DNA of 64,000 nucleotides, from contig JAJVIQ010000017.1 in assembly GCA_022071965.1 (NCBI GenBank), positions 1 to 64,000 on the forward strand. Reading direction: 5' to 3'. Positions 1 to 64,000 of this stretch are shown here, in pieces (position 1 is the stretch's first letter; the number at the start of each line of letters is the position of its first letter). The notes under the pieces are model-generated. The model was not told where the DNA came from. It saw only the letters and a list, made by a program, of their open reading frames with translations, and did not search any database. The position numbers and the translations under genes were made by a program. Origin of the DNA: Gammaproteobacteria bacterium. GTDB taxonomy: Bacteria > Pseudomonadota > Gammaproteobacteria > JAJPIJ01.

Positions 1-1
1 T

Positions 2-127
2 GGGGACAACGTGAAGCTGACGGTGAAGCTCATCAGCCCGATTGCGATGGAGGAGGGGCTGCGCTTTGCCATCCGCGAGGGCGGGCGCACGGTGGGCGCC
101 GGCGTCGTCGCCAGGATCATCGAGTAG
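2..127 (+). CDS. tuf: Elongation factor Tu, C-terminal end (partial)
   Basis: The last 41 codons of an EF-Tu gene whose 5' part lies before the window. The reading frame gives the conserved end of domain III ([15 protein letters not shown], ending in IIE). EF-Tu delivers aminoacyl-tRNA to the ribosome as a GTP complex. The stop TAG is 43 bases before rpsJ, matching the str/S10 arrangement in which tuf precedes the S10 operon. Only the C-terminus is visible, so copy number and intactness cannot be judged. Confidence 0.95.
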
Positions 128-170
128 CCGAGAGCCGGACATTGCGGAACAGCGCAGGTAGACAGAGAAA

Positions 171-482
171 ATGAATCAGCAAGTCATACGCATCCGGCTC
201 AAGGCCTTCGACCATCGGCTGATCGATCAGTCGACCAAGGAGATCGTCGAGACAGCCAAGCGCACCGGCGCCCAGGTCAGGGGCCCAATCCCGCTGCCGA
301 CGAAGATCGAGCGGTTTACCGTTTTGACTTCGCCGCACGTGGACAAGGATTCGCGTGACCAGTTCGAGTTGCGCACGCACAAGCGTCTGCTCGACATCGT
401 CAATCCGACGGACAAGACCGTCGATGCGCTGATGAAGCTCGAGCTGGCAGCCGGCGTCGATGTTCAGATCAAGTTGAATTGA
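171..482 (+). CDS. rpsJ: 30S ribosomal protein S10
   Basis: A full-length S10 of 103 residues. It starts with [14 protein letters not shown] and contains the typical [15 protein letters not shown] stretch. S10 sits in the head of the small subunit and also acts as NusE in antitermination. It opens the S10 operon here, right after tuf. No long leader separates it from tuf (43 bases), so the L4-responsive leader known in E. coli is not evident in this gap. Confidence 0.98.
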
Positions 483-509
483 GAAGATTACGGATTCGGG
501 ACAGCCATC

Positions 510-1160
510 ATGACGCTTGGATTAGTCGGTCGGAAGTGCGGCATGACCACCCTCTTCAACGAAAGCGGTGCGTTGGTGCCCGTGACGGTGATTGAGGTGC
601 TGCCGAATCGCATCACCCAGGTGAAGTCGGTGGATTCCGACGGCTATCGTGCCGTGCAGGTCGCCTGGGGCCGGCGCAAGCAGAGTCACGTCAACAAGGC
701 GATGGCCGGTGTGTTCGCGAAGGCCAATGTGGAGGCCGGAGAGGGAACCTTCGAGCTGCGCCTGGGGAACGAGGAGGGCAAGGATTTCGCGCCGGGCCAG
801 CAGATTACGGTGGAGATATTCGCGGCCGGCCAGAAGGTTGACGTACAGGGCGCGACCATCGGCAAGGGCTTCGCCGGCACCATCAAGCGTCACCACTTCA
901 ACTCGCACGACGCCTCGCACGGCAACTCGGTATCACATCGCACGCCGGGTTCCACCGGGCAGCGCCAGACGCCGGGCCGCGTGTTCAAGGGCAAGAAGAT
1001 GTACGGCCACCTCGGCAACGTGAAACGCACGGCGCCGAATCTCGAGGTCGTTCGCGTCGACAAGGATCGCAACCTGATCATGGTAAAGGGCGCGGTCCCG
1101 GGCGCCCGCGGCGGCAGGCTGCTGGTCAGGCCGGCGGCGAAGGTGAAGAGGAAATCGTGA
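510..1160 (+). CDS. rplC: 50S ribosomal protein L3
   Basis: L3, 216 residues, a normal bacterial length. It starts [13 protein letters not shown] and carries the conserved [13 protein letters not shown] and SHGNSVSHR segments; the latter holds the Gln/Asn region that reaches toward the peptidyl transferase centre. It is one of the first proteins bound to 23S rRNA. It follows rpsJ by 27 bases, and its stop TGA shares one base with the rplD ATG, so the two genes are translationally coupled. Confidence 0.98.
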
Positions 1161-1777
1161 TGGATATCAGTATGCATACCACCAGCGGCAAGAAGGCGGG
1201 CAGCCTGACGGTGTCCGACGCGGTATTCGGCGCCGAATACAACGAGCCGCTCGTGCATCAGGTCGTCGTGGCATACATGAACGCCGCGCGCGCCGGCACC
1301 AAGGCCCAGAAGACGCGCGCGGAGGTGTCGGGCGGCAACGCCAAGCCGTTCAAGCAGAAGGGAACCGGCCGCGCGCGCGCTGGCACGACGCGCGGCCCGC
1401 TGTGGCGCACCGGTGGCCGCGCTTTCGCCGCTCGGCCGCGCAGCTACGAGCAGAAGGTCAATCGCAAGATGTACCGGCAGGCGATGCGGTCGATACTCTC
1501 GGAACTCATCCGGCAGGATCGCCTGTCGACCGTGGAGAGTTTCGCAGTCGATGCGCCGAAGACCAAGTCGCTGATTGCCCGCCTGAACGAAATGAAGACG
1601 GACAATGCGCTCATCATCATCGACAGCGAGGATCGCAACCTCTACCTGGCCGCGCGCAACGTCCCGCACGTGGATGTGGTGGAGGCGAGGCAGGTGGATC
1701 CGGTGAGTCTCATCAACTTCGAGAAGGTGCTGGTAACCAGGGCGGCGATGCAGCAACTGGAGGTACGTCTGTCATGA
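1160..1777 (+). CDS. rplD: 50S ribosomal protein L4
   Basis: L4, 205 residues from the ATG that overlaps the rplC stop; a GTG directly upstream is a weaker alternative. The long internal loop (about residues 45-100, [19 protein letters not shown]) is the arm that lines the exit tunnel. In E. coli L4 also represses the S10 operon by binding its leader; no such leader is evident here. The gene ends in an ATGA overlap with rplW. Confidence 0.97.
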
Positions 1778-2067
1778 ACCAGGAACAGCTGATCAACGTG
1801 CTCGTCTCCCCGCTGGTGTCGGAGAAGACGGCTCGCGCGATGGAGAACAATCAGTACGTGTTCGCGGTGCAGCCTCGCGCCACGAAGGACGAGGTCAGGA
1901 AGGCCGTAGAGCTCATGTTCAGGGTCGAGGTGGCTGCCGTTCAGATGGTGAACATCGCCGGCAAGCTGAAATCGTTCCGCGGCACGCCTGGTCGCCGCAA
2001 CGGCGTTCGCAAGGCCTACGTGAGGCTGAAGCCCGGCTTCAACATCCAATTCGGAGCGGCGCCCTGA
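1774..2067 (+). CDS. rplW: 50S ribosomal protein L23
   Basis: L23, 97 residues, starting [19 protein letters not shown]. It sits at the tunnel exit and docks trigger factor and SRP. The start was chosen at the ATG overlapping the rplD stop, because the longer frame-open stretch upstream is only the other-frame reading of rplD. The ending [13 protein letters not shown] is typical of the family. Confidence 0.97.
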
Positions 2068-2099
2068 CGCGCGGCGTGCATCGATCCCAAGGACTGCGT

Positions 2100-2927
2100 A
2101 TGGCACTGATCAAAGTCAAACCGACATCGCCCGGCCGCCGGGCCGTCGTGAAGGTGGTGAGCCCGGAGTTGCACAAGGGCAAGCCGGTGGCGGCGCTTCT
2201 GGAGCGCAAGAACCGCTCGGGCGCGCGCAACCATTATGGCCGGCAGACCGTGCGTCACGTCGGCGGCGGGCACAAGCAGCATTACCGGCTGGTCGACTTC
2301 AAGCGCGACAAGGACGGAATTGCCGCGCGCGTCGAGCGTGTGGAGTACGACCCGAATCGCACGTCGCACATCGCGCTGCTGCTGTACGCCGACGGCGAAC
2401 GCCGCTACATCATCGCGCCAAAGGGCCTGAAGGCCGGCGACGCCATCATGTCCGGCATCGATGCGCCGATTGCTGTCGGCAGCGCCATGCCGCTGCGGAA
2501 CATCCCGGTTGGCACCACCGTGCACTGCGTCGAGCTCAAACCGGGCCGCGGCGCGCAGATGGGCCGTGCAGCCGGCGCGGCCATCCAGCTGGTGGCGCGC
2601 GAGGGCGCCTACGCCACGCTCCGCATGCGCTCGGGCGAGACGCGCAGGGTTCCCGTCGACTGCCGCGCCACCGTTGGCGAGGTCGGCAATGCGGAGCATT
2701 CGCTGCGCAACCTCGGCAAGGCGGGCGCCAATCGCTGGCGCGGTGTCCGGCCGACGGTTCGCGGCGTGGTGATGAATCCCGTGGACCATCCGCACGGCGG
2801 CGGCGAGGGCAAATCCTCCGGCGGACGCCACCCGGTGACGCCGCACGGCGTGCCGACCAAGGGTTACAAGACCCGCAAGAACAAGCGTACCGCGGGCATG
2901 ATTGTTCGCCGTCGCAACGACAAGTAA
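2100..2927 (+). CDS. rplB: 50S ribosomal protein L2
   Basis: L2, 275 residues, starting [14 protein letters not shown]. It has the conserved GGGHKQHYR and the C-terminal [19 protein letters not shown] region containing the histidine close to the peptidyl transferase centre. A GTG 24 bases upstream is in frame, but would add eight residues that L2 proteins do not have. L2 is needed for subunit association. It lies 32 bases after rplW. Confidence 0.98.
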
Positions 2928-2937
2928 GGGGTAGACC

Positions 2938-3213
2938 GTGCCACGTTCAGTCAAGAAGGGACCGTTCGTCGATCATCACCTCGCCGCCAAGGTGGACAAG
3001 GCGCGCGCCAACAACGACAAGCGTCCGATCAAGACATGGTCGCGCCGGTCGGTGGTGCTGCCCGACATGGTCGGCTTCACGATACAGGTGCACAACGGCA
3101 AGCAGCACATCCCCGTGTACGTATCGGAGAACATGGTGGGCCACAAGCTTGGTGAGTTCGCCGCCACGCGCACCTTCCGCGGCCATACGGCCGACAAGAA
3201 GGCGAAGGCCTGA
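2938..3213 (+). CDS. rpsS: 30S ribosomal protein S19
   Basis: S19, 91 residues, with a GTG start just after a GGGGT ribosome-binding site. It shows [11 protein letters not shown] at the N-terminus and the basic [15 protein letters not shown] segment. It forms a complex with S13 in the 30S head near the A-site tRNA. Spacing to rplB is 10 bases. Confidence 0.97.
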
Positions 3214-3227
3214 AGGAGGAACCGCAT

Positions 3228-3560
3228 ATGGCAACCACGGCAAAGTATCGCAATGCCCGCATCTCCGCGCAGAAGCTGCGCCTGGTTGCGGATCAGGTGC
3301 GCGGGCTTCCCGTCGAGCGCGCCATCAATCTGTTGAGCTTCAGCAACAAAAAGGCCGCCGGCATCATCAAGAAGTGCCTCGAATCGGCCATCGCCAATGC
3401 CGAGCACAACGACGCGGCGGACATCGACGAGCTGAAGGTCACGACAATTTTCGTGGACGAGGGGCCGTCGATGAAGCGCATCATGAGCCGTGCGCGCGGA
3501 CGGGCCGACCGCATCACCAAGCGCATGTCGCACGTCACCATCGCGGTGTCGGAAAGATAA
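3228..3560 (+). CDS. rplV: 50S ribosomal protein L22
   Basis: L22, 110 residues, preceded by a strong AAGGAGGA ribosome-binding site. The [20 protein letters not shown] start and the C-terminal hairpin region (RARGRADRI with MSHVTI) are the parts that line the exit tunnel and interact with macrolides in studied species. Fourth gene before the end of the S10 operon. Confidence 0.97.
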
Positions 3561-3575
3561 GAGGCGGAAGACGCA

Positions 3576-4259
3576 ATGGGACAGAAAGTACACCCGACCG
3601 GTATACGGCTCGGCATCGTCAAGGATTGGACGTCGACGTGGTATGCCGACTCCAGGCACTATGCCAACTACCTGAACACCGACATCAAGGTACGTGAGTT
3701 CCTGCGGAAGCAGTTGGCGCATGCCTCGGTGAGCCGCATTCAGATCGAACGCCCGGCTCACAACGCGCGCATCGTGATCCATACCGCGCGTCCGGGCATC
3801 GTGATCGGCAAGAAGGGCGAGGACATCGAAGTCCTGCGCAAGAAGGTCTCGGTGATGATGAGCGTGCCCGTCACGATCAACGTCGAGGAAATCCGCAAGC
3901 CGGAGCTCGATGCGTACCTGGTGGCCGAGAGCATCGCGCATCAGTTGGAGAAGCGGATCATGTTCCGCCGCGCCATGAAGCGTGCGGTGCAGAATTCCAT
4001 GCGCCTGGGTGCCCAGGGCATCAAGGTGACGGTGGCCGGCAGGCTGAACGGTGCCGAGATCGCGCGCACCGAGTGGTACCGAGAGGGTCGCGTGCCCCTG
4101 CACACGCTGCGCGCGGATATCGATTTCGGTTTCGCCGAGGCGCAAACCACCTATGGCGTCATCGGCGTGAAGGTCTGGATCTTCAAGGGCGAGATTCTGG
4201 ACAGCGGCGGCGCAACCGAGGTGGCGAAGACCGAAGCCGAAGTGGCGGCCGAGGGCTAG
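3576..4259 (+). CDS. rpsC: 30S ribosomal protein S3
   Basis: S3, 227 residues. It begins [18 protein letters not shown] and carries a KH domain with the GxxG-type loop ([15 protein letters not shown], about residues 70-85) and the C-terminal domain with [16 protein letters not shown]3 lies at the mRNA entry site of the 30S subunit. Length and order (after rplV, before rplP) are standard. Confidence 0.98.
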
Positions 4260-4281
4260 GGATTCCTGAGAGGATTGTGTC

Positions 4282-4695
4282 GTGCTCCAACCCAAGAACA
4301 CGAAATACAGAAAGCAGCACAAGATGCGCAACCGCGGCCTGGCTCAGGCCGGCGCGCGCGTCAGCTTCGGCGAGTTCGGGCTGAAGGCGCTCGAGAACGG
4401 TCGCATCACGGCCCGGCAGATCGAGGCCGCGCGCCGTGTGATCACCCGCCAGATGAAACGCGGCGGCAAGGTCTGGATCCGCGTATTCCCGGACAAACCG
4501 ATCACGCGCAAGCCGCTGGAGGTGCGCATGGGCAACGGCAAGGGCAGCGTGGAGTACTGGGTTGCACAGATCCAGCCGGGCAGGGTGCTGTATGAGCTGG
4601 AGGGGGTCTCCGAGGCCGAGGCGCGCGAAGCGTTCCGCCTTGCCGCCGCGAAGCTCCCGGTCAAGACCTCGTTTACCATACGGACGGTGCTGTGA
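4282..4695 (+). CDS. rplP: 50S ribosomal protein L16
   Basis: L16, 137 residues, GTG start giving [14 protein letters not shown]. The segment around [20 protein letters not shown] is the loop that approaches the A- and P-site tRNAs. L16 is a late-assembling 50S protein. Its TGA overlaps the ATG of rpmC by one base. Confidence 0.97.
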
Positions 4696-4898
4696 TGCGT
4701 ACCAGCGAATTGCGCCAGAAGAGCGCCAAGGAACTCAGCGATCTACTGATCGATCTGCGCCGGGAGCAGTTCAGCCTGCGCATGCAGCAGGGTAGTGGAC
4801 AGGCAGCGCGTCCCAGCCGGATCCGGTCGTTGCGCAGGGACATCGCGCGCATCAAGACGATCCAGAACGAAGAGAACAGCAAGGGTGGTGCGAAATGA
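4695..4898 (+). CDS. rpmC: 50S ribosomal protein L29
   Basis: L29, 67 residues, a mostly helical protein starting [21 protein letters not shown]. The ATG shares a base with the rplP stop; the GTG three bases earlier is in frame but less likely. It ends in an ATGA overlap with rpsQ. L29 sits next to L23 at the exit tunnel. Confidence 0.97.
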
Positions 4899-5170
4899 CG
4901 ACCGAGGCCACGAACCAGGTCAATCGGCGCGTGCTGGTCGGCGAGGTAGTCAGCACCAAGATGGACAAGACGATCGCCGTTCGGGTCGACCGCATGGTGG
5001 CGCACCCGATCTACAAGAAATACGTGCGCAAGAGCACGAAGTTCCTCGCTCACGACGAGGGCAACGAATGTCGGGAAGGCGACACGGTCGCGATCGAGGA
5101 ATGCCGTCCGCTGTCCAAGCGCAAGAGCTGGCGGCTTCAAAGGATTATTGAGCGCGCGGTGCCGGCCTGA
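4895..5170 (+). CDS. rpsQ: 30S ribosomal protein S17
   Basis: S17, 91 residues, an OB-fold 16S rRNA-binding protein. Visible signatures are [16 protein letters not shown] and [30 protein letters not shown]. The last gene of the S10 operon; rplN follows after 42 bases, the usual boundary with the spc operon, although no terminator is seen in the gap. Confidence 0.97.
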
Positions 5171-5212
5171 AGGTAAGGGCGCCGCGCCGACAGGTTCTAC
5201 GGGAGACGACCG

Positions 5213-5581
5213 ATGATACAGATGACCACCATGCTGGACGCCGCCGACAACAGCGGCGCGCGCCGCCTGATGTGCATCAAGGTGATTAAGGGGTCCAAGG
5301 CCCGCTATGCCAACATTGGCGACATCATCAAGGTGACGGTGAAGGAAGCCGCGCCCCAAGGCAAGGTGAAGAAGGGCGAGGTCTTCAACGCCGTTGTCGT
5401 GCGGACCCGCAAGGGAGTGCGTCGTCCCGATGGTTCGGTGATCCGCTTCGACGGCAACGCGGCCGTTCTGCTGGACAAGCAGATGCAGCCGATCGGCACG
5501 CGCATCTTTGGGCCGGTGACCCGCGAGCTGCGCAGCGAGCGGTTCATGCGCATCGTTTCGTTGGCGCCGGAAGTGTTGTGA
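5213..5581 (+). CDS. rplN: 50S ribosomal protein L14
   Basis: L14, 122 residues, starting [24 protein letters not shown], a highly conserved beginning. It forms an intersubunit bridge with the 30S. First gene of the spc operon. A purine-rich GGGAGACGA precedes the ATG. Confidence 0.98.
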
Positions 5582-5597
5582 GCCAGGTCATGCAATC

Positions 5598-5915
5598 ATG
5601 AAGAAGATTCGAAAAGGCGACGAGGTGATGGTCCTGACGGGCCGCAACAGGAGCACTCGCGGCAAGGTGCTGCGCGTGCTCGACGACGAGCGGGTCGTCG
5701 TAGAGGGTGTCAACCTCGTGAAGCGCCACACGCGCCCGAACCCGCAGATGGGACAGCCCGGCGGCATCATCGAGAAGGAGGCCCCGATCCACGTATCCAA
5801 TGTGGCCGTCTACAACGCCGCTACGGGCAAGGCCGATCGGGTGGGCTTCAAGACGCTTGAGGACGGGCGCAAGGTGCGGTTCTTCAAGTCCAGCGGCGAA
5901 GTCGTGGACATTTAA
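5598..5915 (+). CDS. rplX: 50S ribosomal protein L24
   Basis: L24, 105 residues, KOW-domain protein starting [24 protein letters not shown]. The conserved [14 protein letters not shown] segment follows. L24 is one of the two assembly-initiating 50S proteins. It lies 16 bases after rplN. Confidence 0.97.
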
Positions 5916-5927
5916 GGGGTCAGTCCC

Positions 5928-6470
5928 ATGGCAAGATTGCAGGATCACTATCGCGAAAAGGTCGTGCCGGCGCTGATGAAGCAGTTCGGCTTCCGCAGCC
6001 CCGTGCAGGTGCCGCGCATTGTCAAGGTCACGCTCAACATGGGTGTGGGCGAGGCGGTCAATGACAAGAAGATCATCGAACACGCGGTTGAGAACATGAC
6101 GCAGATCGCCGGCCAGAAGCCGGTCGTGACCAAGGCCCGCAAGTCCGTCGCCAATTTCAAGGTACGCGAGAACTGGCCCGTGGGCGTGATGGTCACCCTG
6201 CGCCGCGGGCGCATGTACGAGTTTCTCGATCGCCTCATCAATGTGGCGATACCGCGCATCCGGGATTTCCGTGGCCTCAGCCCGAGATCCTTCGACGGCC
6301 GCGGCAATTACACGATGGGCGTGAAGGAGCAGATCATTTTCCCCGAGATCGATTTCGACAAGATCGACGCGATTCGTGGCATGGATATCTGCATCAGCAC
6401 CAACGCGCGTAACGACGAGCTCGGGCGCGCTTTGCTGACCGCCTTCAACTTGCCGTTGCGCAATCAGTAG
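5928..6470 (+). CDS. rplE: 50S ribosomal protein L5
   Basis: L5, 180 residues, starting [21 protein letters not shown]. It shows [29 protein letters not shown] and [10 protein letters not shown]5 binds 5S rRNA and contacts S13 across the subunit interface. Standard length and position between rplX and rpsN. Confidence 0.98.
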
Positions 6471-6488
6471 AGGAGCAGGACCAAAGCC

Positions 6489-6794
6489 ATGGCCAAGCTA
6501 TCCATGAAGAACCGCGAGCAGAAGCGCATCGACCTCGTCAAGAAGATGAAGGCCAAGCGCGACATGCTGCGCGACAAGATCAGGAACATGTCGCTTAGCG
6601 ACGAGGAGCGCGACGCGGCACGGCTGGTGCTACAGAAGATGCCGCGTGATTCCAGCCCGGTTCGGGTCCGCAACCGCTGCCGCATCACCGGCCGCAGCCG
6701 CGGTTATTACCGCAAGTTCGGACTGTCGCGCAGCAAGTTGCGCAAGGCTGCGATGCGCGGAGATGTCCCGGGCCTCGTGAAGGCCAGTTGGTAA
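6489..6794 (+). CDS. rpsN: 30S ribosomal protein S14
   Basis: S14, 101 residues: the long, zinc-free form, since the usual CxxC pairs of the short form are absent. The C-terminal half shows [22 protein letters not shown]14 assembles late into the 30S head. It is followed by rpsH after 32 bases. Confidence 0.97.
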
Positions 6795-6826
6795 ACCGAG
6801 TCCAGGCGCAACGGAAGACACAGAAA

Positions 6827-7222
6827 ATGAGTTTGCAAGACCCGATCAGCGACATGCTCACGCGCATACGCAACGCGCAGGCCGCCACCAAGCAGACGGT
6901 TGCCATGCCCTCGTCCACTCGCAAGGTGGCTATCGCGAAGGTCCTGAAGGATGAGGGCTACATAGCCGATTACAGTGTCGCGCCCGTGGAGGGCAAGCTG
7001 ACGCTGACCGTCACGCTCAAGTATTACGAGGGCAAGCCTGTGATCGAGTCGCTTCGGCGCGTGAGTCGGCCGGGACTGCGCATTTACCGCGGCAAGAGTG
7101 AGTTGCCAAAGGTGATTGGCGGCCTGGGCGTGGCCATAGTTTCGACCTCTCGTGGGCTGATGACGGATCGCGCCGCGCGCGCGCAGGGCATTGGCGGCGA
7201 GATCATTTGCTACGTTTCCTAA
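6827..7222 (+). CDS. rpsH: 30S ribosomal protein S8
   Basis: S8, 131 residues, start [18 protein letters not shown]. An in-frame GTG 39 bases upstream overlaps rpsN and would add residues the family lacks, so the internal ATG is preferred. In E. coli S8 binds 16S rRNA helix 21 and also represses the spc operon at rplE; whether the same control exists here cannot be seen by eye. Confidence 0.97.
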
Positions 7223-7241
7223 TTGAACAGAGCGCAGTGAC

Positions 7242-7775
7242 ATGTCACGGGTAGCCAAGAGACCAATCAAGATTCCCAGGGGCGTTGAGGTGAAGATCGA
7301 CGGCAGGGACGTCGCCGTGAAGGGCGCCAAGGGCGCCATGACGCACCGGGTTCCGGCGGCCGTGGACGTGACGCTGGAAGGCGACAGCCTGCAGGTGAAG
7401 ATGGCGGAGTCGAGCAAGCGCGCGAGCATGTTCGCCGGCACGACGCGTGCCCTGCTCAACAATCTGGTGGCCGGGGTATCGTCGGGTTTCGAGCGCAGGC
7501 TCGAGATCAACGGTGTGGGGTATCGCGCCGCGGTGCAGGGCAAGAGCCTCAACCTGACGCTGGGTTTCTCGCATCCGATCAGCTTCGCAATCCCAGAAGG
7601 GATATCGATCGAGACTCCCAGCCAGACGGAGATAGTCGTAAAGGGCATGAACAAGCAGCTCGTTGGCGAGGTGGCGGCGAAGATCCGCGCGTACCGGCCG
7701 CCGGAGCCCTACAAGGGCAAAGGCGTGAAGTACGCGAACGAAACCATCCTGCGCAAGGAGGCCAAGAAGACCTGA
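7242..7775 (+). CDS. rplF: 50S ribosomal protein L6
   Basis: L6, 177 residues, two tandem alpha/beta domains. Signatures: [21 protein letters not shown], a central [14 protein letters not shown] and the C-terminal [17 protein letters not shown]6 lies near the sarcin-ricin loop and the EF-G binding site. Confidence 0.98.
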
Positions 7776-7799
7776 TCGGTCTCGAGGTAAACAGCAGCC

Positions 7800-8159
7800 A
7801 TGACAATCAGCAAGAATGAAGGCCGCATTCGCCGCGCAGCGCGCGGGCGGGCGAAGATCAAGTCTCTGGATATGCACAGGCTGTCGGTGCACCGTACTCC
7901 CCGTCACATTTACGCGCAGGTCTTTGCCCCCGGCAGCTTCAATGTCGTGGCGAGCGCCTCGACGGTCGGCAAGGCCATGCGCGGGCAGCTCGGGGGCGGC
8001 GGAAACGTCGCAGCCGCGGCCGCAGTGGGCAAGCTCATCGCGGAACGTGCCAGGTCGGCCGGCATTTCCCGGGTTGCATTCGACCGTTCCGGTTACAAAT
8101 ATCACGGCCGCATCAAGGCACTCGCTGACGCCGCACGCGAGTCCGGGCTGGAGTTCTAG
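7800..8159 (+). CDS. rplR: 50S ribosomal protein L18
   Basis: L18, 119 residues. It binds 5S rRNA together with L5 and L25. The basic N-terminus ([12 protein letters not shown]) and the segment [11 protein letters not shown] match the family; the C-terminus [24 protein letters not shown] is diagnostic. Confidence 0.97.
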
Positions 8160-8193
8160 ACAAAGCGGGCAGGATCCGATTGGGAGTTGATGA

Positions 8194-8700
8194 ATGAGCG
8201 CCACAGGTACCCTAGACAACACCGATGGTTTGCGCGAGAAACTCGTCGCGGTGAACCGCGTCGCCAAGGTCGTGAAGGGAGGCCGTATATTCAGCTTTGC
8301 AGCACTGACAGTGGTAGGTGACGGCGAGGGTCGCATCGGGATGGGGCGCGGCAAGGCGCGCGAGGTGCCGGCGGCCATATCCAAGGCCATGGAGGCGGCG
8401 CGCCGCGATCTGCGCGCCGTCGCGTTGAGCGGCCGGACCATCCCCTACGCGGTGGTGGGGCAGCACGGGTCGGCCAAGGTCTACATGCAACCGGCATCCG
8501 AAGGCACCGGCGTGATCGCCGGCGGTGCCATGCGCGCGGTGTTCGATGTGCTCGGGGTGCAGGACGTACTGGCCAAGTGCATCGGGAATTCCAATCCCAT
8601 CAACGTCGTCCGCGCGACCATCGACGGCTTGCGCTCCATGCGCGATGCGGAGCACTACGCAACGAAGCGCGGCCTGGCGGTCGAAGAGATTTCGGGCTGA
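8194..8700 (+). CDS. rpsE: 30S ribosomal protein S5
   Basis: S5, 168 residues. It contains the double-stranded RNA-binding-like N-terminal domain ([25 protein letters not shown]) and the C-terminal domain with [21 protein letters not shown]5 is a fidelity protein in the 30S body. Six bases separate it from rpmD. Confidence 0.98.
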
Positions 8701-8705
8701 TTCAC

Positions 8706-8906
8706 ATGGCGACGAAAACAGCGAAAAAGGCGGGCACCATCAAGGTCACCCAGACGAAGAGCAGCAATGGTCGCCTGGAAGGCCACAAGGCGTGCGTGCG
8801 CGGCTTGGGTTTGCGCCGTATCGGCCATAGTGTCGAAGTCCAGGACACCCCGGCCAACCGCGGCATGATCAGCAGGGTCTCCTACATGCTCAAGGTCGAG
8901 GAATAG
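8706..8906 (+). CDS. rpmD: 50S ribosomal protein L30
   Basis: L30, 66 residues, starting [20 protein letters not shown] and showing [20 protein letters not shown]. The start was chosen just after the rpsE stop; the longer open frame upstream is the other-frame reading of rpsE. Confidence 0.96.
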
Positions 8907-8908
8907 TC

Positions 8909-9343
8909 ATGCGACTGAATACAATCAGACCCGCCGCGGGTGCCAGGATCAAGCGGACCCGTGTCGGGCTCGGCACCGGTTCCGGCGTCGGCAAGACCGC
9001 GGGCCGCGGCCACAAGGGGCAGCACGCCCGCGCTGGCGGCTATCACAGGGTCGGCTTCGAGGGCGGGCAGATGCCGATCCAGCGCCGGCTTCCGAAGTTC
9101 GGATTCAAGTCGATGACGGCGGCGGAGACCGCGGAGGTGCGTCTCGGCGACCTTGGCAAGGTGAAGGAGCCGATCATTGACATCAAGGCCCTGCAGGCCG
9201 CCGGACTGGTGCACGCCGGCGCCAGGCGCGTCCGCGTTTTTCTGCGCGGCGAACTTGCGAACGCGGTATCCGTGAAAGGTCTGATCCTGACCAAGGGCGC
9301 CCGCGCGGCCATCGAGAAGGCCGGCGGAAAGATCGAGATCTGA
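8909..9343 (+). CDS. rplO: 50S ribosomal protein L15
   Basis: L15, 144 residues. It has the glycine-rich basic N-terminus ([20 protein letters not shown], then KGQHARAGG) and the [17 protein letters not shown] signature. L15 is a late-assembly 50S protein. Two bases separate it from rpmD and one base from secY. Confidence 0.97.
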
Positions 9344-9344
9344 T

Positions 9345-10685
9345 TTGTCCGCCACGACCGCCAACACCGGACTCACGCTGGGCAGCGTCGGCAAGCTGAC
9401 GGAGCTGCGTGAGCGGCTTCTGTTTCTGCTGGGGGCGCTGGTCGTCTACCGGATCTGCACCCATGTGCCGGTACCGGGCATCAATCCAGTCGCGCTGGCG
9501 GAGCTGTTCGAGTCCCAGCGCGGCGGCATCCTGGACATGTTCAACATGTTCTCCGGCGGCGCGCTGCAGCGATTCTCCGTCTGCGCGCTGGGCATCATGC
9601 CGTACATCTCGGCCTCCATCATCGTCCAGCTGATGGGCTACATATATCCGCCTTGGGAACAGCTGAAGAAGGAAGGCGAGCAGGGCCGCCGCAAGCTGAC
9701 GCAGTATGCGCGGGTGGGCACGGTCATACTCGCCGCCTTCCAGGCCTTCGGCGTGGCGGTGATGCTCGAGGCGCAGCACGCGGGCAACCTGAATCTCGTC
9801 GTCAACCCGGGCATCGCCTTCAAGGTCACCGCGGTGACCAGCCTGGTGACCGGAACCATGTTCCTGATGTGGCTGGGCGAGCAGATCACCGAGCGGGGCA
9901 TAGGCAACGGAATCTCGATACTGATCTTCGCCGGTATCGTCGCCGGACTGCCGCGGGCGGTCGGGAGCACACTGGAGCTGGCGCGCACCGGGCAGCTGAA
10001 CTTCCTGCTGGTGGTCATGATACTCACGGTCGTCCTGGTCGTCACCGGCCTGGTGATCTTCATCGAGCGCGGACAGCGCCGCATCACCGTGAACTACGCC
10101 AAGCGACAGGTGGGCAACCGGGTCTATGCCGGCCAGGCCAGCCACCTGCCGCTCAAGATCAACATGTCCGGCGTGATCCCGCCGATCTTCGCCTCCAGCC
10201 TGATACTGTTCCCGTCGACCCTGGGCAGCTGGTTCGGTTCGACCGAGGGGATGGGATGGCTGGCGACGCTGTCGAATTCGCTGTCGCCGGGTCAGCCGCT
10301 GTACATACTGTTGTACGCGCTCGCCATCGTGTTCTTCTGCTTCTTCTACACGGCCATCGTGTTCAATCCGAAGGAAACGGCCGAGAACCTGAAGAAGTCG
10401 GGCGCCTTCGTCCCTGGCATACGGCCGGGCGAGCACACGGCCAGGTATATCGACGGCGTGATGACGCGGCTTACGCTGGTTGGAGCCATCTACATCACGC
10501 TGGTGTGCCTGCTCCCGGAGATCATGATCTGGAAGCTGAGCGTGCCATTTTATTTTGGCGGCACCTCACTGCTGATCATCGTGGTCGTGGTCATGGATTT
10601 CATGGCGCAGGTGCAGGCGCACCTGATGTCGCATCAATACGAAGGCCTGCTCAAGAAGGCCAACCTGAAGGGTTCACGGCGCTAG
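9345..10685 (+). CDS. secY: Preprotein translocase subunit SecY
   Basis: SecY, 446 residues, about ten membrane segments, the channel subunit of the Sec translocase in the inner membrane. Recognisable parts are [11 protein letters not shown] near the N-terminus, the plug region [35 protein letters not shown] and the cytoplasmic loop [20 protein letters not shown]. The likely start is TTG, one base after the rplO stop and therefore probably translationally coupled; no ATG lies where the family begins. It is co-transcribed with the spc operon. Confidence 0.97.
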
Positions 10686-10720
10686 GGCCGTCCGGCCGCA
10701 GGCCGCTGGAGGAAGGTGTC

Positions 10721-10834
10721 ATGAAGGTCAGAGCATCAGTGAAAACGATATGCCGCAATTGCCGCATCATCCGCCGCAAGCGGGTTGTGCGCGTCATTTG
10801 CACGAATCCCAAGCACAAGCAGCGCCAGGGTTGA
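10721..10834 (+). CDS. rpmJ: 50S ribosomal protein L36
   Basis: L36, 37 residues, preceded by GGAGGAAGG. It is the zinc-ribbon form: CRNC near the start plus a later Cys and His (about residues 11, 14, 27 and 32). The gene is short and is hidden inside a longer open frame that overlaps secY in another frame. It lies between secY and rpsM as in other Gammaproteobacteria. Confidence 0.96.
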
Positions 10835-10859
10835 GGCGGGGCGAGCGAGCTAATACGAT

Positions 10860-10881
10860 CCGCGACCCTTCGGGGCCGCGG
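10860..10881 (+). promoter_or_regulatory. Hairpin in the rpmJ-rpsM leader
   Basis: An inverted repeat with a TTCG tetraloop: five-base outer arms CCGCG/CGCGG and a CCC/GGG inner stem, separated by one mismatch. It lies in the 79-base gap before rpsM, where E. coli has the S4-binding alpha-operon leader. The position suggests a regulatory leader, but the E. coli pseudoknot cannot be confirmed by eye. No T-run follows, so it is not an obvious terminator. Confidence 0.4.
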
Positions 10882-10913
10882 GAAACGGCGAAGGTAACAG
10901 AGAGGCTTTCAGT

Positions 10914-11270
10914 ATGGCGCGTGTAGCAGGCGTAAACATCCCGGTGCAGAAGCACACGGACATCGCGCTCCGGTACATATTCGGTATCGGACCGACCCGT
11001 GCGCGCGAGATCTGCAAGGCGGCGGGCATCGAGCCCACGACCAAGGTCAGGGAATTGAGCGAGGATCAGCTCGACCGCATCCGCGCCGAGGTCGCCAAGC
11101 TGACCGTCGAGGGCGACCTGCGCCGGGAAATATCGATGAACATCAAGCGCCTGATGGACCTGGGATCCTATCGCGGACTGCGGCACCGGCGCGGGCTGCC
11201 GGTCCGCGGGCAGCGCACGCGCACCAACGCGCGCACCCGCAAGGGGCCGCGCAAGGCAATCAGAAAGTAA
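10914..11270 (+). CDS. rpsM: 30S ribosomal protein S13
   Basis: S13, 118 residues, starting [21 protein letters not shown] and ending in the basic tail [20 protein letters not shown]. It contacts the P-site tRNA and L5 across the subunit bridge. First gene of the alpha operon. Confidence 0.98.
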
Positions 11271-11306
11271 ATGCAGGCAGGACGTCAGACCGGAAAGCAG
11301 ACAGGC

Positions 11307-11705
11307 ATGGCAGACAACACCTCACCCGCGGCCCGTGCGCGCAAGCGCATCAAGCGCAACGTCGTCGACGGCGTCGTGCACGTGCATGCGTCGTTCAACA
11401 ACACCATCATCACCATCACGGACCGGCAGGGCAACACACTCTGCTGGGCGACCTCCGGGGGCAGCGGGTTCCGCGGTTCGCGCAAGAGCACGCCCTTCGC
11501 GGCACAGGTCGCTGCCGAAAAGGTCACGGCGACGATGAAGGAATACGGGATCCAGAATCTCGAGGTCTTCGTGAAGGGACCGGGACCCGGCCGCGAGTCG
11601 GCGGTCCGCGCCCTGAACGCCGCGGGCTTCAAGGTCACGAACATCACCGACGTGACGCCCATCCCCCACAACGGTTGTCGGCCGCCCAAGAAGCGCCGCG
11701 TTTAA
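11307..11705 (+). CDS. rpsK: 30S ribosomal protein S11
   Basis: S11, 132 residues from the ATG giving [18 protein letters not shown]. An in-frame ATG 36 bases upstream directly follows the rpsM stop, but would add a non-conserved stretch. Conserved parts: [34 protein letters not shown] and the C-terminal [14 protein letters not shown]11 lines the mRNA exit site on the 30S platform. Confidence 0.97.
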
Positions 11706-11730
11706 CGAGTTCGCGATCCGGGAGCAGTTT

Positions 11731-12354
11731 ATGGCGAGGTATATCGGTCCCACGTGCAAGAAGAGCCGCGCCCAGGGCATGGACCTGGGCTTGAAGGCTC
11801 GCGGTCGTTCGATTGAGAACAAGTGCCAGCTCGAGAAACCACCGGGCCAGCACGGCGACAATCGCCAGCGCCGCACCTCTGACTATTCGCTGCAACTGCG
11901 CGAAAAGCAGAAGCTGCGTTACATGTACGGCGTGCTGGAGCGCCAGTTCCGCAACTACTACGCGGAGGCCGCGCGGCAGAAGGGCGCCACGGGCGAGAAT
12001 CTGCTCAAGCTGCTCGAATCCCGGCTGGACAACGTCGTCTACCGCATGGGTTTCGGCGCAACCCGTGCGGAGGCGCGCCAGCTGGTGCGCCACAAGGCCG
12101 TCAGCGTGAACGGAAAGACGGTGAACATTCCGTCCTATGGCGTCCGGCCCAACGACGTCATCGCCATCAGGGAGCATGCACGGAAGCAGCAGCGCATACA
12201 GGACGCCGTCGCGGTCGCCGAGCAAATGGGACTGCCGGAGTGGGTGGACGTCAACGCGGGCAAGATGGAAGGCGTGTTCAAGTCCGTCCCGGAACGCGTT
12301 GATCTGCCGCCGGACATCAACGAGGCGCTCGTGGTAGCGCTGTACTCCAAGTAA
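11731..12354 (+). CDS. rpsD: 30S ribosomal protein S4
   Basis: S4, 207 residues, starting [19 protein letters not shown] and containing the S4 RNA-binding domain ([20 protein letters not shown]). It initiates 30S assembly at the five-way junction. In E. coli it represses the alpha operon by binding the rpsM leader; a hairpin is present in that gap here. Confidence 0.98.
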
Positions 12355-12388
12355 GGCGCGAATCGCCAACAATCCGGAGAGGAATACG

Positions 12389-13378
12389 ATGCCCGCACTC
12401 GCTATCGATTTGCTTAAGCCGCGTCTGGTACATGTCGAGCCCGTCAACCAGCGATGCGCGAAGATCACGCTCGAGCCGCTGGATCGCGGCTTTGGTCATA
12501 CCCTGGGCAACGCCCTGCGGCGTGTTCTGCTTTCCTCGCTGCCGGGGTGCGCGGTCACGGAGGTGGAGATCGGCGGCGTGTTGCACGAGTACACCACCAT
12601 CGCCGGCGTTCAGGAGGACGTCATCGACATCCTGCTGAACCTGAAGAACCTGGCGATTCGCATGCACGCCAAGAAGGAGGCGACGCTCACGCTGAACAAG
12701 CGCGGTCCCGGGCGGGTTACCGCCGGGGATATCGCGCTGGATCACGACGTGGAGATCGTCAGCCCCGATCACCACATCGCCACTCTGAACGAGGGTGGGG
12801 AGCTCAGCATGACCATGAAGATCGTGCGCGGGCGCGGCTACCAGCCGACCACTGCGCGCGAGACCTCCGAGGAGACGCAGACCATAGGGCGGCTGAAGCT
12901 CGACGCGAGCTTCAGTCCGATCCGCCGCGTGGCCTACGAGGTGCAGAACGCGCGCGTGGAGCAGCGCACCGATCTCGACAAGCTGGTGTTGACGGTGGAG
13001 ACCAACGGTGCCATCGACCCGGAAACGGCAGTGCGCGACGCCGCCCACATCCTCAAGGACCAGCTGTCGGTATTCGTCGATCTCTCGGGCGCCGAGACTC
13101 CGGTGATGGGCAAGCCGGAATCTCCCGCGGTCGATCCGATCCTGCTCCGCCCCATCGACGACCTCGAGCTTACGGTGCGCTCGGCGAACTGCCTGAAGGC
13201 GGAGAGCATCCATTACATCGGCGATCTGATACAGCGCACCGAGGTCGAGTTGCTGAAGACCCCGAACCTCGGCAAGAAATCGCTGACGGAAATCAAGGAA
13301 GTACTGGCCTCGCGCGGCCTGTCGCTGGGTATGCGACTGGAGAACTGGCCGCCGGCGCAGCTCGCCGGTCGGGAATAG
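12389..13378 (+). CDS. rpoA: RNA polymerase alpha subunit
   Basis: RpoA, 329 residues. The N-terminal assembly domain (residues about 1-235) carries [18 protein letters not shown] and [18 protein letters not shown]. The C-terminal domain after a linker (about 245-329) has the DNA- and activator-binding [20 protein letters not shown] and [19 protein letters not shown]. Placed between rpsD and rplQ as in other bacteria. Confidence 0.98.
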
Positions 13379-13426
13379 CAGTGCGCGAAAATCCCCGGCG
13401 TACGGGAAACATCAGAGGATCAAGTC

Positions 13427-13816
13427 ATGCGTCATCGTAATACAGGCCGCCAACTGAGCCGGGATTCTTCGGCGCGCAGAGCACTGATGCGCAGCCTCGC
13501 GCAGTCGCTGTTTCGCTACGAGCTCATCAAGACTTCCCTGCCGAAGGCGAAGGAGCTGCGGCGTGCCGCGGAGCCGCTGCTCACCTTGGCCAAGAAGGAC
13601 AGCGTCGCCAACCGTCGCCTGGCCTTCGATCGGCTACGCGACCGCGAGGTTGTATCCAAGCTGTTCCGGGAGCTGGGACCGCGGTATGCGCAACGCCCGG
13701 GCGGTTATCTGCGCATCCTGAAGTGCGGCTTCCGTGACGGGGACTGCGCACCGATGGCGTGGGTGGAGCTGGTCGACAGGCCACAGCGGTTGGCGACGGG
13801 CGCCCAGTCCGAATAG
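13427..13816 (+). CDS. rplQ: 50S ribosomal protein L17
   Basis: L17, 129 residues, starting [20 protein letters not shown]; the usual GRKL motif reads GRQL here. [24 protein letters not shown] and the C-terminal [14 protein letters not shown] fit the family. Last gene of the ribosomal block, followed by a likely terminator. Confidence 0.97.
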
Positions 13817-13842
13817 ATGGCATGCAGCAGGTAGTCAGTGGC

Positions 13843-13870
13843 GGCCGGGCGGTGTCCCGGCCGTTTGCGT
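13843..13870 (+). terminator. Probable terminator after rplQ
   Basis: A perfect seven-base stem, GGCCGGG paired with CCCGGCC around a six-base loop, followed by GTTTGCGTT. It lies 27 bases after the rplQ stop and just before the next gene. The T-tract is short, so termination may be partial, but the location at the end of the alpha operon supports it. Confidence 0.55.
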
Positions 13871-13887
13871 TGCGGGCCTCGTGAATC

Positions 13888-14619
13888 ATGATCGTACTGG
13901 TGACGGATTTCGGCCTCGAGGGACCGTATGTCGGTCAGCTCATGCGCGTGTTCCACGAGCAGGCGCCGGGCGAGCCCGTCGTCACCCTCTTCGCCGATGC
14001 GCCGGCATGGAACGCGAAGGCCTGCGCCTACCTGCTCCCGCCGTACGCAAGGGACTTTCCGGCAGGGACCGTCTTCACCTGCGTCATCGACCCGGGCGTG
14101 GGATCGCACATCCACGCCCCGGCGGCCGTGCGTTGCGATGCGAGGTGGTTCGTAGGCCCCGACAACGGCCTCTTCGAGCTGGTGCGGCGCCGGGCGCGCA
14201 AGGTGAGCAACTTCCGTATCGCGTGGCGGCCGCCCGGGATGTCCGCGAGCTTCCACGGACGCGACCTCTACGCGCCCACTGCGGCGCGCCTGGCGCGGGG
14301 GGGTCAGGAGGGCCTGGAGCCGGCCGACGGCCTGAGATTCGGGGACTGGCCCGACGATCTCACCGAGGTCGTCTACATCGACCACTACGGCAACGCCATG
14401 ACGGGGCTGCGGGCCAGCCAGCTGGATCGTCGCGCCGATCTGCTGGTCGGTACGGTGCGGGTGCGCCCGGCACATACGTTCGCGGCCGTCGCACGCGGCG
14501 AGGCGTTCTGGTACGAGAACGCCAACGGGCTGGTCGAGATCGCGGTGAACCAGGGCCGGGCGGCGGACGCTCTCCGGATCGCCATCGGCGATCGCATCAG
14601 GGCTGTGCCGCCGGCCTGA
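13888..14619 (+). CDS. SAM hydrolase / SAM hydroxide adenosyltransferase family (DUF62)
   Basis: 243 residues. It starts MIVLVTDFGLEGPYVGQ; the early Asp in TDFG is the family's conserved acidic residue. It then shows TVFTCVIDPGVGS and VGPDNGLFELV, both characteristic of the DUF62 / SAM-dependent halogenase-like fold. Characterised members hydrolyse S-adenosylmethionine to adenosine and methionine. True chlorinases and fluorinases carry an extra loop that I do not see, so the hydrolase role is likelier. It follows the terminator after rplQ and so may have its own promoter. No second gene in the same orientation follows. Confidence 0.85.
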   Translation: MIVLVTDFGLEGPYVGQLMRVFHEQAPGEPVVTLFADAPAWNAKACAYLLPPYARDFPAGTVFTCVIDPGVGSHIHAPAAVRCDARWFVGPDNGLFELVRRRARKVSNFRIAWRPPGMSASFHGRDLYAPTAARLARGGQEGLEPADGLRFGDWPDDLTEVVYIDHYGNAMTGLRASQLDRRADLLVGTVRVRPAHTFAAVARGEAFWYENANGLVEIAVNQGRAADALRIAIGDRIRAVPPA

Positions 14620-14718
14620 AGGCATGTCGGCCGTCGCGGTTGCGAGCCCGCCGGGCCCGTCGCCGCGGTCCTCGATGCCGGACCGGGGCGAGACGGCGGC
14701 AGGGGGTCGCCGATCGAT

Positions 14719-15231
14719 TCAGGGCGGAACCAGCAGCTGCCGCAGCGTTCGACCATCCTCGTACTGCAGATCGCTCACCTTCCAGGCATTGCCCACCCTT
14801 TGCAGCAGGGCCACTATCCGCCGGGTTCCGCCACCCTCGAGCGTGCACTCGACGTTCACCGACGCGGTGTCTCCCACGACCTTCTCGCCGTCCGCCTTGC
14901 AGCCGAGGGGATAATCCTGCGTATCGGTGAGCGGATCACCGTTGATGTACGGCGGCTCATCCTCGGGCTGCGGCCTGTTCAACTCCCCCACCAGCAATGA
15001 CTGCAGGTCGGGCGTCAGCCAGGGCCGCTTGGTCGCGACCGATTCATGCGTGAACGCCATGTCGCCCGCGAAGTGAGCCGCATACAGGCTCGAAACCACC
15101 CCCGCAGGCGTCTGCGCCTCGACGCCGTCCGCATGTGCGATTCCGCCGGCGGCAAATGGCAGCAGCGATGCAAGGGTCAGTGCGATCCGGGCTTTCACTG
15201 GCGGCGCTCTGCGGTATTCGGGGGCTTTCAT
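14719..15231 (-). CDS. Secreted DUF3828-like protein
   Basis: 170 residues from the ATG that gives a clear signal peptide (KARIALTLASLLPFAAGGIAHA). The mature part begins with VVSSLYAAHFAGD and continues with DPLTDTQDYP and VGNAWKVSDLQYEDG. This resembles the DUF3828 / YbjP-YqhG family of NTF2-like periplasmic proteins, whose function is unknown. It lacks a lipobox Cys, so it is probably soluble in the periplasm. An in-frame ATG 57 bases upstream would place extra residues before the signal peptide. It stands alone on the minus strand. Confidence 0.75.
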   Translation of the reverse strand: MKAPEYRRAPPVKARIALTLASLLPFAAGGIAHADGVEAQTPAGVVSSLYAAHFAGDMAFTHESVATKRPWLTPDLQSLLVGELNRPQPEDEPPYINGDPLTDTQDYPLGCKADGEKVVGDTASVNVECTLEGGGTRRIVALLQRVGNAWKVSDLQYEDGRTLRQLLVPP

Positions 15232-15668
15232 GGTTGCTTCCGCCTCCGTTTCGCGAAGTGGCGCCAGCATGCGCGAGATACGAGTCAATCGAAGTGTAGC
15301 GCAGGCAGGATGGAACCGCTGCCCGCAACCGCGGCGCCGCCACGCGTTCGAAAACCATGCACCTCAACACTCTCTGGGAGGAGTCCCATGAAGACGGCAG
15401 CCCCGGATTCAGCGGTCGCCGTAACACCAGCATCCATCGAGTACGAGAAGGGCAAGTGAACGGCCGGCCGCAGCCTGGCAAGCGACCGCCCCGTCGTCTG
15501 GGCCGGCGTGGCCATGCCCGGCCCGGGGCTTCCATGCAGGGGTTAGCGGAGGGGCGGCGGAGCCGGGCCGGCCCGATTGCGCAGACTGTGCCGTGCATCT
15601 CTCATTGCGAGTTTCTCGGCCATGCTACGGTGCAGATCCCTCTTCCTCCGAATGGCAAGGAGTCCACC
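15232..15668. other. Gene-poor stretch between two secreted-protein genes
   Basis: 437 bases without a convincing gene. Open frames on both strands are Arg/Pro/Ala-rich and show no family signature. Promoters for the flanking genes (minus-strand DUF3828-like gene and plus-strand small secreted ORF) must lie here, but no strong box stands out. Confidence 0.5.
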
Positions 15669-15884
15669 ATGGTCCGCATAACGGTTACCCGCATGGGAAC
15701 GCTGCTCGCCGCCGCGCTCGCATGTCTCGTCGTCCGGGCGCAAGAGCCGCTGCCGATGACCGGGGAGCGGATGAAGGCCATGCAGGAATTCGCCCGGAAG
15801 ATGCAGGAGTGCATGGCGAAGGTGGATATGCAGGCGTTCGAGGCGCGCAGCCGGCGCCGCCTCAGGGTGCAAGCTTGTCCCTGA
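15669..15884 (+). pseudogene. Small secreted protein, probably 3'-truncated
   Basis: 71 codons with a good AAGGAG ribosome-binding site, an ATG and a signal peptide (MGTLLAAALACLVV). The mature start (LPMTGERMKAMQEF and CMAKVDMQAFEA) resembles a short gammaproteobacterial secreted family in which this stretch is followed by a further helical region. Here the similarity stops at FEA and becomes [12 protein letters not shown], read out of the antisense of the gatB end; the last 23 bases overlap gatB. I infer that a deletion removed the 3' half. It may still be expressed. Confidence 0.5.
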
Positions 15885-17298
15885 GGAGTGCGTTCAACTG
15901 CTCCGGACTCGCCTTCCCCTGCATCTTCCTCATCACCTGTCCGACGAAGAATCCAAAGAGCTTGTCCTTGCCGGAGCGGTATTGCGCGAGCTGTTGCGGA
16001 TTCGCTGCCATGACCTCGGCGATGGCCTTTTCGATCGCACCGGTGTCGGTCACCTGCTTCAGCCCATGCCTGGCGATCACCGCGTCGGGATCGCCTTCGC
16101 CATTCCACATCAGTTCGAAGACCTTCTTGGCGATGGTGCCGGAGATGGTCTGGTCGGCGATGCGGTTCACCAGGGCACCCAGCATGGCCGGGGTGACCGG
16201 ACTGTCGGTGATCTCCCGGCCCTCCCTGTTCAGGAAGGCCGCCAGATCTCCCATCACCCAATTGGCGGCGAGCTTGCCTTCCCCGTTCGCCGCCGCCACC
16301 GTGCTTTCGTAGTAATCCGCGAGCTCGCGGCCGGCGGTCAGCACACCGGCGTCGTAGGCCGAAAGGGCGTATTGCGCCATGAACCGCTCGCGCCTGGCCT
16401 CCGGCAACTCCGGCAGCGATTCGCGGACCGCAGCCACGAGGGCATCATCCACCACGACGGGCAGCAGATCGGGATCCGGGAAGTAGCGATAGTCGTTCGC
16501 CTCCTCTTTGCTGCGCATGGTGCGGGTCTCGTTCCCGTCCGGGTCGTAAAGGCGCGTCTCCTGGTCGACCCTGCCCCCGCTCTCGATGACGTCGATCTGC
16601 CGCTCGATCTCGAAGTTGATGGCCCGCTCGACGAAGCGGAAGGAGTTGACGTTCTTGATCTCGCAGCGGGTGCCGAAGATCGGGTCGCCCCTGCGACGAA
16701 CCGATACGTTGGCGTCGCACCGGAATGAACCTTCCTGCATGTTGCCGTCGCAGATGCGGAGGTAGCGCACCAGCGCGTGTATCGTCTTCATGTAGGCGAT
16801 GGCCTCTTTCGCCGAGCGCATGTCCGGCTCCGAGACAATCTCCAGCAGCGGCGTCCCCGCCCGGTTCAGGTCGATGCCGCTCATCCCGTGGAAATCCTCG
16901 TGCAAAGACTTGCCGGCGTCCTCCTCGAGATGTGCGCGGGTGACGCCGATCTCCTTGACGGTGCCGTCGTCCAGGAGTATCCGGACGCTGCCCTTGCCGA
17001 CGATCGGGATCTCGTACTGGCTGATCTGATAGCCCTTGGGCAGGTCGGGGTAGAAGTAATTCTTGCGCGCGAATATCGACCGCGGCGCGACCCGCGCCCC
17101 GATGGCCAGACCGAAGGCGATCGCCATGCGCACGGCCTCCCTGTTCAGCACCGGCAGGACCCCGGGCATGCCGAGGTCGATGATGCAGGCCTGCGTGTTC
17201 GGCTCCGAACCGAAGGCCGTGGAGGCGCCTGAGAATATCTTGCTCTTCGTCTGCAGTTGCGCATGGATCTCCAGACCGATGACGGGTTCCCAGCTCAT
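15862..17298 (-). CDS. gatB: Aspartyl/glutamyl-tRNA amidotransferase subunit B
   Basis: GatB, 478 residues, starting [22 protein letters not shown]. GatB binds the mischarged tRNA and phosphorylates the Glu or Asp side chain; GatA then supplies ammonia. Visible parts: [35 protein letters not shown]-type motif [19 protein letters not shown] and the C-terminal YqeY-like tail ([18 protein letters not shown]). Upstream in-frame codons were rejected because the family starts at this ATG. Last gene of gatCAB; 10 bases after gatA. Confidence 0.97.
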
Positions 17299-17308
17299 GA
17301 CGATGCCC

Positions 17309-18778
17309 TCAGGCAAATGGGGCGGGCAGGCGCGTGTGCCAGTCGGTCGCCTGCTGGTATTGGTGGGCGACGTTCAGCATGCGCGCCTCGTCGAAATGCC
17401 GGCCGATGATCTGCAGGCCCACCGGCAGCCCATCGGCGAATCCGCATGGAATCGACATGCCCGGGAGCCCGGCCAGGTTGACGGCGATGGTATAGATGTC
17501 CGAAAGGTACATGGTGACCGGATCGTCGGTCTTTTCCCCGATCCTGAACGCCGTGGTCGGCGAGGTCGGCCCGAGAATGACGTCGCACTGATTGAACGCA
17601 GCATCGAAGTCATTGCGGATCAGCCGGCGTACCTTCAGGGCCTGCAAGTAGTAGGCGTCATAGTAGCCGGCGGAAAGGGCGTAGGTGCCGATCATGATTC
17701 GCCGCTTTACCTCCGCGCCGAAGCCCTCCCCGCGCGAGCGACAGAACAGATCCATCAGGTCCCGCGGCTCCTTGCACCGGTAGCCGTAGCGCACGCCGTC
17801 GAAGCGACTGAGGTTGGAGGAGCATTCCGCCGGCGCGACCACGTAGTAGGCAGGGATCGACAGCTCGCTGTTGGGAAGGCTCACCTCCACGAGCGAGGCG
17901 CCAAGACTGACCAGTTCCGCGGCTGCCGCGTGCACGGCGGCGCCGACCCTCGGATCCAGACCGTCGCTGCCGAAGTATTCCTTCGGCATGCCGACTCTCA
18001 GGCCGCGAAGGGGGGCGTCAAGCAGGCGGGCATAGTCCTCCTTCTCCCGCTCGACGGATGTGGAGTCGCGGGGATCGTTGCCGGCCATTACGTTCAGCAC
18101 CAGCGCGGCATCCTCTGCGGTGACCGCCATCGGTCCGCCCTGATCAAGACTGGAGGCGAAGGCAATCATCCCGAAACGCGACACCGCGCCGTAGGTCGGC
18201 TTGATCCCCGTGATGCCGCAGAGGGCCGCGGGCTGGCGAATCGAACCACCGGTATCGGTCCCCGTCGCAAAAGGTGAGATGCGGGCCGCGACGGCCGCGG
18301 CACTGCCGCCGGAGGACCCGCCCGGCACGCGCTGCAGGTCCCAGGGGTTGTGCACCGGCCCGAAGTAGCTCGTCTCGTTGGACGAGCCCATCGCGAATTC
18401 GTCCATGTTGGTCTTGCCCAGCATGACCATGCCGGCGTCGCGGAAATGCCGCGTCACCGTCGCGTCATAGGGCGCTATGAAGTTCTCGAGCATGCGCGAG
18501 CCGCACGAGGTGCGCACACCCTTCGTGCAGAAGATGTCCTTGTGCGCGTACGGCACCCCCGTGAGCGCCGTCACCGCCTCGCCGCCGCCGATGCGTGCAT
18601 CGGCGGCCTTCGCCGCCGCCAGCGCCAGCTCCGGCGTGACCGTAATGAAGCTGTTCAATCGCCCGTCGAGGGAGGCGATGCGATCGAGAAACGACCGGGT
18701 GACCTCGACGCTGGAGAATTCGCGTCTGCGCAGACCGGCAGCGATGCGCGCCACCGTCATAGTGTGAAACTTGCTCAT
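17309..18778 (-). CDS. gatA: Aspartyl/glutamyl-tRNA amidotransferase subunit A
   Basis: GatA, 489 residues, an amidase-signature enzyme. The catalytic Ser-cisSer-Lys triad is visible: Lys at about residue 80 (VPYAHKD), the glycine-rich segment [20 protein letters not shown] and the serine in [13 protein letters not shown]. It hydrolyses glutamine and channels ammonia to GatB, completing Gln-tRNA or Asn-tRNA formation in organisms lacking the direct synthetase. Middle gene of gatCAB. Confidence 0.98.
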
Positions 18779-18833
18779 GAGCTGCCTGCCGCCGGTTCCA
18801 AGCAGATGTCGTGATCCGAAATGACGGGAACGC

Positions 18834-19121
18834 CTACTCGATCACCTTGGGTACGAGGTAAAGTCCCGCCTCGACCGCCGGCGCGATGGATTGCATCGCC
18901 TCGCGTTCGTTGATCTCCGTCACGATGTCCTCGCGCATGCGGGTGGGGGTGTCGAAGGGGTGCGCCATGGCCTCCACACCGGTGGTTTCGGCGCCGTTCA
19001 TCTGCTCCACGAAGGTCAGGATGCTGGAAAGCTGCGCGGCAAAGCCGGGGATCTGCTCCCCGGTGATCTGCAGTCGCGCGAGATGCGCGATCTTCTCCAC
19101 GTCCTGCTTGCTGAGTGACAT
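18834..19121 (-). CDS. gatC: Aspartyl/glutamyl-tRNA amidotransferase subunit C
   Basis: GatC, 95 residues, starting [23 protein letters not shown]. The C-terminal part includes [18 protein letters not shown]. GatC stabilises the GatA-GatB pair. The start was placed at this ATG; 33 extra in-frame codons upstream are not conserved. First gene of the operon, divergent from mreB. Confidence 0.96.
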
Positions 19122-19294
19122 GGTGGTCGACTCCCCGGTGTGGTTCCTGAAAGTGGGTGACAGTGCGCCGGCGCGTCCGCCCTCTCGGGGTGCCGTCGGT
19201 GGCCGCCGGCGGGGCCACACGGAGCAGGTCCCGCCTCTCCGCGAACTGCCGCCATGGACCGCTGAATCGCGCGGGAAAATAGCACAAATATGGC

Positions 19295-19323
19295 TTGCCG
19301 GATACGGTGACGGCTGCTAAAGT
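19295..19323 (+). promoter_or_regulatory. Candidate mreB promoter
   Basis: TTGCCG and TAAAGT separated by exactly 17 bases, lying in the 367-base divergent gap between gatC and mreB. Both boxes match the sigma-70 consensus only partly. If used, the transcript would have a leader of roughly 160 bases before the mreB ATG. No other pair of boxes in the gap looked better. Confidence 0.4.
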
Positions 19324-19352
19324 TCGCCTCGAAAACGCCACCAATCTCGCGT

Positions 19353-19379
19353 AAATTTAGTGGGTTAGCGCCCAAATTT
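19353..19379 (+). promoter_or_regulatory. Hairpin in the mreB leader
   Basis: Outer arms AAATT(T)/AAATTT and inner TGGG/CCCA arms enclose a six-base loop, with a three-base bulge on the left side. It lies between the candidate promoter and the mreB start, about 110 bases before the ATG. It is AT-rich in an otherwise GC-rich region. Its role is unknown; no terminator-like T-run follows. Confidence 0.35.
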
Positions 19380-19461
19380 GCACTGCCTGCCATCTCCGCA
19401 GACGACGGCGTGTCCGATGGCGGTCAGGTCCGAACCACACTCTGGAACGAGAGCCGGGTAG

Positions 19462-20535
<1,074 letters not shown>

Positions 20536-20599
20536 AATCCGGGCCGGCCGCATAATGCCTCCCTTGGGGACAGCATAAGAAGCATACGGGGAAACAGTC

Positions 20600-21466
20600 A
20601 TTAAACCGCTCTTCCTCAAACGCTCGTCGGCATTATCCCGCTATATCGCGCTGGCGTTGATGGCGGCGGCGCTGCTGATCGCCGATCAGCGCTACCGCGC
20701 GACCGAGGCGCTGCGCTCGGCCATCTCGGTTCTCGCTTACCCGATCCAGTACGTCGTGAGCCTGCCGGTGAATGGCGGTCGCATGCTCATGGAGAGCGTG
20801 GCCACGCGCAAGGAGATGATGGCCGACAACGAGCGGCTGCGCGCGCAGAATCTCCTGCTCAAGACGCGGCTGCAGAAATTCGCCGCGCTGGAAACCGAGA
20901 ACATGCGATTGCGCGAGCTGCTCGAGTCCTCGATCGAGGTCGGGGAGCGAGCGCTGGTGGCGGACCTGCTGGGCGTGGAGACGGAGCCGTCGTCGAACCA
21001 GGTGGTCCTCAACAAGGGCACGCGACACGGCGTCTACCTGGGCCAGCCGGTGGTCGACTCCGACGGCGTGACCGGCCAGATTACGCACGTGGGTCCCTTC
21101 ACCTCCACGGCCATGCTGATCACCAATCCCAAGCACGCACTGCCGGTGCAGGTGAACCGCAATGGCATCCGGGCGATCGCGACCGGCGGTGACGGGGACG
21201 CCCTTTCTCTCAGTTTCGTGCCTACCAATGCGGACATCCGCGTGGGCGATCTCCTCATCTCCTCGGGGCTGGGCGGCCGGTTTCCCGCCGGCTATCCGGT
21301 GGGCGAGGTGAAACAGGTCCTGCGCACGCCGGGCGTTCCGTTCGCGAAGGTCACCGTCATGCCCAGCGCCCGGCTGGCCCGGACCCAACAGGTCCTGCTG
21401 CTGTGGCCGGAGGAAAAACCCAGGTCGGTGGCCGGTCTGAACCGGCCTGCTATCAACGCCGAATAG
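20600..21466 (+). CDS. mreC: Rod shape-determining protein MreC (probable ATT start)
   Basis: MreC, 288 residues if translation begins at the ATT. From there the protein reads I/M-KPLFLKRSSALSRYIAL, which aligns with the MKPIF start of E. coli MreC and gives a complete transmembrane helix. The first in-frame ATG (20657) would cut into that helix. A GGGG ribosome-binding site lies about eight bases before the ATT. A coiled coil (residues about 70-110, MADNERLRAQNLLLKTRL) precedes the periplasmic beta domains (NKGTRHGVYLGQPVVD and VGDLLISSGLGGRFPAGYPV). MreC links MreB to PBP2. Confidence 0.93.
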   Translation: MKPLFLKRSSALSRYIALALMAAALLIADQRYRATEALRSAISVLAYPIQYVVSLPVNGGRMLMESVATRKEMMADNERLRAQNLLLKTRLQKFAALETENMRLRELLESSIEVGERALVADLLGVETEPSSNQVVLNKGTRHGVYLGQPVVDSDGVTGQITHVGPFTSTAMLITNPKHALPVQVNRNGIRAIATGGDGDALSLSFVPTNADIRVGDLLISSGLGGRFPAGYPVGEVKQVLRTPGVPFAKVTVMPSARLARTQQVLLLWPEEKPRSVAGLNRPAINAE

Positions 21467-21479
21467 GCGTCGGTCCCGC

Positions 21480-21965
21480 ATGACCAGCTCATCCCGCGGG
21501 TGGGTGATCGCCGCGACCTTCCTGATTGCGCTCATGCTGACGGCACTGCCCCTGCCGCCATGGGCCGCACCGTGGCGGCCGGCATGGGTGGCCATGGTGC
21601 TCATATACTGGAATCTCGCGCTGCCCGAGCACGTCGGCCTGGTCGTCGCGTTCGCGATCGGGCTGCTGCTCGACGTCATGCTGAGCGCGCCGATGGGACA
21701 GAACGCACTGGCGCTGACCACGGTGAGCTTCGTAACCATCGCCAATCACCAGCGGTTTCGCCTCTACCCCGTCGGGCAGCAGGCGATCATCGTCGGCCTG
21801 TTGATCCTGCTGCATCAGCTTCTCACCTTCCTGGTGCGCCAGCTCCTGACCCTGCAGAAGCCCGATCCGGTGAACCACTGGTTTCCCGTCATCACCAGCA
21901 CGCTGTTGTGGCCGTGGCTGTTCATACTGCTTCGCGACCTGCGCCGGCGGGCGCAGTCCAGCTAG
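21480..21965 (+). CDS. mreD: Rod shape-determining protein MreD
   Basis: MreD, 161 residues, an integral inner-membrane protein with about five hydrophobic segments (for example VIAATFLIALMLTALPL and LVVAFAIGLLLDVML, the latter with the conserved GLLLDV motif). It completes the MreBCD complex and follows mreC by 13 bases. Confidence 0.94.
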   Translation: MTSSSRGWVIAATFLIALMLTALPLPPWAAPWRPAWVAMVLIYWNLALPEHVGLVVAFAIGLLLDVMLSAPMGQNALALTTVSFVTIANHQRFRLYPVGQQAIIVGLLILLHQLLTFLVRQLLTLQKPDPVNHWFPVITSTLLWPWLFILLRDLRRRAQSS

Positions 21966-21974
21966 AAAACGCCC

Positions 21975-23846
21975 ATGCCGCAGTTCCTGAGTTTCCGCGA
22001 CCGTCAATCGGAGGTCCGCATCGCTCGCAGCCGCGTGTTCGTGGCGACGGCGCTGATGATCCTGATGCTGTTCGCGCTGCTGGCACGGCTGGCATATCTG
22101 CAGATCGTGCGGCACGATCATTACACCACGCTGTCCCGGGACAACCGCGTGAAGATCGTTCCGGTGGCGCCGACGCGGGGTCTCATCTTCAGTCGCGACG
22201 GGATCCTGCTCGCCGACAATCGCCCGTCGTTCCGTCTCCAGGTCGTGCCGGAGCGCATCGAGGACATGCGGGAGGCGCTGGCGAAGGTGTCCACCGTCGT
22301 CGACCTCACACCTTCTGACATCGAGCGCTTCCAGCGGCTGCGCAAGCGCAAGCGCAGCTTCGACACCGTGCCGCTGCGATTCAACCTGACCGAGGAGGAG
22401 GTGGCGCGATTTTCCGTGGATCGGCATCGATTCCCCGGTTTCGAGGTCACCGCATCGCTCACGCGGCATTATCCCGTCGGGGCGCCGCTGGTTCACGCCG
22501 TCGGTTACGTCGGGCGCATCGATGAGGACGATCTGGATGGACTGGACCCGGACAATTACAGCGCGACCACGCATATCGGCAAGATCGGCGTGGAGCAGTA
22601 CTACGAGGCGACGCTGCACGGTCGCGTCGGCCTGGATCAGGTCGAAGTCAACTCGCAGGGACGCACGCTGCGCGTGCTGGACAGCAAGCCGCCGGGCCCC
22701 GGCGCGACGATACGCCTGACGATTGACACGCGTCTGCAGGCGGCCGCGACGCGCGCGCTGGGGGATCGCCGCGGCGCGGTCGTGGCGATCGATCCGAACA
22801 CTGGCGAGGTCCTCGCGCTGGTCAGCACGCCGACCTTCGACCCGAATCCCTTCGTCAACGGGATCAGCGCGGCGCTCTTCGGCGACCTGCGCGATTCGCC
22901 CGACCGGCCGTTGTTCAACCGCGCGCTGCAGGCCGCGTATCCCCCGGGTTCGACCCTGAAGCCTCTCATGGCGCTGGCGGGTCTGCACTACGGGCTGCGC
23001 TCGCCGGCCGACGGCACCTGGTGTCCCGGGTGGTTCGCCCTGGACAACGATCCCCATCGTTACCGCTGCTGGAACAAGTGGGGTCACGGGCGCATGGTCA
23101 TGCGAGAGGCCATCGCGCAATCCTGCGACGTATATTTCTATCAGCTCGCCCTGGATCTCGGCATCGATCGCATGCACGACTTCCTCGACATGTTCGGGCT
23201 GGGCCGGCGCACCCGGATCGACCTGCCGGGCGAGGCCGCGGGCGTGAATCCGTCGCGCGCGTGGAAGCGCAAAGCGCGGAATCTGCCGTGGTACCCGGGT
23301 GAGACGCTGATCGCCGGTATCGGCCAGGGATTCCACACCACGACCCCGCTGCAGCTTGCGCAGGCCGCGGCCGTGATCGCGAGCCGTGGCACCCTGATGC
23401 AGCCCCATCTGGTCTCCCGCATAGAGACCGCGGACGGCAAGGCGACACCGACGGTGGTGAGGCCACGGCGGGTGCTCGCCGATCTCGACCCGAAGGCATG
23501 GGACAGCGTCATCGACGCCATGCATGCAGTGGTCCAGGGCCCCACGGGCACCGCACGGCGTTCCGCCGAGGGTGCTCCGTACGAGTATGCGGGAAAGACG
23601 GGCACCTCCCAGCTGTTCGGCATACGCCAGAACGAGGAGATCGAGACCGAGGACATCGAGGAACGGCTGCGCGATCACGCACTGTTCATCGCCTTCGCGC
23701 CGCTCGATCGTCCGGAGATTGCGCTCGCCGTGATCGTGGAGAACGGCGCGAGCGGCAGCGGATCGGCGGCGCCGGTGGCGCGCAAGGTGCTCGACGAGTA
23801 CTTCCTGCGCATGGGGCATTCCAGGAGGACGGCGCAGAATGGATGA
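21975..23846 (+). CDS. mrdA: Penicillin-binding protein 2
   Basis: PBP2, 623 residues, the elongation-specific transpeptidase. One N-terminal membrane anchor (VATALMILMLFALLARLAYL), a dimerisation/pedestal region beginning at VAPTRGLIFSRDG, and the transpeptidase domain with SxxK at Ser326 (PPGSTLKP), SCD at about 383 and KTG at about 541 (YAGKTGTSQLFG). It cross-links peptidoglycan strands made by RodA. It overlaps mrdB by eight bases, suggesting coupled synthesis of the two partners. Confidence 0.97.
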   Translation: MPQFLSFRDRQSEVRIARSRVFVATALMILMLFALLARLAYLQIVRHDHYTTLSRDNRVKIVPVAPTRGLIFSRDGILLADNRPSFRLQVVPERIEDMREALAKVSTVVDLTPSDIERFQRLRKRKRSFDTVPLRFNLTEEEVARFSVDRHRFPGFEVTASLTRHYPVGAPLVHAVGYVGRIDEDDLDGLDPDNYSATTHIGKIGVEQYYEATLHGRVGLDQVEVNSQGRTLRVLDSKPPGPGATIRLTIDTRLQAAATRALGDRRGAVVAIDPNTGEVLALVSTPTFDPNPFVNGISAALFGDLRDSPDRPLFNRALQAAYPPGSTLKPLMALAGLHYGLRSPADGTWCPGWFALDNDPHRYRCWNKWGHGRMVMREAIAQSCDVYFYQLALDLGIDRMHDFLDMFGLGRRTRIDLPGEAAGVNPSRAWKRKARNLPWYPGETLIAGIGQGFHTTTPLQLAQAAAVIASRGTLMQPHLVSRIETADGKATPTVVRPRRVLADLDPKAWDSVIDAMHAVVQGPTGTARRSAEGAPYEYAGKTGTSQLFGIRQNEEIETEDIEERLRDHALFIAFAPLDRPEIALAVIVENGASGSGSAAPVARKVLDEYFLRMGHSRRTAQNG

Positions 23847-24936
23847 GCCGCGTCCGGTCTGGCAGCGGATGCACGTGGATCCCTGGCTGCTGCTTGGACT
23901 GCTGGCGCTGTGCGGCATCGGGCTGGCCGTGCTGTACAGCGCCAGCGGCGAGGACCTCGCCACGGTCATTCGTCAGGGCACGCGCATGCTGATGGGGCTG
24001 GCCGTCATGGTCATCATCGCGCAGTTTCCTCCGGCCTTTTTCTCCAGGCTGTCGCCGCTGCTGTACATCGTCGGCGTCATCCTGCTCATCATCCTCAATT
24101 ATCACGGCACGGGGCGCGGCGCGCATCGCTGGCTGGATCTCGGGTTCATGCGCTTCCAGCCCGCGGAGATTATGAAGATTGCCGTGCCGCTCGTATGCGC
24201 GCGGTTCATGGCCGCGGGACCGCTGCCACCGACGCTGCCGAGATTGCTGCTGGCGGCGATCCTGATACTCGTCCCCGCCGTCCTCATCGCCGAGCAGCCC
24301 GACCTCGGGACGGGCGCGCTCATCGGTGTCGCCGGCGCGGTGGTGCTCTTCCTTGCCGGTCTGCGGTGGCGATACATCGCCGGCATCGCGGCGGTCGGCC
24401 TGGCCGCGCTGATCCCGCTGTGGACGCTGATGCATGATTACCAGCGCCAGCGCATACTGACGCTGCTCGATCCGGAGGCCGATCCCCTCGGCACGGGCTA
24501 CCACATCATCCAATCCGTGATTGCGGTCGGCTCCGGTGGACTCTTCGGCAAGGGCTGGCTGCAGGGCACGCAGTCGCGCCTGGAATTCCTGCCGGAAAGG
24601 CATACCGACTTCATCTTCGCGGTGCTGTGCGAGGAGTTCGGCTTCATCGGGGCCGTGACCCTTATCGCCCTTTATTGCGCCGTGATCTGGCGGGGACTGG
24701 CGATCGCGCTCGCCGCGCAGGACAGCTTCGGGCGCCTGCTCGCCGGCAGCATCGCCCTGACGTTGTTCGTCTACGTTTTCGTGAACGTCGGCATGGTCAT
24801 CGGGCAATTGCCGGTGGTGGGAGTGCCGCTGCCGTTCGTCTCCTACGGCGGCACGGCTGCCGTGACTCTCATGGCGGGATTCGGTATCCTGATGTCGATT
24901 CATACACACAGGCGGCGTGTTTCGCTGTTCCTATAA
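23839..24936 (+). CDS. mrdB: Peptidoglycan glycosyltransferase RodA
   Basis: RodA, 365 residues, a SEDS-family polymerase with about ten membrane helices. Visible SEDS signatures: RWLDLGFMRFQPAEIMKIAVPL, AEQPDLGTGALI and the C-terminal PLPFVSYGGTAAVTLMAGFG. It polymerises lipid II and works with PBP2, encoded just upstream in an eight-base overlap. Confidence 0.97.
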   Translation: MDEPRPVWQRMHVDPWLLLGLLALCGIGLAVLYSASGEDLATVIRQGTRMLMGLAVMVIIAQFPPAFFSRLSPLLYIVGVILLIILNYHGTGRGAHRWLDLGFMRFQPAEIMKIAVPLVCARFMAAGPLPPTLPRLLLAAILILVPAVLIAEQPDLGTGALIGVAGAVVLFLAGLRWRYIAGIAAVGLAALIPLWTLMHDYQRQRILTLLDPEADPLGTGYHIIQSVIAVGSGGLFGKGWLQGTQSRLEFLPERHTDFIFAVLCEEFGFIGAVTLIALYCAVIWRGLAIALAAQDSFGRLLAGSIALTLFVYVFVNVGMVIGQLPVVGVPLPFVSYGGTAAVTLMAGFGILMSIHTHRRRVSLFL

Positions 24937-24941
24937 AGCGC

Positions 24942-25946
24942 GTGCGGCTCATATCGAATTTCACGGCGGCGCTTCTGCTGATGTTTCAGGGCGTCGTGTT
25001 CGCCGGAAGCGACAATGCGTTCGACTCCGAGAGGCTGGGGGCCTTCATCCTCGACATGGAGCAGAAGCACGGATTCTCGCGGACCGAACTGCAGCGGCTG
25101 TTTGACGAGGCGACGTTGCAACCGGGCATCCTGCAGGCCATCGCCAGGCCGGCGGAAAGCAAGCCGTGGCATCAGTACCGCAACATCTTCCTCACCCGGG
25201 ATCGCATCGACGGCGGGCTCGCGTTCTGGCGGGCCAACTCACCGAAGCTCGACGAGGCGTTGCGCCGTTTCGGCGTCGAGCCGGAGATCGTCGTCGCCAT
25301 AATCGGTGTGGAGACCTCCTACGGCCGGAATACCGGCAAGTACCGCGTCATCGACGCGCTCGCGACGCTGGGCTTCAACTATCCCAAGCGGGCCACCTTC
25401 TTCAGGAGCGAGTTGGAGAACTATCTCCTGCTGGCGCGCTCGCAGCATTTCGACCCTCTGGTCCTGACCGGGTCGTACGCGGGCGCCATGGGGCTGCCGC
25501 AGTTCATGCCGAGCAGCTATCGCAGCTACGCCGTGGACTTCGACGACGACACGACCATCGATATCTGGAGCAATCCCACCGACGCGATCGGCAGCGTCGG
25601 CAATTATCTGCGCGAGCACGGCTGGATAGCCGGTGCGCCCATCACGGTATCCGCGCGCGTATCCGGCAGCGGTTACCAGTCGCTGCTGGGGCAGGGCGTG
25701 AAGCCGCGGATGCCTCTCTCGGAGATGCGCGACCTCGGCGTTGAGGCGGTGGCGCCGGTCGACGGCGATCCGAACGCGGCGCTGGTGGAACTGCAGGCGG
25801 AGTACGCCAAGGAGTACTGGCTCGGCTTCAACAACTTCTACGTCATCACCCGGTACAACACCAGCCCGCTGTATGCCATGGCGGTCTACCAGTTGGCCCG
25901 AGCGCTGCGTGACGCGCACGTGGCCGTGGCGGGCGCACCGCAGTAA
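24942..25946 (+). CDS. mltB: Membrane-bound lytic murein transglycosylase B
   Basis: MltB family, 334 residues, GTG start five bases after the mrdB stop; it begins MRLISNFTAALLLMFQGVVFA, a signal peptide. No lipobox Cys is seen, so it may be soluble, unlike E. coli MltB. The catalytic Glu lies in AIIGVETSYGRNTGKY, followed by GAMGLPQFMPSSY. The enzyme cleaves the glycan backbone to make anhydro-muropeptides. It sits between rodA and rlpA. Confidence 0.95.
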   Translation: MRLISNFTAALLLMFQGVVFAGSDNAFDSERLGAFILDMEQKHGFSRTELQRLFDEATLQPGILQAIARPAESKPWHQYRNIFLTRDRIDGGLAFWRANSPKLDEALRRFGVEPEIVVAIIGVETSYGRNTGKYRVIDALATLGFNYPKRATFFRSELENYLLLARSQHFDPLVLTGSYAGAMGLPQFMPSSYRSYAVDFDDDTTIDIWSNPTDAIGSVGNYLREHGWIAGAPITVSARVSGSGYQSLLGQGVKPRMPLSEMRDLGVEAVAPVDGDPNAALVELQAEYAKEYWLGFNNFYVITRYNTSPLYAMAVYQLARALRDAHVAVAGAPQ

Positions 25947-25948
25947 AC

Positions 25949-26881
25949 ATGGTCACGCGACGATCGCCGGCCGTATGGCTCATGGTCGCGACGCTCCCCA
26001 TCGCAATCGCCGGGTGCGCAGGGCCCGCTGCCCGTGATGGCGAGCCGCCGCCCGCGGCGCCGCGCGAGATCGACGCCCGGCGCGTGCCGGATGCGGTTCC
26101 CCACCCCGAACCCCTTTCGAAGTACGGCAACCCGGAGTCCTACGAGGTCATGGGACAGCGCTACTTCCCGATGCGTGCTGCCTACGGATTTGTGGAACGC
26201 GGCATCGCCTCGTGGTACGGCCCGGACTTTCACGGCAAGCGCACCTCGAGCGGCGAGCGCTATGACATGTACCGGATGACGGCAGCGCACAAGACGTTGC
26301 CGATCCCCTGTTATGTCGAGGTCGTGAACCTGCAGAACGGCCGCCGCGCGGTGCTGAAGGTGAACGATCGGGGTCCCTTCAAGGACAACCGGGTCATCGA
26401 TCTTTCCTACATCGCGGCACGCAAGCTCGGCATCTGGCAGAAGGGGACCGGCCTGGTCGAGGTCCGGCTTATCGACGCGGCGCACCCGATTGTTCCGAAC
26501 ATCGCGGGGCCGCGGCGCGCGCCGGGGAGCCCGGTGATCGCCTCGTCCGTGCTCCCGGAGGCGACGGGCGCGCCGGAACCGGTGATCGCGGCAGCGCCTT
26601 CGGCGCATCCGGACGTGGCGGGCGCGAAAACCGGCAATCTGCAGGCGACGCCGCCGTTCTTCCTGCAGGTGGGTGCGTTCGTCGAGCTCGGCAATGCCGA
26701 GCGCCTGCGCGCCCGCCTGTTGGCGAGCCTGCGCGACGTGCACGTCAGTCCCGCAGACAGCAACGGTCAGGCCGTCTATCGCGTCCGGGTCGGCCCGTTC
26801 ACCGACGTCGTAAGCTCGGATCAGGTCGTTCAGAAACTGCAGCAGCTGGGCATCGATCAGCATCGGGTCGTCACCGACTGA
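25949..26881 (+). CDS. rlpA: Septal ring lytic transglycosylase RlpA family lipoprotein
   Basis: RlpA, 310 residues. Signal peptide with lipobox ending at Cys23 (PIAIAGC), a double-psi beta-barrel domain (about residues 85-185: GIASWYGPDFHGKRTSSGE, MTAAHKTLP, VKVNDRGPF-type segment) and a C-terminal SPOR domain (FFLQVGAFVELGNAERLRAR to YRVRVGPF). In Pseudomonas RlpA digests denuded glycan strands at the septum. It starts two bases after the mltB stop. Confidence 0.95.
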   Translation: MVTRRSPAVWLMVATLPIAIAGCAGPAARDGEPPPAAPREIDARRVPDAVPHPEPLSKYGNPESYEVMGQRYFPMRAAYGFVERGIASWYGPDFHGKRTSSGERYDMYRMTAAHKTLPIPCYVEVVNLQNGRRAVLKVNDRGPFKDNRVIDLSYIAARKLGIWQKGTGLVEVRLIDAAHPIVPNIAGPRRAPGSPVIASSVLPEATGAPEPVIAAAPSAHPDVAGAKTGNLQATPPFFLQVGAFVELGNAERLRARLLASLRDVHVSPADSNGQAVYRVRVGPFTDVVSSDQVVQKLQQLGIDQHRVVTD

Positions 26882-27034
26882 ATACCGCGGCCGCGGCGTG
26901 CTTTCGGCGGTGCCGGACGAGGATCCGCGTATCTGGCGGCAGTCAGGCGCGGGATTCGGTCCGGTCGGTCCCGGGCATTCCCCGGCCGCGGGAGGCTGAT
27001 AGAATGCGCGCTTGTCGAAAGGCCCCGGAATGCG

Positions 27035-28255
27035 ATGAACCTGCCAGTCTCCGTAACGCTTCTCCTTGCACTGTCTCTTGCACTGACCCGTCCCGTTGGC
27101 GCCGTGGAAAATAGCAGCACAGCGGCAGATCCGGCGACGTCGCCCGCCCCTGCGCCGCCCCTGCCGCCGGCGGCTCCGGCGACCATCATCCCGGCACCGC
27201 CGGCGCTCGCCGCGAGGGCGTGGATACTCGTCGATTTCGACAGCGGGGCCGTGCTGGCGGAAGCCAACGCCGACGCGCGCGTCGAGCCGGCCAGCATCAC
27301 CAAGATCATGACGATCTACTCGGTCTCTCAGCTGCTCAAGGCAGGCCGCATCAAGCTGACGGACCCGGTGCCGATCAGCGCCAAGGCCCGCAGCATGACC
27401 GGATCGCGCATGTTCGTGGAGCAGGGCGCCAAGGTGACGCTCGAGGACTTGATGAAGGGAGACATCATTCAATCCGGCAACGACGCCAGCGTCGCGCTTG
27501 CCGAATACGCCGCCGGCAGCGAGGAGGTCTTCGCATCGCTGATGAACCGGAACGCCGCCAGCCTCGGCATGACCGCGACGCACTTCGTCAACAGCACCGG
27601 GCTGCCGGATCCCGACCATTACACCACCGCACGCGACCTCTCCCGCGCGGCCGTGGCGCTGATCCGCGATCATCCGGATGTGTACCGCTGGTTTTCGATC
27701 AGGGAGTTCACGTATCACGGAATTACGCAGCCCAACCGCAACAAGCTGTTGTGGCGGGACCCTACCATCGACGGCATCAAGACCGGTTACCACGAGGCCG
27801 CCGGGTACTGCCTCGCGGCCTCCGCCCTGCGTGACAACATGCGGTTGATCGCGATCGTGCTCGGTACGGACAGCGAGAACTCCCGGGCGGACGCCGCCGC
27901 GGCCCTGCTCAATTACGGATTCCAGTTCTACGAGACGAGGCGGGTGTTCACTGCCAACCAGCCGATCAAGAGCGTGCGCGTGTGGAAGGGCGACGTCGCG
28001 GAGGTCCCGCTGGGCCTGCAGCGGGACCTCTATGTCACCGTCGCCCGCGGACAGATCCCGCGACTGCGGAGCGCCATGCAGTTCACCTCGAAGCTGGTCG
28101 CGCCGGTTGCCGGCGGGCAGGGCGTCGGACAGCTGCGCGTGACCCTGGACGGCAGGGTAATCGCGCAGCGCCCCGTCGTGGCGCTCGAGGCCGTGAGCGA
28201 GGCGGGGTTGTGGGGTCGCACCGTGGATGGAATCAAGCTGATGTTCGAGGACTGA
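27035..28255 (+). CDS. dacA: D-alanyl-D-alanine carboxypeptidase (PBP5/6 family)
   Basis: DacA, 406 residues. Signal peptide (VTLLLALSLALTRPVGA), then an unusually Pro/Ala-rich linker (residues about 25-58), then the peptidase S11 domain with SITK at Ser87, SGN at about 147 and KTG at about 249, and a C-terminal PBP5-type beta domain. It removes the terminal D-Ala from pentapeptide stems and controls cross-linking. The AT-rich TAGAAT about 35 bases upstream may be a -10 element, separating it from rlpA. Confidence 0.95.
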   Translation: MNLPVSVTLLLALSLALTRPVGAVENSSTAADPATSPAPAPPLPPAAPATIIPAPPALAARAWILVDFDSGAVLAEANADARVEPASITKIMTIYSVSQLLKAGRIKLTDPVPISAKARSMTGSRMFVEQGAKVTLEDLMKGDIIQSGNDASVALAEYAAGSEEVFASLMNRNAASLGMTATHFVNSTGLPDPDHYTTARDLSRAAVALIRDHPDVYRWFSIREFTYHGITQPNRNKLLWRDPTIDGIKTGYHEAAGYCLAASALRDNMRLIAIVLGTDSENSRADAAAALLNYGFQFYETRRVFTANQPIKSVRVWKGDVAEVPLGLQRDLYVTVARGQIPRLRSAMQFTSKLVAPVAGGQGVGQLRVTLDGRVIAQRPVVALEAVSEAGLWGRTVDGIKLMFED

Positions 28256-28290
28256 CCGGGAGCGCCACCACGCTCGCTGGCGACCGCACG

Positions 28291-29139
28291 ATGACCATCG
28301 CCTATCTCAACGGGACGTTCCTGCCGGTCGAGCAGGCACAGGTGTCCGTGCTCGACCGCGGCTTTCTCTTCGGTGACGGCGTTTACGAGGTCGTGCCGGT
28401 CTTCGAGGGCAGGACCTTTCGCATGGCGGAGCACCTTCGCCGTCTCGATAGATCCCTGCACGCCGTCCGCATCGGCAATCCACATTCGCATTCGCGATGG
28501 GAGTCGATTGTCGACGAACTCATAGTACGCAACGGCGGCGGCGCGCAGGTCGTGTACATGCAGGTGACCCGCGGCGTAGCGGGCATGCGCGACCATGTGC
28601 CCGTGGCGCCCGTCGTGCCGACGGTGTTTGCCATGAGCTATCCGGTCGTGCGCGACAATCACAGGCCGGTGGCGGTGGTGACGGTCGACGACATCCGGTG
28701 GCAATGGTGCGACGTCAAATCGATCGCGCTGCTCGCAAACGTGCTGATGCGCATGAATGCTGCCGAGGAGGGCGCCTACGAGGCCCTGCTGGTGCGCGAC
28801 GGCCTGGTCAACGAGGGCGCGGCGAGCAACGTATTCGTCGTCAAGGACGGCGTCGTCGTCACGCCGCCGCACGGTAAGTGCCTGCTGCCCGGCGTCACCC
28901 GTGATCTGATCGTCGAGTTGCTGCCGAGGCACGGGATCGAGTGTCAGGAGCGCGTGATCCGGCGCCCGGAGCTCGACACGGCGGACGAGATCTGGGTGAC
29001 CGGATCGAGCCGCGAGATCGCGCCGGTGACGAGCCTGAACAGGAAGGCTGTGGGCAATGGCGAGCCCGGGCCTTTGTGGTGGCGGGTGGTGGCAATGTAC
29101 GAGGCCTTTCGTGACGCCGCGATCAGGTCGGGCACATGA
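28291..29139 (+). CDS. dat: D-amino-acid transaminase
   Basis: 282 residues, class IV PLP-dependent aminotransferase. Signatures: VLDRGFLFGDGVYEVVPVFEG at the N-terminus, the PLP lysine at about residue 143 (CDVKSIALLANVL), LVNEGAASNVFVV and EIWVTGSSREIAPVT. D-amino-acid transaminases make D-Glu or D-Ala. The neighbouring dacA and the wall gene block support this over a branched-chain or 4-amino-4-deoxychorismate role. It begins 35 bases after dacA. Confidence 0.88.
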   Translation: MTIAYLNGTFLPVEQAQVSVLDRGFLFGDGVYEVVPVFEGRTFRMAEHLRRLDRSLHAVRIGNPHSHSRWESIVDELIVRNGGGAQVVYMQVTRGVAGMRDHVPVAPVVPTVFAMSYPVVRDNHRPVAVVTVDDIRWQWCDVKSIALLANVLMRMNAAEEGAYEALLVRDGLVNEGAASNVFVVKDGVVVTPPHGKCLLPGVTRDLIVELLPRHGIECQERVIRRPELDTADEIWVTGSSREIAPVTSLNRKAVGNGEPGPLWWRVVAMYEAFRDAAIRSGT

Positions 29140-29193
29140 GCCTCGTCATGCTCGTCTCCGCGCCAGGGAACGGCTGAAAGGTCTGCAACGGCG

Positions 29194-29550
29194 ATGGAGA
29201 TCTTCAAGGAGTTCAACATCGAGGCGGCGCACCGTCTGCCGAACCTGCCGCGGAGCCACAAGTGCTCGCGGCTGCACGGGCATTCCTTCCGGATCGGGGT
29301 GTTTCTGGAGGGGCCGCTGGAGGAGCCCCTGGGATGGGTGCAGGATTTCGCCGACGTCAAGGCGGCCTTCCAGCCCATCTTCGAGGAGATCGATCACAAC
29401 TATCTGAACGAGATCCCGGGTCTCGAGAATCCGACCAGCGAGAATCTCGCGCGCTGGATATGGAGACGCCTGAAGCCCGCGCTGCCGGCATTGTGCCGCG
29501 TCGAGGTTCGCGAGACCTGCACTGCCGGGTGCATCTACCGCGGTGACTGA
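29194..29550 (+). CDS. queD: 6-carboxy-5,6,7,8-tetrahydropterin synthase
   Basis: QueD, 118 residues, a typical length. Zinc ligands His13 (AAHRLP), His28 and His30 (LHGHSF) and the catalytic Cys24 (HKCSRLHGH) are visible. GWVQDFADVK, DHNYLN and NPTSENLARWIW complete the family pattern. The enzyme converts dihydroneopterin triphosphate in the queuosine pathway. No other queuosine gene is adjacent. Confidence 0.95.
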   Translation: MEIFKEFNIEAAHRLPNLPRSHKCSRLHGHSFRIGVFLEGPLEEPLGWVQDFADVKAAFQPIFEEIDHNYLNEIPGLENPTSENLARWIWRRLKPALPALCRVEVRETCTAGCIYRGD

Positions 29551-29641
29551 TGCGCGGTGCTTCTTCATGCCGCGGCTGCTCTGCCGGGCACGGCGGTGGC
29601 GAGCGGCGGCTGCCCGGCCTGCCACGGCCCACCGGTGAGCG

Positions 29642-29671
29642 TTGGACAAGGCCTCCAGCCTTGGTTAGAGT
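29642..29671 (+). promoter_or_regulatory. Candidate promoter of the riboswitch-btuB transcript
   Basis: TTGGAC and TAGAGT separated by 18 bases, directly upstream of the cobalamin riboswitch. Both boxes are imperfect, but the position a few bases before the expected riboswitch 5' end is right. Confidence 0.45.
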
Positions 29672-29674
29672 GGC

Positions 29675-29875
29675 GGCGTTACAGGTGCCCTTGGAGCATC
29701 CGCTGACAAGGGTGAAACGGGAAGTCCGGTGCGCTCAGGCCTCGAGCCCTGCTGCAAATCCGGCGCTGCCCCCGCAACGGTAAGCGAGTTCTAGCGCGTC
29801 ACACCGCCACTGTGCCCCCGCGGCACGGGAAGGCGACGCGCCGGCGTACTCGCGAGCCCGGAGACCGGCCTGTAA
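29675..29875 (+). ncRNA. Cobalamin (B12) riboswitch
   Basis: All characteristic blocks occur in order: ACAGGTGCCC, GGGTGAAACGGGAAGTCCGG, GCTGCCCCCGCAACGGTAA, then the B12 box region CCACTG with GGGAAGGCG, and finally GAGCCCGGAGACCGGCCTGT. These match the AdoCbl riboswitch consensus. It lies about 150 bases before the TonB-dependent receptor start, so high cobalamin should repress that gene, probably by blocking ribosome binding. The boundaries are approximate. Confidence 0.95.
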
Positions 29876-30022
29876 TCAGTATCCGACCGTTGCGGAGGGC
29901 AGCGAGGCGCGGCGATATCGCGGGCTCGTTGCCCTCGAGCCACGCATCCTCTCCCCTGACCGCGAGCGGCGGCCAACTCATTACGTTGCCGGCGCGGGGC
30001 GCGGCCGGCCCGGGGAGCACGC

Positions 30023-32002
30023 ATGCAGAAGTCCAAATCCGCCGTCATCTTCATCGGCTGCCTGTGGGCGGCCGCACCCGTGATCGCGGAGGACGCCGTG
30101 ACGATCGAGCCGGTGATCGTCTCGGCGACTCGCACGTCGTCCGCCGTCGCCAATACGGCCACGGGCATCACGATCATCAGCCGCGATCAGATCGACGCCA
30201 GCGGCGCGGCCAGCATCGCCGACATATTGCGCGGCTATGGCGGCGTGCAGGTCTCGGATTTCTTCGGCGACGGCAGCCGGGCGACCGTCAGCCTGCGCGG
30301 CTTCGGCGGCAACGCGCAGAACAACACGCTCATCATGGTGGACGGCCGCCGGCTCAACAACAGCGACCAGGGTGCGCCGGATCTGAATACCATCCTGCTC
30401 CAGGATGTCGAGCGCATCGAGATCGTGCAGGGCAGCGCCGCGACCCTGTACGGCGACCAGGCCGTCGGCGGCGTCGTCAACATCATCACCCGATCGCCGG
30501 CGCGGCGGCGCGGCTCGGTGCGCTCGGCGGCGGGCACCGATGAATACCGCAGTGTCATCGTCGACGTCGAGGATCGCCTGGCGAACGGGTTGGGCATGCG
30601 GATGAGTGCGGCGGCCCGGCACGCGGACAACTACCGGTATCAGAACGATCAGGAGTTCCAAAGCCTCGGCGGCAGGATCGACTATCGCCGCGACTGGGGC
30701 GTGGCGTACTTCGAGTACCAGGACGTGCGCGAGGACCTGGAAACGCCGGGCGCGCTCTTTCTCGATCAGATCGCCGTCAACCGGCGCCAGGCCCTCAACC
30801 CGGGCGATTTCATCGATACGGACACGCAGGCGGCGCGCGCCGGCCTGGTGGTGCATCTTCCCCGCTGGTGGCGGTTCGAAACGGAGTTCACGAACCGCTA
30901 CAGCGAAGGCGAGGGCATACAGAGCGTCGTTGGCGCACCCAGCGGGGTGCTGACGAAGCGGCATCACCGCGAGTTCACCCCGCGTATCGTGCGCGAGTGG
31001 CGGAACACGCACGGTACCGCCGTGTTCGCCGCGGGGGCCGACGTGTTCTGGACCGATTATCGGCTGGTCTCGGACATCGGCGTCACCGACGACGTGCAGA
31101 CCACCTACGCCGGTTACATCCGGCTGGTCTGGCCGATCGCCTCGCGCCTGACCGTCACGACCGGCCACCGGCAGGCGCGCGTCGACAACGATCTGTTCGT
31201 CAGCAACGTGTTTCAGGGCGTCCTGCTGCCGGAGGGCAGCGAGGTCGACGATGGCGCGGGCGCGAGCGAGCTGGGTCTTTCCTTCGACCTGATGCCGGAG
31301 TGGCGGCTGTACGGTCGCGTCGAGCGCAATTACCGCTTCGTCAACGCCGATGAGTATGGCAGCGCCGCGGGTGCTTTTCCCGTGCCGACCACGCCCGTCA
31401 CGCAGACCGGGCGCTCGGCGGAGCTCGGCACCGCCTGGCAGGACGGCAGCCTCACCGCGCAGGCGGGCGTCTATCAGCTCGATCTGGAGAACGAGATCGA
31501 GTTCGACCCGATCCGTTTCATCAATACGAATATCGGTGAGACGCGCCGGCGCGGTGCATTCATCGACGGCGCCTGGTCGCCGTTCGAGGCGCTGACATTG
31601 AGCGCGCATTATGGTTATGTCGACGCGAGGATAGTCAGCGGGCCGCTGGAGGATCTGAACGTGCCTTTCGTGGCCCAGCACACCTTCCTCGTCGGGGCGG
31701 ATTTCGGCTTCGCGCCGGCCGTGAGCCTGCACCTCGAGGCGGTGGGTACGAGCGAGCGCAGCGCGGTCGGCGACTTCGAAGAAGCGTTCCCGGGGGCCCC
31801 GGGCTACGTGATCGCCAACGCCAACCTGCGCTGGCGCTGGCGGTTCCTGGAGGCGGATCTGCGCGTGGGCAACCTGCTGGACAAGGAGTACGCCGACAAT
31901 GCGCAGCTTGGCGTCAGGGCGCCGCTGTTCGCGACCGAGACCGTGCGATTCCCCGCCCCGGAGAGAACGCTGATGCTGACCGTGGGCCTGCACTACGAAT
32001 AG
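30023..32002 (+). CDS. btuB: TonB-dependent receptor, BtuB-type (probable cobalamin uptake)
   Basis: 659 residues, outer-membrane receptor. Signal peptide (FIGCLWAAAPVIA), a TonB box-like EPVIVSATRT right after it, a plug domain (residues about 40-150: SIADILRGYGGVQVSDFFGD, TLIMVDGRRLNNSDQG, IEIVQGSAATLYGDQAVGGV) and a beta-barrel ending RTLMLTVGLHYE with a terminal aromatic-rich strand. The cobalamin riboswitch upstream is the main argument for B12 as substrate. No btuCDF or cobalamin synthesis gene is next to it. Confidence 0.88.
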   Translation: MQKSKSAVIFIGCLWAAAPVIAEDAVTIEPVIVSATRTSSAVANTATGITIISRDQIDASGAASIADILRGYGGVQVSDFFGDGSRATVSLRGFGGNAQNNTLIMVDGRRLNNSDQGAPDLNTILLQDVERIEIVQGSAATLYGDQAVGGVVNIITRSPARRRGSVRSAAGTDEYRSVIVDVEDRLANGLGMRMSAAARHADNYRYQNDQEFQSLGGRIDYRRDWGVAYFEYQDVREDLETPGALFLDQIAVNRRQALNPGDFIDTDTQAARAGLVVHLPRWWRFETEFTNRYSEGEGIQSVVGAPSGVLTKRHHREFTPRIVREWRNTHGTAVFAAGADVFWTDYRLVSDIGVTDDVQTTYAGYIRLVWPIASRLTVTTGHRQARVDNDLFVSNVFQGVLLPEGSEVDDGAGASELGLSFDLMPEWRLYGRVERNYRFVNADEYGSAAGAFPVPTTPVTQTGRSAELGTAWQDGSLTAQAGVYQLDLENEIEFDPIRFINTNIGETRRRGAFIDGAWSPFEALTLSAHYGYVDARIVSGPLEDLNVPFVAQHTFLVGADFGFAPAVSLHLEAVGTSERSAVGDFEEAFPGAPGYVIANANLRWRWRFLEADLRVGNLLDKEYADNAQLGVRAPLFATETVRFPAPERTLMLTVGLHYE

Positions 32003-32005
32003 CCG

Positions 32006-32025
32006 CGCCCCCGCGCGACGGGGCG
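32006..32025. terminator. Weak hairpin between convergent btuB and ABC genes
   Basis: CGCCCC pairs with GGGGCG around an eight-base loop, in the 39-base gap between the convergent btuB and ABC permease stops. No T-run follows on either strand, so a terminator role is only suggested by position. Confidence 0.25.
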
Positions 32026-32041
32026 CCCGAGGCCCCAGCGC

Positions 32042-32815
32042 TCAGGTGCGGACGCCCACCCCGCGGTTCAACAGGGTGAGACAGACGCCGTACAGGGCGG
32101 CGCTGATGACGGCGAGCACGAGCAGCGCCGCGCCGGCGTCGATGTCCGAGACGCCGAGTATCCCGTAGCGGAAGGCGTTCACCATGTAGAGTATCGGGTT
32201 GGCGAGCGACACCCTCTGCCAGAACTCGGGCAGCAGGTCTATCGAGTAGAACACGCCGCCCAGGTAGGTGAGCGGGGTCAGTACGAACGTCGGGATGATG
32301 GTGATGTCGTCGAAACTCCTCGCGAAGATGCCGTTGATGAGCCCGCCCAGCGAGAACAGGATGGAGGTCAGCAGCACGACCGCGGCGGTGATCCAGAAGG
32401 AATGCATGTGCAGGTCGGTGAAGAACAGCGCCACCAGCGTCACCACGATGCCGACGATCACGCCGCGGGCGACGCCCCCGCAGACGTAGCCGCTGAGGAT
32501 CACCCAGTTCGGGATCGGCGCCACCAGCATCTCCTCGATGTGCTTCTGGAACTTCGCGCCGAAGAATGACGAGACGACGTTGGCATAGGCGCTCGTGATG
32601 ACGGACATCATGATGAGACCGGGCGCGATGTACTGGATGTACCGGAAGCCGCCCATCTCGCCGATCCGCGGCCCGATGAGGTGGCCGAAGATCACGAAAT
32701 AGAGCGTCATGGTGATGGCTGGCGGCAGGATGGTCTGCAGCCAGATGCGCATGAACCTCGTCACCTCCTTGTTGAGGATCGTGACGAACGCAACGAGGTA
32801 GGCGTAACGCGTCAT
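32042..32815 (-). CDS. ABC-2 type transporter permease (YadH-like)
   Basis: 257 residues, six membrane segments, ABC-2 family. It begins MTRYAYLVAFVTILNKEVTR and contains the family signature region FDDITIIPTFVLTPLTYLGG followed by VNAFRYGILG. With the ATPase upstream it forms an exporter of the YadGH type, whose substrate is unknown. The ATG overlaps the ATPase stop (ATGA). The longer in-frame ORF upstream is the other-frame reading of the ATPase gene. Confidence 0.9.
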   Translation of the reverse strand: MTRYAYLVAFVTILNKEVTRFMRIWLQTILPPAITMTLYFVIFGHLIGPRIGEMGGFRYIQYIAPGLIMMSVITSAYANVVSSFFGAKFQKHIEEMLVAPIPNWVILSGYVCGGVARGVIVGIVVTLVALFFTDLHMHSFWITAAVVLLTSILFSLGGLINGIFARSFDDITIIPTFVLTPLTYLGGVFYSIDLLPEFWQRVSLANPILYMVNAFRYGILGVSDIDAGAALLVLAVISAALYGVCLTLLNRGVGVRT

Positions 32816-33762
32816 GGCGGCGGGGCGCCCGGGGCGCCCGTCTCCGGCGGGCTGTTCTCGGCGAGCAGGCGCATGAACACCTCCTCCAGCCTGTTCGCCT
32901 TGTTGCGCATGCTCGCAACCTCGATGCCGCGCGCCGAGAGCTGCGCGAACAGCTCGTTGACGCTGCGATCCTTGCTGATGTCCACCGACAGCGTGGTCTC
33001 GTCGATACGGCGCAGGGCGAAGCAATCGAGGTCCGGCATGGCGGCGAGCGGCCTGCGCAGATCGAGGATGAAGGTCTCCACGTTCAGCTGGGCGAGCAGG
33101 TGCTTCATCGTGGTGTTCTCGATGATCTCGCCCTTGTCGATGATCGCGATGTTGCGGCAGAGGCTCTCGGCCTCCTCGAGGTAGTGGGTCGTCAGGATGA
33201 TGGTCGTGCCGGCGGCGTTCGTCTCGCGCAGGAAGTCCCACAGCGAGCGCCGCAGCTCGATGTCGACGCCCGCGGTCGGCTCGTCCAGTATGAGCAGCCT
33301 CGGTTCATGCAGCATGGCGCGAGCGATCATCAGGCGCCGCTTCATGCCCCCGGAGAGGGTGCGGGAGCGGTGATTGCGCCTTTCCCACAAGCCGAGCCTG
33401 CCGAGGTATTTCTCCGCGCGCGCCAGGGCGAGCGGGCGCCGCACGCCGTAGTAGCCGGCCTGGTTGACGACGATATCGAGCACGGTCTCGAACTGCGAGA
33501 AGTTGATCTCCTGCGGGACCAGTCCGATGGACGACTTGGCCTCCTCCAGATGCGTGTCCATGTCCACGCCGAAGATGCGCACCGTGCCGCCGGTCTTGTT
33601 GACGAGCGAGCTGATGATGCCGATGGTCGTCGACTTCCCGGCGCCGTTTGGGCCGAGCAGGGCGAAGAAGGCGCCCTCGTCGACCGTCAGATCGATGCTC
33701 TTCAGCGCGACCGCGCCATTCTTGTAAACCTTGGTGAGTTGCCGTATCTCGAGCGCGTGCAT
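32812..33762 (-). CDS. ABC transporter ATP-binding protein (YadG-like)
   Basis: 316 residues. Walker A GPNGAGKS at residues 37-44, a Q-loop (LVPQEINFSQF), the signature LSGGMKRRL, Walker B RLLILDEPTAG and the H-loop TTHYLEEAE. The C-terminal extension after about residue 230 is typical of drug/polysaccharide ABC-2 ATPases. It pairs with the permease that follows. The substrate cannot be told from the sequence. Confidence 0.93.
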   Translation of the reverse strand: MHALEIRQLTKVYKNGAVALKSIDLTVDEGAFFALLGPNGAGKSTTIGIISSLVNKTGGTVRIFGVDMDTHLEEAKSSIGLVPQEINFSQFETVLDIVVNQAGYYGVRRPLALARAEKYLGRLGLWERRNHRSRTLSGGMKRRLMIARAMLHEPRLLILDEPTAGVDIELRRSLWDFLRETNAAGTTIILTTHYLEEAESLCRNIAIIDKGEIIENTTMKHLLAQLNVETFILDLRRPLAAMPDLDCFALRRIDETTLSVDISKDRSVNELFAQLSARGIEVASMRNKANRLEEVFMRLLAENSPPETGAPGAPPP

Positions 33763-33810
33763 GTCGGCGGAGCGCGAACGCGCGCGATTGCGGGCGTCAG
33801 CCGGGAATCG

Positions 33811-34713
33811 TCAGCGGCGGTACGGGCGGCCCAGCATCTCGGCGATCTTCTTGCTCTGGGCGTCCGACACCGTCTTCAGGGCGATGAGCAGCTTGTCGTC
33901 GCGTTTCAGCAGTTGCCTGAAGAAGTCCTTGCCCACTTCGATCAGCCTGGTGTTGGTCTGCGCGCGGACGTTGGCGTTGTGCTTGCCAGGGCCGTTCGGA
34001 ATGATGGCGAGCTCGCCGAAGTACTGGCCGCGCTGCAGTTCGGCGGCCACCAGCACCTTGCCGTCGTCGTCGACGACGAACACCTCGACCACGCCGTCCA
34101 GCACGATGTACATGCTGTCGCCGGGCTCGCCTTCACGAATGATGATCTCGCCGGCCGTCGCGTCGTGCATGCGCGCCCAGGCGCGCACGCCCGCGAGGTC
34201 CTCGTCGGTCAGGGTGCGGAACAGGCGGTTGGATCGCAGCATGCGCCGGATCCGTTCCTCGTCGCCGAGCCGGTTGATGTCCAACTCGTCCATTGGCAGC
34301 AGTTCCTCGTCGCGGCTGGCCTCGATGGCGGCGATCTGGCTGCCGTAGGCATGCTCGACGTCGCGTTTCTCGATGCGGTAGACGCGCGCCGGCTGCAGGG
34401 CGCGGACCGTCGCGTTGCGATAGCCGGAGGAGCCGGGCAGGAGCGCCTGCTCGCCGAAATACTCCCCCGTGCGCAGGGTCGCGATGGTGATCTCGCGGCC
34501 GGCCACCGCCTTGATGCGCACGTCCACGGAGCCGTCCAGGATGATGTACATGCTGTCGGCGACGGTTCCCTCGCGGATGATCTCCTCCATCGGACCGAAA
34601 TCCATGATCCTGTTGCGGGGCGAGGCGAGCATGCCCTTGAGTTCGTCGTCGCTCAGGTTGGCGAAAATCGGTATCCTTCGCAGCAGCGCCATGTTGACCG
34701 GCAGTTCACGCAT
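33811..34713 (-). CDS. Protein with two cyclic nucleotide-binding domains
   Basis: 300 residues, no membrane segment and no DNA-binding or catalytic domain visible. Domain 1 (about 12-125) has TGEYFGEQALLP and YRNATVRA, with the Arg expected to contact the cyclic phosphate. Domain 2 (about 155-270) has RGQYFGELAIIP, but KHNANVRA where the Arg normally stands. It may be a cAMP/cGMP sensor or a structural regulator. It precedes the ABC genes on the same strand by 48 bases and could be co-transcribed with them. Confidence 0.85.
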   Translation of the reverse strand: MRELPVNMALLRRIPIFANLSDDELKGMLASPRNRIMDFGPMEEIIREGTVADSMYIILDGSVDVRIKAVAGREITIATLRTGEYFGEQALLPGSSGYRNATVRALQPARVYRIEKRDVEHAYGSQIAAIEASRDEELLPMDELDINRLGDEERIRRMLRSNRLFRTLTDEDLAGVRAWARMHDATAGEIIIREGEPGDSMYIVLDGVVEVFVVDDDGKVLVAAELQRGQYFGELAIIPNGPGKHNANVRAQTNTRLIEVGKDFFRQLLKRDDKLLIALKTVSDAQSKKIAEMLGRPYRR

Positions 34714-34798
34714 AGACGTCGTTCCGTATGCTCATGAGCCCATGTCCCCTTGCTCGGGTGCACGTCATCCGCTGTCTGGCACCGGTGGCTGAGCAGGG

Positions 34799-35983
34799 AT
34801 GAAGATGCCGATCCGGCGCACGCAGCGCGCGTCCGCGGCCGATTGGACAGCGACGCTCGCCACCCCGGCGTACGTGTTCGACGGTGTGCAGCTGGGCGTC
34901 GCGCTGGAGCAGTTTGCCGCGCTCGCCCGCCGCGCCGACCTCAAGGTGCTCTTTTCGGTAAAGGCGTGTACGCTCGCGCCGCTGCTGAAACTTGTTGCCG
35001 AACGTGTTGATGGTTTCTCCGTAAGTTCATGGTTTGAAAGCAGGTTAGCGCGTCGTGTCCTGGATGACAAGGGTACCGTACACCTGACCAGCCCGGGTCT
35101 TGACGCGCGGGAACTGGCGGCGGCGCAGGAATGCTGCACCGCAATAAGCTTTAATTCGTTGGGACAATGGCATCGCCTCCGTGACAGTCTCACCGGCGAG
35201 GTACAGGCCGCCCTGCGGGTCAATCCGCAGCGCTCCTACGTTGCCGACGAGCGCTACGACCCCTGCCGGAAGCACTCGAAGCTGGGGGTACCACTGCCGG
35301 CGCTGCGCGGCGCCCTGGAAGGCGGCGCGGTGGTGCTCGATCGGCTGGACGGCCTGCATTTCCACACCCATTGCGAGTCGGGATCCTTCCGGCCCCTCGT
35401 GGAAACCCTGGCGTTGCTGGAGGAGTCGTTGCCGGAGGTGTTCGCGCGTATACGCTGGGTGAACATGGGCGGCGGCTACTACGCCGACGCGGCGGATGCC
35501 GATGCGCTCGCCGCGTGCGTGCGCGCACTGCGGCAGCGCCGAGGCATCGAGGTCTACATGGAGCCGGGCAAGGGGATCGCCGCCGCGGCGGGGAGCCTCG
35601 TGGCGAGCGTGGTCGATATCCTGGACAGCGCCGGCAAGACCATTGCCGTGCTCGATACCTCCGTCAATCATCAGCCGGAGGTGTTCGAGTATGGTCGTGT
35701 GCCGCCCGTGCGGGAGGCCGAACCCGGCGGCGCCTTTGGCTATCTTCTCGCGGGCGGAACCTGCCTGGCGGGCGATCTCTTCGGCGAGTACGCCTTCCCC
35801 GAGCCGCTCGCGGTCGGCTCGCGCATCACCTTCACGGGTGTGGGCGCCTACAGCCTGGCGAAGGCGCACCGTTTCAATGGCCACAACCTGCCGGACGTCC
35901 ATCTCCGCAGGGCCGACGGCACGCTGGAGCACGTGGTGCATCAGGACTACGAGGGTTACGCCCGTCTTTGGGGAGCGGGCTGA
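34799..35983 (+). CDS. nspC: Carboxynorspermidine/carboxyspermidine decarboxylase
   Basis: 394 residues, alanine-racemase-fold PLP decarboxylase. PLP lysine at Lys55 (VLFSVKACTL), HFHTHCESGSFRPLVE, a glycine-rich NMGGGYY, EVYMEPGKG and LAGGTCLAGDLFGEYAF, all features of NspC rather than diaminopimelate decarboxylase. It makes spermidine or norspermidine from its carboxy form. The partner carboxy(nor)spermidine dehydrogenase is not in the window. The upstream neighbour is divergent. Confidence 0.88.
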   Translation: MKMPIRRTQRASAADWTATLATPAYVFDGVQLGVALEQFAALARRADLKVLFSVKACTLAPLLKLVAERVDGFSVSSWFESRLARRVLDDKGTVHLTSPGLDARELAAAQECCTAISFNSLGQWHRLRDSLTGEVQAALRVNPQRSYVADERYDPCRKHSKLGVPLPALRGALEGGAVVLDRLDGLHFHTHCESGSFRPLVETLALLEESLPEVFARIRWVNMGGGYYADAADADALAACVRALRQRRGIEVYMEPGKGIAAAAGSLVASVVDILDSAGKTIAVLDTSVNHQPEVFEYGRVPPVREAEPGGAFGYLLAGGTCLAGDLFGEYAFPEPLAVGSRITFTGVGAYSLAKAHRFNGHNLPDVHLRRADGTLEHVVHQDYEGYARLWGAG

Positions 35984-36257
35984 GGGGGGCGCGACGGCAG
36001 CCGTCTGCTGGCGCGTCAGGCCTCCGTCTGTCCGCGTGCGTAGCGCGCCAGCAGCCGATCGTCGCGCGCCGTCCGGAACGGTTCAGAGCGGGCTACCGTC
36101 TCCCTCGGCCCGGTCGCACCCGGCGGACCGTGCGCCCTCACGGGCGGAGGTCTCGCCGAATTACGCCGCATGGCTGAGATGGCCCCTGCTGAAGGATGGC
36201 AACCGTCTTCATGCCGGGCGGCTCATCGTGGCAGTGCCCGAGACAGGTCCGGTCGTC

Positions 36258-37118
36258 TCAACGCGGGAACAGGTGCTGCAGATTCTCCGCGTAGCGCTGC
36301 TCGAGCAGCGGCTGACCGCTGTAGCGTTCGAATTCCCCGGACATGAGCTGCTGCAGACGCGTGAGCCGATCAGAGGCCGGCGGGTGGGTGCTGGTCATGA
36401 GCTGCAGGCCGCTCGATTGCGGGTTCATGTGGCCGAGCTTCACCAGGATGCGCGGCAGCCCGTATGGCTCGTAGCCGGCGCGCGTGGCGACCACGACGCC
36501 CAGGCGATCGGCCTCGTATTCATCGTTGCGGTCCAGGCCCTTGGCAAAGAGATTCATGCCGCCGGCGATGAAGGGCGCGGCATTGAACCTGCCGCCGCTC
36601 AGGGCCTCGCCGGCGATGTCGCCCAGCAGTCCCTGCATCGCCTGGTTCCTGATGGCGTTCAGATGATGCCTGGCGACGACGTGGCCGATCTCGTGCGACA
36701 GCACGCCGGCCAGTTCCGCCTCGCTGCCCGCGATCGCCAGCAGCCCCTTGGTCACGAAGACATAGCCGCCGGGGGCGGCAAAGGCGTTGATGTCGTTGTC
36801 GTCCAGCACGCCAAACCGCCACTGCAGCTCGGGACGGCCCGCCTGCGAGGCGCACCAGCGGCCGACGCGATTGACATAGCGCTGGGCCCCGGCGTCATTG
36901 AGCAGCGGGGCGGCGCCCAGAAGCCCTGCCGCCATGCCGCGCCCGATCTCGGTCTCCTCCTGCGGGGAGATGTCGCGCATGGCGGTCGCGGCCTTCTGCG
37001 TGGCACCCAGCACCTTCTGGACGTCGCCGAGGTTGATATTGCCGAAATCGACGGCGGGCGCCGCGGCGGCGAATCCCGCCATCAAGGCGACAGTGCCCAT
37101 CGCAAGGCCTGGTTTCAT
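36258..37118 (-). CDS. M48 family zinc metalloprotease, secreted
   Basis: 286 residues. Signal peptide (GTVALMAGFAAAAPA), then the M48 peptidase domain with HEIGH at residues 142-146 and the third zinc ligand in YEADRLGVV. THPPASDRLTRLQQL near the C-terminus is typical of periplasmic BepA/LoiP-like proteases. There is no TPR tail, so it is the short form. It lies 39 bases after a small secreted protein on the same strand, probably one operon. Confidence 0.92.
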   Translation of the reverse strand: MKPGLAMGTVALMAGFAAAAPAVDFGNINLGDVQKVLGATQKAATAMRDISPQEETEIGRGMAAGLLGAAPLLNDAGAQRYVNRVGRWCASQAGRPELQWRFGVLDDNDINAFAAPGGYVFVTKGLLAIAGSEAELAGVLSHEIGHVVARHHLNAIRNQAMQGLLGDIAGEALSGGRFNAAPFIAGGMNLFAKGLDRNDEYEADRLGVVVATRAGYEPYGLPRILVKLGHMNPQSSGLQLMTSTHPPASDRLTRLQQLMSGEFERYSGQPLLEQRYAENLQHLFPR

Positions 37119-37157
37119 GATCTTTCCCCTGGTCGGTATTCGGGAGTCGGAGTACGC

Positions 37158-37703
37158 CTAGCGCGTGGCCGGTGCGAGGAACCGGACGTTCTGCGGCCTC
37201 AACTGTCCGCTCTGGGCGAAACTCATCGCGTCGCTCTGGCTGACGGCCTGCTGCTCCAGCCTCTGCACCTGGTTGTAGTCGGGATTGGCGGAGCCCAGCT
37301 GCGCGGCGCTCAGGCCGCGGATCCCGATGGTGGCGGTCACCCGCGGTTCCTCGGTGGCGGCGCGCGAGCCGCCGAGAAAACCGGTGACGCTGCGCATCAT
37401 GTTCGACCAGCCGCCGCCCTGCCCGGTCTCGGCCGCCTTGGACTCGACCCCGAAGGCCGGCTTGTCGGCGGCAGCGGGGGCCTTGGCGTCCGCCGGCGGT
37501 TCCGCCGGTGCCCCGGCGGCGGTGGTGTCCGAGTCGTGCGCGGTCTCGGTAGCCGGGCCGGCGGTGAATCCACCCGTGGATTGCGCGAGCAGCATCGGCG
37601 CCGCCGCCGCGCTGCCGCCGTCGGCGCTCCACACCGGCGCCATGCACGTGCAGAGCCCCGCCAGGGCGAGCATGTATCGTAGTCGCGGTGACATGTGGGT
37701 CAT
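37158..37703 (-). CDS. Secreted protein, probable partner of the M48 protease
   Basis: 181 residues with a signal peptide (MLALAGLCTCMAPVWSA), a low-complexity Ala/Pro linker (about residues 35-90) and a C-terminal conserved block VTATIGIRGLSAAQLGSANP plus LEQQAVSQSDAMSFAQSG. No catalytic motif was recognised. The C-terminal block and its place next to an M48 protease suggest a dedicated accessory protein, a role not known to me. An internal ATG three codons in is an alternative start. Confidence 0.65.
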   Translation of the reverse strand: MTHMSPRLRYMLALAGLCTCMAPVWSADGGSAAAAPMLLAQSTGGFTAGPATETAHDSDTTAAGAPAEPPADAKAPAAADKPAFGVESKAAETGQGGGWSNMMRSVTGFLGGSRAATEEPRVTATIGIRGLSAAQLGSANPDYNQVQRLEQQAVSQSDAMSFAQSGQLRPQNVRFLAPATR

Positions 37704-37885
37704 CCCCGAAGTTGATGGTTCGAACGCGACTCAAGCATATGCGGTGCCAAGCCGGCATTCCGAGCTGCAAGACCAGGACGGGCCATGAACGGGGGGCCGA
37801 TCACGGTCTCCGGACAGCTTTCCGGCGCCGGATAGCCGGTCGGGTGCGCCGCGCCGCGGCGGAGGACTCGTATACTGGCCATGTC

Positions 37886-38149
37886 ATGCGCACACCCGAG
37901 GTTCCCGAGCAGGACGAGACGCCGGTCGTGGTTCCGTGCCGGGCGCTCTCGGCCGCCGCGCTGCGTGGCGTCGTGGAAGCATTCGTGCTGCGCGAGGCCA
38001 CCGATTACGGCGAGCGCGAGTTCACCTTCGAGGAGAAGATTGCGCAGGTGATGCGCCAGCTCGAAAACGCCGAGGCGCAGGTCGTTTTCGATCCCGGGAC
38101 CGGGACCGTGGGCATCGTGGCCGCGGGCACGCCCGTGCGACCATCGTGA
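37886..38149 (+). CDS. UPF0270 family protein (YheU-like)
   Basis: 87 residues. The core VVEAFVLREATDYGEREFTFEEKIAQVMRQL matches YheU (IEAFVLREGTDYG), a small family of unknown function. The N-terminus is about 15 residues longer than E. coli YheU if the ATG is right; the conserved part begins around residue 15 (VVVPCRALS). Divergent from the M48 pair. Confidence 0.85.
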   Translation: MRTPEVPEQDETPVVVPCRALSAAALRGVVEAFVLREATDYGEREFTFEEKIAQVMRQLENAEAQVVFDPGTGTVGIVAAGTPVRPS

Positions 38150-38237
38150 GTGCCGTAGCCGTCACCTTCACGCCGCGCCGCCACCGTGCCGGTCATGCGG
38201 GGTGGAGCGGTGCATGGCCGGTGGCGGGCCCCGCTCA

Positions 38238-38927
38238 TCAGGCGGCCGCCTGTCTCTCGAGCAAGGTCACCAGGGTCGGCGGAAGCTGCAGTGCGGCGGC
38301 CAACTGGTTCAGATAGGCGCGCTCCTGATCGTTTACCCTGTCGATCACCAGCAGGGAGGTGGCATAGACCTCGAGCGCGGCCTCCCGCGAATCGGCCCCC
38401 GCGGCCACCTCCCGGGCATCCAGGGGCCTTTGGACCTCCTCCTTGATGAACTGCAGCGTGTCGGTGTCGAGATCGAGCTTCTGGACCTGAGCGTCGATGG
38501 CTGCCTGTTCCGCGGCGTCGATATGCCCGTCGGCCTTCGCGGCCGCGATCAGGGCCCGCAGCAGCGCGCGGCTGCGCGACTCGGCCGGCGGGCCGCTCAA
38601 CTGGCCGATCGGCGCAGCGGCCGTTGCGGCCGAGACCCCCTTCTGCTGTGCCTGCCAGTCCTGGTAGGCCTTGTATGCCAGGGTGCCGACGGCGGCCAGG
38701 CTGCCGAGCTTCAGCGCCGAGCCGGTGACCTGGCGACCGCCCTTGGTGCCGAGCAGCAATGCCAGCAAACCCGCGGCTGCCGCGCCCTTGCCCATGCCGG
38801 ATAGCATCGCGTCGCGTTCGGGCCCGGCGGCGGGGACGCCGAGCTTCTGCTCCGCCACCCCCTGGCCCTTGACGATCAGGTCGCGCCCGGATTGCAGGAT
38901 CTGGTTCAAGAGTGCCGATGTGTCCAT
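38238..38927 (-). CDS. DUF533 (YebE/TerB-like) membrane-associated protein
   Basis: 229 residues starting MDTSALLNQILQSGRDLIVK. A glycine/alanine-rich hydrophobic centre (MGKGAAAAGLLALLLGTKGG, about residues 45-85) precedes a TerB-like helical domain with AAKADGHIDAAEQAAIDAQV and a C-terminal YLNQLAAALQLPPTLV. The arrangement is that of DUF533/YebE proteins of unknown role. The in-frame extension upstream lacks conservation and was left out. Confidence 0.85.
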   Translation of the reverse strand: MDTSALLNQILQSGRDLIVKGQGVAEQKLGVPAAGPERDAMLSGMGKGAAAAGLLALLLGTKGGRQVTGSALKLGSLAAVGTLAYKAYQDWQAQQKGVSAATAAAPIGQLSGPPAESRSRALLRALIAAAKADGHIDAAEQAAIDAQVQKLDLDTDTLQFIKEEVQRPLDAREVAAGADSREAALEVYATSLLVIDRVNDQERAYLNQLAAALQLPPTLVTLLERQAAA

Positions 38928-39279
38928 GTCGCTCTCCTCGAGATTGGCGGTGCCCCTGCCAGGCCGATTGTCGTTGCCGGGGCACGACAGCATAGACCGG
39001 CGCGAGCGGAGGCGGTTGCAGCCGACGGTCGAATATTCCGTGAGCCAACGGCGGGACTTCCGTGCGTTCGGCATCAGCGGCTGCCCGGTCCGGCCGGCAT
39101 CGGTCACCGCCCGGCGGGGCCGCTGCCTGCGCGCAGGCAGGACGAAGGTGCAGGCTTAGCCGGTGCGGCCGGGGTGCTAAGATACGCGCGCTCGCCGCTC
39201 GACGGCGAATCATACGCCGCGCGCCGACGACCCTGGAGCCGTGCAACGTGTTCTTCGGGCTGCATGAACGGGTGACTGC
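38928..39279. other. Divergent gap upstream of the rnf operon
   Basis: 352 bases between the DUF533 gene and rnfA, without a convincing ORF. A TAAGAT at 39178-39183 could be a -10 element for rnfA about 100 bases downstream, but no good -35 is seen 17 bases before it. A GC-rich inverted repeat (GCCTGCGCGCAGGC, 39125-39138) lies upstream of that. Confidence 0.4.
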
Positions 39280-39855
39280 GTGACCACGCTCTTCTCGACC
39301 ATCCTGGCGGCGGCGCTGGCGCAGAACCTCCTCCTGGACGGATTGCTGGGCCTGTGTCCGGCGCTGGCCTTGTCGCGCCGGCATGACGTCGCCGCCGGCA
39401 TGGCGCTGCTCACGCTGACGGCATTGCCGATCCTCATCCTGCTCGGCTACGCGATCCAGGTCGGCGTGCTGCGGCCGCTGGGCGCGGAGTCCCTGACGCT
39501 CATCGCGTGGGCCCTGCTGCTGACCACCCTGCCGGTGGCGGCCGCCACGCTGCTCGCGCGCTTTCGACCCGGCCTGCAGGCCCTGCTCGGCGCCTACCTG
39601 CCGTTCTTCGGCTTCAACTGCCTGGTGCTGGGCGGCGTACTGCTTACGACCGTACGCGCCGAGAGCCTCATCCAGGCCGTCGGTCTCGCCCTGGGCACGG
39701 CGGCCGGCTACGCCATCGTTCTGCTCATGCTCTCGGCGCTGCGCGAGCGGCTCGCGCTCACGCCGGTGCCGGCGGCGATGCGGGGCGGCGCCGCCACGCT
39801 CGTCACCCTGGGGCTGCTCGCGCTGGCGCTGATGGGGCTGCGCGGGATCGGCTGA
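39280..39855 (+). CDS. rnfA: RNF electron transport complex subunit A
   Basis: RnfA, 191 residues, six membrane helices, GTG start. It resembles RnfA rather than Rnf[14 protein letters not shown] near the N-terminus, [20 protein letters not shown] mid-protein and a C-terminus [20 protein letters not shown] followed by [12 protein letters not shown]. Two positions differ from the E. coli type: the NNF motif reads QNL and the TNC motif reads FNC, the Cys being kept. First gene of an operon with rnfB one base away. Confidence 0.9.
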
Positions 39856-39856
39856 G

Positions 39857-40405
39857 ATGTTCACCGCCATCGCCATGGCCGTCCTGGTCCTAGGCGCGCT
39901 GATGGCTGCGCGTGTCCTGGTCGCCGCCTCCGCGTCACCGCCGCGCGGCTCGCACGGACTCGCCGCGGATATCGACCGTCTGCTTCCGCAGACGCAGTGC
40001 GGACGCTGTCTCCATGCGGGCTGCCGCCCGTATGCCGAGGCGATCGCGCGCGGGGCGGCGCGCATCAATCAATGTCCGCCGGGCGGCGAGGCGACGATAC
40101 GAAGGCTGGCGCAGTTGCTTGGTGTGGAGCCGCTCGCGCTGAACCCGCGACACGGCAGGCAGGCGCCCGCGAGCGTGGTGATCATCGATGAAGAGGCGTG
40201 CATCGGCTGCACCAGGTGCATACAGGCCTGTCCGGTCGACGCCATCGTCGGCGCGGCGCGGCAGATGCACACCGTGATCACCGCGGAGTGCACCGGTTGC
40301 GAGCTCTGCATACCACCATGCCCCGTCGACTGCATTGCCGTGGTCCCGGCGCCGGCCGCGCAGCACGCGTGGCAGTGGCCCGCTCCCGGCCGGGTGAGCG
40401 CATGA
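39857..40405 (+). CDS. rnfB: RNF complex iron-sulfur subunit B
   Basis: RnfB, 182 residues. An N-terminal membrane helix ([20 protein letters not shown]), the 4Fe-4S motif [17 protein letters not shown] with a later Cys, and two ferredoxin clusters [12 protein letters not shown] and [12 protein letters not shown]. It receives electrons within the RNF ferredoxin:NAD+ oxidoreductase. It overlaps rnfC by four bases (ATGA). Confidence 0.95.
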
Positions 40406-41958
40406 GCACGGTGCTGCGCGGTTTTCACGGCGGAGTGCGCCTGCCGCGCAGCAAGGAAACGCTGCAGGGCACCGGCAGTCGCAGCGTCGCGCTCCCGCCC
40501 CTGCTCATATATCCGTTGCAGGCGCACGTCGGGACGCCGGCGCGCCCCGTCGTCGGCGTCGGCCAGAAGGTCCGCCGGGACGAATTGCTTGCCGCGCCGA
40601 GCTCCTACGTCAGCCAGGCGATCCACGCGGGAACCTCCGGCGTCATCGTCGAGATCGCCGCGCGCGCCGTCATCCACCCCGGCGGGGTCACGGACACCTG
40701 CATCGTGCTGCGGGCCGACGGCGAGGATCGCCGGCTCACGCCCGCCCCGGCGCTGGACCTCGGGCGTGCCACGCCGGAGGGGCTGCTGGCGCGGATCGCC
40801 GAGGCCGGCATCGTCGGCATGGGCGGCGCAGGGTTTCCCAGCCACGTGAAGCTGCGCGAGGGCCTGCTCAACGCGGTGCGCCTGCTGATCATCAATGCCG
40901 TGGAGTGCGAGCCCTACATTGCCTGCGATGAATGCATGATCCGCGAACGCGCCGCGGACGTCTTGCTCGGGGCGCGCATCCTGAGGCAGGCGCTGCGCGC
41001 CTCGCAGTGCGTGATCGCCCTGGAGGATGACATGCAGCAGGCGCGGGCCGCGCTGTCGCGTCGCGACCTTGCCGGGGCGCAGATCGTGCGCGTGCCGGCC
41101 ATCTATCCCGCAGGCGGCGAGAGGCAGCTCATCCGGATGATCACCGGCGCCGAGGTGCCGGCGCACGGGCTGCCAATCGACGCCGGGGTGGTGATGCACA
41201 ACGCCGCTACCGCGGCGGCGGTCGCCGACGCCGTGGCCGGCGGATTGCCGTTGACCGAGAGACTCGTCACCGTCGCTGGGGCGGTGCGGACCCCGGCCAA
41301 CCTGCGCGTGCGCATCGGCACCCCGATCGCGCATCTGCTCGATGCCTGCGGGCGCTCCGCGGCCGATGCGCGGGTCATCGTCGGCGGTCCGATGATGGGC
41401 ACGCGGCTCATCGACGAACCGGCCCCGGTCGTGAAGACCACGAACTGCGTGCTGCGGCTTCCCGCCGCCGCCGAAGACTGCACCATGCCCTGCATACGAT
41501 GCGGCGACTGCGTGGAGGTCTGCCCGGCACAGTTGCAGCCGCAGGCGCTCTACGAACTCGCGCGCGCCGGGGATTGGGACGGTGCGAGCGATCTCCACCT
41601 CTTCGACTGCATCGAGTGCGGCGCCTGTGCCTACGTCTGCCCGAGCCGGCTGCCGCTGGTGCATTACTATCGCCACGCGAAGTCCGAGATCGAGGCGCTC
41701 GAGCTCGCGCAGCGGAGGGCGGCGGAGTTGAGGTCGCGGTACGAGGCGCGGTTGCGGCGGCTGGCGCAGGCGGGCGACGCAGCGGCGGAGGCGGAGGGGC
41801 AGGCAGGGTCGGACGTGGACGCGGCGCCGGCGCCCGCAGCCGTGCCCGATCGCGCGGCCATGCGGGCGGAGATCGCCGCTGCGGTCGCGCGCACGAAGGC
41901 GCGCAGGACGGCAAACACGCCGGCCGCGGCCGGCGAGGACGAGGACGGCGCGCGCTGA
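40402..41958 (+). CDS. rnfC: RNF complex NADH-binding subunit C
   Basis: RnfC, 518 residues. It opens with [12 protein letters not shown]; the NADH/FMN-binding core has [17 protein letters not shown] and [16 protein letters not shown]. Two 4Fe-4S motifs follow: [12 protein letters not shown] and [12 protein letters not shown]. The Ala/Glu-rich C-terminal tail (from about residue 430) is shorter than in E. coli RnfC. It lies between rnfB and rnfD with stop/start overlaps at both ends. Confidence 0.96.
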
Positions 41959-42980
41959 TGCAGCGCGATGCGGACGGCGTCGCCAGCTCTCCGCACATCC
42001 ACAGCGGCGCGAGCGTGGCTGGCGTCATGCGCCGGGTACTGGCCGCGCTCGCGCCCGGGGTGATGGTCTCGGCCTGGTTCCTCGGGCCCGGCGTGCTCCT
42101 CCAGATCGGCATCGCGACGGTCGCCGCGCTGGCTGCGGAGGCGGCCATGCTGTCGGTGCGCGGCCTCGCGATGCGTCCGTTCCTGTTCGACGGCACGGCG
42201 ATCGTGGCGGGCGTGCTGCTCGGACTGGCCATGCCGCCGCTCGCGCCGTGGTGGCTCGCGTCGCTGGCCGCGGTATTCGCGATGGTCGTGGTCAAGCACG
42301 CCCATGGCGGGGTCGGGCACAACCTCTTCAACCCGGCGATGGCGGGCTATGCGCTGCTGCTCGTGTGCTTTCCGTATGCGATGAAATCCTGGCCGGCGCC
42401 CGGCGCCGAGGCGTGGGCCGCCGACGTGCTCGGCGCGGTGTTCCTCGTGGATACCGCCAAGGTGGATGCGGTGAGCGGCGCGACCGCACTCTCCTTCGTG
42501 CGCGACGGCCTGCGGGGCATGAAGATGCTCGCGGAGCTGCGGCCGGGCGCGGGGGCAAGCCTCCTGGGCGGCGGCGCGGCGTGGGTGAATCTCGCCTTCC
42601 TGGGCGGCGGTCTCGCGCTGCTGGCGGCGCGGGTGATCCGCTGGCAGATCCCCGCGGGGTTCATCGCCGGCCTGCTCGCGGTCTCGCTGCTGCTGTACCT
42701 GGGCGACGCCCAGCGCCACGCCTCGCCGCTGTTTCACCTGATGGGCGGCGCGACCATGCTCGGCGCGTTCTTCATCGCCACGGATCCGGTCTCCTCGCCG
42801 GTAACCCCGCGCGGCCGCCTCGTGTTCGGATTGCTGGTCGGCGCCGTGGTCGTCCTCATACGCCGTTTCGGCCAATACCCCGATGGCGTGGCGTTCGCGG
42901 TGCTGTTGATGAACGCCGCCGCGCCGCTCATCGATCGCCACACGCGGCCGCGCGTGTACGGCGAGCGGGATACGCGATGA
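41958..42980 (+). CDS. rnfD: RNF complex subunit D
   Basis: RnfD, 340 residues, about nine membrane segments. Signatures: KHAHGGVGHNLFNPAMAGYA and the covalent-FMN threonine motif DAVSGATALSF, then ATDPVSSPVTPRGRLVFGLL near the C-terminus. Its ATG shares a base with the rnfC stop. It forms the membrane core with RnfA and RnfE in other species. Confidence 0.95.
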   Translation: MQRDADGVASSPHIHSGASVAGVMRRVLAALAPGVMVSAWFLGPGVLLQIGIATVAALAAEAAMLSVRGLAMRPFLFDGTAIVAGVLLGLAMPPLAPWWLASLAAVFAMVVVKHAHGGVGHNLFNPAMAGYALLLVCFPYAMKSWPAPGAEAWAADVLGAVFLVDTAKVDAVSGATALSFVRDGLRGMKMLAELRPGAGASLLGGGAAWVNLAFLGGGLALLAARVIRWQIPAGFIAGLLAVSLLLYLGDAQRHASPLFHLMGGATMLGAFFIATDPVSSPVTPRGRLVFGLLVGAVVVLIRRFGQYPDGVAFAVLLMNAAAPLIDRHTRPRVYGERDTR

Positions 42981-43600
42981 CCGCCCTCACGGCGCGCGCG
43001 GCCCCCTGGGTGCTCGCGACAGTGGTGCTCACCGCCGCTGCATTGGTGGTCGCGACGGATCACGGGTTGCAGCCAATCCGCGAGAAGGTGCGTGCAGACG
43101 CGGTGCGGGCGATGCTGTCGGAAGTGCCGATGCCGCCGTACGACAACGACCCCGCCACCGCGACGAGCGCCGTCATGCGTCACGAGGGCGCGAGTTACAT
43201 CGAGAGGATCTACCGCGCGCGCCGCGGCGGCGAGCCGGTCGGGGCGTGGCTGGTGGTGCGGGCGCCGGGCTACTCCGGCGAGATGCGCCTGCTGATCGGG
43301 GTGCGCGGCAATGGCATGGTCACCGCCGTGCGCCTGCTCTCGCAGCGCGAGACGCCCGGCTACGGCGATCGCATCGCCGGCAGCGAGGCGGCGTGGTTGG
43401 GGGGATTCGAGGGGCGGGCGCTCGACAATCCATTGCGGCGTCTCTGGAGCGTCAGCAGCGAGGGCGGGGCGTTCGATGCCGTGAGCGGCGCCACCATCAC
43501 CTCGCGCGGCGTGGTGCACGCCGTGCGCGATGCGCTCGCGTGGTATGCCGGCAGCGAGGTGGCCGCGCCGCAGCCGCCGGTGGCGGCGCCGGCGCCGTAG
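42977..43600 (+). CDS. rnfG: RNF complex subunit G
   Basis: RnfG, 207 residues. One N-terminal membrane helix (WVLATVVLTAAALVVATDHG) and a periplasmic FMN-binding domain with ETPGYGDRIAGSE and the covalent flavin motif DAVSGATITSRGVV. Overlaps rnfD by four bases. It is the last gene of the cluster; a convergent gene follows where rnfE would be expected. Confidence 0.95.
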   Translation: MTALTARAAPWVLATVVLTAAALVVATDHGLQPIREKVRADAVRAMLSEVPMPPYDNDPATATSAVMRHEGASYIERIYRARRGGEPVGAWLVVRAPGYSGEMRLLIGVRGNGMVTAVRLLSQRETPGYGDRIAGSEAAWLGGFEGRALDNPLRRLWSVSSEGGAFDAVSGATITSRGVVHAVRDALAWYAGSEVAAPQPPVAAPAP

Positions 43601-43626
43601 CGGAGCCCGCGCACGGAATTTTCATC

Positions 43627-43659
43627 ATGCCGATGGCACGCCCATGCGTGCGACGGCAT
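43627..43659. terminator. Hairpin between convergent rnfG and TPM genes
   Basis: A two-part stem: ATGCCG/CGGCAT outside and GCACGC/GCGTGC inside, with a small internal loop and a four-base loop CCAT. It lies between the rnfG stop and the end of the convergent TPM gene, whose stop touches its edge. No T-run follows on either strand. A bidirectional terminator is plausible from the position. Confidence 0.4.
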
Positions 43660-44159
43660 CAGCGGACGTAGGGACGATCCGGCAGTTCGTTGGGATTCTC
43701 ACCATCAGCCGGGAAGTGCCGGGCAAGCAGCCGCGACACCTCCTCGATGGCCGCCAGCGAGCCCCTGAGGTACTCGCCGCGCGCGTATGCCTGTTGCAGT
43801 CCATCGCACACCTTCTGCCACAGTGCATCATCGACGTGCCGCGCGAGGCCGCGATCGGCCACGATCTCCACATCCCGGTCGGCGAGCAACGCATAGATGA
43901 GTACCCCGTTGTTGTACTCGGTGTCCCAGACGTGCAGCTCGGCGAAAACCTCCATGCCGCGCTCGCGCGCCGACTCGCCGCGCCAGAGCGCGCCGGGTTC
44001 CAGCGCGCTCTCCACGGCGAAGCGGATCTCGCCGAAATGGGCGCGCTCGGCGGTCCTGATCGCCTGTTCGATCGCGTTCAGGGTCTCCGGCGGAAACGCG
44101 TGCCGGAGGCGCGTGTGCGGAAATGACAGGTGTCGCAACAGCCGCCCCAGCATCACCAT
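43659..44159 (-). CDS. TPM domain protein
   Basis: About 166 residues from the first of two closely spaced ATGs at the end of the upstream TPM gene (the second is at 44153, touching that gene's stop). RLRHAFPPETLNAIEQAI begins a TPM (DUF477) domain; HVWDTEYNNGVLIYALLADR and VEIVADRGLARHV complete it. Family members act as acid phosphatases or bind metals; the function here is unknown. It overlaps the preceding gene by a few bases, so the two are one unit with lemA. Confidence 0.85.
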   Translation of the reverse strand: MVMLGRLLRHLSFPHTRLRHAFPPETLNAIEQAIRTAERAHFGEIRFAVESALEPGALWRGESARERGMEVFAELHVWDTEYNNGVLIYALLADRDVEIVADRGLARHVDDALWQKVCDGLQQAYARGEYLRGSLAAIEEVSRLLARHFPADGENPNELPDRPYVR

Positions 44160-45037
44160 CGTCCCGAGGCACCGCCGCCGCCGAAGGATCCGCCGCCTCC
44201 GCTGAAGCCGCCACCTCCGCTCCAGCCCCCTCCACCACCCCAGCCCCCACCCCAATCGGTATAGCGGCCGCGGTTGCTCCAGCGCCGGCGCCCGCCGAAA
44301 CCCATGTCCGAGAACAGCAGGGAAAAGACGCAGGCCATCACGCCCGCGGCCAGTGCGACACCGATGACGGCCGCAATCAGCCAGACGAAAAAGCCCGTCA
44401 GGCCGCCGGTCGCCAACGACCCCGGCACGCGGCCGAACAGCCGGCGCAGCAGCGGCCCTGCGGTGACGGCGAGCACGATGGCGATCGGGATGAATGCCGG
44501 CCAGGGCGATTCGTTGGCGTAGCGCTGGCGATCCGGCTCAGGCAGGGGTTCGCCGTCGACGGTTCTTATCAGACGGTCCACACCCGCGTCGATCCCGGCG
44601 TAAAAGCTGCCGTGCTTGAACAGGGGTACGATCACCTCGCGGATCACGCGCGAGGCGATGGCGTCGTTCACGGCGCCCTCGAGACCGTAGCCGACCTCGA
44701 TGCGCAGCGCGCGATCCTCCTTCGCCACCAGCAGCAGGATGCCGTCGTCCACACCCTTGCGGCCGAGCTTCCACTGCTCCGCCACGCGCAGGGCGTACTG
44801 CTCGACGGTCTCCGGTTCAGTGGTCGGTACGATGAGAACGGCGATCTGGCTGCCCTTGCGCGATTCGAAGTCGGCGAGCTTCCGTTCGAGGGCCCCGGTC
44901 TCCGAGGCGCTCAGCGTGCCGGTCTGATCGATGACGCGCGCGGTCAGCGGCGGCACCGGCACCTCCGCCGGCGCGGCGCCTGCGGAAAGGAGCAGGATGG
45001 CGCTGATCCATCGCAGCGCCACGGCCAGGGGTCTCAC
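44153..45037 (-). CDS. Secreted TPM domain protein with Gly-rich tail (YgcG-like)
   Basis: 294 residues, GTG start inside a GTGA overlap with the lemA stop. It has a signal peptide (LRWISAILLLSAGAAPA), a TPM domain (LTARVIDQTGTLSASETGAL, QIAVLIVPTTEPETVEQYAL, DDGILLLVAKEDRALRIEVG, GLEGAVNDAIASRVI), two later membrane segments and a Gly/Ser/Trp-rich tail. The layout matches YgcG-type membrane proteins that sit beside LemA. The operon lemA-tpm-tpm is common in Proteobacteria. Confidence 0.88.
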   Translation of the reverse strand: MRPLAVALRWISAILLLSAGAAPAEVPVPPLTARVIDQTGTLSASETGALERKLADFESRKGSQIAVLIVPTTEPETVEQYALRVAEQWKLGRKGVDDGILLLVAKEDRALRIEVGYGLEGAVNDAIASRVIREVIVPLFKHGSFYAGIDAGVDRLIRTVDGEPLPEPDRQRYANESPWPAFIPIAIVLAVTAGPLLRRLFGRVPGSLATGGLTGFFVWLIAAVIGVALAAGVMACVFSLLFSDMGFGGRRRWSNRGRYTDWGGGWGGGGGWSGGGGFSGGGGSFGGGGASGRW

Positions 45038-45690
45038 TGGGCCGGCGCGGGCGCCGGGAGAGCCGCCGGCGCCTCGACCGGGGCGGGCGTGGGGGCGGCC
45101 ACGCCGGTGCCGAAGTCCACCTTCGGGGCCTGGGAGATCTCCGTCTCGTTGCCGACCGTGAAGTTCGGCTTCACCTTCATGCCGAAGAGCATCGCGGTGA
45201 GGTTGACGGGGAACTGCCGCACGGTGGTGTTGTACGCCTGCACGGCTTCGATGTAGCGCTTGCGGGCGACGGCGATGCGATTCTCGGTGCCCTCGAGCTG
45301 GGCCTGCAGGTCCTGGAACAGCGCGTCGGACTTGAGCTGCGGGTAGTTTTCGGTCACCACCAGCAGGCGCGACAGCGCGCTGGTCAACTCGCCCTGCGCC
45401 TGCTGGAACTGCGCGAAGGCTCCCTCGTCGTTCAGCAGCTCCGGTGTCGCCTGGATGCTGCCGACCCTGGCGCGCGCCTCGGTGACGCGGATGAGCACGT
45501 CTTTTTCCTGCGCCGCGTAGCCCTTCACCGCATTGACCAGGTTTGGGATGAGGTCGGCCCGCCGCTGGTACTGATTGACCACCTCGGACCACGCACTCTT
45601 CACTCCCTCGTCCATCGACTGCAGCCTGTTATAACCGCAGCCGCCGAGCAGCGTCGCGAGCGCGAACGTCATCAATATGCGAACTCTCAT
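45034..45690 (-). CDS. lemA: LemA family lipoprotein
   Basis: LemA, 218 residues. Lipobox ending at Cys18 (ATLLGGC), then YNRLQSMDEGVKSAWSEVVN, QYQRRADLIPNLVNAVKGYA, a helical bundle and AYNTTVRQFPVNLTAMLFG. The tail after about residue 180 is Pro/Ala-rich. The start is the ATG after a GGAGGAG ribosome-binding site; upstream in-frame codons give no signal peptide. First gene of the lemA-tpm-tpm operon. Confidence 0.92.
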   Translation of the reverse strand: MRVRILMTFALATLLGGCGYNRLQSMDEGVKSAWSEVVNQYQRRADLIPNLVNAVKGYAAQEKDVLIRVTEARARVGSIQATPELLNDEGAFAQFQQAQGELTSALSRLLVVTENYPQLKSDALFQDLQAQLEGTENRIAVARKRYIEAVQAYNTTVRQFPVNLTAMLFGMKVKPNFTVGNETEISQAPKVDFGTGVAAPTPAPVEAPAALPAPAPAQ

Positions 45691-45793
45691 CGCCGATCTC
45701 CTCCTGCCATGGTTGATGCGTGGCTGCGCACGAATATAAGGATGCCACCCCGCCGCCACAAGGGGGCTTGGATCGGCGGGCTGGCCGCGGGGC

Positions 45794-47179
45794 TCAGGGG
45801 AGCTGCTGCAGCAGCTTCTCCTGCAGCGCATGCAGCGCCGCCGCACGTTCGGCCTCCGGGGCGCCAGGGCCGCGGGCGATCAGTGTGGACCACTCGGGAT
45901 GATGACGCGCGCGTCGTAGCGCCGCCGGCAGATCCGCGCCCGGCCACGGCGCGCGTGCCGCATCGCCCTTCAGCTCGACCTGACTCAGGCTGGCATGACC
46001 ACGCCGCAGCAGGGCGTCGATCAACTGCAACTCGCGCGCGGCCAGCACCCGCAGCGTGTTCTCGTCCACGCGCAGATCGACGTAGCCGCGCAGGCGATCC
46101 AGCAGCTTGCGGCCGAATCGATCGACGGTGCTCCACAGCGCGCCGATGGTGGCCCCCAGCGTGGCGGCCATGCCCAGGCTCAGTCCGCCGGCGATGACGT
46201 CGATGCCCGCGCCGACCGCGGCCCCCTTGACCGCGCCGGTGCCCGCGGACAGACCGAAGCGTCGTAGCGTCTCCGGCGCGAACAGGTCCATCTGCCAGCG
46301 GCCGTGCTCGATGGCGAGCCGCTCGGCGACCACGTCTTCCGAGCGAAACGCGAACAACTCCATGAGCTGCCGGATGCACCGTTCCTCGCGCTCGCGCACG
46401 CGCTCCTGCAGCCAGGTGCTCGCGGAGCTCATCTCGGCGGCATTCCCTTCCCGCACGCGGCGGGCGGCGCCCGCCGCGTCGATGAGCAGGTCGGCCACGG
46501 TGGCGGCCGCCGAACGCCTCAAGGCCTGCCAGGCCGCCTCGCGCTCCTCGATGAGCTGCTGCAACAGATCGTATTGCGGCGCCAGCATCGCCTGTACGGC
46601 CTCGTAAAGCCGGCGTTCGTCGGCGGGGTCGAACAGCACGGTGTCGAAGGCCACCACCGCGTGCAGGCCGATGCGTGCGAGGTGCTCGCGCCAGGCGCTC
46701 TCCCTGGATTCCGCGCTGCCGGTGAAATTCAGCACCGGGATCAGAGGCCGCGCGGCCAGGCCGAGCACCATGAGCTCGTCGCGGTGCCTGCCGAGCATGG
46801 GCTCGCGCGCGTCGATCACGTAGAGCAGCACGTCGCTGCCCAGCACCTGCCGCAGCACCTTCGCCTCCTGCTCGAGCTCGCCGCGCGCCGCGGCGCTGTC
46901 GAGAAACGATCGTATGCGGTCGATGCCGTCGCCGCGTTCGCGGTATTCCCCGAGCAGCGCCAGCAGCGTGGTGGAGTCCTCGAGGCCGGGCGTGTCGTAC
47001 AGGTCCACTCGCGCCCTGCCGCCGACCATGAGGCTGGTGGCCTCCACGTGGCGCGTCGTGCCCGGCCTGGCGGAGATCTCCCCGAAGGCGACGTCACGCG
47101 TCAGCGTGCGCAGCAACGAGGTCTTCCCCGTATTGGTGTGGCCGACGATGGCCATGCGCAGCCCGGTCTCGCCGTTCAT
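45794..47179 (-). CDS. GTPase with C-terminal DUF3482
   Basis: 461 residues. G1 GHTNTGKTS at residues 13-21, G3 DLYDTPGLED, and a later VLNFTGS in the G4 place. The C-terminal half carries a long helical region and a hydrophobic glycine-rich segment (GAVKGAAVGAGIDVIAGGLS) typical of DUF3482. It probably works at the membrane with the DUF2868 protein encoded upstream, whose end it overlaps by four bases. Cellular role unknown. Confidence 0.88.
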   Translation of the reverse strand: MNGETGLRMAIVGHTNTGKTSLLRTLTRDVAFGEISARPGTTRHVEATSLMVGGRARVDLYDTPGLEDSTTLLALLGEYRERGDGIDRIRSFLDSAAARGELEQEAKVLRQVLGSDVLLYVIDAREPMLGRHRDELMVLGLAARPLIPVLNFTGSAESRESAWREHLARIGLHAVVAFDTVLFDPADERRLYEAVQAMLAPQYDLLQQLIEEREAAWQALRRSAAATVADLLIDAAGAARRVREGNAAEMSSASTWLQERVREREERCIRQLMELFAFRSEDVVAERLAIEHGRWQMDLFAPETLRRFGLSAGTGAVKGAAVGAGIDVIAGGLSLGMAATLGATIGALWSTVDRFGRKLLDRLRGYVDLRVDENTLRVLAARELQLIDALLRRGHASLSQVELKGDAARAPWPGADLPAALRRARHHPEWSTLIARGPGAPEAERAAALHALQEKLLQQLP

Positions 47180-48693
47180 GCCGGCCCTCCCGCACCGTGC
47201 CGGTCGTCGCGGGCAAGCAGGAACTCGCGCAGCTCCTCGGCATCGTCGAGGTCGAGCACCAGTATGTGAGCCGCGTCGAAGCCGGTGGCGATGGCGATCC
47301 GGCGCCAGTCGCCCTCCCGCTCCCGGCAGGCCGTCTCGCCCAGGCGCACTGCCGTGCGCGCCCGTTGCGTCAGCAGCAATGCGATCGGTCCGTGATGCGC
47401 GGCGCGGCAGTCGCGCAGCACCCTGGCCATCCCACGGTCGGGCGATGCGGTGAGCGAGCAGACCACCAGCAGCGACAGCGGGTGGTCCTGCAGTGCCCTC
47501 AGGCGCTGCAGCGCGCAGTCCAGGGCCGCGCGTTCGACGGCGATCCCGAGATCCTGCGCACCGATGGCGAGCGCGGGCGGCCAGCCGGTGCCCGGCGGAT
47601 CGATCTCGATGCCGAGCACGGCCGTCTCGCGGGCCGCGGGCAGCCGGCCCGCGCGGAGTTCCCCGTCCCGGCGGGCCGCGGCGCCGATGTCGGCATCCAC
47701 GACGCCAATCCGGCGGCTGGCCGGCATCAGCCGCGGGCGCAACCGCGCGTAGCCGGGCAGTTCCAGGTCCAGCCGATAGCGACCGCGGCTCCGCCCGAGC
47801 ATCAACAGCGAAAACGCGAGCAGCGCGATGCGCGGCAGCATGCCGTAGGCGATGAGGCTGCCGATCAGCAGCGTGGACCAGCCGCGGCGCGCGCCGGGCG
47901 GCGGTGCGCGCTCCGCGGCGCGTCGACTGGCGAGGATCGTCTCTCGATCGAGTGAGCCCAGGCCCAGTCGGGCCGGAAGGTCCTGCAGCCTCTCGGTGAG
48001 CTTTATGAAGCCCTCGTCGGGCAGGATGGTGGTCTCCCAGACGAAGTCGAACTGCCGCGCACTCAGCATCAGCAGCGTCACGGCGAGCATGCCGCCGAGG
48101 GCGGCCAGCCAGAAGGCGTGCAGCAGGGCGCTCAGCCCCCAGCGGCCGAGGACGCCGCTGCCGATGATGCCCATCCAGGCCGAATACGCGCTGCGCTGCA
48201 CGTTGCCGGAGACCGCGGAGGCGAGCATGCGCGCGAGGGCCTCGAACGGCGCCCGCAGCGGCGTTGGCGGGACGTTGCTGCCGGAGAAGGAGAACAGCAG
48301 GGAGACGAACCACATAAGCAGGGCAACGCTATGCACTCCGAGCAGCGCCACCAGCACCCAGTAGAAGTTCACGAGGCCGGCGTGGTCGGCGTTCAGGGTG
48401 GAGCGCGCCGCCACGGCCCCGATCACGCCGCCGATCGCGATCAACGTCCAGGCGGCGCGCCGGATCGCCTGCTGCAGACCATGCAGCGCGCGCGGCAGGT
48501 CGGCGCTCAGTGCCAGCGCCTGGGCACGATTCAGCACCCGGGTCTCGAAGTCGCCGCCCTGCGCGACGGCCGCGAGTTCGGCGTGGGTGGTGTCCACCGG
48601 GCCGCCGCCGGTTTCCTCGATCCGCCTCCACGCCTCGGCGAGCAGCCGGCGCTGAAACGGCGTGATCACGCGTGGGGAGGAGACCTCGGCCAT
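47176..48693 (-). CDS. DUF2868 membrane protein
   Basis: 505 residues, five or so membrane helices in the first 300 residues (for example LVNFYWVLVALLGVHSVALL and LLHAFWLAALGGMLAVTLLM), then a soluble C-terminal domain with LSLLVVCSLTASPDRGMARV and VLDLDDAEELREFLLARD. It matches DUF2868, a family encoded next to DUF3482 GTPases. The paired overlap points to one complex. Confidence 0.87.
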   Translation of the reverse strand: MAEVSSPRVITPFQRRLLAEAWRRIEETGGGPVDTTHAELAAVAQGGDFETRVLNRAQALALSADLPRALHGLQQAIRRAAWTLIAIGGVIGAVAARSTLNADHAGLVNFYWVLVALLGVHSVALLMWFVSLLFSFSGSNVPPTPLRAPFEALARMLASAVSGNVQRSAYSAWMGIIGSGVLGRWGLSALLHAFWLAALGGMLAVTLLMLSARQFDFVWETTILPDEGFIKLTERLQDLPARLGLGSLDRETILASRRAAERAPPPGARRGWSTLLIGSLIAYGMLPRIALLAFSLLMLGRSRGRYRLDLELPGYARLRPRLMPASRRIGVVDADIGAAARRDGELRAGRLPAARETAVLGIEIDPPGTGWPPALAIGAQDLGIAVERAALDCALQRLRALQDHPLSLLVVCSLTASPDRGMARVLRDCRAAHHGPIALLLTQRARTAVRLGETACREREGDWRRIAIATGFDAAHILVLDLDDAEELREFLLARDDRHGAGGPA

Positions 48694-48850
48694 GGCCCTG
48701 GCAGTTTACTGAAATCGATCGCTTCAGACGGCGTTGAGCGGATTGAGCGCGGCGCGAGGGGGCGGCCCCGCTCTCCGGGCGAGGCGAAGATTGGCAACGG
48801 CTGCGAAACGACGGCCTGGCCCACGACGCGGGACAGGACCCGGAGCAGGT

Positions 48851-49498
48851 TCAGAGCTGGAGGAAACGCGGATCCTCGAGCAGCGATACGGCCAGCGCCT
48901 CCGCTGGCGGGCGGCGGACGCCGTTCAGGCGCCTGCGCCAGTAGCTGTCGCTGAGCTCGGAGACCATGACAAGCCTGGTGCGGCTGCTCGTCGCGTGGAC
49001 GAACCGGCCGTTGCCCAGGTAGATGCCCACGTGCGAGAACGGCCTGCCATTGGTGTTGAAGAAGATCAGGTCGCCGGGCCGGCGTTCATCGGCGTCCACC
49101 CTGGGCAGGGCCGCGGCCATCTCCCGGGCGCTGCGCGGCAGGTCCACGCCGAAGTGCCCGAAGACATATCTCACGAAGCCGCTGCAATCGAAGCCTTCGG
49201 CCGGCGATGTGCCGCCGTAGCGGTAGCGCGTGCCGGTGAGGCTGAGCGCGTAGGCCAGGGTGTCGGAGGGCTCCGAGGCGTCGAAGGAGTCGTACTCGGA
49301 ATCGAACAATATGCGAGCCTGGGATTGCGTGCCGCGCTCGATCGCGGCGGACCCCGCGGTCTGAGAGGAGGTGGACTGGGCAACGGGACCTGCCGCAGGC
49401 GCGTCGTCACGGACGAAGGGCAGGCTGGCGTTACAACCACTCAACAGTGCACCCAGCAGGGCGCAGCAGCCCCATCTCGTTGAAATCGGGAGTTTCAC
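48851..49498 (-). CDS. NlpC/P60 family cell wall hydrolase lipoprotein
   Basis: 215 residues from a GTG with an AAGGAG box ahead of it. Lipobox ending at Cys22 (ALLSGC), a linker, then an NlpC/P60 domain: catalytic Cys105 in GFDCSGFVRYVF, the histidine in SHVGIYLGN, and a second His in FVHATSS. RPGDLIFF is also conserved. The enzyme cleaves peptide stems of peptidoglycan. Longer in-frame starts give no signal peptide. Confidence 0.92.
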   Translation of the reverse strand: MKLPISTRWGCCALLGALLSGCNASLPFVRDDAPAAGPVAQSTSSQTAGSAAIERGTQSQARILFDSEYDSFDASEPSDTLAYALSLTGTRYRYGGTSPAEGFDCSGFVRYVFGHFGVDLPRSAREMAAALPRVDADERRPGDLIFFNTNGRPFSHVGIYLGNGRFVHATSSRTRLVMVSELSDSYWRRRLNGVRRPPAEALAVSLLEDPRFLQL

Positions 49499-49746
49499 GG
49501 CGCTCAACTCCTTTGGTTTTGTGACAATGCTAGCACATTCCCGCGCCGGATCAGCCTTTTTGCCGGGAAATGCTGCGCGGCAACATACCGACCCCACCGG
49601 CAGACGCCACTGCGGTCGCAAAGATGCCTGTCATGCCCGGGCGGTGGGAGCCGCCGATATTCACTCGTTGTTCATCGGGTGCCAATCACACTCCGTCGCC
49701 GTGATGAGGGCGCGTCCCGGCCGTTGTACCAGAAGGGGGGGAAGTC

Positions 49747-50259
49747 ATGCGCATGATGAGGTACACCTTGCTGGCGGTGGCGCTGGCGGCGCTCCCGGCC
49801 TGCGGCGGGCTGCCGAGCAGGATCGACCCGCCCTCGGTGTCGTTGTCCGGGCTGCGGATCGTCGACATGAATCTTCTCGAGCAGACCTTTGCCATCAGGC
49901 TGCGCGTGAAGAACCCGAACGACTTCGACATCCCGATCCACGGCCTGACCTACGCGCTCGAGCTCAACGGTCAGGAGGTCGTGCAGGGCGTGAACAATCA
50001 GTCGGTCACCTTCCCGGCGCTCGGCGAGCAGTTCGTCGAGGTCAACGCGACAACCAATCTTCCCACCATACTCAATCAGCTCGTCGAGATGTCGCATGGA
50101 GGCATGAACGCGAGCTACCGCGTGCACGGCAGCTTCCGCGCCGGCAAGGGCGTGCAGGGTTACGTGCCGATCCCCTTTGACCAGAAAGGCGAGGTCGGCC
50201 TGGGAGGCCTCATGGACCTGGGCAGGAAGAAGGCGGCACCTGGCCGGGAATACCTCTAG
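49747..50259 (+). CDS. LEA type 2 family lipoprotein
   Basis: 170 residues. Lipobox at Cys19 (LAALPAC), then a WHy/LEA14-type domain: LRIVDMNLLEQTFAIRLRVK, NPNDFDIPIHGLTYALELNG, NLPTILNQLVEMSHGG. A GGGGGGAAGT ribosome-binding site precedes the ATG. It lies 26 bases before a second, related gene. The function of bacterial LEA14-like proteins is unknown; a stress role is sometimes proposed. Confidence 0.85.
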   Translation: MRMMRYTLLAVALAALPACGGLPSRIDPPSVSLSGLRIVDMNLLEQTFAIRLRVKNPNDFDIPIHGLTYALELNGQEVVQGVNNQSVTFPALGEQFVEVNATTNLPTILNQLVEMSHGGMNASYRVHGSFRAGKGVQGYVPIPFDQKGEVGLGGLMDLGRKKAAPGREYL

Positions 50260-50285
50260 CCGCCGGCCCGTCGCGCAATCCCGGC

Positions 50286-50828
50286 ATGAGGATCCCCGGA
50301 CCGCCGCTCGACCGCACGCTGAAGGCGATGCGCCTGTGGTGCGCGTGCCTGCTGCTCGGCGCGGGAACGGCCATTGCGCTGCCGGCGGACATGGAGCCGC
50401 CGACGCTGAAGCTGGTGGGCATCCGTGTCATCGACCTCAGCCCCGAGCGGCAGACCTTCGCGGTGAAGCTCCTGGTCGGCAACCCCAACATGTTCGACAT
50501 TCCGCTGCGCAGCCTGGATTGCGACATCGAGATCAACGGCCAGCCCTTCGCGCATGGAACGCGCGATCAGCCAATCACGCTGCCGGGCGGCGGCGAGGAG
50601 GTGGTGGAGCTGCGGGCCGTCACCTCGCTGAACGAGCTGCTCCGGCAGATCCAGGCGATGGTCGCGGCGGGTGACACCTCGGCCTCGTACCGCATGCACG
50701 GCGACGTCCGTGTCGGTGACGGCACGGTGCCCATGCCCTTCGACCAGCGCGGCGAGCTCGATCTGCGCGAGCTGATGGGTCTCGGCCGGGATCGCGCGGC
50801 GCCTGCGCCGGAGCCCGAATACATCTGA
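50286..50828 (+). CDS. LEA type 2 family protein, second copy
   Basis: 180 residues. It shares the domain of its neighbour (IRVIDLSPERQTFAVKLLVG, NPNMFDIPLRSLDCDIEING, SLNELLRQIQAM, PFDQRGELDLRELMGLGRD), so the two arose by tandem duplication. Unlike the first copy, it has a signal peptide (LWCACLLLGAGTAIA) without a lipobox Cys and is probably soluble. A second ATG at codon 15 (MRLWCACLL) would remove the basic pre-sequence and may be the true start. Confidence 0.82.
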   Translation: MRIPGPPLDRTLKAMRLWCACLLLGAGTAIALPADMEPPTLKLVGIRVIDLSPERQTFAVKLLVGNPNMFDIPLRSLDCDIEINGQPFAHGTRDQPITLPGGGEEVVELRAVTSLNELLRQIQAMVAAGDTSASYRMHGDVRVGDGTVPMPFDQRGELDLRELMGLGRDRAAPAPEPEYI

Positions 50829-51208
50829 GGGCGCGTCGCGCCGCGCGCCAGGATTGCGGCGAACACGCACACGAAGGCCTGCGGCGCTCCGGCGATGCAT
50901 CGCGACGCCTCGCGTGCGCCGGCCGCTATGCCGAGATCTCCCGGGCGCGATGCCGGCGGCTCCGGGGCGTGGATCCGCATGGGCGGCGGGGGTAGGGATC
51001 GGCCCGTCCGGGCCGGAACCGCTGCCCGCGGGTCCGCGATGCCGAGCGCTCCGTGGCGTCGAAGGCCGCAATGATCTGACCCGCACGTTGCGTTCGCCGT
51101 CCCGATCCCGCGGGCTCCCGAGGTGTTCGTGGTGATGATCTGGATCACCCTCGGCCATGCATCTGGCGTTAATGTCGTATTCGATCAATCGATTCGAGGA
51201 GCCGAGCG
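50829..51208. other. Intergenic stretch before the cytochrome c gene
   Basis: 380 bases without a convincing gene; the open frames present show no family features. Two small inverted repeats precede the next gene: GGTGAT-N7-ATCACC at 51131-51149 and TCGATCAATCGA at 51181-51192. Either could be an operator for the cytochrome gene, but neither matches a regulator that I can name. Confidence 0.4.
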
Positions 51209-51760
51209 ATGCGAGGAGTCAGATGGTCTGCCGGCGGCGTGGCCGCCGCGGGATTCGGGGCCGCGGTGATCGCGGCGGCGCTGCAGATGCCCGGCGCGAA
51301 CGCCGGCGACGGCGCGGCCGTGGCGCCCCCGCCAGACACGAAGTTCTACCGGGTCGAGGGCGGCAAGATCGACGCCGCCACGCTGCGCGGCTGGCAGGTT
51401 TATCACCGGACCTGCTACGTGTGCCACGGCGTGGATGCGAACGGCACGGACGTGGCGCCCAGCCTCGTCGAGCGCGTCAAGAACATGAGCGCCGTGGAGT
51501 TCGCCAACCTGGTGCTGAACCGCTATCGCATCGTCGTGCCGATGGACGAGGCGTCGGCGGACGACACCACCGCGCGGCGCGAGGCGATGATCGCGGAGAT
51601 GCAGCGGCACGAGCGCGGCGAGCGCGGGGAATTGATCATGCCGGCGTGGGAAACGAGCTTCCGCGTGCGCCCGCACCTGATGGATCTCTTCGGTTACCTT
51701 CAGGCGCGCGCCGACGGCGTGCTCGGGACGGGAGAGCCCGAGCTCATTCCGGGTGAATAA
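51209..51760 (+). CDS. Periplasmic class I cytochrome c
   Basis: 183 residues. Signal peptide (AAAGFGAAVIAAALQMPGANA), one haem-binding CYVCH at residues 69-73 and a likely distal Met ligand in IMPAWETSF. The electron partner is unknown. Another c-type cytochrome with a single CxxCH is encoded convergently just downstream; they may belong to one pathway. Confidence 0.88.
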   Translation: MRGVRWSAGGVAAAGFGAAVIAAALQMPGANAGDGAAVAPPPDTKFYRVEGGKIDAATLRGWQVYHRTCYVCHGVDANGTDVAPSLVERVKNMSAVEFANLVLNRYRIVVPMDEASADDTTARREAMIAEMQRHERGERGELIMPAWETSFRVRPHLMDLFGYLQARADGVLGTGEPELIPGE

Positions 51761-51834
51761 CGGCCGCTGACGGCGCCCGCGCGCGGTGCGACAGCGGTGC
51801 GCGCCCGCCGCCGCCGCTCGAGGGCCACCCCGGA

Positions 51835-52329
51835 TCAGGGAGCGGCGGGCGCCGGCTTGCGCGCGTGCTCGGCCAGGTACCGGTTGATGACCAAGCTCTC
51901 CGCCGCGGTGGGTTCCTCGAATTTCATGTTGCTGTACGTGGCCATCCAGCGCAGCCGCATGCGCATGCGTTCCACGACCGGGAACCAACCCTCGGCGCTG
52001 TGTTGATCGGGGGTCGGAAGACCGTGACATTGGGCGCAGTAGCGATTCAGCAGCCTGGCGCCCTCGGATTGCGGCTCGGGCAGGTCCTGTATGTCGGCCG
52101 AGCGCGGCATGACTCCTCCCATCATCAGCCCTTCCACCCAGCCACGGGGCGCCTCGCCGGGCGCGATGCCGTAGCCGGGCAGCATGTCCGCCTTGGGCGG
52201 CGCGGCAGCATCCGCACCCGCGGAGGGGTCGGTGCCAATCGCGTCGCCGGAGGGTCGGACCTCCTCGGCGTGCGATGACAGCAGCGCGAGCCACAGGAGA
52301 ATCGGGGCGCAACGGAGACAACGCGTCAT
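51835..52329 (-). CDS. Periplasmic cytochrome c
   Basis: 164 residues from the ATG giving a signal peptide (RCAPILLWLALLSSHA). One CAQCH at residues 98-102 and several Met residues afterwards (RMRMRLRWM, then MKFEEPTAAE). GYGIAPGEAPRGWVEG precedes the haem site. Convergent with the other cytochrome gene. A longer in-frame ORF upstream lacks a signal sequence and is Arg-rich, so it was not used. Confidence 0.82.
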   Translation of the reverse strand: MTRCLRCAPILLWLALLSSHAEEVRPSGDAIGTDPSAGADAAAPPKADMLPGYGIAPGEAPRGWVEGLMMGGVMPRSADIQDLPEPQSEGARLLNRYCAQCHGLPTPDQHSAEGWFPVVERMRMRLRWMATYSNMKFEEPTAAESLVINRYLAEHARKPAPAAP

Positions 52330-52393
52330 GTCGGCCACTTCACGGAGTGCGGCGCGCGACGGCGTTCCGGCACGTGCGGCGGCACGGGCGATG

Positions 52394-52831
52394 TCATCCC
52401 GCGCGATCGGGGCGCCGCTCGCCCGCCTTCTCCTCCTGCCCGGCGGCCGCCGCGCGGGCATGCGTCCGGCGGCCACGCCTTTCGCCCTCGCCGGAGGACT
52501 CCCTGCGAACGGCGGCCTGCCGCTCCTCCTTGATGGCATCGATATGCTCGAGCTGCAGCGTGAGCGTGCGCAGGGCGCGATGCTCCTCATCGGTGAGATT
52601 GCTCTTGTCCATGTGATTGATGATCACCGCGAGCGCGTCGCCGATCCGTCCGAGCTGCCGGCCGTAGGTGCCGACGTCGTCGAGGATCTTCTGCTCGACC
52701 ACCGGATCGCCCGCGTGCCCCATATAGACGTTGACCAGCCCGACCTGGCCGCCTTCGGGCCGGAAGACCCAGTTCCAGGGATTGATGGCTTGCATGACAT
52801 CACCGGAAAGCGGCAGGCGGAATTCGGGCAT
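52394..52831 (-). CDS. Conserved hypothetical cytosolic protein
   Basis: 145 residues, starting MPEFRLPLSGDVMQAINPWN and continuing YGRQLGRIGDALAVIINHM and LTDEEHRALRTLTLQLEHID. The tail from about residue 110 is Arg/Ala/Glu-rich. No signal peptide or membrane segment. I recognise the pattern as a conserved family but not its function. It lies 64 bases upstream of the cytochrome gene on the same strand. Confidence 0.65.
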   Translation of the reverse strand: MPEFRLPLSGDVMQAINPWNWVFRPEGGQVGLVNVYMGHAGDPVVEQKILDDVGTYGRQLGRIGDALAVIINHMDKSNLTDEEHRALRTLTLQLEHIDAIKEERQAAVRRESSGEGERRGRRTHARAAAAGQEEKAGERRPDRAG

Positions 52832-52915
52832 GGCGGGCTCCTCCCCAGGGGGTTCGAAAGGCCAGAGGGTTCTAAAGGCCAGGGGGCTCTATAGGGAAGG
52901 ATAGCCGCTAACTGC

Positions 52916-54520
52916 CTAGTTCGGCACGAGGCGCCAGATCTCGCCGCTGTCCGTCGCGACGTAGAGATAGCCGTCGGGCCCCTGTACCAGTGAACGCATG
53001 CGCTGCGCGGGCAGGCCGGTGGCCGTGGACTGGCTGGTCATCCTCCCCGTCGCGTCGAGCTGCAGTATGTCGAGTCGCATGTCGCCCATCACCCCGACGG
53101 CCAGCCGCCCGTCCCAGGCCTTCCACTGCGGGCCGTTGAGGAACGTGCTCGGCCCGGTGCCCTGCGAGCGCCCGCTGTTGTTCCACGAGGGCCGCATGGC
53201 GGTGGGGAATTTGGCCGTATCGGTCATCGGCGTGGGCGTGCCGTCGAGCTTGTTGGAGGTGTAGCCGCAGTAATTGTCGGCACAGGAGACGCCGGGCTCA
53301 GGCTTCGGATCCCAGCCGCCGTTGCCGCCGGCCACGAGCGGCGTCACCTCATCGCTGTGCCCGGGGCCGTGCTCGGAGGTGTAGGGCTGGCCCGTACCGG
53401 GACGGAAGCTGATGCCCTGCACGTTGCGATGCCCAAAGGTGTAGATGCGCGGGTCACCCGGGGAATTGTTCCCGAGCGCGGCGCTGCCCGTGGGCGTCAC
53501 CCGCAGCACCTTGCCGCCCATGCGCGTCAGATCCTGCGGCAGCGTGCCGTTGTGGTTGTCGCCGGTGGTCACGTAGAGCAGACCATCCGGTCCGAAGCGC
53601 AGCCGCCCGCCGCTGTGCGAGCCCGCCCCGCCCCAGGAATTGGCCACGTCCTTGAAGGCGATGTCGGTGATGATGTCGACTCGGCCGCTGGCGGTGAGCA
53701 GATCAGCGCTCAGCGTGAGCCGCACGACGCGGTTGGTGCGCGGATTCGTGCTGGCGTTGGAGGCCATGTACACGTAGACGTAGCGGTTGCCGTTGCCGAA
53801 TTCCGGATCCACCGCGACGCCGTGCATGCCGCTTTGTCCCTGGCAGAACAGGTCGCCCGCGACCAGGGAGGCGCCGCTGGTGCCGAACAGGCGGGTGAGG
53901 GCGCCGTTGCGCAGGATCGACAGCCCCCGGCATTTCTCCGTGATCAGCATCGAGCCATCGGGCAGAAAGGCGAGATCCCACGGTGAGCTCAGACCGGATC
54001 GGACCACGGTGCGGCTCAGCACCGGCGTCACCGTGCTGGGCGTGACGGTGAGCACGGCCTCGGCGCTGGCGACGTTGCCGATAGCGTTGCGGACCACCAC
54101 CGAGTAGAGCGCACCGTTGTCGAGGAGCCCGGCGGCCGGTGTCGCATAGCTGGCGGAAGTCGCGTCCGCGATGCTCGCGCCGTTCCTGCGCCATTGATAG
54201 CGGAGCGGCGGCGTGCCGGCGGCGGTCACGGAGAACGTGGCGCTCTGACCGACGCTGGCCGTCACATTGACCGGTTGCGCCGTGATCCTGGGGGCCACCA
54301 CGGGCGGCGGCGGCGGGCGGACCACCTGGCGGCGGACCGCCGGGAATGCGGCATCGGCGAGGTGCGTGATCGGCACACTGGATTCCCCGAATTGCACGGC
54401 CGGCGCCGGCGCGGTGCCCAGGAACGCGGTCAGGGCGATCGAGCAGGTCCTCGCCACGGCGCGCAGCGGGTCTGTCGTGTGATGCGGGGAGCGTGGGCAT
54501 GGGCTGGACGATGTGGACAC
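52916..54520 (-). CDS. PQQ-dependent sugar dehydrogenase with N-terminal Ig-like domain
   Basis: 534 residues from a GTG preceded by GAGGGAG. It has a signal peptide (CSIALTAFLGTAPAPAV), a proline hinge, an Ig-like domain (about residues 80-165: ITAQPVNVTASVGQSATFSV, PLRYQWRRNGASIADATSAS) and a GSDH beta-propeller (SPWDLAFLPDGSMLITEKCR, SGMHGVAVDPEF, GGRLRFGPDGLLYVTTGDN, YTFGHRNVQGISF, EHGPGHSDEV). The propeller oxidises aldoses or related sugars using PQQ in studied relatives. No pqq biosynthesis genes are in the window. Confidence 0.88.
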   Translation of the reverse strand: MSTSSSPCPRSPHHTTDPLRAVARTCSIALTAFLGTAPAPAVQFGESSVPITHLADAAFPAVRRQVVRPPPPPVVAPRITAQPVNVTASVGQSATFSVTAAGTPPLRYQWRRNGASIADATSASYATPAAGLLDNGALYSVVVRNAIGNVASAEAVLTVTPSTVTPVLSRTVVRSGLSSPWDLAFLPDGSMLITEKCRGLSILRNGALTRLFGTSGASLVAGDLFCQGQSGMHGVAVDPEFGNGNRYVYVYMASNASTNPRTNRVVRLTLSADLLTASGRVDIITDIAFKDVANSWGGAGSHSGGRLRFGPDGLLYVTTGDNHNGTLPQDLTRMGGKVLRVTPTGSAALGNNSPGDPRIYTFGHRNVQGISFRPGTGQPYTSEHGPGHSDEVTPLVAGGNGGWDPKPEPGVSCADNYCGYTSNKLDGTPTPMTDTAKFPTAMRPSWNNSGRSQGTGPSTFLNGPQWKAWDGRLAVGVMGDMRLDILQLDATGRMTSQSTATGLPAQRMRSLVQGPDGYLYVATDSGEIWRLVPN

Positions 54521-54780
54521 GGCGAACTCCCTCGTCTGAATTGAAGGGTCCTCGGAGAATGCACCGAAAGCGTGTCTCAACCGTTGCCCCGGGCCCGTGA
54601 CCGCGCGCACAAAGCGCGACACCGGATCCCTGGCATTGCCTGGCCGCGCCTCAGCGTTGCACGCGGTTCAGCACCAGCGCGTAACCTCCACACGTACCTC
54701 CATTGCGCCGATGCACAGGCCGACCTCGTGGCTCGCCGCGCTCCCGGCGCGCACGCGCAGCCGCCGGCGGCGCCGTCTCA
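54521..54780. other. Short gap with no feature seen
   Basis: 260 bases between the minus-strand dehydrogenase and the DUF2189 gene. Only low-complexity open frames rich in Arg, Pro and Ala are present. The dehydrogenase promoter should lie in its left part, but I see no clear boxes. Confidence 0.4.
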
Positions 54781-55584
54781 TCAATCCCCCAGGTCGAACT
54801 CGCTTGGCGGGTAGGCGCTGGCGTCTATGGTCTCACGGTAGCCGTGCCAGGTCGCGTAGCCGATGATCGGCATGGTGACCGCGAGGCCAATCATGGCGGT
54901 GGCGAAGCCGATGACGACCGCCGCGACGATCAGCAGCGCCCAGAGGATCATCGCCGGCTTGTTGCGGAGCACCGCGTTGATGCTGGTGACCACGGCGGTG
55001 ATGGCGTCGACGCGCCGGTCCATCAGCATCGGCATGGAGAACGCGCTGAAGGTGAAAGTGATGAGCGCGAAGACGGTGCCGATGAGCGAGCCGATGGCGA
55101 GGAAGGGCAGCATCGTCGCGAGATCCGGCTTGCCCTCCGTGGGGAAAAAGATGTGCACGACCGTCGCCGAACGGCCCCACAGCAGGAACACCACCAGCAG
55201 CACCAGCGCGAGCACCATGAGATTTCCGAACGACGCGCGCACCTGCAGCCAGCAGACCTGCAGTCGCGGCGCCCGGCCCCTCTCGAGTTGCCAGCTGATG
55301 GCGTAGAAGACCACGGCCACGACCGGCGCCACGAACACGAAGCCGGAGAGCAGCGCGATCTCCATCCAATAGCCGCCGAGCTTCGCGCCTATCGTCACGA
55401 TCAGGAGGCTCAGCAGGACGATGACGGCGCCGGCGGCAAGACCGATCAGTGGGGCGCGGCGCAGGTCCGACCAGCCCTGGCGCACCCATGTGATGGGTGC
55501 CCTCGGCGCGAGCGGACGGCACGGGGCGACGAGGGGAAGCTCTCCCGGAACGATTGGCGGGGGCTGTGGGTTCGATTCGATCAT
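54781..55584 (-). CDS. DUF2189 membrane protein
   Basis: 267 residues with about six membrane helices (LIGLAAGAVIVLLSLLIVTI, LSGFVFVAPVVAVVFYAISW, LVLALVLLVVFLLW, and others). WVRQGWSDLRRAPLIGL near the N-terminus and the C-terminal PIIGYATWHGYRETIDASAY match DUF2189, of unknown function. It stands between the dehydrogenase and the GGDEF gene on the same strand. Confidence 0.85.
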   Translation of the reverse strand: MIESNPQPPPIVPGELPLVAPCRPLAPRAPITWVRQGWSDLRRAPLIGLAAGAVIVLLSLLIVTIGAKLGGYWMEIALLSGFVFVAPVVAVVFYAISWQLERGRAPRLQVCWLQVRASFGNLMVLALVLLVVFLLWGRSATVVHIFFPTEGKPDLATMLPFLAIGSLIGTVFALITFTFSAFSMPMLMDRRVDAITAVVTSINAVLRNKPAMILWALLIVAAVVIGFATAMIGLAVTMPIIGYATWHGYRETIDASAYPPSEFDLGD

Positions 55585-55636
55585 CTGCGCTCAATTTCAG
55601 GTCAACTGATGGGCAGCTTCAAGACCGACGCGGGTT

Positions 55637-57127
55637 TCACGCATCCGCGGCGGGCTCGGCGATCACGCGATTCCGGCCCGCGCCCTTGGCGGCGTAGAGT
55701 GCCTCGTCGGCGCGACGCAGCACGTCCTCGGGCCGGCTGTCGTCGCCGCGCAGCATCGCCACGCCGAAGCTCGCCGTCACCCCCAGGGATTGATTGTCGA
55801 TGCGGATCTCGGCCGACTGCAGCGCCAGGCGCATGCGCTCGGCCAGCTCCAGCGCGCTCGCCCTGTCGGTCTCCGGCGCGATGAGCACGAACTCCTCGCC
55901 GCCGTAGCGCGCGATGGTGTCGGTGCTGCGCGTCGTCTGTGCCGTGACCCCGGCCACCTGCTTCAGCACCACGTCACCGGCGGCGTGACCGTAACGGTCG
56001 TTCACCGCCTTGAAGTGATCGACGTCGAACATGATGACCGCCAGATCGCGACGGTGTCGCTGGGCGCGTTCGATCTCCCGTCTGCAGAGACCGGACAAAG
56101 CGCGGCGATTGAGCAGCCCCGTCAGCGCGTCGGTCACCGCCAGCTTCTCGAGCTGCGCATTGGCGGCCTGCAACTGCGCGGTGCGCTCCTGCACGCGCAT
56201 CTCCAGCTCGCGCCGATTCGCGCGCAGTTGCGACAGCAGCGCCGCCAGGCCGAGAGAAACGATGCCCATGCTGAACAGAACCTCCTGAACCCAAACCGCG
56301 GTGTCGTGAACGGGGAGATCGCCGAAGGGCTGCTGGCCGTTCCGGGTGACGAACAGGACGAGAAACGCGATGCCGGCCATCACCAGCGTCGTCGTGCGCA
56401 TGCTGAAGCGCGCCGCCGCGTACACGGCCAGCGGTAGGAGCAGGACGGGGCGGACGCTGACGCCGTGGAACATGCCGCGCTCGGAGAAGAGGAACGCCGC
56501 CAGCACGGCCAGCGCGCCGACTACCGCGATGCCGTCGTACCATTTCAGCGCCGCGCGCTCCTCGGTCGCACGCAGCGCCGGCGGCCAGATGCTGAGGAGC
56601 AGCGGCGTGAGGATCAGGAGCCCCAGACCGTCGCTGAACCACCAGAGGCGCAGGAACTCGAGGAAGGCGGTCTCGCCACCGCGCGAGTAGTGGTGCAGCG
56701 TCGCCGCCGCGCATGCCGACACGAATGCACCGATGACGGGGCCCGCCACGATGAACCTCCAGAGATCGCCCGGAGCGGTGAACCGGCTATCGAAGCGCCA
56801 GCGCCTGAGCAGCAGACAGGCGAGGGTGATCTCGAGGAGGTTGATGGCGGCGAACAGGACGGATTCGCCGAGCGGGAAGGTCTGGTAATCGGCGGCGATC
56901 TCGGCCAAGGTGACCATCGCCGCGAACGCGGCGTAGCGGCGGCCGTGGAAATGAAAGAGAGCGGCGAGCAGCAGGCTGTTCGGCACCCAGAGGATGACCA
57001 GCACCTCCGGTGTCGTAACCGCGAAAGCGAGGCTGAGCTTCGCCCCGAGGTAATAAAGGACAGGGACCAGTACCAGTTGTATGAGTGTTGTCGGTACCTG
57101 CGCGGTCATCGCTGCCGGGGCCTTCAT
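55637..57127 (-). CDS. MASE1-GGDEF diguanylate cyclase
   Basis: 496 residues. The N-terminal half is a MASE1 membrane sensor (about eight helices; LVLVPVLYYLGAKLSLAFAV and LFHFHGRRYAAFAAMVTLAE), then a short coiled coil (ELEMRVQERTAQLQAANAQL) and a GGDEF domain with GGEEF at the active site. An intact RxxD inhibitory site lies just before it (RSTD). It should make c-di-GMP and be product-inhibited. The ATG was chosen over an upstream GTG. The integron remnant begins about 110 bases away. Confidence 0.93.
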   Translation of the reverse strand: MKAPAAMTAQVPTTLIQLVLVPVLYYLGAKLSLAFAVTTPEVLVILWVPNSLLLAALFHFHGRRYAAFAAMVTLAEIAADYQTFPLGESVLFAAINLLEITLACLLLRRWRFDSRFTAPGDLWRFIVAGPVIGAFVSACAAATLHHYSRGGETAFLEFLRLWWFSDGLGLLILTPLLLSIWPPALRATEERAALKWYDGIAVVGALAVLAAFLFSERGMFHGVSVRPVLLLPLAVYAAARFSMRTTTLVMAGIAFLVLFVTRNGQQPFGDLPVHDTAVWVQEVLFSMGIVSLGLAALLSQLRANRRELEMRVQERTAQLQAANAQLEKLAVTDALTGLLNRRALSGLCRREIERAQRHRRDLAVIMFDVDHFKAVNDRYGHAAGDVVLKQVAGVTAQTTRSTDTIARYGGEEFVLIAPETDRASALELAERMRLALQSAEIRIDNQSLGVTASFGVAMLRGDDSRPEDVLRRADEALYAAKGAGRNRVIAEPAADA

Positions 57128-57237
57128 CAGCACTGCGTCGCCCGGTGGCCATCATAACGCATCGCGTCCGGCCTAAGGACGCGGGCGCGCGAGGCGACGG
57201 CGGGTGCGCAACGAGGCGCTCGGGGAAAGGACATCGG

Positions 57238-58056
57238 CTACAGCCGGCAGCCGGCGAGCGCTTCGGGGCAGTGCCTCACGAGGCCAGACTGGCGGGCAAC
57301 GCGCAACGTGTGTGGCGCGGCGTCGTACCGGGCACATTTCTCTGCGATTCCGAGTCTGTCGAGCGGACTGATAGTCGTGCCGGACATCACCTTCAGCACG
57401 TGGGTGTGGATCATCGTCGTGCTGACGTCGCTGTGGCCGAGCAGCTCCCACAGCGTGCGGCCGTAGTTCAGCTGCTCGCGAAGTGCGTCTATCATCGATA
57501 GCGGCATCATGACGACCCGGTCCCTGGCGCCCCTGCCCTCCCGAACGACGATCACGCGACGGCCGAAATCCAGGTCCATGATCCGCAGGCGCAGACCCTC
57601 CGTCGATCACATCCCCGTACCGTACAGCAGTCGCGCAAGCAGCGCCGTGGGTTGGGGCACGGCTTCGAGAAGCGCCTGGACCTCCTGTGTCGTGAGTACG
57701 GTGGGGATCCGGCGCCTGGCTTGAGGGCGCCCGATATCCTGCATCCATGGCATTTCGATGCCGAGCACTTCCCTGTAAAGGAAAAGTATCGCGCCAAGTG
57801 TCTGATGATGCGTTGAAACCGACACTTTGCGTTCGTTGGCGAGATGACTCAGGAAGGCCTCGACCTCCATACCCCCCATCTCACGCGGGTGTCGAATCCC
57901 GTGCCAGCGGATGATGAAGCGCGCCCGGTAGACGTACGCTTTTTCGGTTCTTATGCTGTAATGCAAATACCGTATCCGTTCGCGCAGCTGGTCCAGCAGG
58001 CGGACCGACTGAAAGGGAGGGCTGTCCGGTTTATGGTTTCTTTCATTACTGTACAT
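57238..58056 (-). pseudogene. intI: Integron integrase IntI, inactivated
   Basis: A tyrosine recombinase of the IntI family. The N-terminal half is clear ([20 protein letters not shown], then [16 protein letters not shown] and ARLLYGTGM). At 57607-57609 a TGA replaces the catalytic box I Arg (expected TGMR-x-x-EGLRLR; the frame continues STEGLRLRIMDLDFG). Near 57464-57472 an in-frame deletion joins LREQL directly to RTLWELLGHSDVSTTMI, removing roughly 95 residues, including the HxLRH box and IntI-specific insertion. At 57406-57408 a CAC His stands where the nucleophilic Tyr belongs (MIHTHVLK versus MIYTHVLK). All catalytic groups are lost. Its start is uncertain: the first ATG lies in the LexA box. 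Confidence 0.9.
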
Positions 58057-58064
58057 GCATACAG
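58047..58064 (-). promoter_or_regulatory. LexA (SOS) box at the intI 5' end
   Basis: TACTGTACATGCATACAG, a CTG-N10-CAG palindrome very close to the LexA consensus. On the minus strand it overlaps a possible -10 (TATGCA, 58056-58061), with TTGGCA (58079-58084) 17 bases upstream as -35. SOS control of intI is established in other integrons. Here it has outlived the enzyme it controlled. Confidence 0.85.
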
Positions 58065-58178
58065 CCTAGTGCAGGATTTGCCAATGGACAAGGCAGCCTG
58101 GCGCCAAGTCCGGCAGCTATTTTATCCGTCACGCGCCATTTTATTCCCTATTTCGATGTCCTCTAAATCACGTTAGAC
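58065..58178 (+). other. Probable attI region and first cassette junction
   Basis: The stretch between intI and the first cassette ends in GTTAGAC at 58172-58178, a perfect match to the integron core GTTRRRY, where recombination occurs between G and TT. The position (upstream of intI, facing the cassettes) is that of attI. The rest of attI is not conserved between integron classes and cannot be verified from sequence alone. Confidence 0.65.
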
Positions 58179-58183
58179 CTCAA

Positions 58184-58483
58184 GTGAGCGCTGTGCCATA
58201 CGGCTCTAAGATCGTTCTCCATTGCCCATCGGGTGTTCGGAAAGGATTGCCTAGCCTTGTCGAGGCCTTCATCGCGGACGGTGTCAGGTACGTAGGTGTC
58301 GTTGGCCCGGAGGCTTCACTCACTGAGGATCTAATCGACGAATACGTAGTCGGAGACGGTAGCGATGACTCGCGGTACATTCTCACCGCCAACCACCAAG
58401 GCAAGTCGCTTGAAGAAGCTCTGGAGTTCGCACGCAGCCTGACGGGCGGGTACGAAGGAGGGGTGCAACTTGTTGAGGTCTAA
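58184..58483 (+). CDS. Gene cassette 1, hypothetical protein
   Basis: 99 residues, GTG start only six bases after the attI-type core GTTAGAC, as expected for a cassette ORF. The protein (VPYGSKIVLHCPSGVRKGLP, SLTEDLIDEYVVGDGSDDSR) is soluble, without a signal peptide; I recognise no family. Its stop TAA lies inside the attC left core GTCTAAC. Base composition is lower in GC than the flanking chromosomal genes, also typical of cassettes. Confidence 0.75.
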   Translation: MSAVPYGSKIVLHCPSGVRKGLPSLVEAFIADGVRYVGVVGPEASLTEDLIDEYVVGDGSDDSRYILTANHQGKSLEEALEFARSLTGGYEGGVQLVEV

Positions 58484-58500
58484 CACCTCGCTGGTTCAGG
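58478..58500 (+). repeat. Left end of a truncated attC site
   Basis: GTCTAAC (58478-58484) fits the core RYYYAAC, and its complement GTTAGAC equals the junction at 58172-58178, as expected for the attC belonging to cassette 1. Only the left half is present; no partner GTTAGAC or palindromic arm follows before the next cassette fragment. A deletion probably removed the right half. Confidence 0.6.
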
Positions 58501-58655
58501 AAGCTCAAGGCGCTGAGGCCTTCACCCTTGATGAGTGCATCTTCAAGCCGTTATTGGACGGTCCTTTTGCTGGCGAAGACGGTCGCGACGTCGCACGGGA
58601 CGCGATCTCGTGGTGGGAGGGCCAGTTGTCGGAGATCACGAGCACAAGAACATGA
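58501..58655 (+). pseudogene. 3' remnant of gene cassette 2
   Basis: An open frame ending 12 bases before a complete attC. It reads FTLDECIFKPLLDGPFAGED, then WWEGQLSEITSTRT and stop. There is no start codon in a sensible place (the frame opens inside cassette 1), so only the end of a second cassette gene survives, fused to the truncated attC of cassette 1. No family recognised. Confidence 0.5.
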
Positions 58656-58667
58656 CGCTGGCACGGC

Positions 58668-58717
58668 GCATAACAACCGGTTGCAGCGGACGGAGCAGTT
58701 GAACCGGAGCGTTAGGC
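58668..58717 (+). repeat. attC site, complete but short
   Basis: Left core GCATAAC (one mismatch to GCCTAAC), inner arms CCGGTT (58677-58682) and AACCGG (58702-58707), right core GTTAGGC (58711-58717). The GTTGCAGCGGAC-like wording is typical of attC sites. At 50 bases it is shorter than the usual minimum of about 57-60, as if the terminal loop had been trimmed. Confidence 0.75.
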
Positions 58718-58748
58718 GTCGCGAATTCAACCCACCGTCTCCGCTACT

Positions 58749-59141
58749 ATGAAACGTACGCTCATCAGTTCAGGTTCGTCTTTCGAGCAAGAGATCGGCT
58801 ACTCCAGAGCCGTAGTTCAAGGCGACTGGGTTTTCGTTTCGGGCACAACGGGCTTCGACTACTCGACGATGACTATCGCTGATGGAGTCCTGGCGCAGAC
58901 AGAGCAATGCTTGAAGAACATCGAAGCCGCGTTGCTCCAGGCCGGTTCCAGCCTCAAAGATGTGGTTCGCGTGACCTACGTGCTCGCGGATGGGAAGGAA
59001 TTCCCGGAGTGCTGGCCCGTGCTGCGCAAGTACTTCGGCGAGGTACGCCCCGCGGCGATGATGATCTCGGCAAGCCTCATGGACCCACGGATGCGCATCG
59101 AAATCGAGGCCACGGCGCTCAAGCAAGGAGAGCAGCTGTAG
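58749..59141 (+). CDS. RidA family protein, gene cassette 3
   Basis: 130 residues, YjgF/YER057c/UK114 fold: EIGYSRAVVQGDWVFVSGTT, NIEAALLQAGSSLKDVVRVT and RIEIEATAL. Canonical RidA uses an Arg (PARS-type motif) to deaminate imines; the aligned position here reads RPAA, so this is a Rid subtype lacking that Arg and probably not an enamine deaminase. The ATG is 31 bases after the right core of one attC, and the stop is 13 bases before the left core of the next, so it occupies a cassette. Confidence 0.88.
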   Translation: MKRTLISSGSSFEQEIGYSRAVVQGDWVFVSGTTGFDYSTMTIADGVLAQTEQCLKNIEAALLQAGSSLKDVVRVTYVLADGKEFPECWPVLRKYFGEVRPAAMMISASLMDPRMRIEIEATALKQGEQL

Positions 59142-59154
59142 TGGAAATAGTGAC

Positions 59155-59232
59155 GCCTAACCCGTCGTTGCACCCGACGTCCGCCAGCCGGCTTCGCCGT
59201 CTGTCGCCCTCGGGTGCACTCCAACGCTGAAG
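59155..59232 (+). repeat. attC site with decayed right core
   Basis: Left core GCCTAAC (59155-59161), arms CGTTG and CACCCGA (59166-59177) pairing with TCGGGTG (59210-59216) and CAACG (59222-59226), and a GC-rich loop. The right core should be GTTRRRY but reads GCTGAAG, two mismatches including the T needed beside the cleavage point. So the site is recognisable but probably no longer recombines. Confidence 0.7.
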
Positions 59233-59244
59233 GATCCCCGAAGA

Positions 59245-59542
59245 CCGCCGTATCGATTCCGGACCGGGTTGTTCAGGCTGCCGAGAAACTCGCGGCCCGG
59301 CTGGGAGTCTCGCGCAGCGAACTGTACGCCCGAGGCTGCTGCCGATGGAGTTCGAATTCAAAGAAAGGGATCATTTTGAGTGCATGGCACGCGACGCCGG
59401 ATTCCATATCCTCGACCTGTATGGTAATTATGATCGCTCCGCGTTCGATGCGGGCCGCGGTCCGGTGATGATCTGGGTGCTGCAGAAGGCGGATGCCCGA
59501 CACCCGGCCGCCGCGGGCGCACCACCGGCGCCGCACCGCTGA
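59245..59542 (+). pseudogene. Antitoxin fragment joined to a methyltransferase tail
   Basis: Right after the third attC, frame PKTAVSIPDRVVQAAEKLAA plus RLGVSRSELYAR is the start of a ribbon-helix-helix antitoxin; its ATG is missing (CCG instead), and the frame then leaves the family at 59335. From 59345, in another frame, MEFEFKERDHFECMARDAGF and LDLYGNYDRSAFDAGRGPVM followed by IWVLQKA form the C-terminal end of a class I SAM methyltransferase. Neither part is complete. A deletion fused the two. Confidence 0.65.
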
Positions 59543-59586
59543 GCTGGGCGTGGGCGCTCGATGAATCCTACCCGACAAGGGAGATC

Positions 59587-60141
59587 ATGATGAGCAGTTA
59601 CCGTATCGCGGTCGTGGTCGGCAGTCTTCGCAAGGATTCGTTCAATCGCAAGCTCGCTACCGGCATTGAGAAACTGGCGCCTCCCGGGTTCTCGTTCGGA
59701 CAGGTTCGGATCGACGACCTGCCTCTCTACAACCAGGACGATGACGCGCACCAGGCGGATTCCGTCAAACGAATGAAGGCGGAAATCGCGGCTGCGCAGG
59801 GCCTTCTGTTCGTCACGCCGGAATACAACCGCTCGATGCCGGGCGTGCTCAAGAACGCGATAGATCACGCCTCGCGCCCCTATGACCAGAACGCCTGGGC
59901 GGGCAAGCCCGCCGGGGTGCTGGGGGTCTCGATCGGCGTTATCGGTACAGCCATGGCGCAACAGCATTTGCGCAATGTTCTCGCTTATCTGGATGTGCCC
60001 ACGCTTGGCCAACCTGAGGCCTTCATTCAGGCAAAGGATGGGTTGTTCGATGAAAATGGACATATTGGAACAGCCAGCAGGCCATTCCTTCAGAATTGGA
60101 TGGACCAGTATGTTGCCTGGGTGGCGAAGCACGCCGGCTGA
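59587..60141 (+). CDS. NADPH-dependent FMN reductase (ChrR/YieF-like)
   Basis: 184 residues, flavodoxin-like fold. The FMN phosphate loop is VVGSLRKDSFNRKLA (residues about 10-24), and PEYNRSMPGVLKNAID (about 78-93) is the family signature. GKPAGVLGVSIGVIGTAMAQ is also conserved. Members reduce FMN, quinones or chromate. A GGGAGA box precedes two adjacent ATGs. It is a single gene; it lies past the last recognisable attC, so cassette origin cannot be claimed. Confidence 0.9.
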   Translation: MMSSYRIAVVVGSLRKDSFNRKLATGIEKLAPPGFSFGQVRIDDLPLYNQDDDAHQADSVKRMKAEIAAAQGLLFVTPEYNRSMPGVLKNAIDHASRPYDQNAWAGKPAGVLGVSIGVIGTAMAQQHLRNVLAYLDVPTLGQPEAFIQAKDGLFDENGHIGTASRPFLQNWMDQYVAWVAKHAG

Positions 60142-60255
60142 TGCCTGTTTGCGCTTCCATGGACGCGGACGTCATCGCCCCGGCGGATCGGATTCGACAA
60201 GTCATTCGAGCGGACGGTGCGGTGCGCCGCCGCCTGGCTCCGGTGTCAGGCAACC

Positions 60256-60792
60256 ATGTCGACCAGGCTGCTTGAAAGATTGATGTTCGCGCAAGGCGGG
60301 CTGTGTTTCTTCTGCCGGGCGCCGCTGTCCCCGGGCGAGGCGAGCGTCGAGCATCTCGTCGCAACTGCCAATGGCGGCAACAACCACGACGACAACTGTG
60401 TCGTCTGCTGCAAGACCCTGAACGCACTGCTCGGAAGCATGTCGCTGAAGGAGAAGATCCGGGTCATCCTGAATCAGCGAGGCGAGTTCGAATGCCCGAA
60501 TCGGAAGGGACCGCACAAGTCAATCACGGCCCCGGCCGCGAGTCGCGCCGCGGTATCGCACGCGTCGAAGTCCGTGACCGAGAAACTCGCCCTGATCGTT
60601 GCCGATCTGAAAAAGCGGGGCACGGCCCGACCTCGCACCGTGAAGACGCTGAACAGCACGATCAGCGCGCTCTTCCAGAAGCAGCTGCCGGAAGCGGAGA
60701 TCTCATCGCTGATCGAGAAGCTATGCGCCCGGGGCGTCGTGACGATCAACGGCACCAAGGTGTCCTATGAGCTGCCGCCGAGGAATGCCTGA
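60256..60792 (+). CDS. HNH-like zinc-finger protein with C-terminal helical domain
   Basis: 178 residues from MSTRLLERLMFAQGG. The N-terminal half has CFFC (17-20), SVEHLVATANGGNNHDDN and CVVCC, which together form an HNH/ββα-metal-type zinc site. The C-terminal half (VTEKLALIVADLKKRGTARP, RTVKTLNSTISALFQKQLPE, then SYELP) resembles a small winged-helix domain. It may be a nuclease, but the canonical HNH acid/base residues cannot all be placed, so activity is uncertain. Confidence 0.7.
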   Translation: MSTRLLERLMFAQGGLCFFCRAPLSPGEASVEHLVATANGGNNHDDNCVVCCKTLNALLGSMSLKEKIRVILNQRGEFECPNRKGPHKSITAPAASRAAVSHASKSVTEKLALIVADLKKRGTARPRTVKTLNSTISALFQKQLPEAEISSLIEKLCARGVVTINGTKVSYELPPRNA

Positions 60793-60870
60793 GACGCGCT
60801 TCGACGCGATCCGCACCGGCAGGCTTCGCCCGTGTAGACCGCGCGGTCAATTGCAACGTCAGGGGGCTTG

Positions 60871-61224
60871 ATGATCACTCGCGATTTTGCAGACGAGTTT
60901 TCGAAACAGTGGATCGAGGCGTGGAACCGTCACGACCTCGATAGGGTCCTTTCGCACTACACGGACGACTTCGAGATGTCCTCGCCCTATATTGTAAAAA
61001 TTGCGGGTGAAGCATCCGGCACGCTGAAGGGCAAGCCGGCGATAGGCGCGTATTGGGGCAGCGCGCTGGAGAGGTTGCCTGCGCTCAGATTCGAACTGGT
61101 CGAGTCCCTGATCGGGATTGAGAGCATCACGCTTTACTATCGCGGTGCACGCGGTATCGCCGCGGAGGTATTCTTCTTCAACGCGCAGGGAAAAGTGTTC
61201 AAGGCCTGTGCTCATTACGCGTAA
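60871..61224 (+). CDS. SnoaL-like / NTF2-fold protein
   Basis: 117 residues, preceded by AGGGGG. FSKQWIEAWNRHDLDRVLSH and YTDDFEMSSPYI start an NTF2-like barrel, followed by LKGKPAIGAYWGSALERLP and GKVFKACAHYA. Such folds serve as small isomerases, hydrolases or binding proteins; the substrate is unknown. A TTG codon directly upstream is an alternative start. Confidence 0.8.
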   Translation: MITRDFADEFSKQWIEAWNRHDLDRVLSHYTDDFEMSSPYIVKIAGEASGTLKGKPAIGAYWGSALERLPALRFELVESLIGIESITLYYRGARGIAAEVFFFNAQGKVFKACAHYA

Positions 61225-61869
61225 ACATCCTTCCCCACTCGTTGGCGGCAGGTGCCCCTGGCGGGTCACGGCCGGCGCCCGGGCGCCGGGCCGCTTCGAG
61301 TATGACGAACTTGGATTGATCACCGGGTTGCAGGACTCTCTCTCGGGCGGGGGGGCCTTGTGGCGGCGCGACCATGAACCGTGGTCATGGTCCTTGGAGC
61401 GCGACGCCGAGAGGATTCGATCCGCTCCTCATCCGGCGTGGATCGCCGGCAAGTGGCTCGGGGTCGATCTCCGCCGGGTCGATCAATGGGTGATGATCAG
61501 CGCCGGCGGCCCCTGAGACCCGAACGTCAGACAGCCCCGGGGGGAGTGCGCCTGCAGGTGGTACCGGGCCGATCACCCCAATGAATACGACGTGCAGGGC
61601 CTTCTGCCCTCATGCCCGAATCGCGGGCTGCCTTTCGGGGAGGCCCAGGAACGCGTTTCCTGCCGGTGTCGCCACTGTTCACGCTGACCGTGTGCCCGGC
61701 GCGCGCAGAGCTCGCCGCGGGCGGGATTCACCGGCCTACGTCCGGCGTTCGTCGCGAACGTCGGGCGCCAACGGACGGACCGTGGGCTATCGGGTCCAAC
61801 GCGGCGGACGTTCGACATTTGTTCCGGTCTGCGGGACACTGATGCGCGGGTCACATACCCGGGATCGGT
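61225..61869. other. Long gap with one possible coding remnant
   Basis: 645 bases. From about 61294 to 61516 a plus-strand frame reads RFEYDELGLITGLQDSLSGG and WSWSLERDAERIRSAPHPAW, then AGKWLGVDLRRVDQWVMISA; it looks protein-like but has no start codon, and I recognise no family. It may be the 3' end of a decayed gene. The rest (61517-61869) shows nothing on either strand. Confidence 0.4.
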
Positions 61870-62670
61870 TTGCGAGTGGACGAATGGCCGCGCTATGAGG
61901 CTTTGGTTGCGAAGCGCTGGGAGTACTACCGCCCGCGTTTCGAGAGGTTCGCGCGCGGTGAGCGGCTGTCCTGGAACTGGGCGGCATTTGTGGCCACCCT
62001 GGCGTGGTTGCGCTACCGCAGGCTGTATGGGTGGTCGTGGGTCTATTTCTTCGTTTCGACACCGTTCCTGCTGGCCGTCTTTTTCGTGGGCGTTCTTGCC
62101 GGCGATTCATGCGAGCGAGCGCTTGACCCCACCCCGGGCCGGATTGTCGGCCTGACTGTCCTCACGCTGCTCTGCCTGGGATGGATCCTTCCGCCGCTTG
62201 TTGCTGATTATCTGTACTTCATGCACGTGCAAGCCTCCATCGGGAAGAACGCCGGAGGCACGCGCACTGGCGGGGCCGTGGGCGCCCTGGCGATGCAGGC
62301 ACTGGTGCTGATCGGATCTGCCGTCGCCGCGCCGGGCTACGCGGTCTATACGCACCGGGCCATGGTCGCGGAAGGTCTGCTGCTGGCAGGTGCCGCGAAG
62401 GTTGCAATACAGGAGTATCTGAGCGAGCACCAACGTCTGCCAGCACGGATCGATGAGGTGACCAAGGAAGTCTCGAACAGGCATGGGGACCGGCTCGTGG
62501 TCGAATCCGATGGAACCATCAAAGTGATCTTCGGGGACAGGAGCAGAAAACTGTCCGGTCACAGTGTGTCATTCGTTCCGGAGAAGAAGGATGGCCGAAT
62601 TGTCGATTGGGTTTGCGGCAGCAAGGATCTCCCTGACCGGTGCCTGCCAGCCGGCTGTCGTCAGTCTTGA
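61870..62670 (+). CDS. DUF2628-like membrane protein with C-terminal type IV pilin-like domain
   Basis: 266 residues, TTG start (GTG at 61876 also possible). Residues about 1-100 are DUF2628-like: a basic, aromatic N-terminus (YEALVAKRWEYYRPRFERFA) and two helices. From about residue 145 it resembles a type IV pilin without leader: hydrophobic ALVLIGSAVAAPGYAVYTHR, AMVAEGLLLAGAAKVAIQEY, and a C-terminal disulfide-type WVCGSKDLPDRCLPAGCR. No prepilin peptidase site is present. A fused pilin domain held by the membrane part is the simplest reading. Function unknown. Confidence 0.65.
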   Translation: MRVDEWPRYEALVAKRWEYYRPRFERFARGERLSWNWAAFVATLAWLRYRRLYGWSWVYFFVSTPFLLAVFFVGVLAGDSCERALDPTPGRIVGLTVLTLLCLGWILPPLVADYLYFMHVQASIGKNAGGTRTGGAVGALAMQALVLIGSAVAAPGYAVYTHRAMVAEGLLLAGAAKVAIQEYLSEHQRLPARIDEVTKEVSNRHGDRLVVESDGTIKVIFGDRSRKLSGHSVSFVPEKKDGRIVDWVCGSKDLPDRCLPAGCRQS

Positions 62671-63152
62671 TCGTCCCGGGAATGCATGCCGATTGCCTTG
62701 TGCCCGACCGCGCGTTCGAGCGGACCGCCCGCCTGCGGGGCAGACGGGCACACTGGCAACTCTGCCGCACGGGAGCGGCTCAACGTCAGGGCGCTTCCAT
62801 TACGGCTTACCGCTGACCGCCCTTCGAAAGAACAGCGGGAGCACGATCCAGGGATGCATGCGTTTGCGATGTCAGCTGCAATGAGCGGTGCATGTCCTAT
62901 GGCTGCTGGAACACTCCGAGGGGCTGCCGCCCGGACCAAAGTTCAAACCCCTGCAGACAGGCTTCGTGCCGATGATATCGTACGCGTTGATGACCCCTGC
63001 CCCCGTCAGTTCCGCCGTTCGGGCCCAGGCTGCCAGGAACCAGGCTGCCAGGAACCAGGCTGCCAGGAACCAGGCGGAGACCGCGATCGAATGTCGAAAG
63101 TCGGTTCCGGGCGCCCTCGTCCCGATCGTGAGCATCTGCGCCATCATTGCGT
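62671..63152. other. Gap with tandem repeat, no clear gene
   Basis: 482 bases. A 92-codon frame on the plus strand (62888-63166) and a 91-codon frame on the minus strand (62872-63147) cover the same bases; each translates the tandem repeat as a short peptide repeat, and neither matches a known family. I do not call either. Confidence 0.4.
63025..63075 (+). repeat. 15-bp tandem repeat, about 3.4 copies
   Basis: The unit CCAGGCTGCCAGGAA occurs three times without mismatch at 63025-63039, 63040-63054 and 63055-63069, followed by a partial fourth (CCAGGC). The unit length is a multiple of three, so copy-number change would not shift a reading frame. No spacer structure, so not CRISPR. Confidence 0.9.
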
Positions 63153-63641
63153 ATGAGCTTGTCTAACGCAGTTCGCGGCGTGGCGTTGCTCGAAGCAACC
63201 AAGGGAAGCCTGGTCATACTCGCCGGTTTCGGGCTGTTATCAATGATTCATCATGACGTCCAACGGGTCGCGGAGCGACTGGTCGCACATGCGCACCTCG
63301 ATCCGGCCGCCCACTATCCCCGGATCTTCGTTGACATGGCGAGTCAGCTGACCGACGGTCGCCTGTTGCTGCTTGCGGCCGGGGCCGCCGTCTACGCGAG
63401 CGCGCGGCTCATCGAGGCCTACGGGCTCTGGTTCGAGCGGCGCTGGGCCGAATGGCTCGCCGCGCTGAGCGGTGCCGTTTACGTCCCGTTCGAGCTTGTC
63501 GAGCTCTGGGATCGCACCACGTGGCTGAGCCTCGGGCTCCTGCTGATCAATGCGGCAGTCGTGGGAGTCATGGTATACAGCGTATTTCAGGCACGCTGCG
63601 GGGGTTTGGAAGCCGCGGTCCAGCTGCGGGGCCGAAGGTGA
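63153..63641 (+). CDS. DUF2127-like membrane protein
   Basis: 162 residues, starting MSLSNAVRGVALLEATKGSL. About four membrane helices (LVILAGFGLLSMIHHDV, LLLLAAGAAVYASARLIEAY, WLAALSGAVYVPFELVEL, WLSLGLLLINAAVVGVMVYS). The GVALLEATKG start and the RLIEAYGLWFERRWAEW loop are characteristic of DUF2127. Function unknown. A TTG two codons upstream is possible. Confidence 0.82.
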   Translation: MSLSNAVRGVALLEATKGSLVILAGFGLLSMIHHDVQRVAERLVAHAHLDPAAHYPRIFVDMASQLTDGRLLLLAAGAAVYASARLIEAYGLWFERRWAEWLAALSGAVYVPFELVELWDRTTWLSLGLLLINAAVVGVMVYSVFQARCGGLEAAVQLRGRR

Positions 63642-63822
63642 CGCGCGGCGGCAGCGTCGTCGGGGGGAGCGTTCAAGGCCCTCGTTCGCGCTGCCGTAGG
63701 CCCGAATACATCCGGGGATGGACGGTGAGCGCCGACAAGCCGTTCCATAGGCCGGCCTCGCGACGCTCGGCCGCCCCGGAACGCGGGCCTCGGACCGCGC
63801 TAGCGGCGCAACCGGAGCTACA
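63642..63822. other. Gap before the last ORF
   Basis: 181 bases, GC-rich, with no ORF or structure that I can support. It should carry the promoter of the ORF starting at 63823; no clear boxes seen. Confidence 0.35.
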
Positions 63823-64000
63823 ATGACCATGCCGGCGACTGCCAGGTTCCGCCTCCACGCCGAGAAGTCGGGCGGCTTTACCTCCAGCACGACATGCACG
63901 GTGGGAGACGTGCCTGGGCACGAGATCGCCCAACGCGTGTCCTCGCTCCATGTCACTAGCGATCACCCGGACTTCGACGGCTTTTTTACAACCAACTTCG
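63823..64000 (+). CDS. Hypothetical protein, cut by the window edge
   Basis: 59 codons open to the end of the window, starting MTMPATARFRLHAEKSGGFT, then CTVGDVPGHEIAQRVSSLHV and SDHPDFDGFF. The pattern (a beta-rich start, PGHE and HPDF) looks protein-like, but I recognise no family. The gene continues beyond the window. Confidence 0.4.
   Translation, partial: MTMPATARFRLHAEKSGGFTSSTTCTVGDVPGHEIAQRVSSLHVTSDHPDFDGFFTTNF

Follow-up and report, generated by a model that had tools for sequence, protein, structure and literature searches.

Predicted initiation of mreC at a conserved AUU, AUC or AUA codon in many Gammaproteobacteria

Analyzing the window, i.e. the whole stretch of 64,000 nucleotides of gammaproteobacterial DNA studied here, we found that its mreC gene almost certainly begins at ATT (20600), which is not a normal start codon. 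Below, ATH (AUH in the mRNA) denotes ATC, ATT and ATA, and canonical denotes ATG, GTG and TTG. Most of the gammaproteobacterial mreC genes read here likewise appear to start at a conserved AUH codon, preceded in most cases at 6-8 nt by a strong Shine-Dalgarno sequence (SD). The best explanation as a whole, to which we assign a probability of roughly 0.8, is translation of the window gene from ATT 20600, a conserved AUH site whose output is expected to be low and sensitive to IF3. Position, conservation, SD, coding N-terminus and absence of other starts are read from the sequence, and low efficiency and IF3 sensitivity of mreC would follow by analogy with published work on infC, pcnB, sigR and ccpN.

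The start of mreC in the window

The features of the region are as follows.
19489..20535, + strand: mreB, ATG start, gene upstream of mreC
20576..20578, + strand: TAA, in-frame stop excluding any start further upstream
20588..20591, + strand: GGGG, core of the Shine-Dalgarno sequence with a spacing of 8 nt to ATT; pairing with the anti-SD predicted at -5.7 kcal/mol
20600..20602, + strand: ATT, putative start codon, which would be read by the initiator tRNA as fMet
20600..21466, + strand: mreC reading frame counted from ATT, 288 codons and the stop
20657..20659, + strand: TTG, first canonical in-frame codon, inside the membrane helix and with a poor SD
21480..21965, + strand: mreD, ATG start, gene downstream of mreC
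21975..23846, + strand: mrdA (PBP2), cluster gene after mreD

The gene order is mreB-mreC-mreD-mrdA, all on the + strand. The product of mreC matches TIGR00219 with 181.5 bits (cut-off 92.75) and PF04085 with 141.8 bits (cut-off 28), the gene is flanked by mreB and mreD as expected of the family, and hydropathy places a membrane helix at the N-terminus. Within 19300-21600 no promoter-like site was found, and the one terminator-like site, against 1.2 expected by chance, lies on the opposite strand inside mreB. The RNA structure around the mreC start is no more stable than that of shuffled sequences (z 0.80). Divergent from mreB, on the minus strand at 17309-19220, lie genes that by eye resemble gatA and gatC.

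The mreC frame reads TAA(20576) GAA GCA TAC GGG GAA ACA GTC ATT(20600) AAA CCG CTC TTC, with no ATG, GTG or TTG between the in-frame TAA and the conserved KPLF motif; the internal canonical codons follow in GCG TTG(20657) ATG(20660). An earlier note on this DNA had placed the probable start at ATT, and the lack of any other start, the relatives, the SD and conservation strongly support it. The GGGG ribosome-binding site that it named is found where the feature list has it, and its statement that no canonical codon precedes the conserved region is exact, the first being TTG 20657. The class-wide spread of such starts and the use of ATC and ATA had escaped it. The SD of the window gene is weaker than the ATH mean reported below.

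A genome of the same genus (G001, locus L002) carries the identical ATT and the identical 37 bases preceding it. Given that this genome and 193 of 248 anchored mreC genes of the class keep ATH at this position, chance is excluded for the window ATT. An assembly or sequencing error that destroyed an ATG in the window genome would require just a single base change, but with ATT in a second genome of the genus and ATH throughout the class we regard it as next to impossible. The earlier note held that an ATG further upstream in relatives would count against ATT; none is present in the same-genus genome and none was seen in 30 loci, among which some (L007, L008, L020, L022) have an upstream GTG or TTG. 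In two loci of another genus of the same family (L003 and L004) mreC has ATG exactly where the window has ATT, and E. coli K-12 has ATG at the aligned position. Met1 of the chain in PDB 7eft, whose N-terminus is that of the E. coli mreC gene, aligns to the window Ile at 20600, and the first 102 residues align free of gaps.

Two alternative starts were weighed. Initiation at the internal TTG 20657 (or ATG 20660), which would leave the upstream KPLF stretch untranslated, is very unlikely. These are the first canonical in-frame codons, the ones that a gene finder accepting only ATG, GTG and TTG could choose, and the depositors of a P. aeruginosa sequence picked a comparable internal GTG. However, the SD at TTG 20657 reaches only -1.5 kcal/mol versus -5.7 at ATT, a start there would truncate the membrane helix (the best hydropathy over 19 residues falls from 1.85 with ATT to 1.25), and the residues that it skips are kept throughout the class and change in the manner of coding sequence; furthermore, the TTG-ATG pair is replaced by CTG-GTG in the same-genus genome. 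Initiation one codon earlier, at GTC 20597 with ATT read as Ile2, is highly improbable as well: GTC does stand immediately before ATT, and excerpts of a study of Streptomyces sigR report a GTC start (PMC5472188), whereas the residue before Ile varies across the class (A 44, P 36, T 29 and V 16 of 192), unlike the position itself, which is ATN in 222 of 248 genes, and locus L148 has TAG directly before its ATC. A leader peptide was also considered, encoded by a small in-frame ORF from ATG 20555 to TAA 20578. This reading was dropped because the same-genus genome lacks its ATG, having ATA ATA AGC at that position.

Start codons of mreC across the class

A search of the Gammaproteobacteria found mreC in 332 of 369 genomes. 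The first set comprised 177 loci (an initial 30, 21 new ones from the class search and 126 fetched in addition), ranked, except for the initial 30, by likeness to the ATT query. Rows were anchored by alignment and then by the motif around a conserved Phe, by which 30 were dropped. The start column of the remaining 147 holds ATT 48, ATC 41, ATA 26, ATG 18, TTG 2, GTG 2 and other codons 10, and in 109 of the 125 non-canonical rows no ATG, GTG or TTG occurs back to the in-frame stop. The set was enlarged with 80 named loci, 29 loci found with the TIGR00219 model and E. coli to 287, of which 275 were distinct after removal of 12 duplicates and 248 anchored after removal of 27 others. These 248 carry ATC 82, ATT 74, ATA 37, ATG 29, GTG 3, TTG 3 and other codons 20, some of the last being rows anchored one codon late (e.g. 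L132, in which ATT AAG precedes). ATH thus stands in 193 of 248 genes where E. coli has ATG. Nothing canonical lies upstream in 175 of the 213 non-canonical rows, and 165 of these are ATH; put in terms of the 193 ATH rows, 165 are closed at the 5' end by the in-frame stop and free of canonical codons after it, in 27 a canonical codon occurs at some point upstream, and a single further row is open at a contig end.

Among the named loci, the best 80 of at least 587, ATH was found in 74, the number falling from 75, as counted at the first matched codon, on removal of L231 (Pokkaliibacter), whose match is offset and whose start column has GTG; 61 of the 74 have no upstream canonical codon and 13 have some. 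Examples among these best 80 are Pseudomonas fluorescens FW300-N2E3 and Candidatus Thiodiazotropha endoloripes (ATT), P. panipatensis and Methylobacter psychrophilus (ATA), and Stutzerimonas urumqiensis and Lamprocystis purpurea (ATC). The 29 TIGR00219-model hits yielded 18 anchored and distinct loci, 9 with ATH and 7 with ATG. To counter the bias of ranking, starts were read by eye in 22 additional genomes, this time ordered by similarity to MreC of E. coli: only 12 have ATH without an upstream canonical codon (L330 being open at a contig end), 3 have ATG at the same place, with L342 as a possible fourth, and 6 begin further upstream or are unclear.

The neighboring genes of the same loci behaved differently. 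When a canonical codon was sought from the stop to five codons past the aligned start, one was reachable in 164 of 166 mreB and 166 of 174 mreD genes versus 62 of 169 mreC genes, and ATH occupied the start column in 3/166 and 4/174 of mreB and mreD. For infC, the classic case of an AUH start, 27 of 30 genes of the same relatives have no canonical codon within 25 codons, and 25 of the 27 have an ATH candidate behind an SD; L276 and L284 are counted among the 27 and gave no usable start. In the window genome itself, infC (L281) likewise shows no ATG, GTG or TTG within 25 codons of the conserved N-terminus; it has ATC behind AGAGGAG.

Some lineages have a canonical mreC start. ATG is found in E. 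coli, Aeromonas caviae and others, across 12 maximal clades of the tree that include the genus of L003 and L004, and GTG, as annotated, in Acinetobacter baumannii and A. cumulans. In Legionella adelaidensis (L320, 271-300) the annotated mreC begins at a GTG and overlaps with the last part of mreB, another arrangement of this gene start.

The P. aeruginosa record CP123788.1 (L319) reads TAG (207-209) and then GAG CGG ATC ATC AAA CCG, with no canonical codon between TAG and the ATC at 219, and its deposited coding sequence starts at an internal GTG at 267, which is residue 17 counted from ATC 219. Excerpts of a study of MreC from PAO1, a strain other than that of the record, name residues Phe115, Arg175 and Arg190 (Nat Commun 2021, PMC8137920); counted from the ATC these are F131, R191 and R206. 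Given this constant shift of 16, the published numbering, as far as those excerpts go, fits the truncated protein. The same excerpts assign cytoplasmic residues and the membrane region together to the first 14 residues, a short stretch for a membrane span; the truncated P. aeruginosa MreC would be missing its cytoplasmic tail and some of its membrane helix. In a plasmid collection, hits H2-H5, H9 and H12 are chromosome-like records (or a 1.1 kb chromosomal mreB-mreC fragment) filed as plasmids.

Sequence signs of initiation at the start column

For each gene, the SD energy was that of the strongest pairing between the anti-SD and the 20 bases upstream. Its mean is -7.32 at ATH mreC starts without an upstream canonical codon (n=166) versus -4.50 in shuffled sequences, and, at ATG starts, -4.63 for mreC (n=29), -3.85 for mreB (n=141) and -6.02 for mreD (n=112). 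The mean for infC, -8.84, is biased downward, its start having been chosen as the candidate with the best SD. An SD core is present in 180 of the 193 ATH rows and lies 6-8 nt away in 129 of the 180. In the window gene, the absence of a canonical codon, the keeping of ATT in relatives and the distance of the SD are those of a putative member of the genes with a conserved AUH start.

The codons used differ from those of internal isoleucines: ATA appears 37 times in the start column, whereas internal Ile codons in these loci predict 13.9 (z 6.6), and ATC is deficient (z -6.0). Conservation itself sets in at the ATH codon, with K at +1 in 175 and F at +4 in 190 of the 193 rows. Upstream, entropy amounts to 3.3-4.0 bits, or 2.6-3.0 at the codons that overlap the SD, versus 0.58 at +1 and 0.13 at +4 downstream; conservation of the start column proper is fixed by the choice of rows. 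From ATH to the first internal canonical codon the median distance is 16 codons (n=165), and this stretch evolves as coding sequence, with differences of 0.126, 0.079 and 0.338 at codon positions 1, 2 and 3 (55 of 61 sister pairs) and 190 synonymous versus 120 non-synonymous codon changes. In four internal columns of conserved Ile, 40-75 of 222 rows have Val or Leu instead, whereas Val or Leu codons occupy the start column, ATN in 222, in only 12 of 248.

Avoidance of G at the third base proved less telling. The third base of the start column changed at least 64 times on a tree of 222 MreC proteins (FastTree), and 11 of these changes (0.17) exchanged G and another base. Across 30 fourfold control sites the fraction ranges from 0.18 to 0.79 (mean 0.48), so that the start column is the lowest of the 31, barely. 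We rejected this measure as proof because 0.17 is too close to the lowest control site (0.18); an internal Ile would likewise avoid G at its third base.

The difference in SD strength between ATH and ATG mreC genes (p 6e-6 without kinship correction) raised the possibility of a neutral ridge, on which AUH with a strong SD and AUG with a weak SD yield the same output, output alone is conserved, and the AUH start persists only because a switch to AUG would produce too much; no IF3-based regulation is involved. The weaker average SD of ATG mreC and the ATG with poor SD of E. coli speak for it. Against it, ATG occurs together with a strong SD in L003/L004, L105/L107 and L164, and mreB and mreD rarely have ATH in the start columns of the same loci. 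We consider the neutral ridge a possibility, though one with the odds against it. Allowing for kinship, the trade-off between weak codon and strong SD is not significant, and since only 5 independent ATG/ATH pairs stand on supported branches it is a tendency only. In L003 and L004, which belong to genus g2 of the window's own family, ATG is combined with an SD of about -10, among the strongest of the set, indicating that neither the weak codon nor the trade-off is obligatory.

Possible mechanism and relation to known systems

Returning to translation from a conserved AUH site, the initiator tRNA would mispair at the third base of AUC, AUU or AUA, and IF3 would be expected to destabilize AUH initiation complexes, so that mreC would be translated below the level of an AUG with the same SD and its translation would rise when IF3 activity falls. 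The strong SDs at ATH suggest that output is partly compensated, the SD making up some of the loss. MreC would be held low relative to MreB and tied to the state of the initiation machinery. That a low initiation rate sets the MreC level, as the earlier note had proposed, is plausible by analogy; the sister genus, with its ATG and strong SD, indicates that the weak codon is not indispensable. In a broader and decidedly tentative proposal, mreC could be a second gene beside infC that is kept on an IF3-discriminated AUH over much of the Gammaproteobacteria, coupling the capacity for cell-wall elongation in trans to IF3 activity and, through it, to the supply of ribosomes and the state of growth, and the AUG/GUG lineages (E. 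coli, Aeromonas, Acinetobacter, Legionella and others) would have lost or rebuilt this coupling.

The infC gene, encoding IF3, starts at AUU, AUC or AUA and is under IF3 autocontrol. Like infC, mreC has an AUH start behind a strong SD, but its product is a cell-wall elongation protein, and control by IF3 would therefore act in trans, not as self-feedback. The AUU start of E. coli pcnB, another non-canonical start on a chromosomal gene, was reportedly described by Binns and Masters in 2002 as translationally limiting; unlike it, the mreC case is spread over many families, and E. coli mreC has ATG. According to excerpts of a study of S. aureus, ccpN (AUA) and cvfC1 (AUU) combine a conserved non-canonical start with a strong SD, as mreC does, and three non-canonical starts gave ~10% of AUG output in poor medium, with ccpN reaching up to 30% in rich medium (PMC13009471); these are other genes, in Firmicutes, and those excerpts give experimental proof, whereas the mreC start is predicted from sequence. 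In Streptomyces the start of sigR is also non-canonical, but it is GTC and belongs to an actinobacterial sigma factor; it sets protein stoichiometry through IF3, and canonical replacements upset the system, as stated in excerpts of the report (PMC5472188).

No report of a non-canonical mreC start was found among the open-access papers listed by the searches, and an earlier report elsewhere is possible. Few genes are known to use AUU, AUC or AUA starts, and mreC would add to them a gene central to morphogenesis, across much of a bacterial class. Gene-finding programs that accept only ATG, GTG and TTG must truncate or misplace such a start, and given that AUH is common among the relatives, the mreC start may be mis-annotated in many species. 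By analogy with the systems above, MreC production may be throttled at translation, raising the question of whether IF3 sets the amount of MreC and hence the elongasome activity per cell.

Follow-up and report, generated by a model that had tools for sequence, protein, structure and literature searches.

The window, as we call the whole 64,000-nucleotide stretch of DNA analyzed here, holds at positions 61870-62670 of the forward strand a single uninterrupted open reading frame of 266 amino acids, with no internal stop or frameshift. Translation starts at TTG, with an in-frame GTG at 61876 as a possible alternative, and GC content by codon position is coding-like in both halves of the frame. 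The initial annotation had read this gene as a DUF2628-type protein joined to a type IV pilin-like domain, and Pfam searches agree on the pilin part: PF00114 (Pilin) scored 50.6 bits across residues 163-264 (E 4e-13, cut-off 22). The tail also matched solved Neisseria pilins by sequence (E 1.5e-7), and these two matches exclude chance. The N-terminal part is DUF2628-like, its best PF10947 (DUF2628) stretch, residues 23-80, reaching 21.1 bits and so falling slightly short of the cut-off of 23. The features of the gene are as follows.

61870..62670, + strand: whole open reading frame, DUF2628-pilin fusion, 266 aa, TTG start
61870..62253, + strand: DUF2628-like N-terminal region, residues 1-128, with the PF10947 stretch and two membrane helices
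within 61870..62253, + strand: near-invariant W35, W37, W46, Y49 and R50 of the DUF2628-like region
62026..62103, + strand: membrane helix 1, residues 53-78 (hydropathy 54-85; model helix 53-78)
62131..62223, + strand: membrane helix 2, residues 88-118 (hydropathy; model helix 87-125)
62254..62262, + strand: GGT linker, residues 129-131 (alignments)
62266..62430, + strand: predicted pilin alpha1, residues 133-187, including a third membrane helix at ~134-156 (model)
62308..62358, + strand: best-conserved stretch of the family, pilin residues 14-30 (alignment of 30 fusions)
62431..62667, + strand: predicted pilin globular head (model), strands 208-211, 217-220, 232-240 and 243-250
62614..62658, + strand: canonical pilin C-terminal cysteine pair, C249 and C263, with C258 as an extra cysteine

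The W.W and W..YR motifs, the two membrane helices and the GGT linker are all present in the N-terminal half, and W35, W37, W46 and R50 are invariant across 10 DUF2628 proteins with various tails. Roughly one in two relatives has an N-terminal zinc ribbon, which the window protein lacks. In the C-terminal half, the pilin hallmark pattern first noticed there is literally present as YAVYTHRAMVAEGLLLAGAAK (residues 157-177), as is the disulfide-type end WxC...PxxC, in the form WVCGSKDLPDRCLPAGC (residues 247-263); C249, P260 and C263 are invariant in 30 fusions. The tail had been placed behind two membrane helices, both of which we found, but that count left out a third, the N-terminal part of the pilin alpha1 itself: hydropathy gives three membrane segments, at residues 54-85, 88-118 and 133-159.

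Predicted structure and assembly signals

An AlphaFold model, with the window protein and 29 fusions as input, had a mean pLDDT of 85.9 and values mostly of 81-96 across residues 141-266. It contains helices at residues 53-78 and 87-125, then one 55-residue helix at 133-187 followed by the four strands listed above, giving the tail a predicted architecture of a long alpha1 packed on an antiparallel beta-meander. Structure prediction had been suggested as a check of the pilin assignment, and it returned a type IV pilin fold: strong matches in the PDB (Foldseek, VIA-align) were type IV pilins without exception, led by 4v1j (Z 13.1 over 110 residues), and the match to 5vxx (Z 12.5 over 130 residues) began at pilin residue 1. 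The modeled alpha1 superposes on the full-length pilins 5vxx, 2hi2 and 1oqw from their residue 1 onward. Because the third membrane segment is the N-terminal part of alpha1, the tail would correspond to an entire pilin minus its leader, more than a head. A separate model of residues 1-134 contained helices at 53-81 and 87-128, and this DUF2628 region alone had no Foldseek match in the PDB with E under 5. The window protein is thus predicted by these models to be a complete type IVa pilin fold set on a DUF2628-like two-helix region.

The signals that would lead a pilin into a fiber are missing. There is no class III signal peptide or prepilin cleavage site, alpha1 being internal and starting at residue 133 of 266, and the G/F/E5 prepilin motif is absent, in line with the initial reading that the protein has no prepilin leader. 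Glu5, which efficient pilin assembly needs (PMC5059446), occurs in 65 of 65 leadered pilins compared to 0 of 32 DUF2628 fusions and 0 of 12 other leaderless tails. With both leader and Glu5 absent, PilD-type cleavage and polymerization are not expected, and the proposal that the pilin part is a fixed domain rather than a polymer unit holds up, its periplasmic orientation being the probable one. The GGT(S) preceding alpha1 is, judging from sequence comparison, a hallmark of DUF2628 and not a prepilin cleavage site, since a GGTS-type linker also precedes other types of tail. We hold with confidence that this is an inner-membrane protein predicted to carry a complete pilin fold without the signals for building a pilus.

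Distribution and evolution of the fusion

A scan of 84,980 species genomes with the single protein gave no close relatives; relatives in species genomes came from an alignment of the N-terminal region. Searches with this region across 369 genomes of the class turned up DUF2628-pilin fusions in five others, some of the fusions having an N-terminal zinc ribbon. The suggested survey of DUF2628 proteins for the same tail rests on 80 named loci from the species-genome scan, 29 of which have a complete leaderless pilin tail and 4 of which (Massilia, Variovorax) have a tail of alpha1 only. Every one of these 33 loci is proteobacterial, none of the 33 Firmicutes DUF2628 loci carries a pilin tail, and the remaining 14 are other, some with tails that look SPOR-like by eye. 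Carriers of the fusion include Methylovorus, Methylophaga, Sideroxydans, Gallionella, Arenimonas, Acinetobacter, Pseudomonas mangrovi and Woeseiaceae. At E values up to 0.001, PF10947 was recognized in 30 of 30 aligned fusions and Pilin in 28, and Zn_Ribbon_1 occurs on 16 of the 30. Relatives on Variovorax plasmids have the same single-frame order, the full-length ones bearing the RefSeq name 'DUF2628 domain-containing protein.' The single genome of the same genus that was searched (G001) yielded no orthologue of the full fusion.

The fusion first seen in the window therefore stands, but not as an isolated oddity, as the architecture is that of a widespread family. The pilin fold was known before, as were DUF2628 and leaderless pilin-like proteins. 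We found no paper on a DUF2628-pilin family or on a class of leaderless tails in a literature search that took in few subscription journals, and we conclude that the fusion represents a real, undescribed family in beta- and gammaproteobacteria.

Two variations on the tail were seen. Four Massilia and Variovorax DUF2628 proteins (L091, L097, L103, and L105) keep an alpha1 of the ALPAYQDYT type and have lost the head, and no downstream frame of these loci contains one. In five others (L053, L055, L067, L147, and L155), a C-terminal DAW...LxSxGxDxxxxTxDDI resembles the end of the pseudopilin GspG; we rejected these as GspG-like tails, the motif being suggestive only and statistically unsupported (PDB profile match E 0.31, HH probability 1.6%, beaten by 1 of 20 shuffles).

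In close pairs, dN/dS of the tail is ~0.24-0.32, similar to the rest of the protein, and DUF2628-pilin tails evolve under purifying selection in the relatives where this could be tested. Across the 30 fusions, conservation is highest in pilin residues 14-30 (2.98 bits, versus 2.04 for the head and 2.50 for DUF2628), with G14, P22, Y24, Y27 and R30 as the conserved positions. Part of this stretch melts on assembly in real pili (PMC5059446), yet it tops conservation here although assembly of the fusions is not expected. In the pilin tree, the window copy forms a long and divergent branch, and it has a two-residue deletion inside the conserved alpha1 segment. In the free tree, which rests on few columns, 8 of 32 DUF2628 tails fall among other groups; holding all DUF2628 tails together gave a higher likelihood (p-AU 0.607). 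As the enforced single origin scores better, separate origins of the tails from each genome's own pilin are not supported. On these alignments, the tests reject neither a single origin of the fusion nor one origin for all leaderless tails (p 0.322).

Genomic context and related proteins

PilO is present in the genome carrying the window fusion and in 30 of 33 fusion carriers, compared to 20 of 24 proteobacterial carriers of other DUF2628 proteins (p 0.32); as carriers of tail-less DUF2628 proteins do not differ significantly, we do not take co-occurrence with PilO to prove a role in pili. Within the class, 134 of 185 genomes have PilO, including 11 of 11 with an identified leaderless tail versus 123 of 174 of the rest (one-sided p 0.026), a count that is small, uncorrected and phylogenetically non-independent and comes from a sample in which leaderless tails are incompletely enumerated. 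No conserved neighbor gene lies beside the fusion in 33 loci, and we read a large recurring cluster of neighbors as antisense reading frames of the fusion gene itself.

Roughly 3 kb upstream of the fusion gene, positions 57610-58056 (reverse strand) and 58660-59235 are probable integron remains. They comprise the N-terminal part of an integron-type tyrosine recombinase (Phage_int_SAM_4, 87.7 bits), whose reading frame ends early, and a RidA-family gene (58749-59141) between two attC-like stretches whose core sites are all imperfect. The fusion gene itself was dismissed as an integron cassette, as the attC-like sites lie upstream and none was recognized around the gene. Positions 63025-63075 hold a short tandem repeat whose unit, CCAGGCTGCCAGGAA, is 15 bases long.

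Pilin-like proteins of a comparable kind have been described. XAC3805 of Xanthomonas citri, first called pilA, and AZ78_3612 of Lysobacter capsici are reported to lie far from pilus clusters; XAC3805 is without a prepilin leader according to Dunger et al. 2014 and has been described in print as no true pilin, and AZ78_3612 was judged to be probably no bona fide pilin (PMC10333488, PMC4960238). These proteins carry a cytoplasmic GYF_2/DUF4339 domain where the window fusion has its two-helix DUF2628 region, and their homologues are annotated as DUF4339. Work on X. citri by Petrocelli et al. may concern a leaderless relative.

Our searches brought up further leaderless tails. One M48-family peptidase (L075, in G085) ends in a leaderless pilin domain, as does a GYF_2 protein (L076) that appears to be of the same type as XAC3805. 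Six proteins of roughly 620-830 residues (L013, L015, L019, L030, L086, and L087) also have such a domain at the C terminus; L086, the only large one scanned, had no Pfam match besides it. The window's own genome (G000) encodes a second leaderless pilin-tail membrane protein, L036 (contig C7:9790-10101), which is small and multi-helix; its relatives (L035, L085, and L069) come from the genus, the family and one further genome. Among genus members, dN/dS is ~0.16 for the first part of this small protein and 0.08 for its pilin head, and it is under purifying selection.

Possible roles of the pilin tail

Compared to type IVa major pilins (PilE/PilA), the tail shares the fold, the alpha1 stretch 14-30 and the C-terminal cysteine pair, but the fusion is without leader and Glu5 and has two membrane helices before alpha1. 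Other DUF2628 proteins (PF10947) share its N-terminal region, with pilin tails in beta- and gammaproteobacteria and SPOR-like tails, others or none elsewhere. The best explanation, which we advance tentatively, is that the tail is a fixed, non-polymerizing periplasmic pilin domain serving as a docking or sensing module. The N terminus would be cytoplasmic and the pilin head periplasmic, where it would hold a C249-C263 disulfide; prepilin peptidase would not cleave the protein, and it would not enter pili. The tail would join the cytoplasmic-side DUF2628 part, often with its zinc ribbon, to a membrane or periplasmic partner. The likeliest one would be type IV pilins or the platform that assembles the pilus, contacted via alpha1 segment 14-30, since constraint falls on the membrane-embedded alpha1 and since PilS senses PilA by intramembrane contact (PMC6058289 and its reference 22). 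Even so, that the ligand is a pilin or the pilus machine is a possibility we would not put at even odds, the lack of conserved neighbors and the weak PilO association speaking against a pilus link. A docking or sensing role is favored by the Variovorax and Massilia versions with alpha1 and no head, by the other DUF2628 proteins bearing extracytoplasmic tails (SPOR-like by eye), by the architecture of DUF2628 plus YARHG with a kinase (PMC3355149) and, with the limits given above, by the presence of PilO in all 11 class genomes with an identified leaderless tail. Against it stand the long branch of the window copy, its alpha1 deletion and its apparent absence from G001.

That the pilin fold serves a generic purpose in the periplasm, binding ligands or acting as a scaffold with no part in pili, is nearly as likely as docking to pilins or the pilus platform and is a serious contender, if short of probable. 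DUF2628 takes several unrelated tails, as the SPOR and YARHG cases illustrate, the fusion has no conserved neighbors, and its PilO co-occurrence is not significantly different from that of tail-less carriers; on the other side, constraint is strongest on the membrane-embedded alpha1 rather than on the head surface, and some relatives keep alpha1 without a head. That the fusion is a functionless or decaying by-product in the window's genome we consider improbable: the long branch, the adjoining decayed integron and the failure to find it in the same-genus genome searched would fit, but the frame is open with coding-like codon-position GC, the fold is predicted with high confidence and relatives are under purifying selection.

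More improbable still is that the protein acts as a modular minor pilin and carries DUF2628 into the pilus as cargo. Its tail does retain the cysteine pair and the full pilin fold, and modular pilins such as PilB of Streptococcus sanguinis (Raynaud et al. 2021) likewise combine a pilin module with another domain, but in the opposite order: they begin with leader and pilin module, have Glu5 and are built into pili (PMC8179133). In the window protein the pilin is C-terminal, leader and Glu5 are both absent, and two extra membrane helices precede alpha1. As the survey in that study demanded an N-terminal pilin motif (PMC8179133), fusions of the window type fell outside it. Finally, a sequencing or assembly artefact, or the frameshift between two genes named at the outset as a refuting outcome, is practically out of the question; we found nothing in its favor, and this reading is refuted because the same single-frame fusion recurs in 29 other named genomes or MAGs and on Variovorax plasmids.

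Returning to the docking or sensing module, the tail may belong to a proteobacterial class of tethered, non-polymerizable pilins that reads or regulates type IV pili via alpha1 contact, an extension that we regard as rather unlikely. Members of such a class (DUF2628, M48 peptidase, GYF_2 and others) would stay in the inner membrane and convert the state of the pilus, or the supply of pilins, into an output in the cytoplasm.

Annotation easily mistakes leaderless pilin tails for pilins or buries them beneath a DUF label. Should these tails contact the pilus machine, they would be natural decoys or sensors locked in the preassembly state of a pilin, and they would be useful for asking what partners a membrane-bound pilin has before polymerization. 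If they do not, the family would represent reuse of the pilin fold as an ordinary periplasmic domain.
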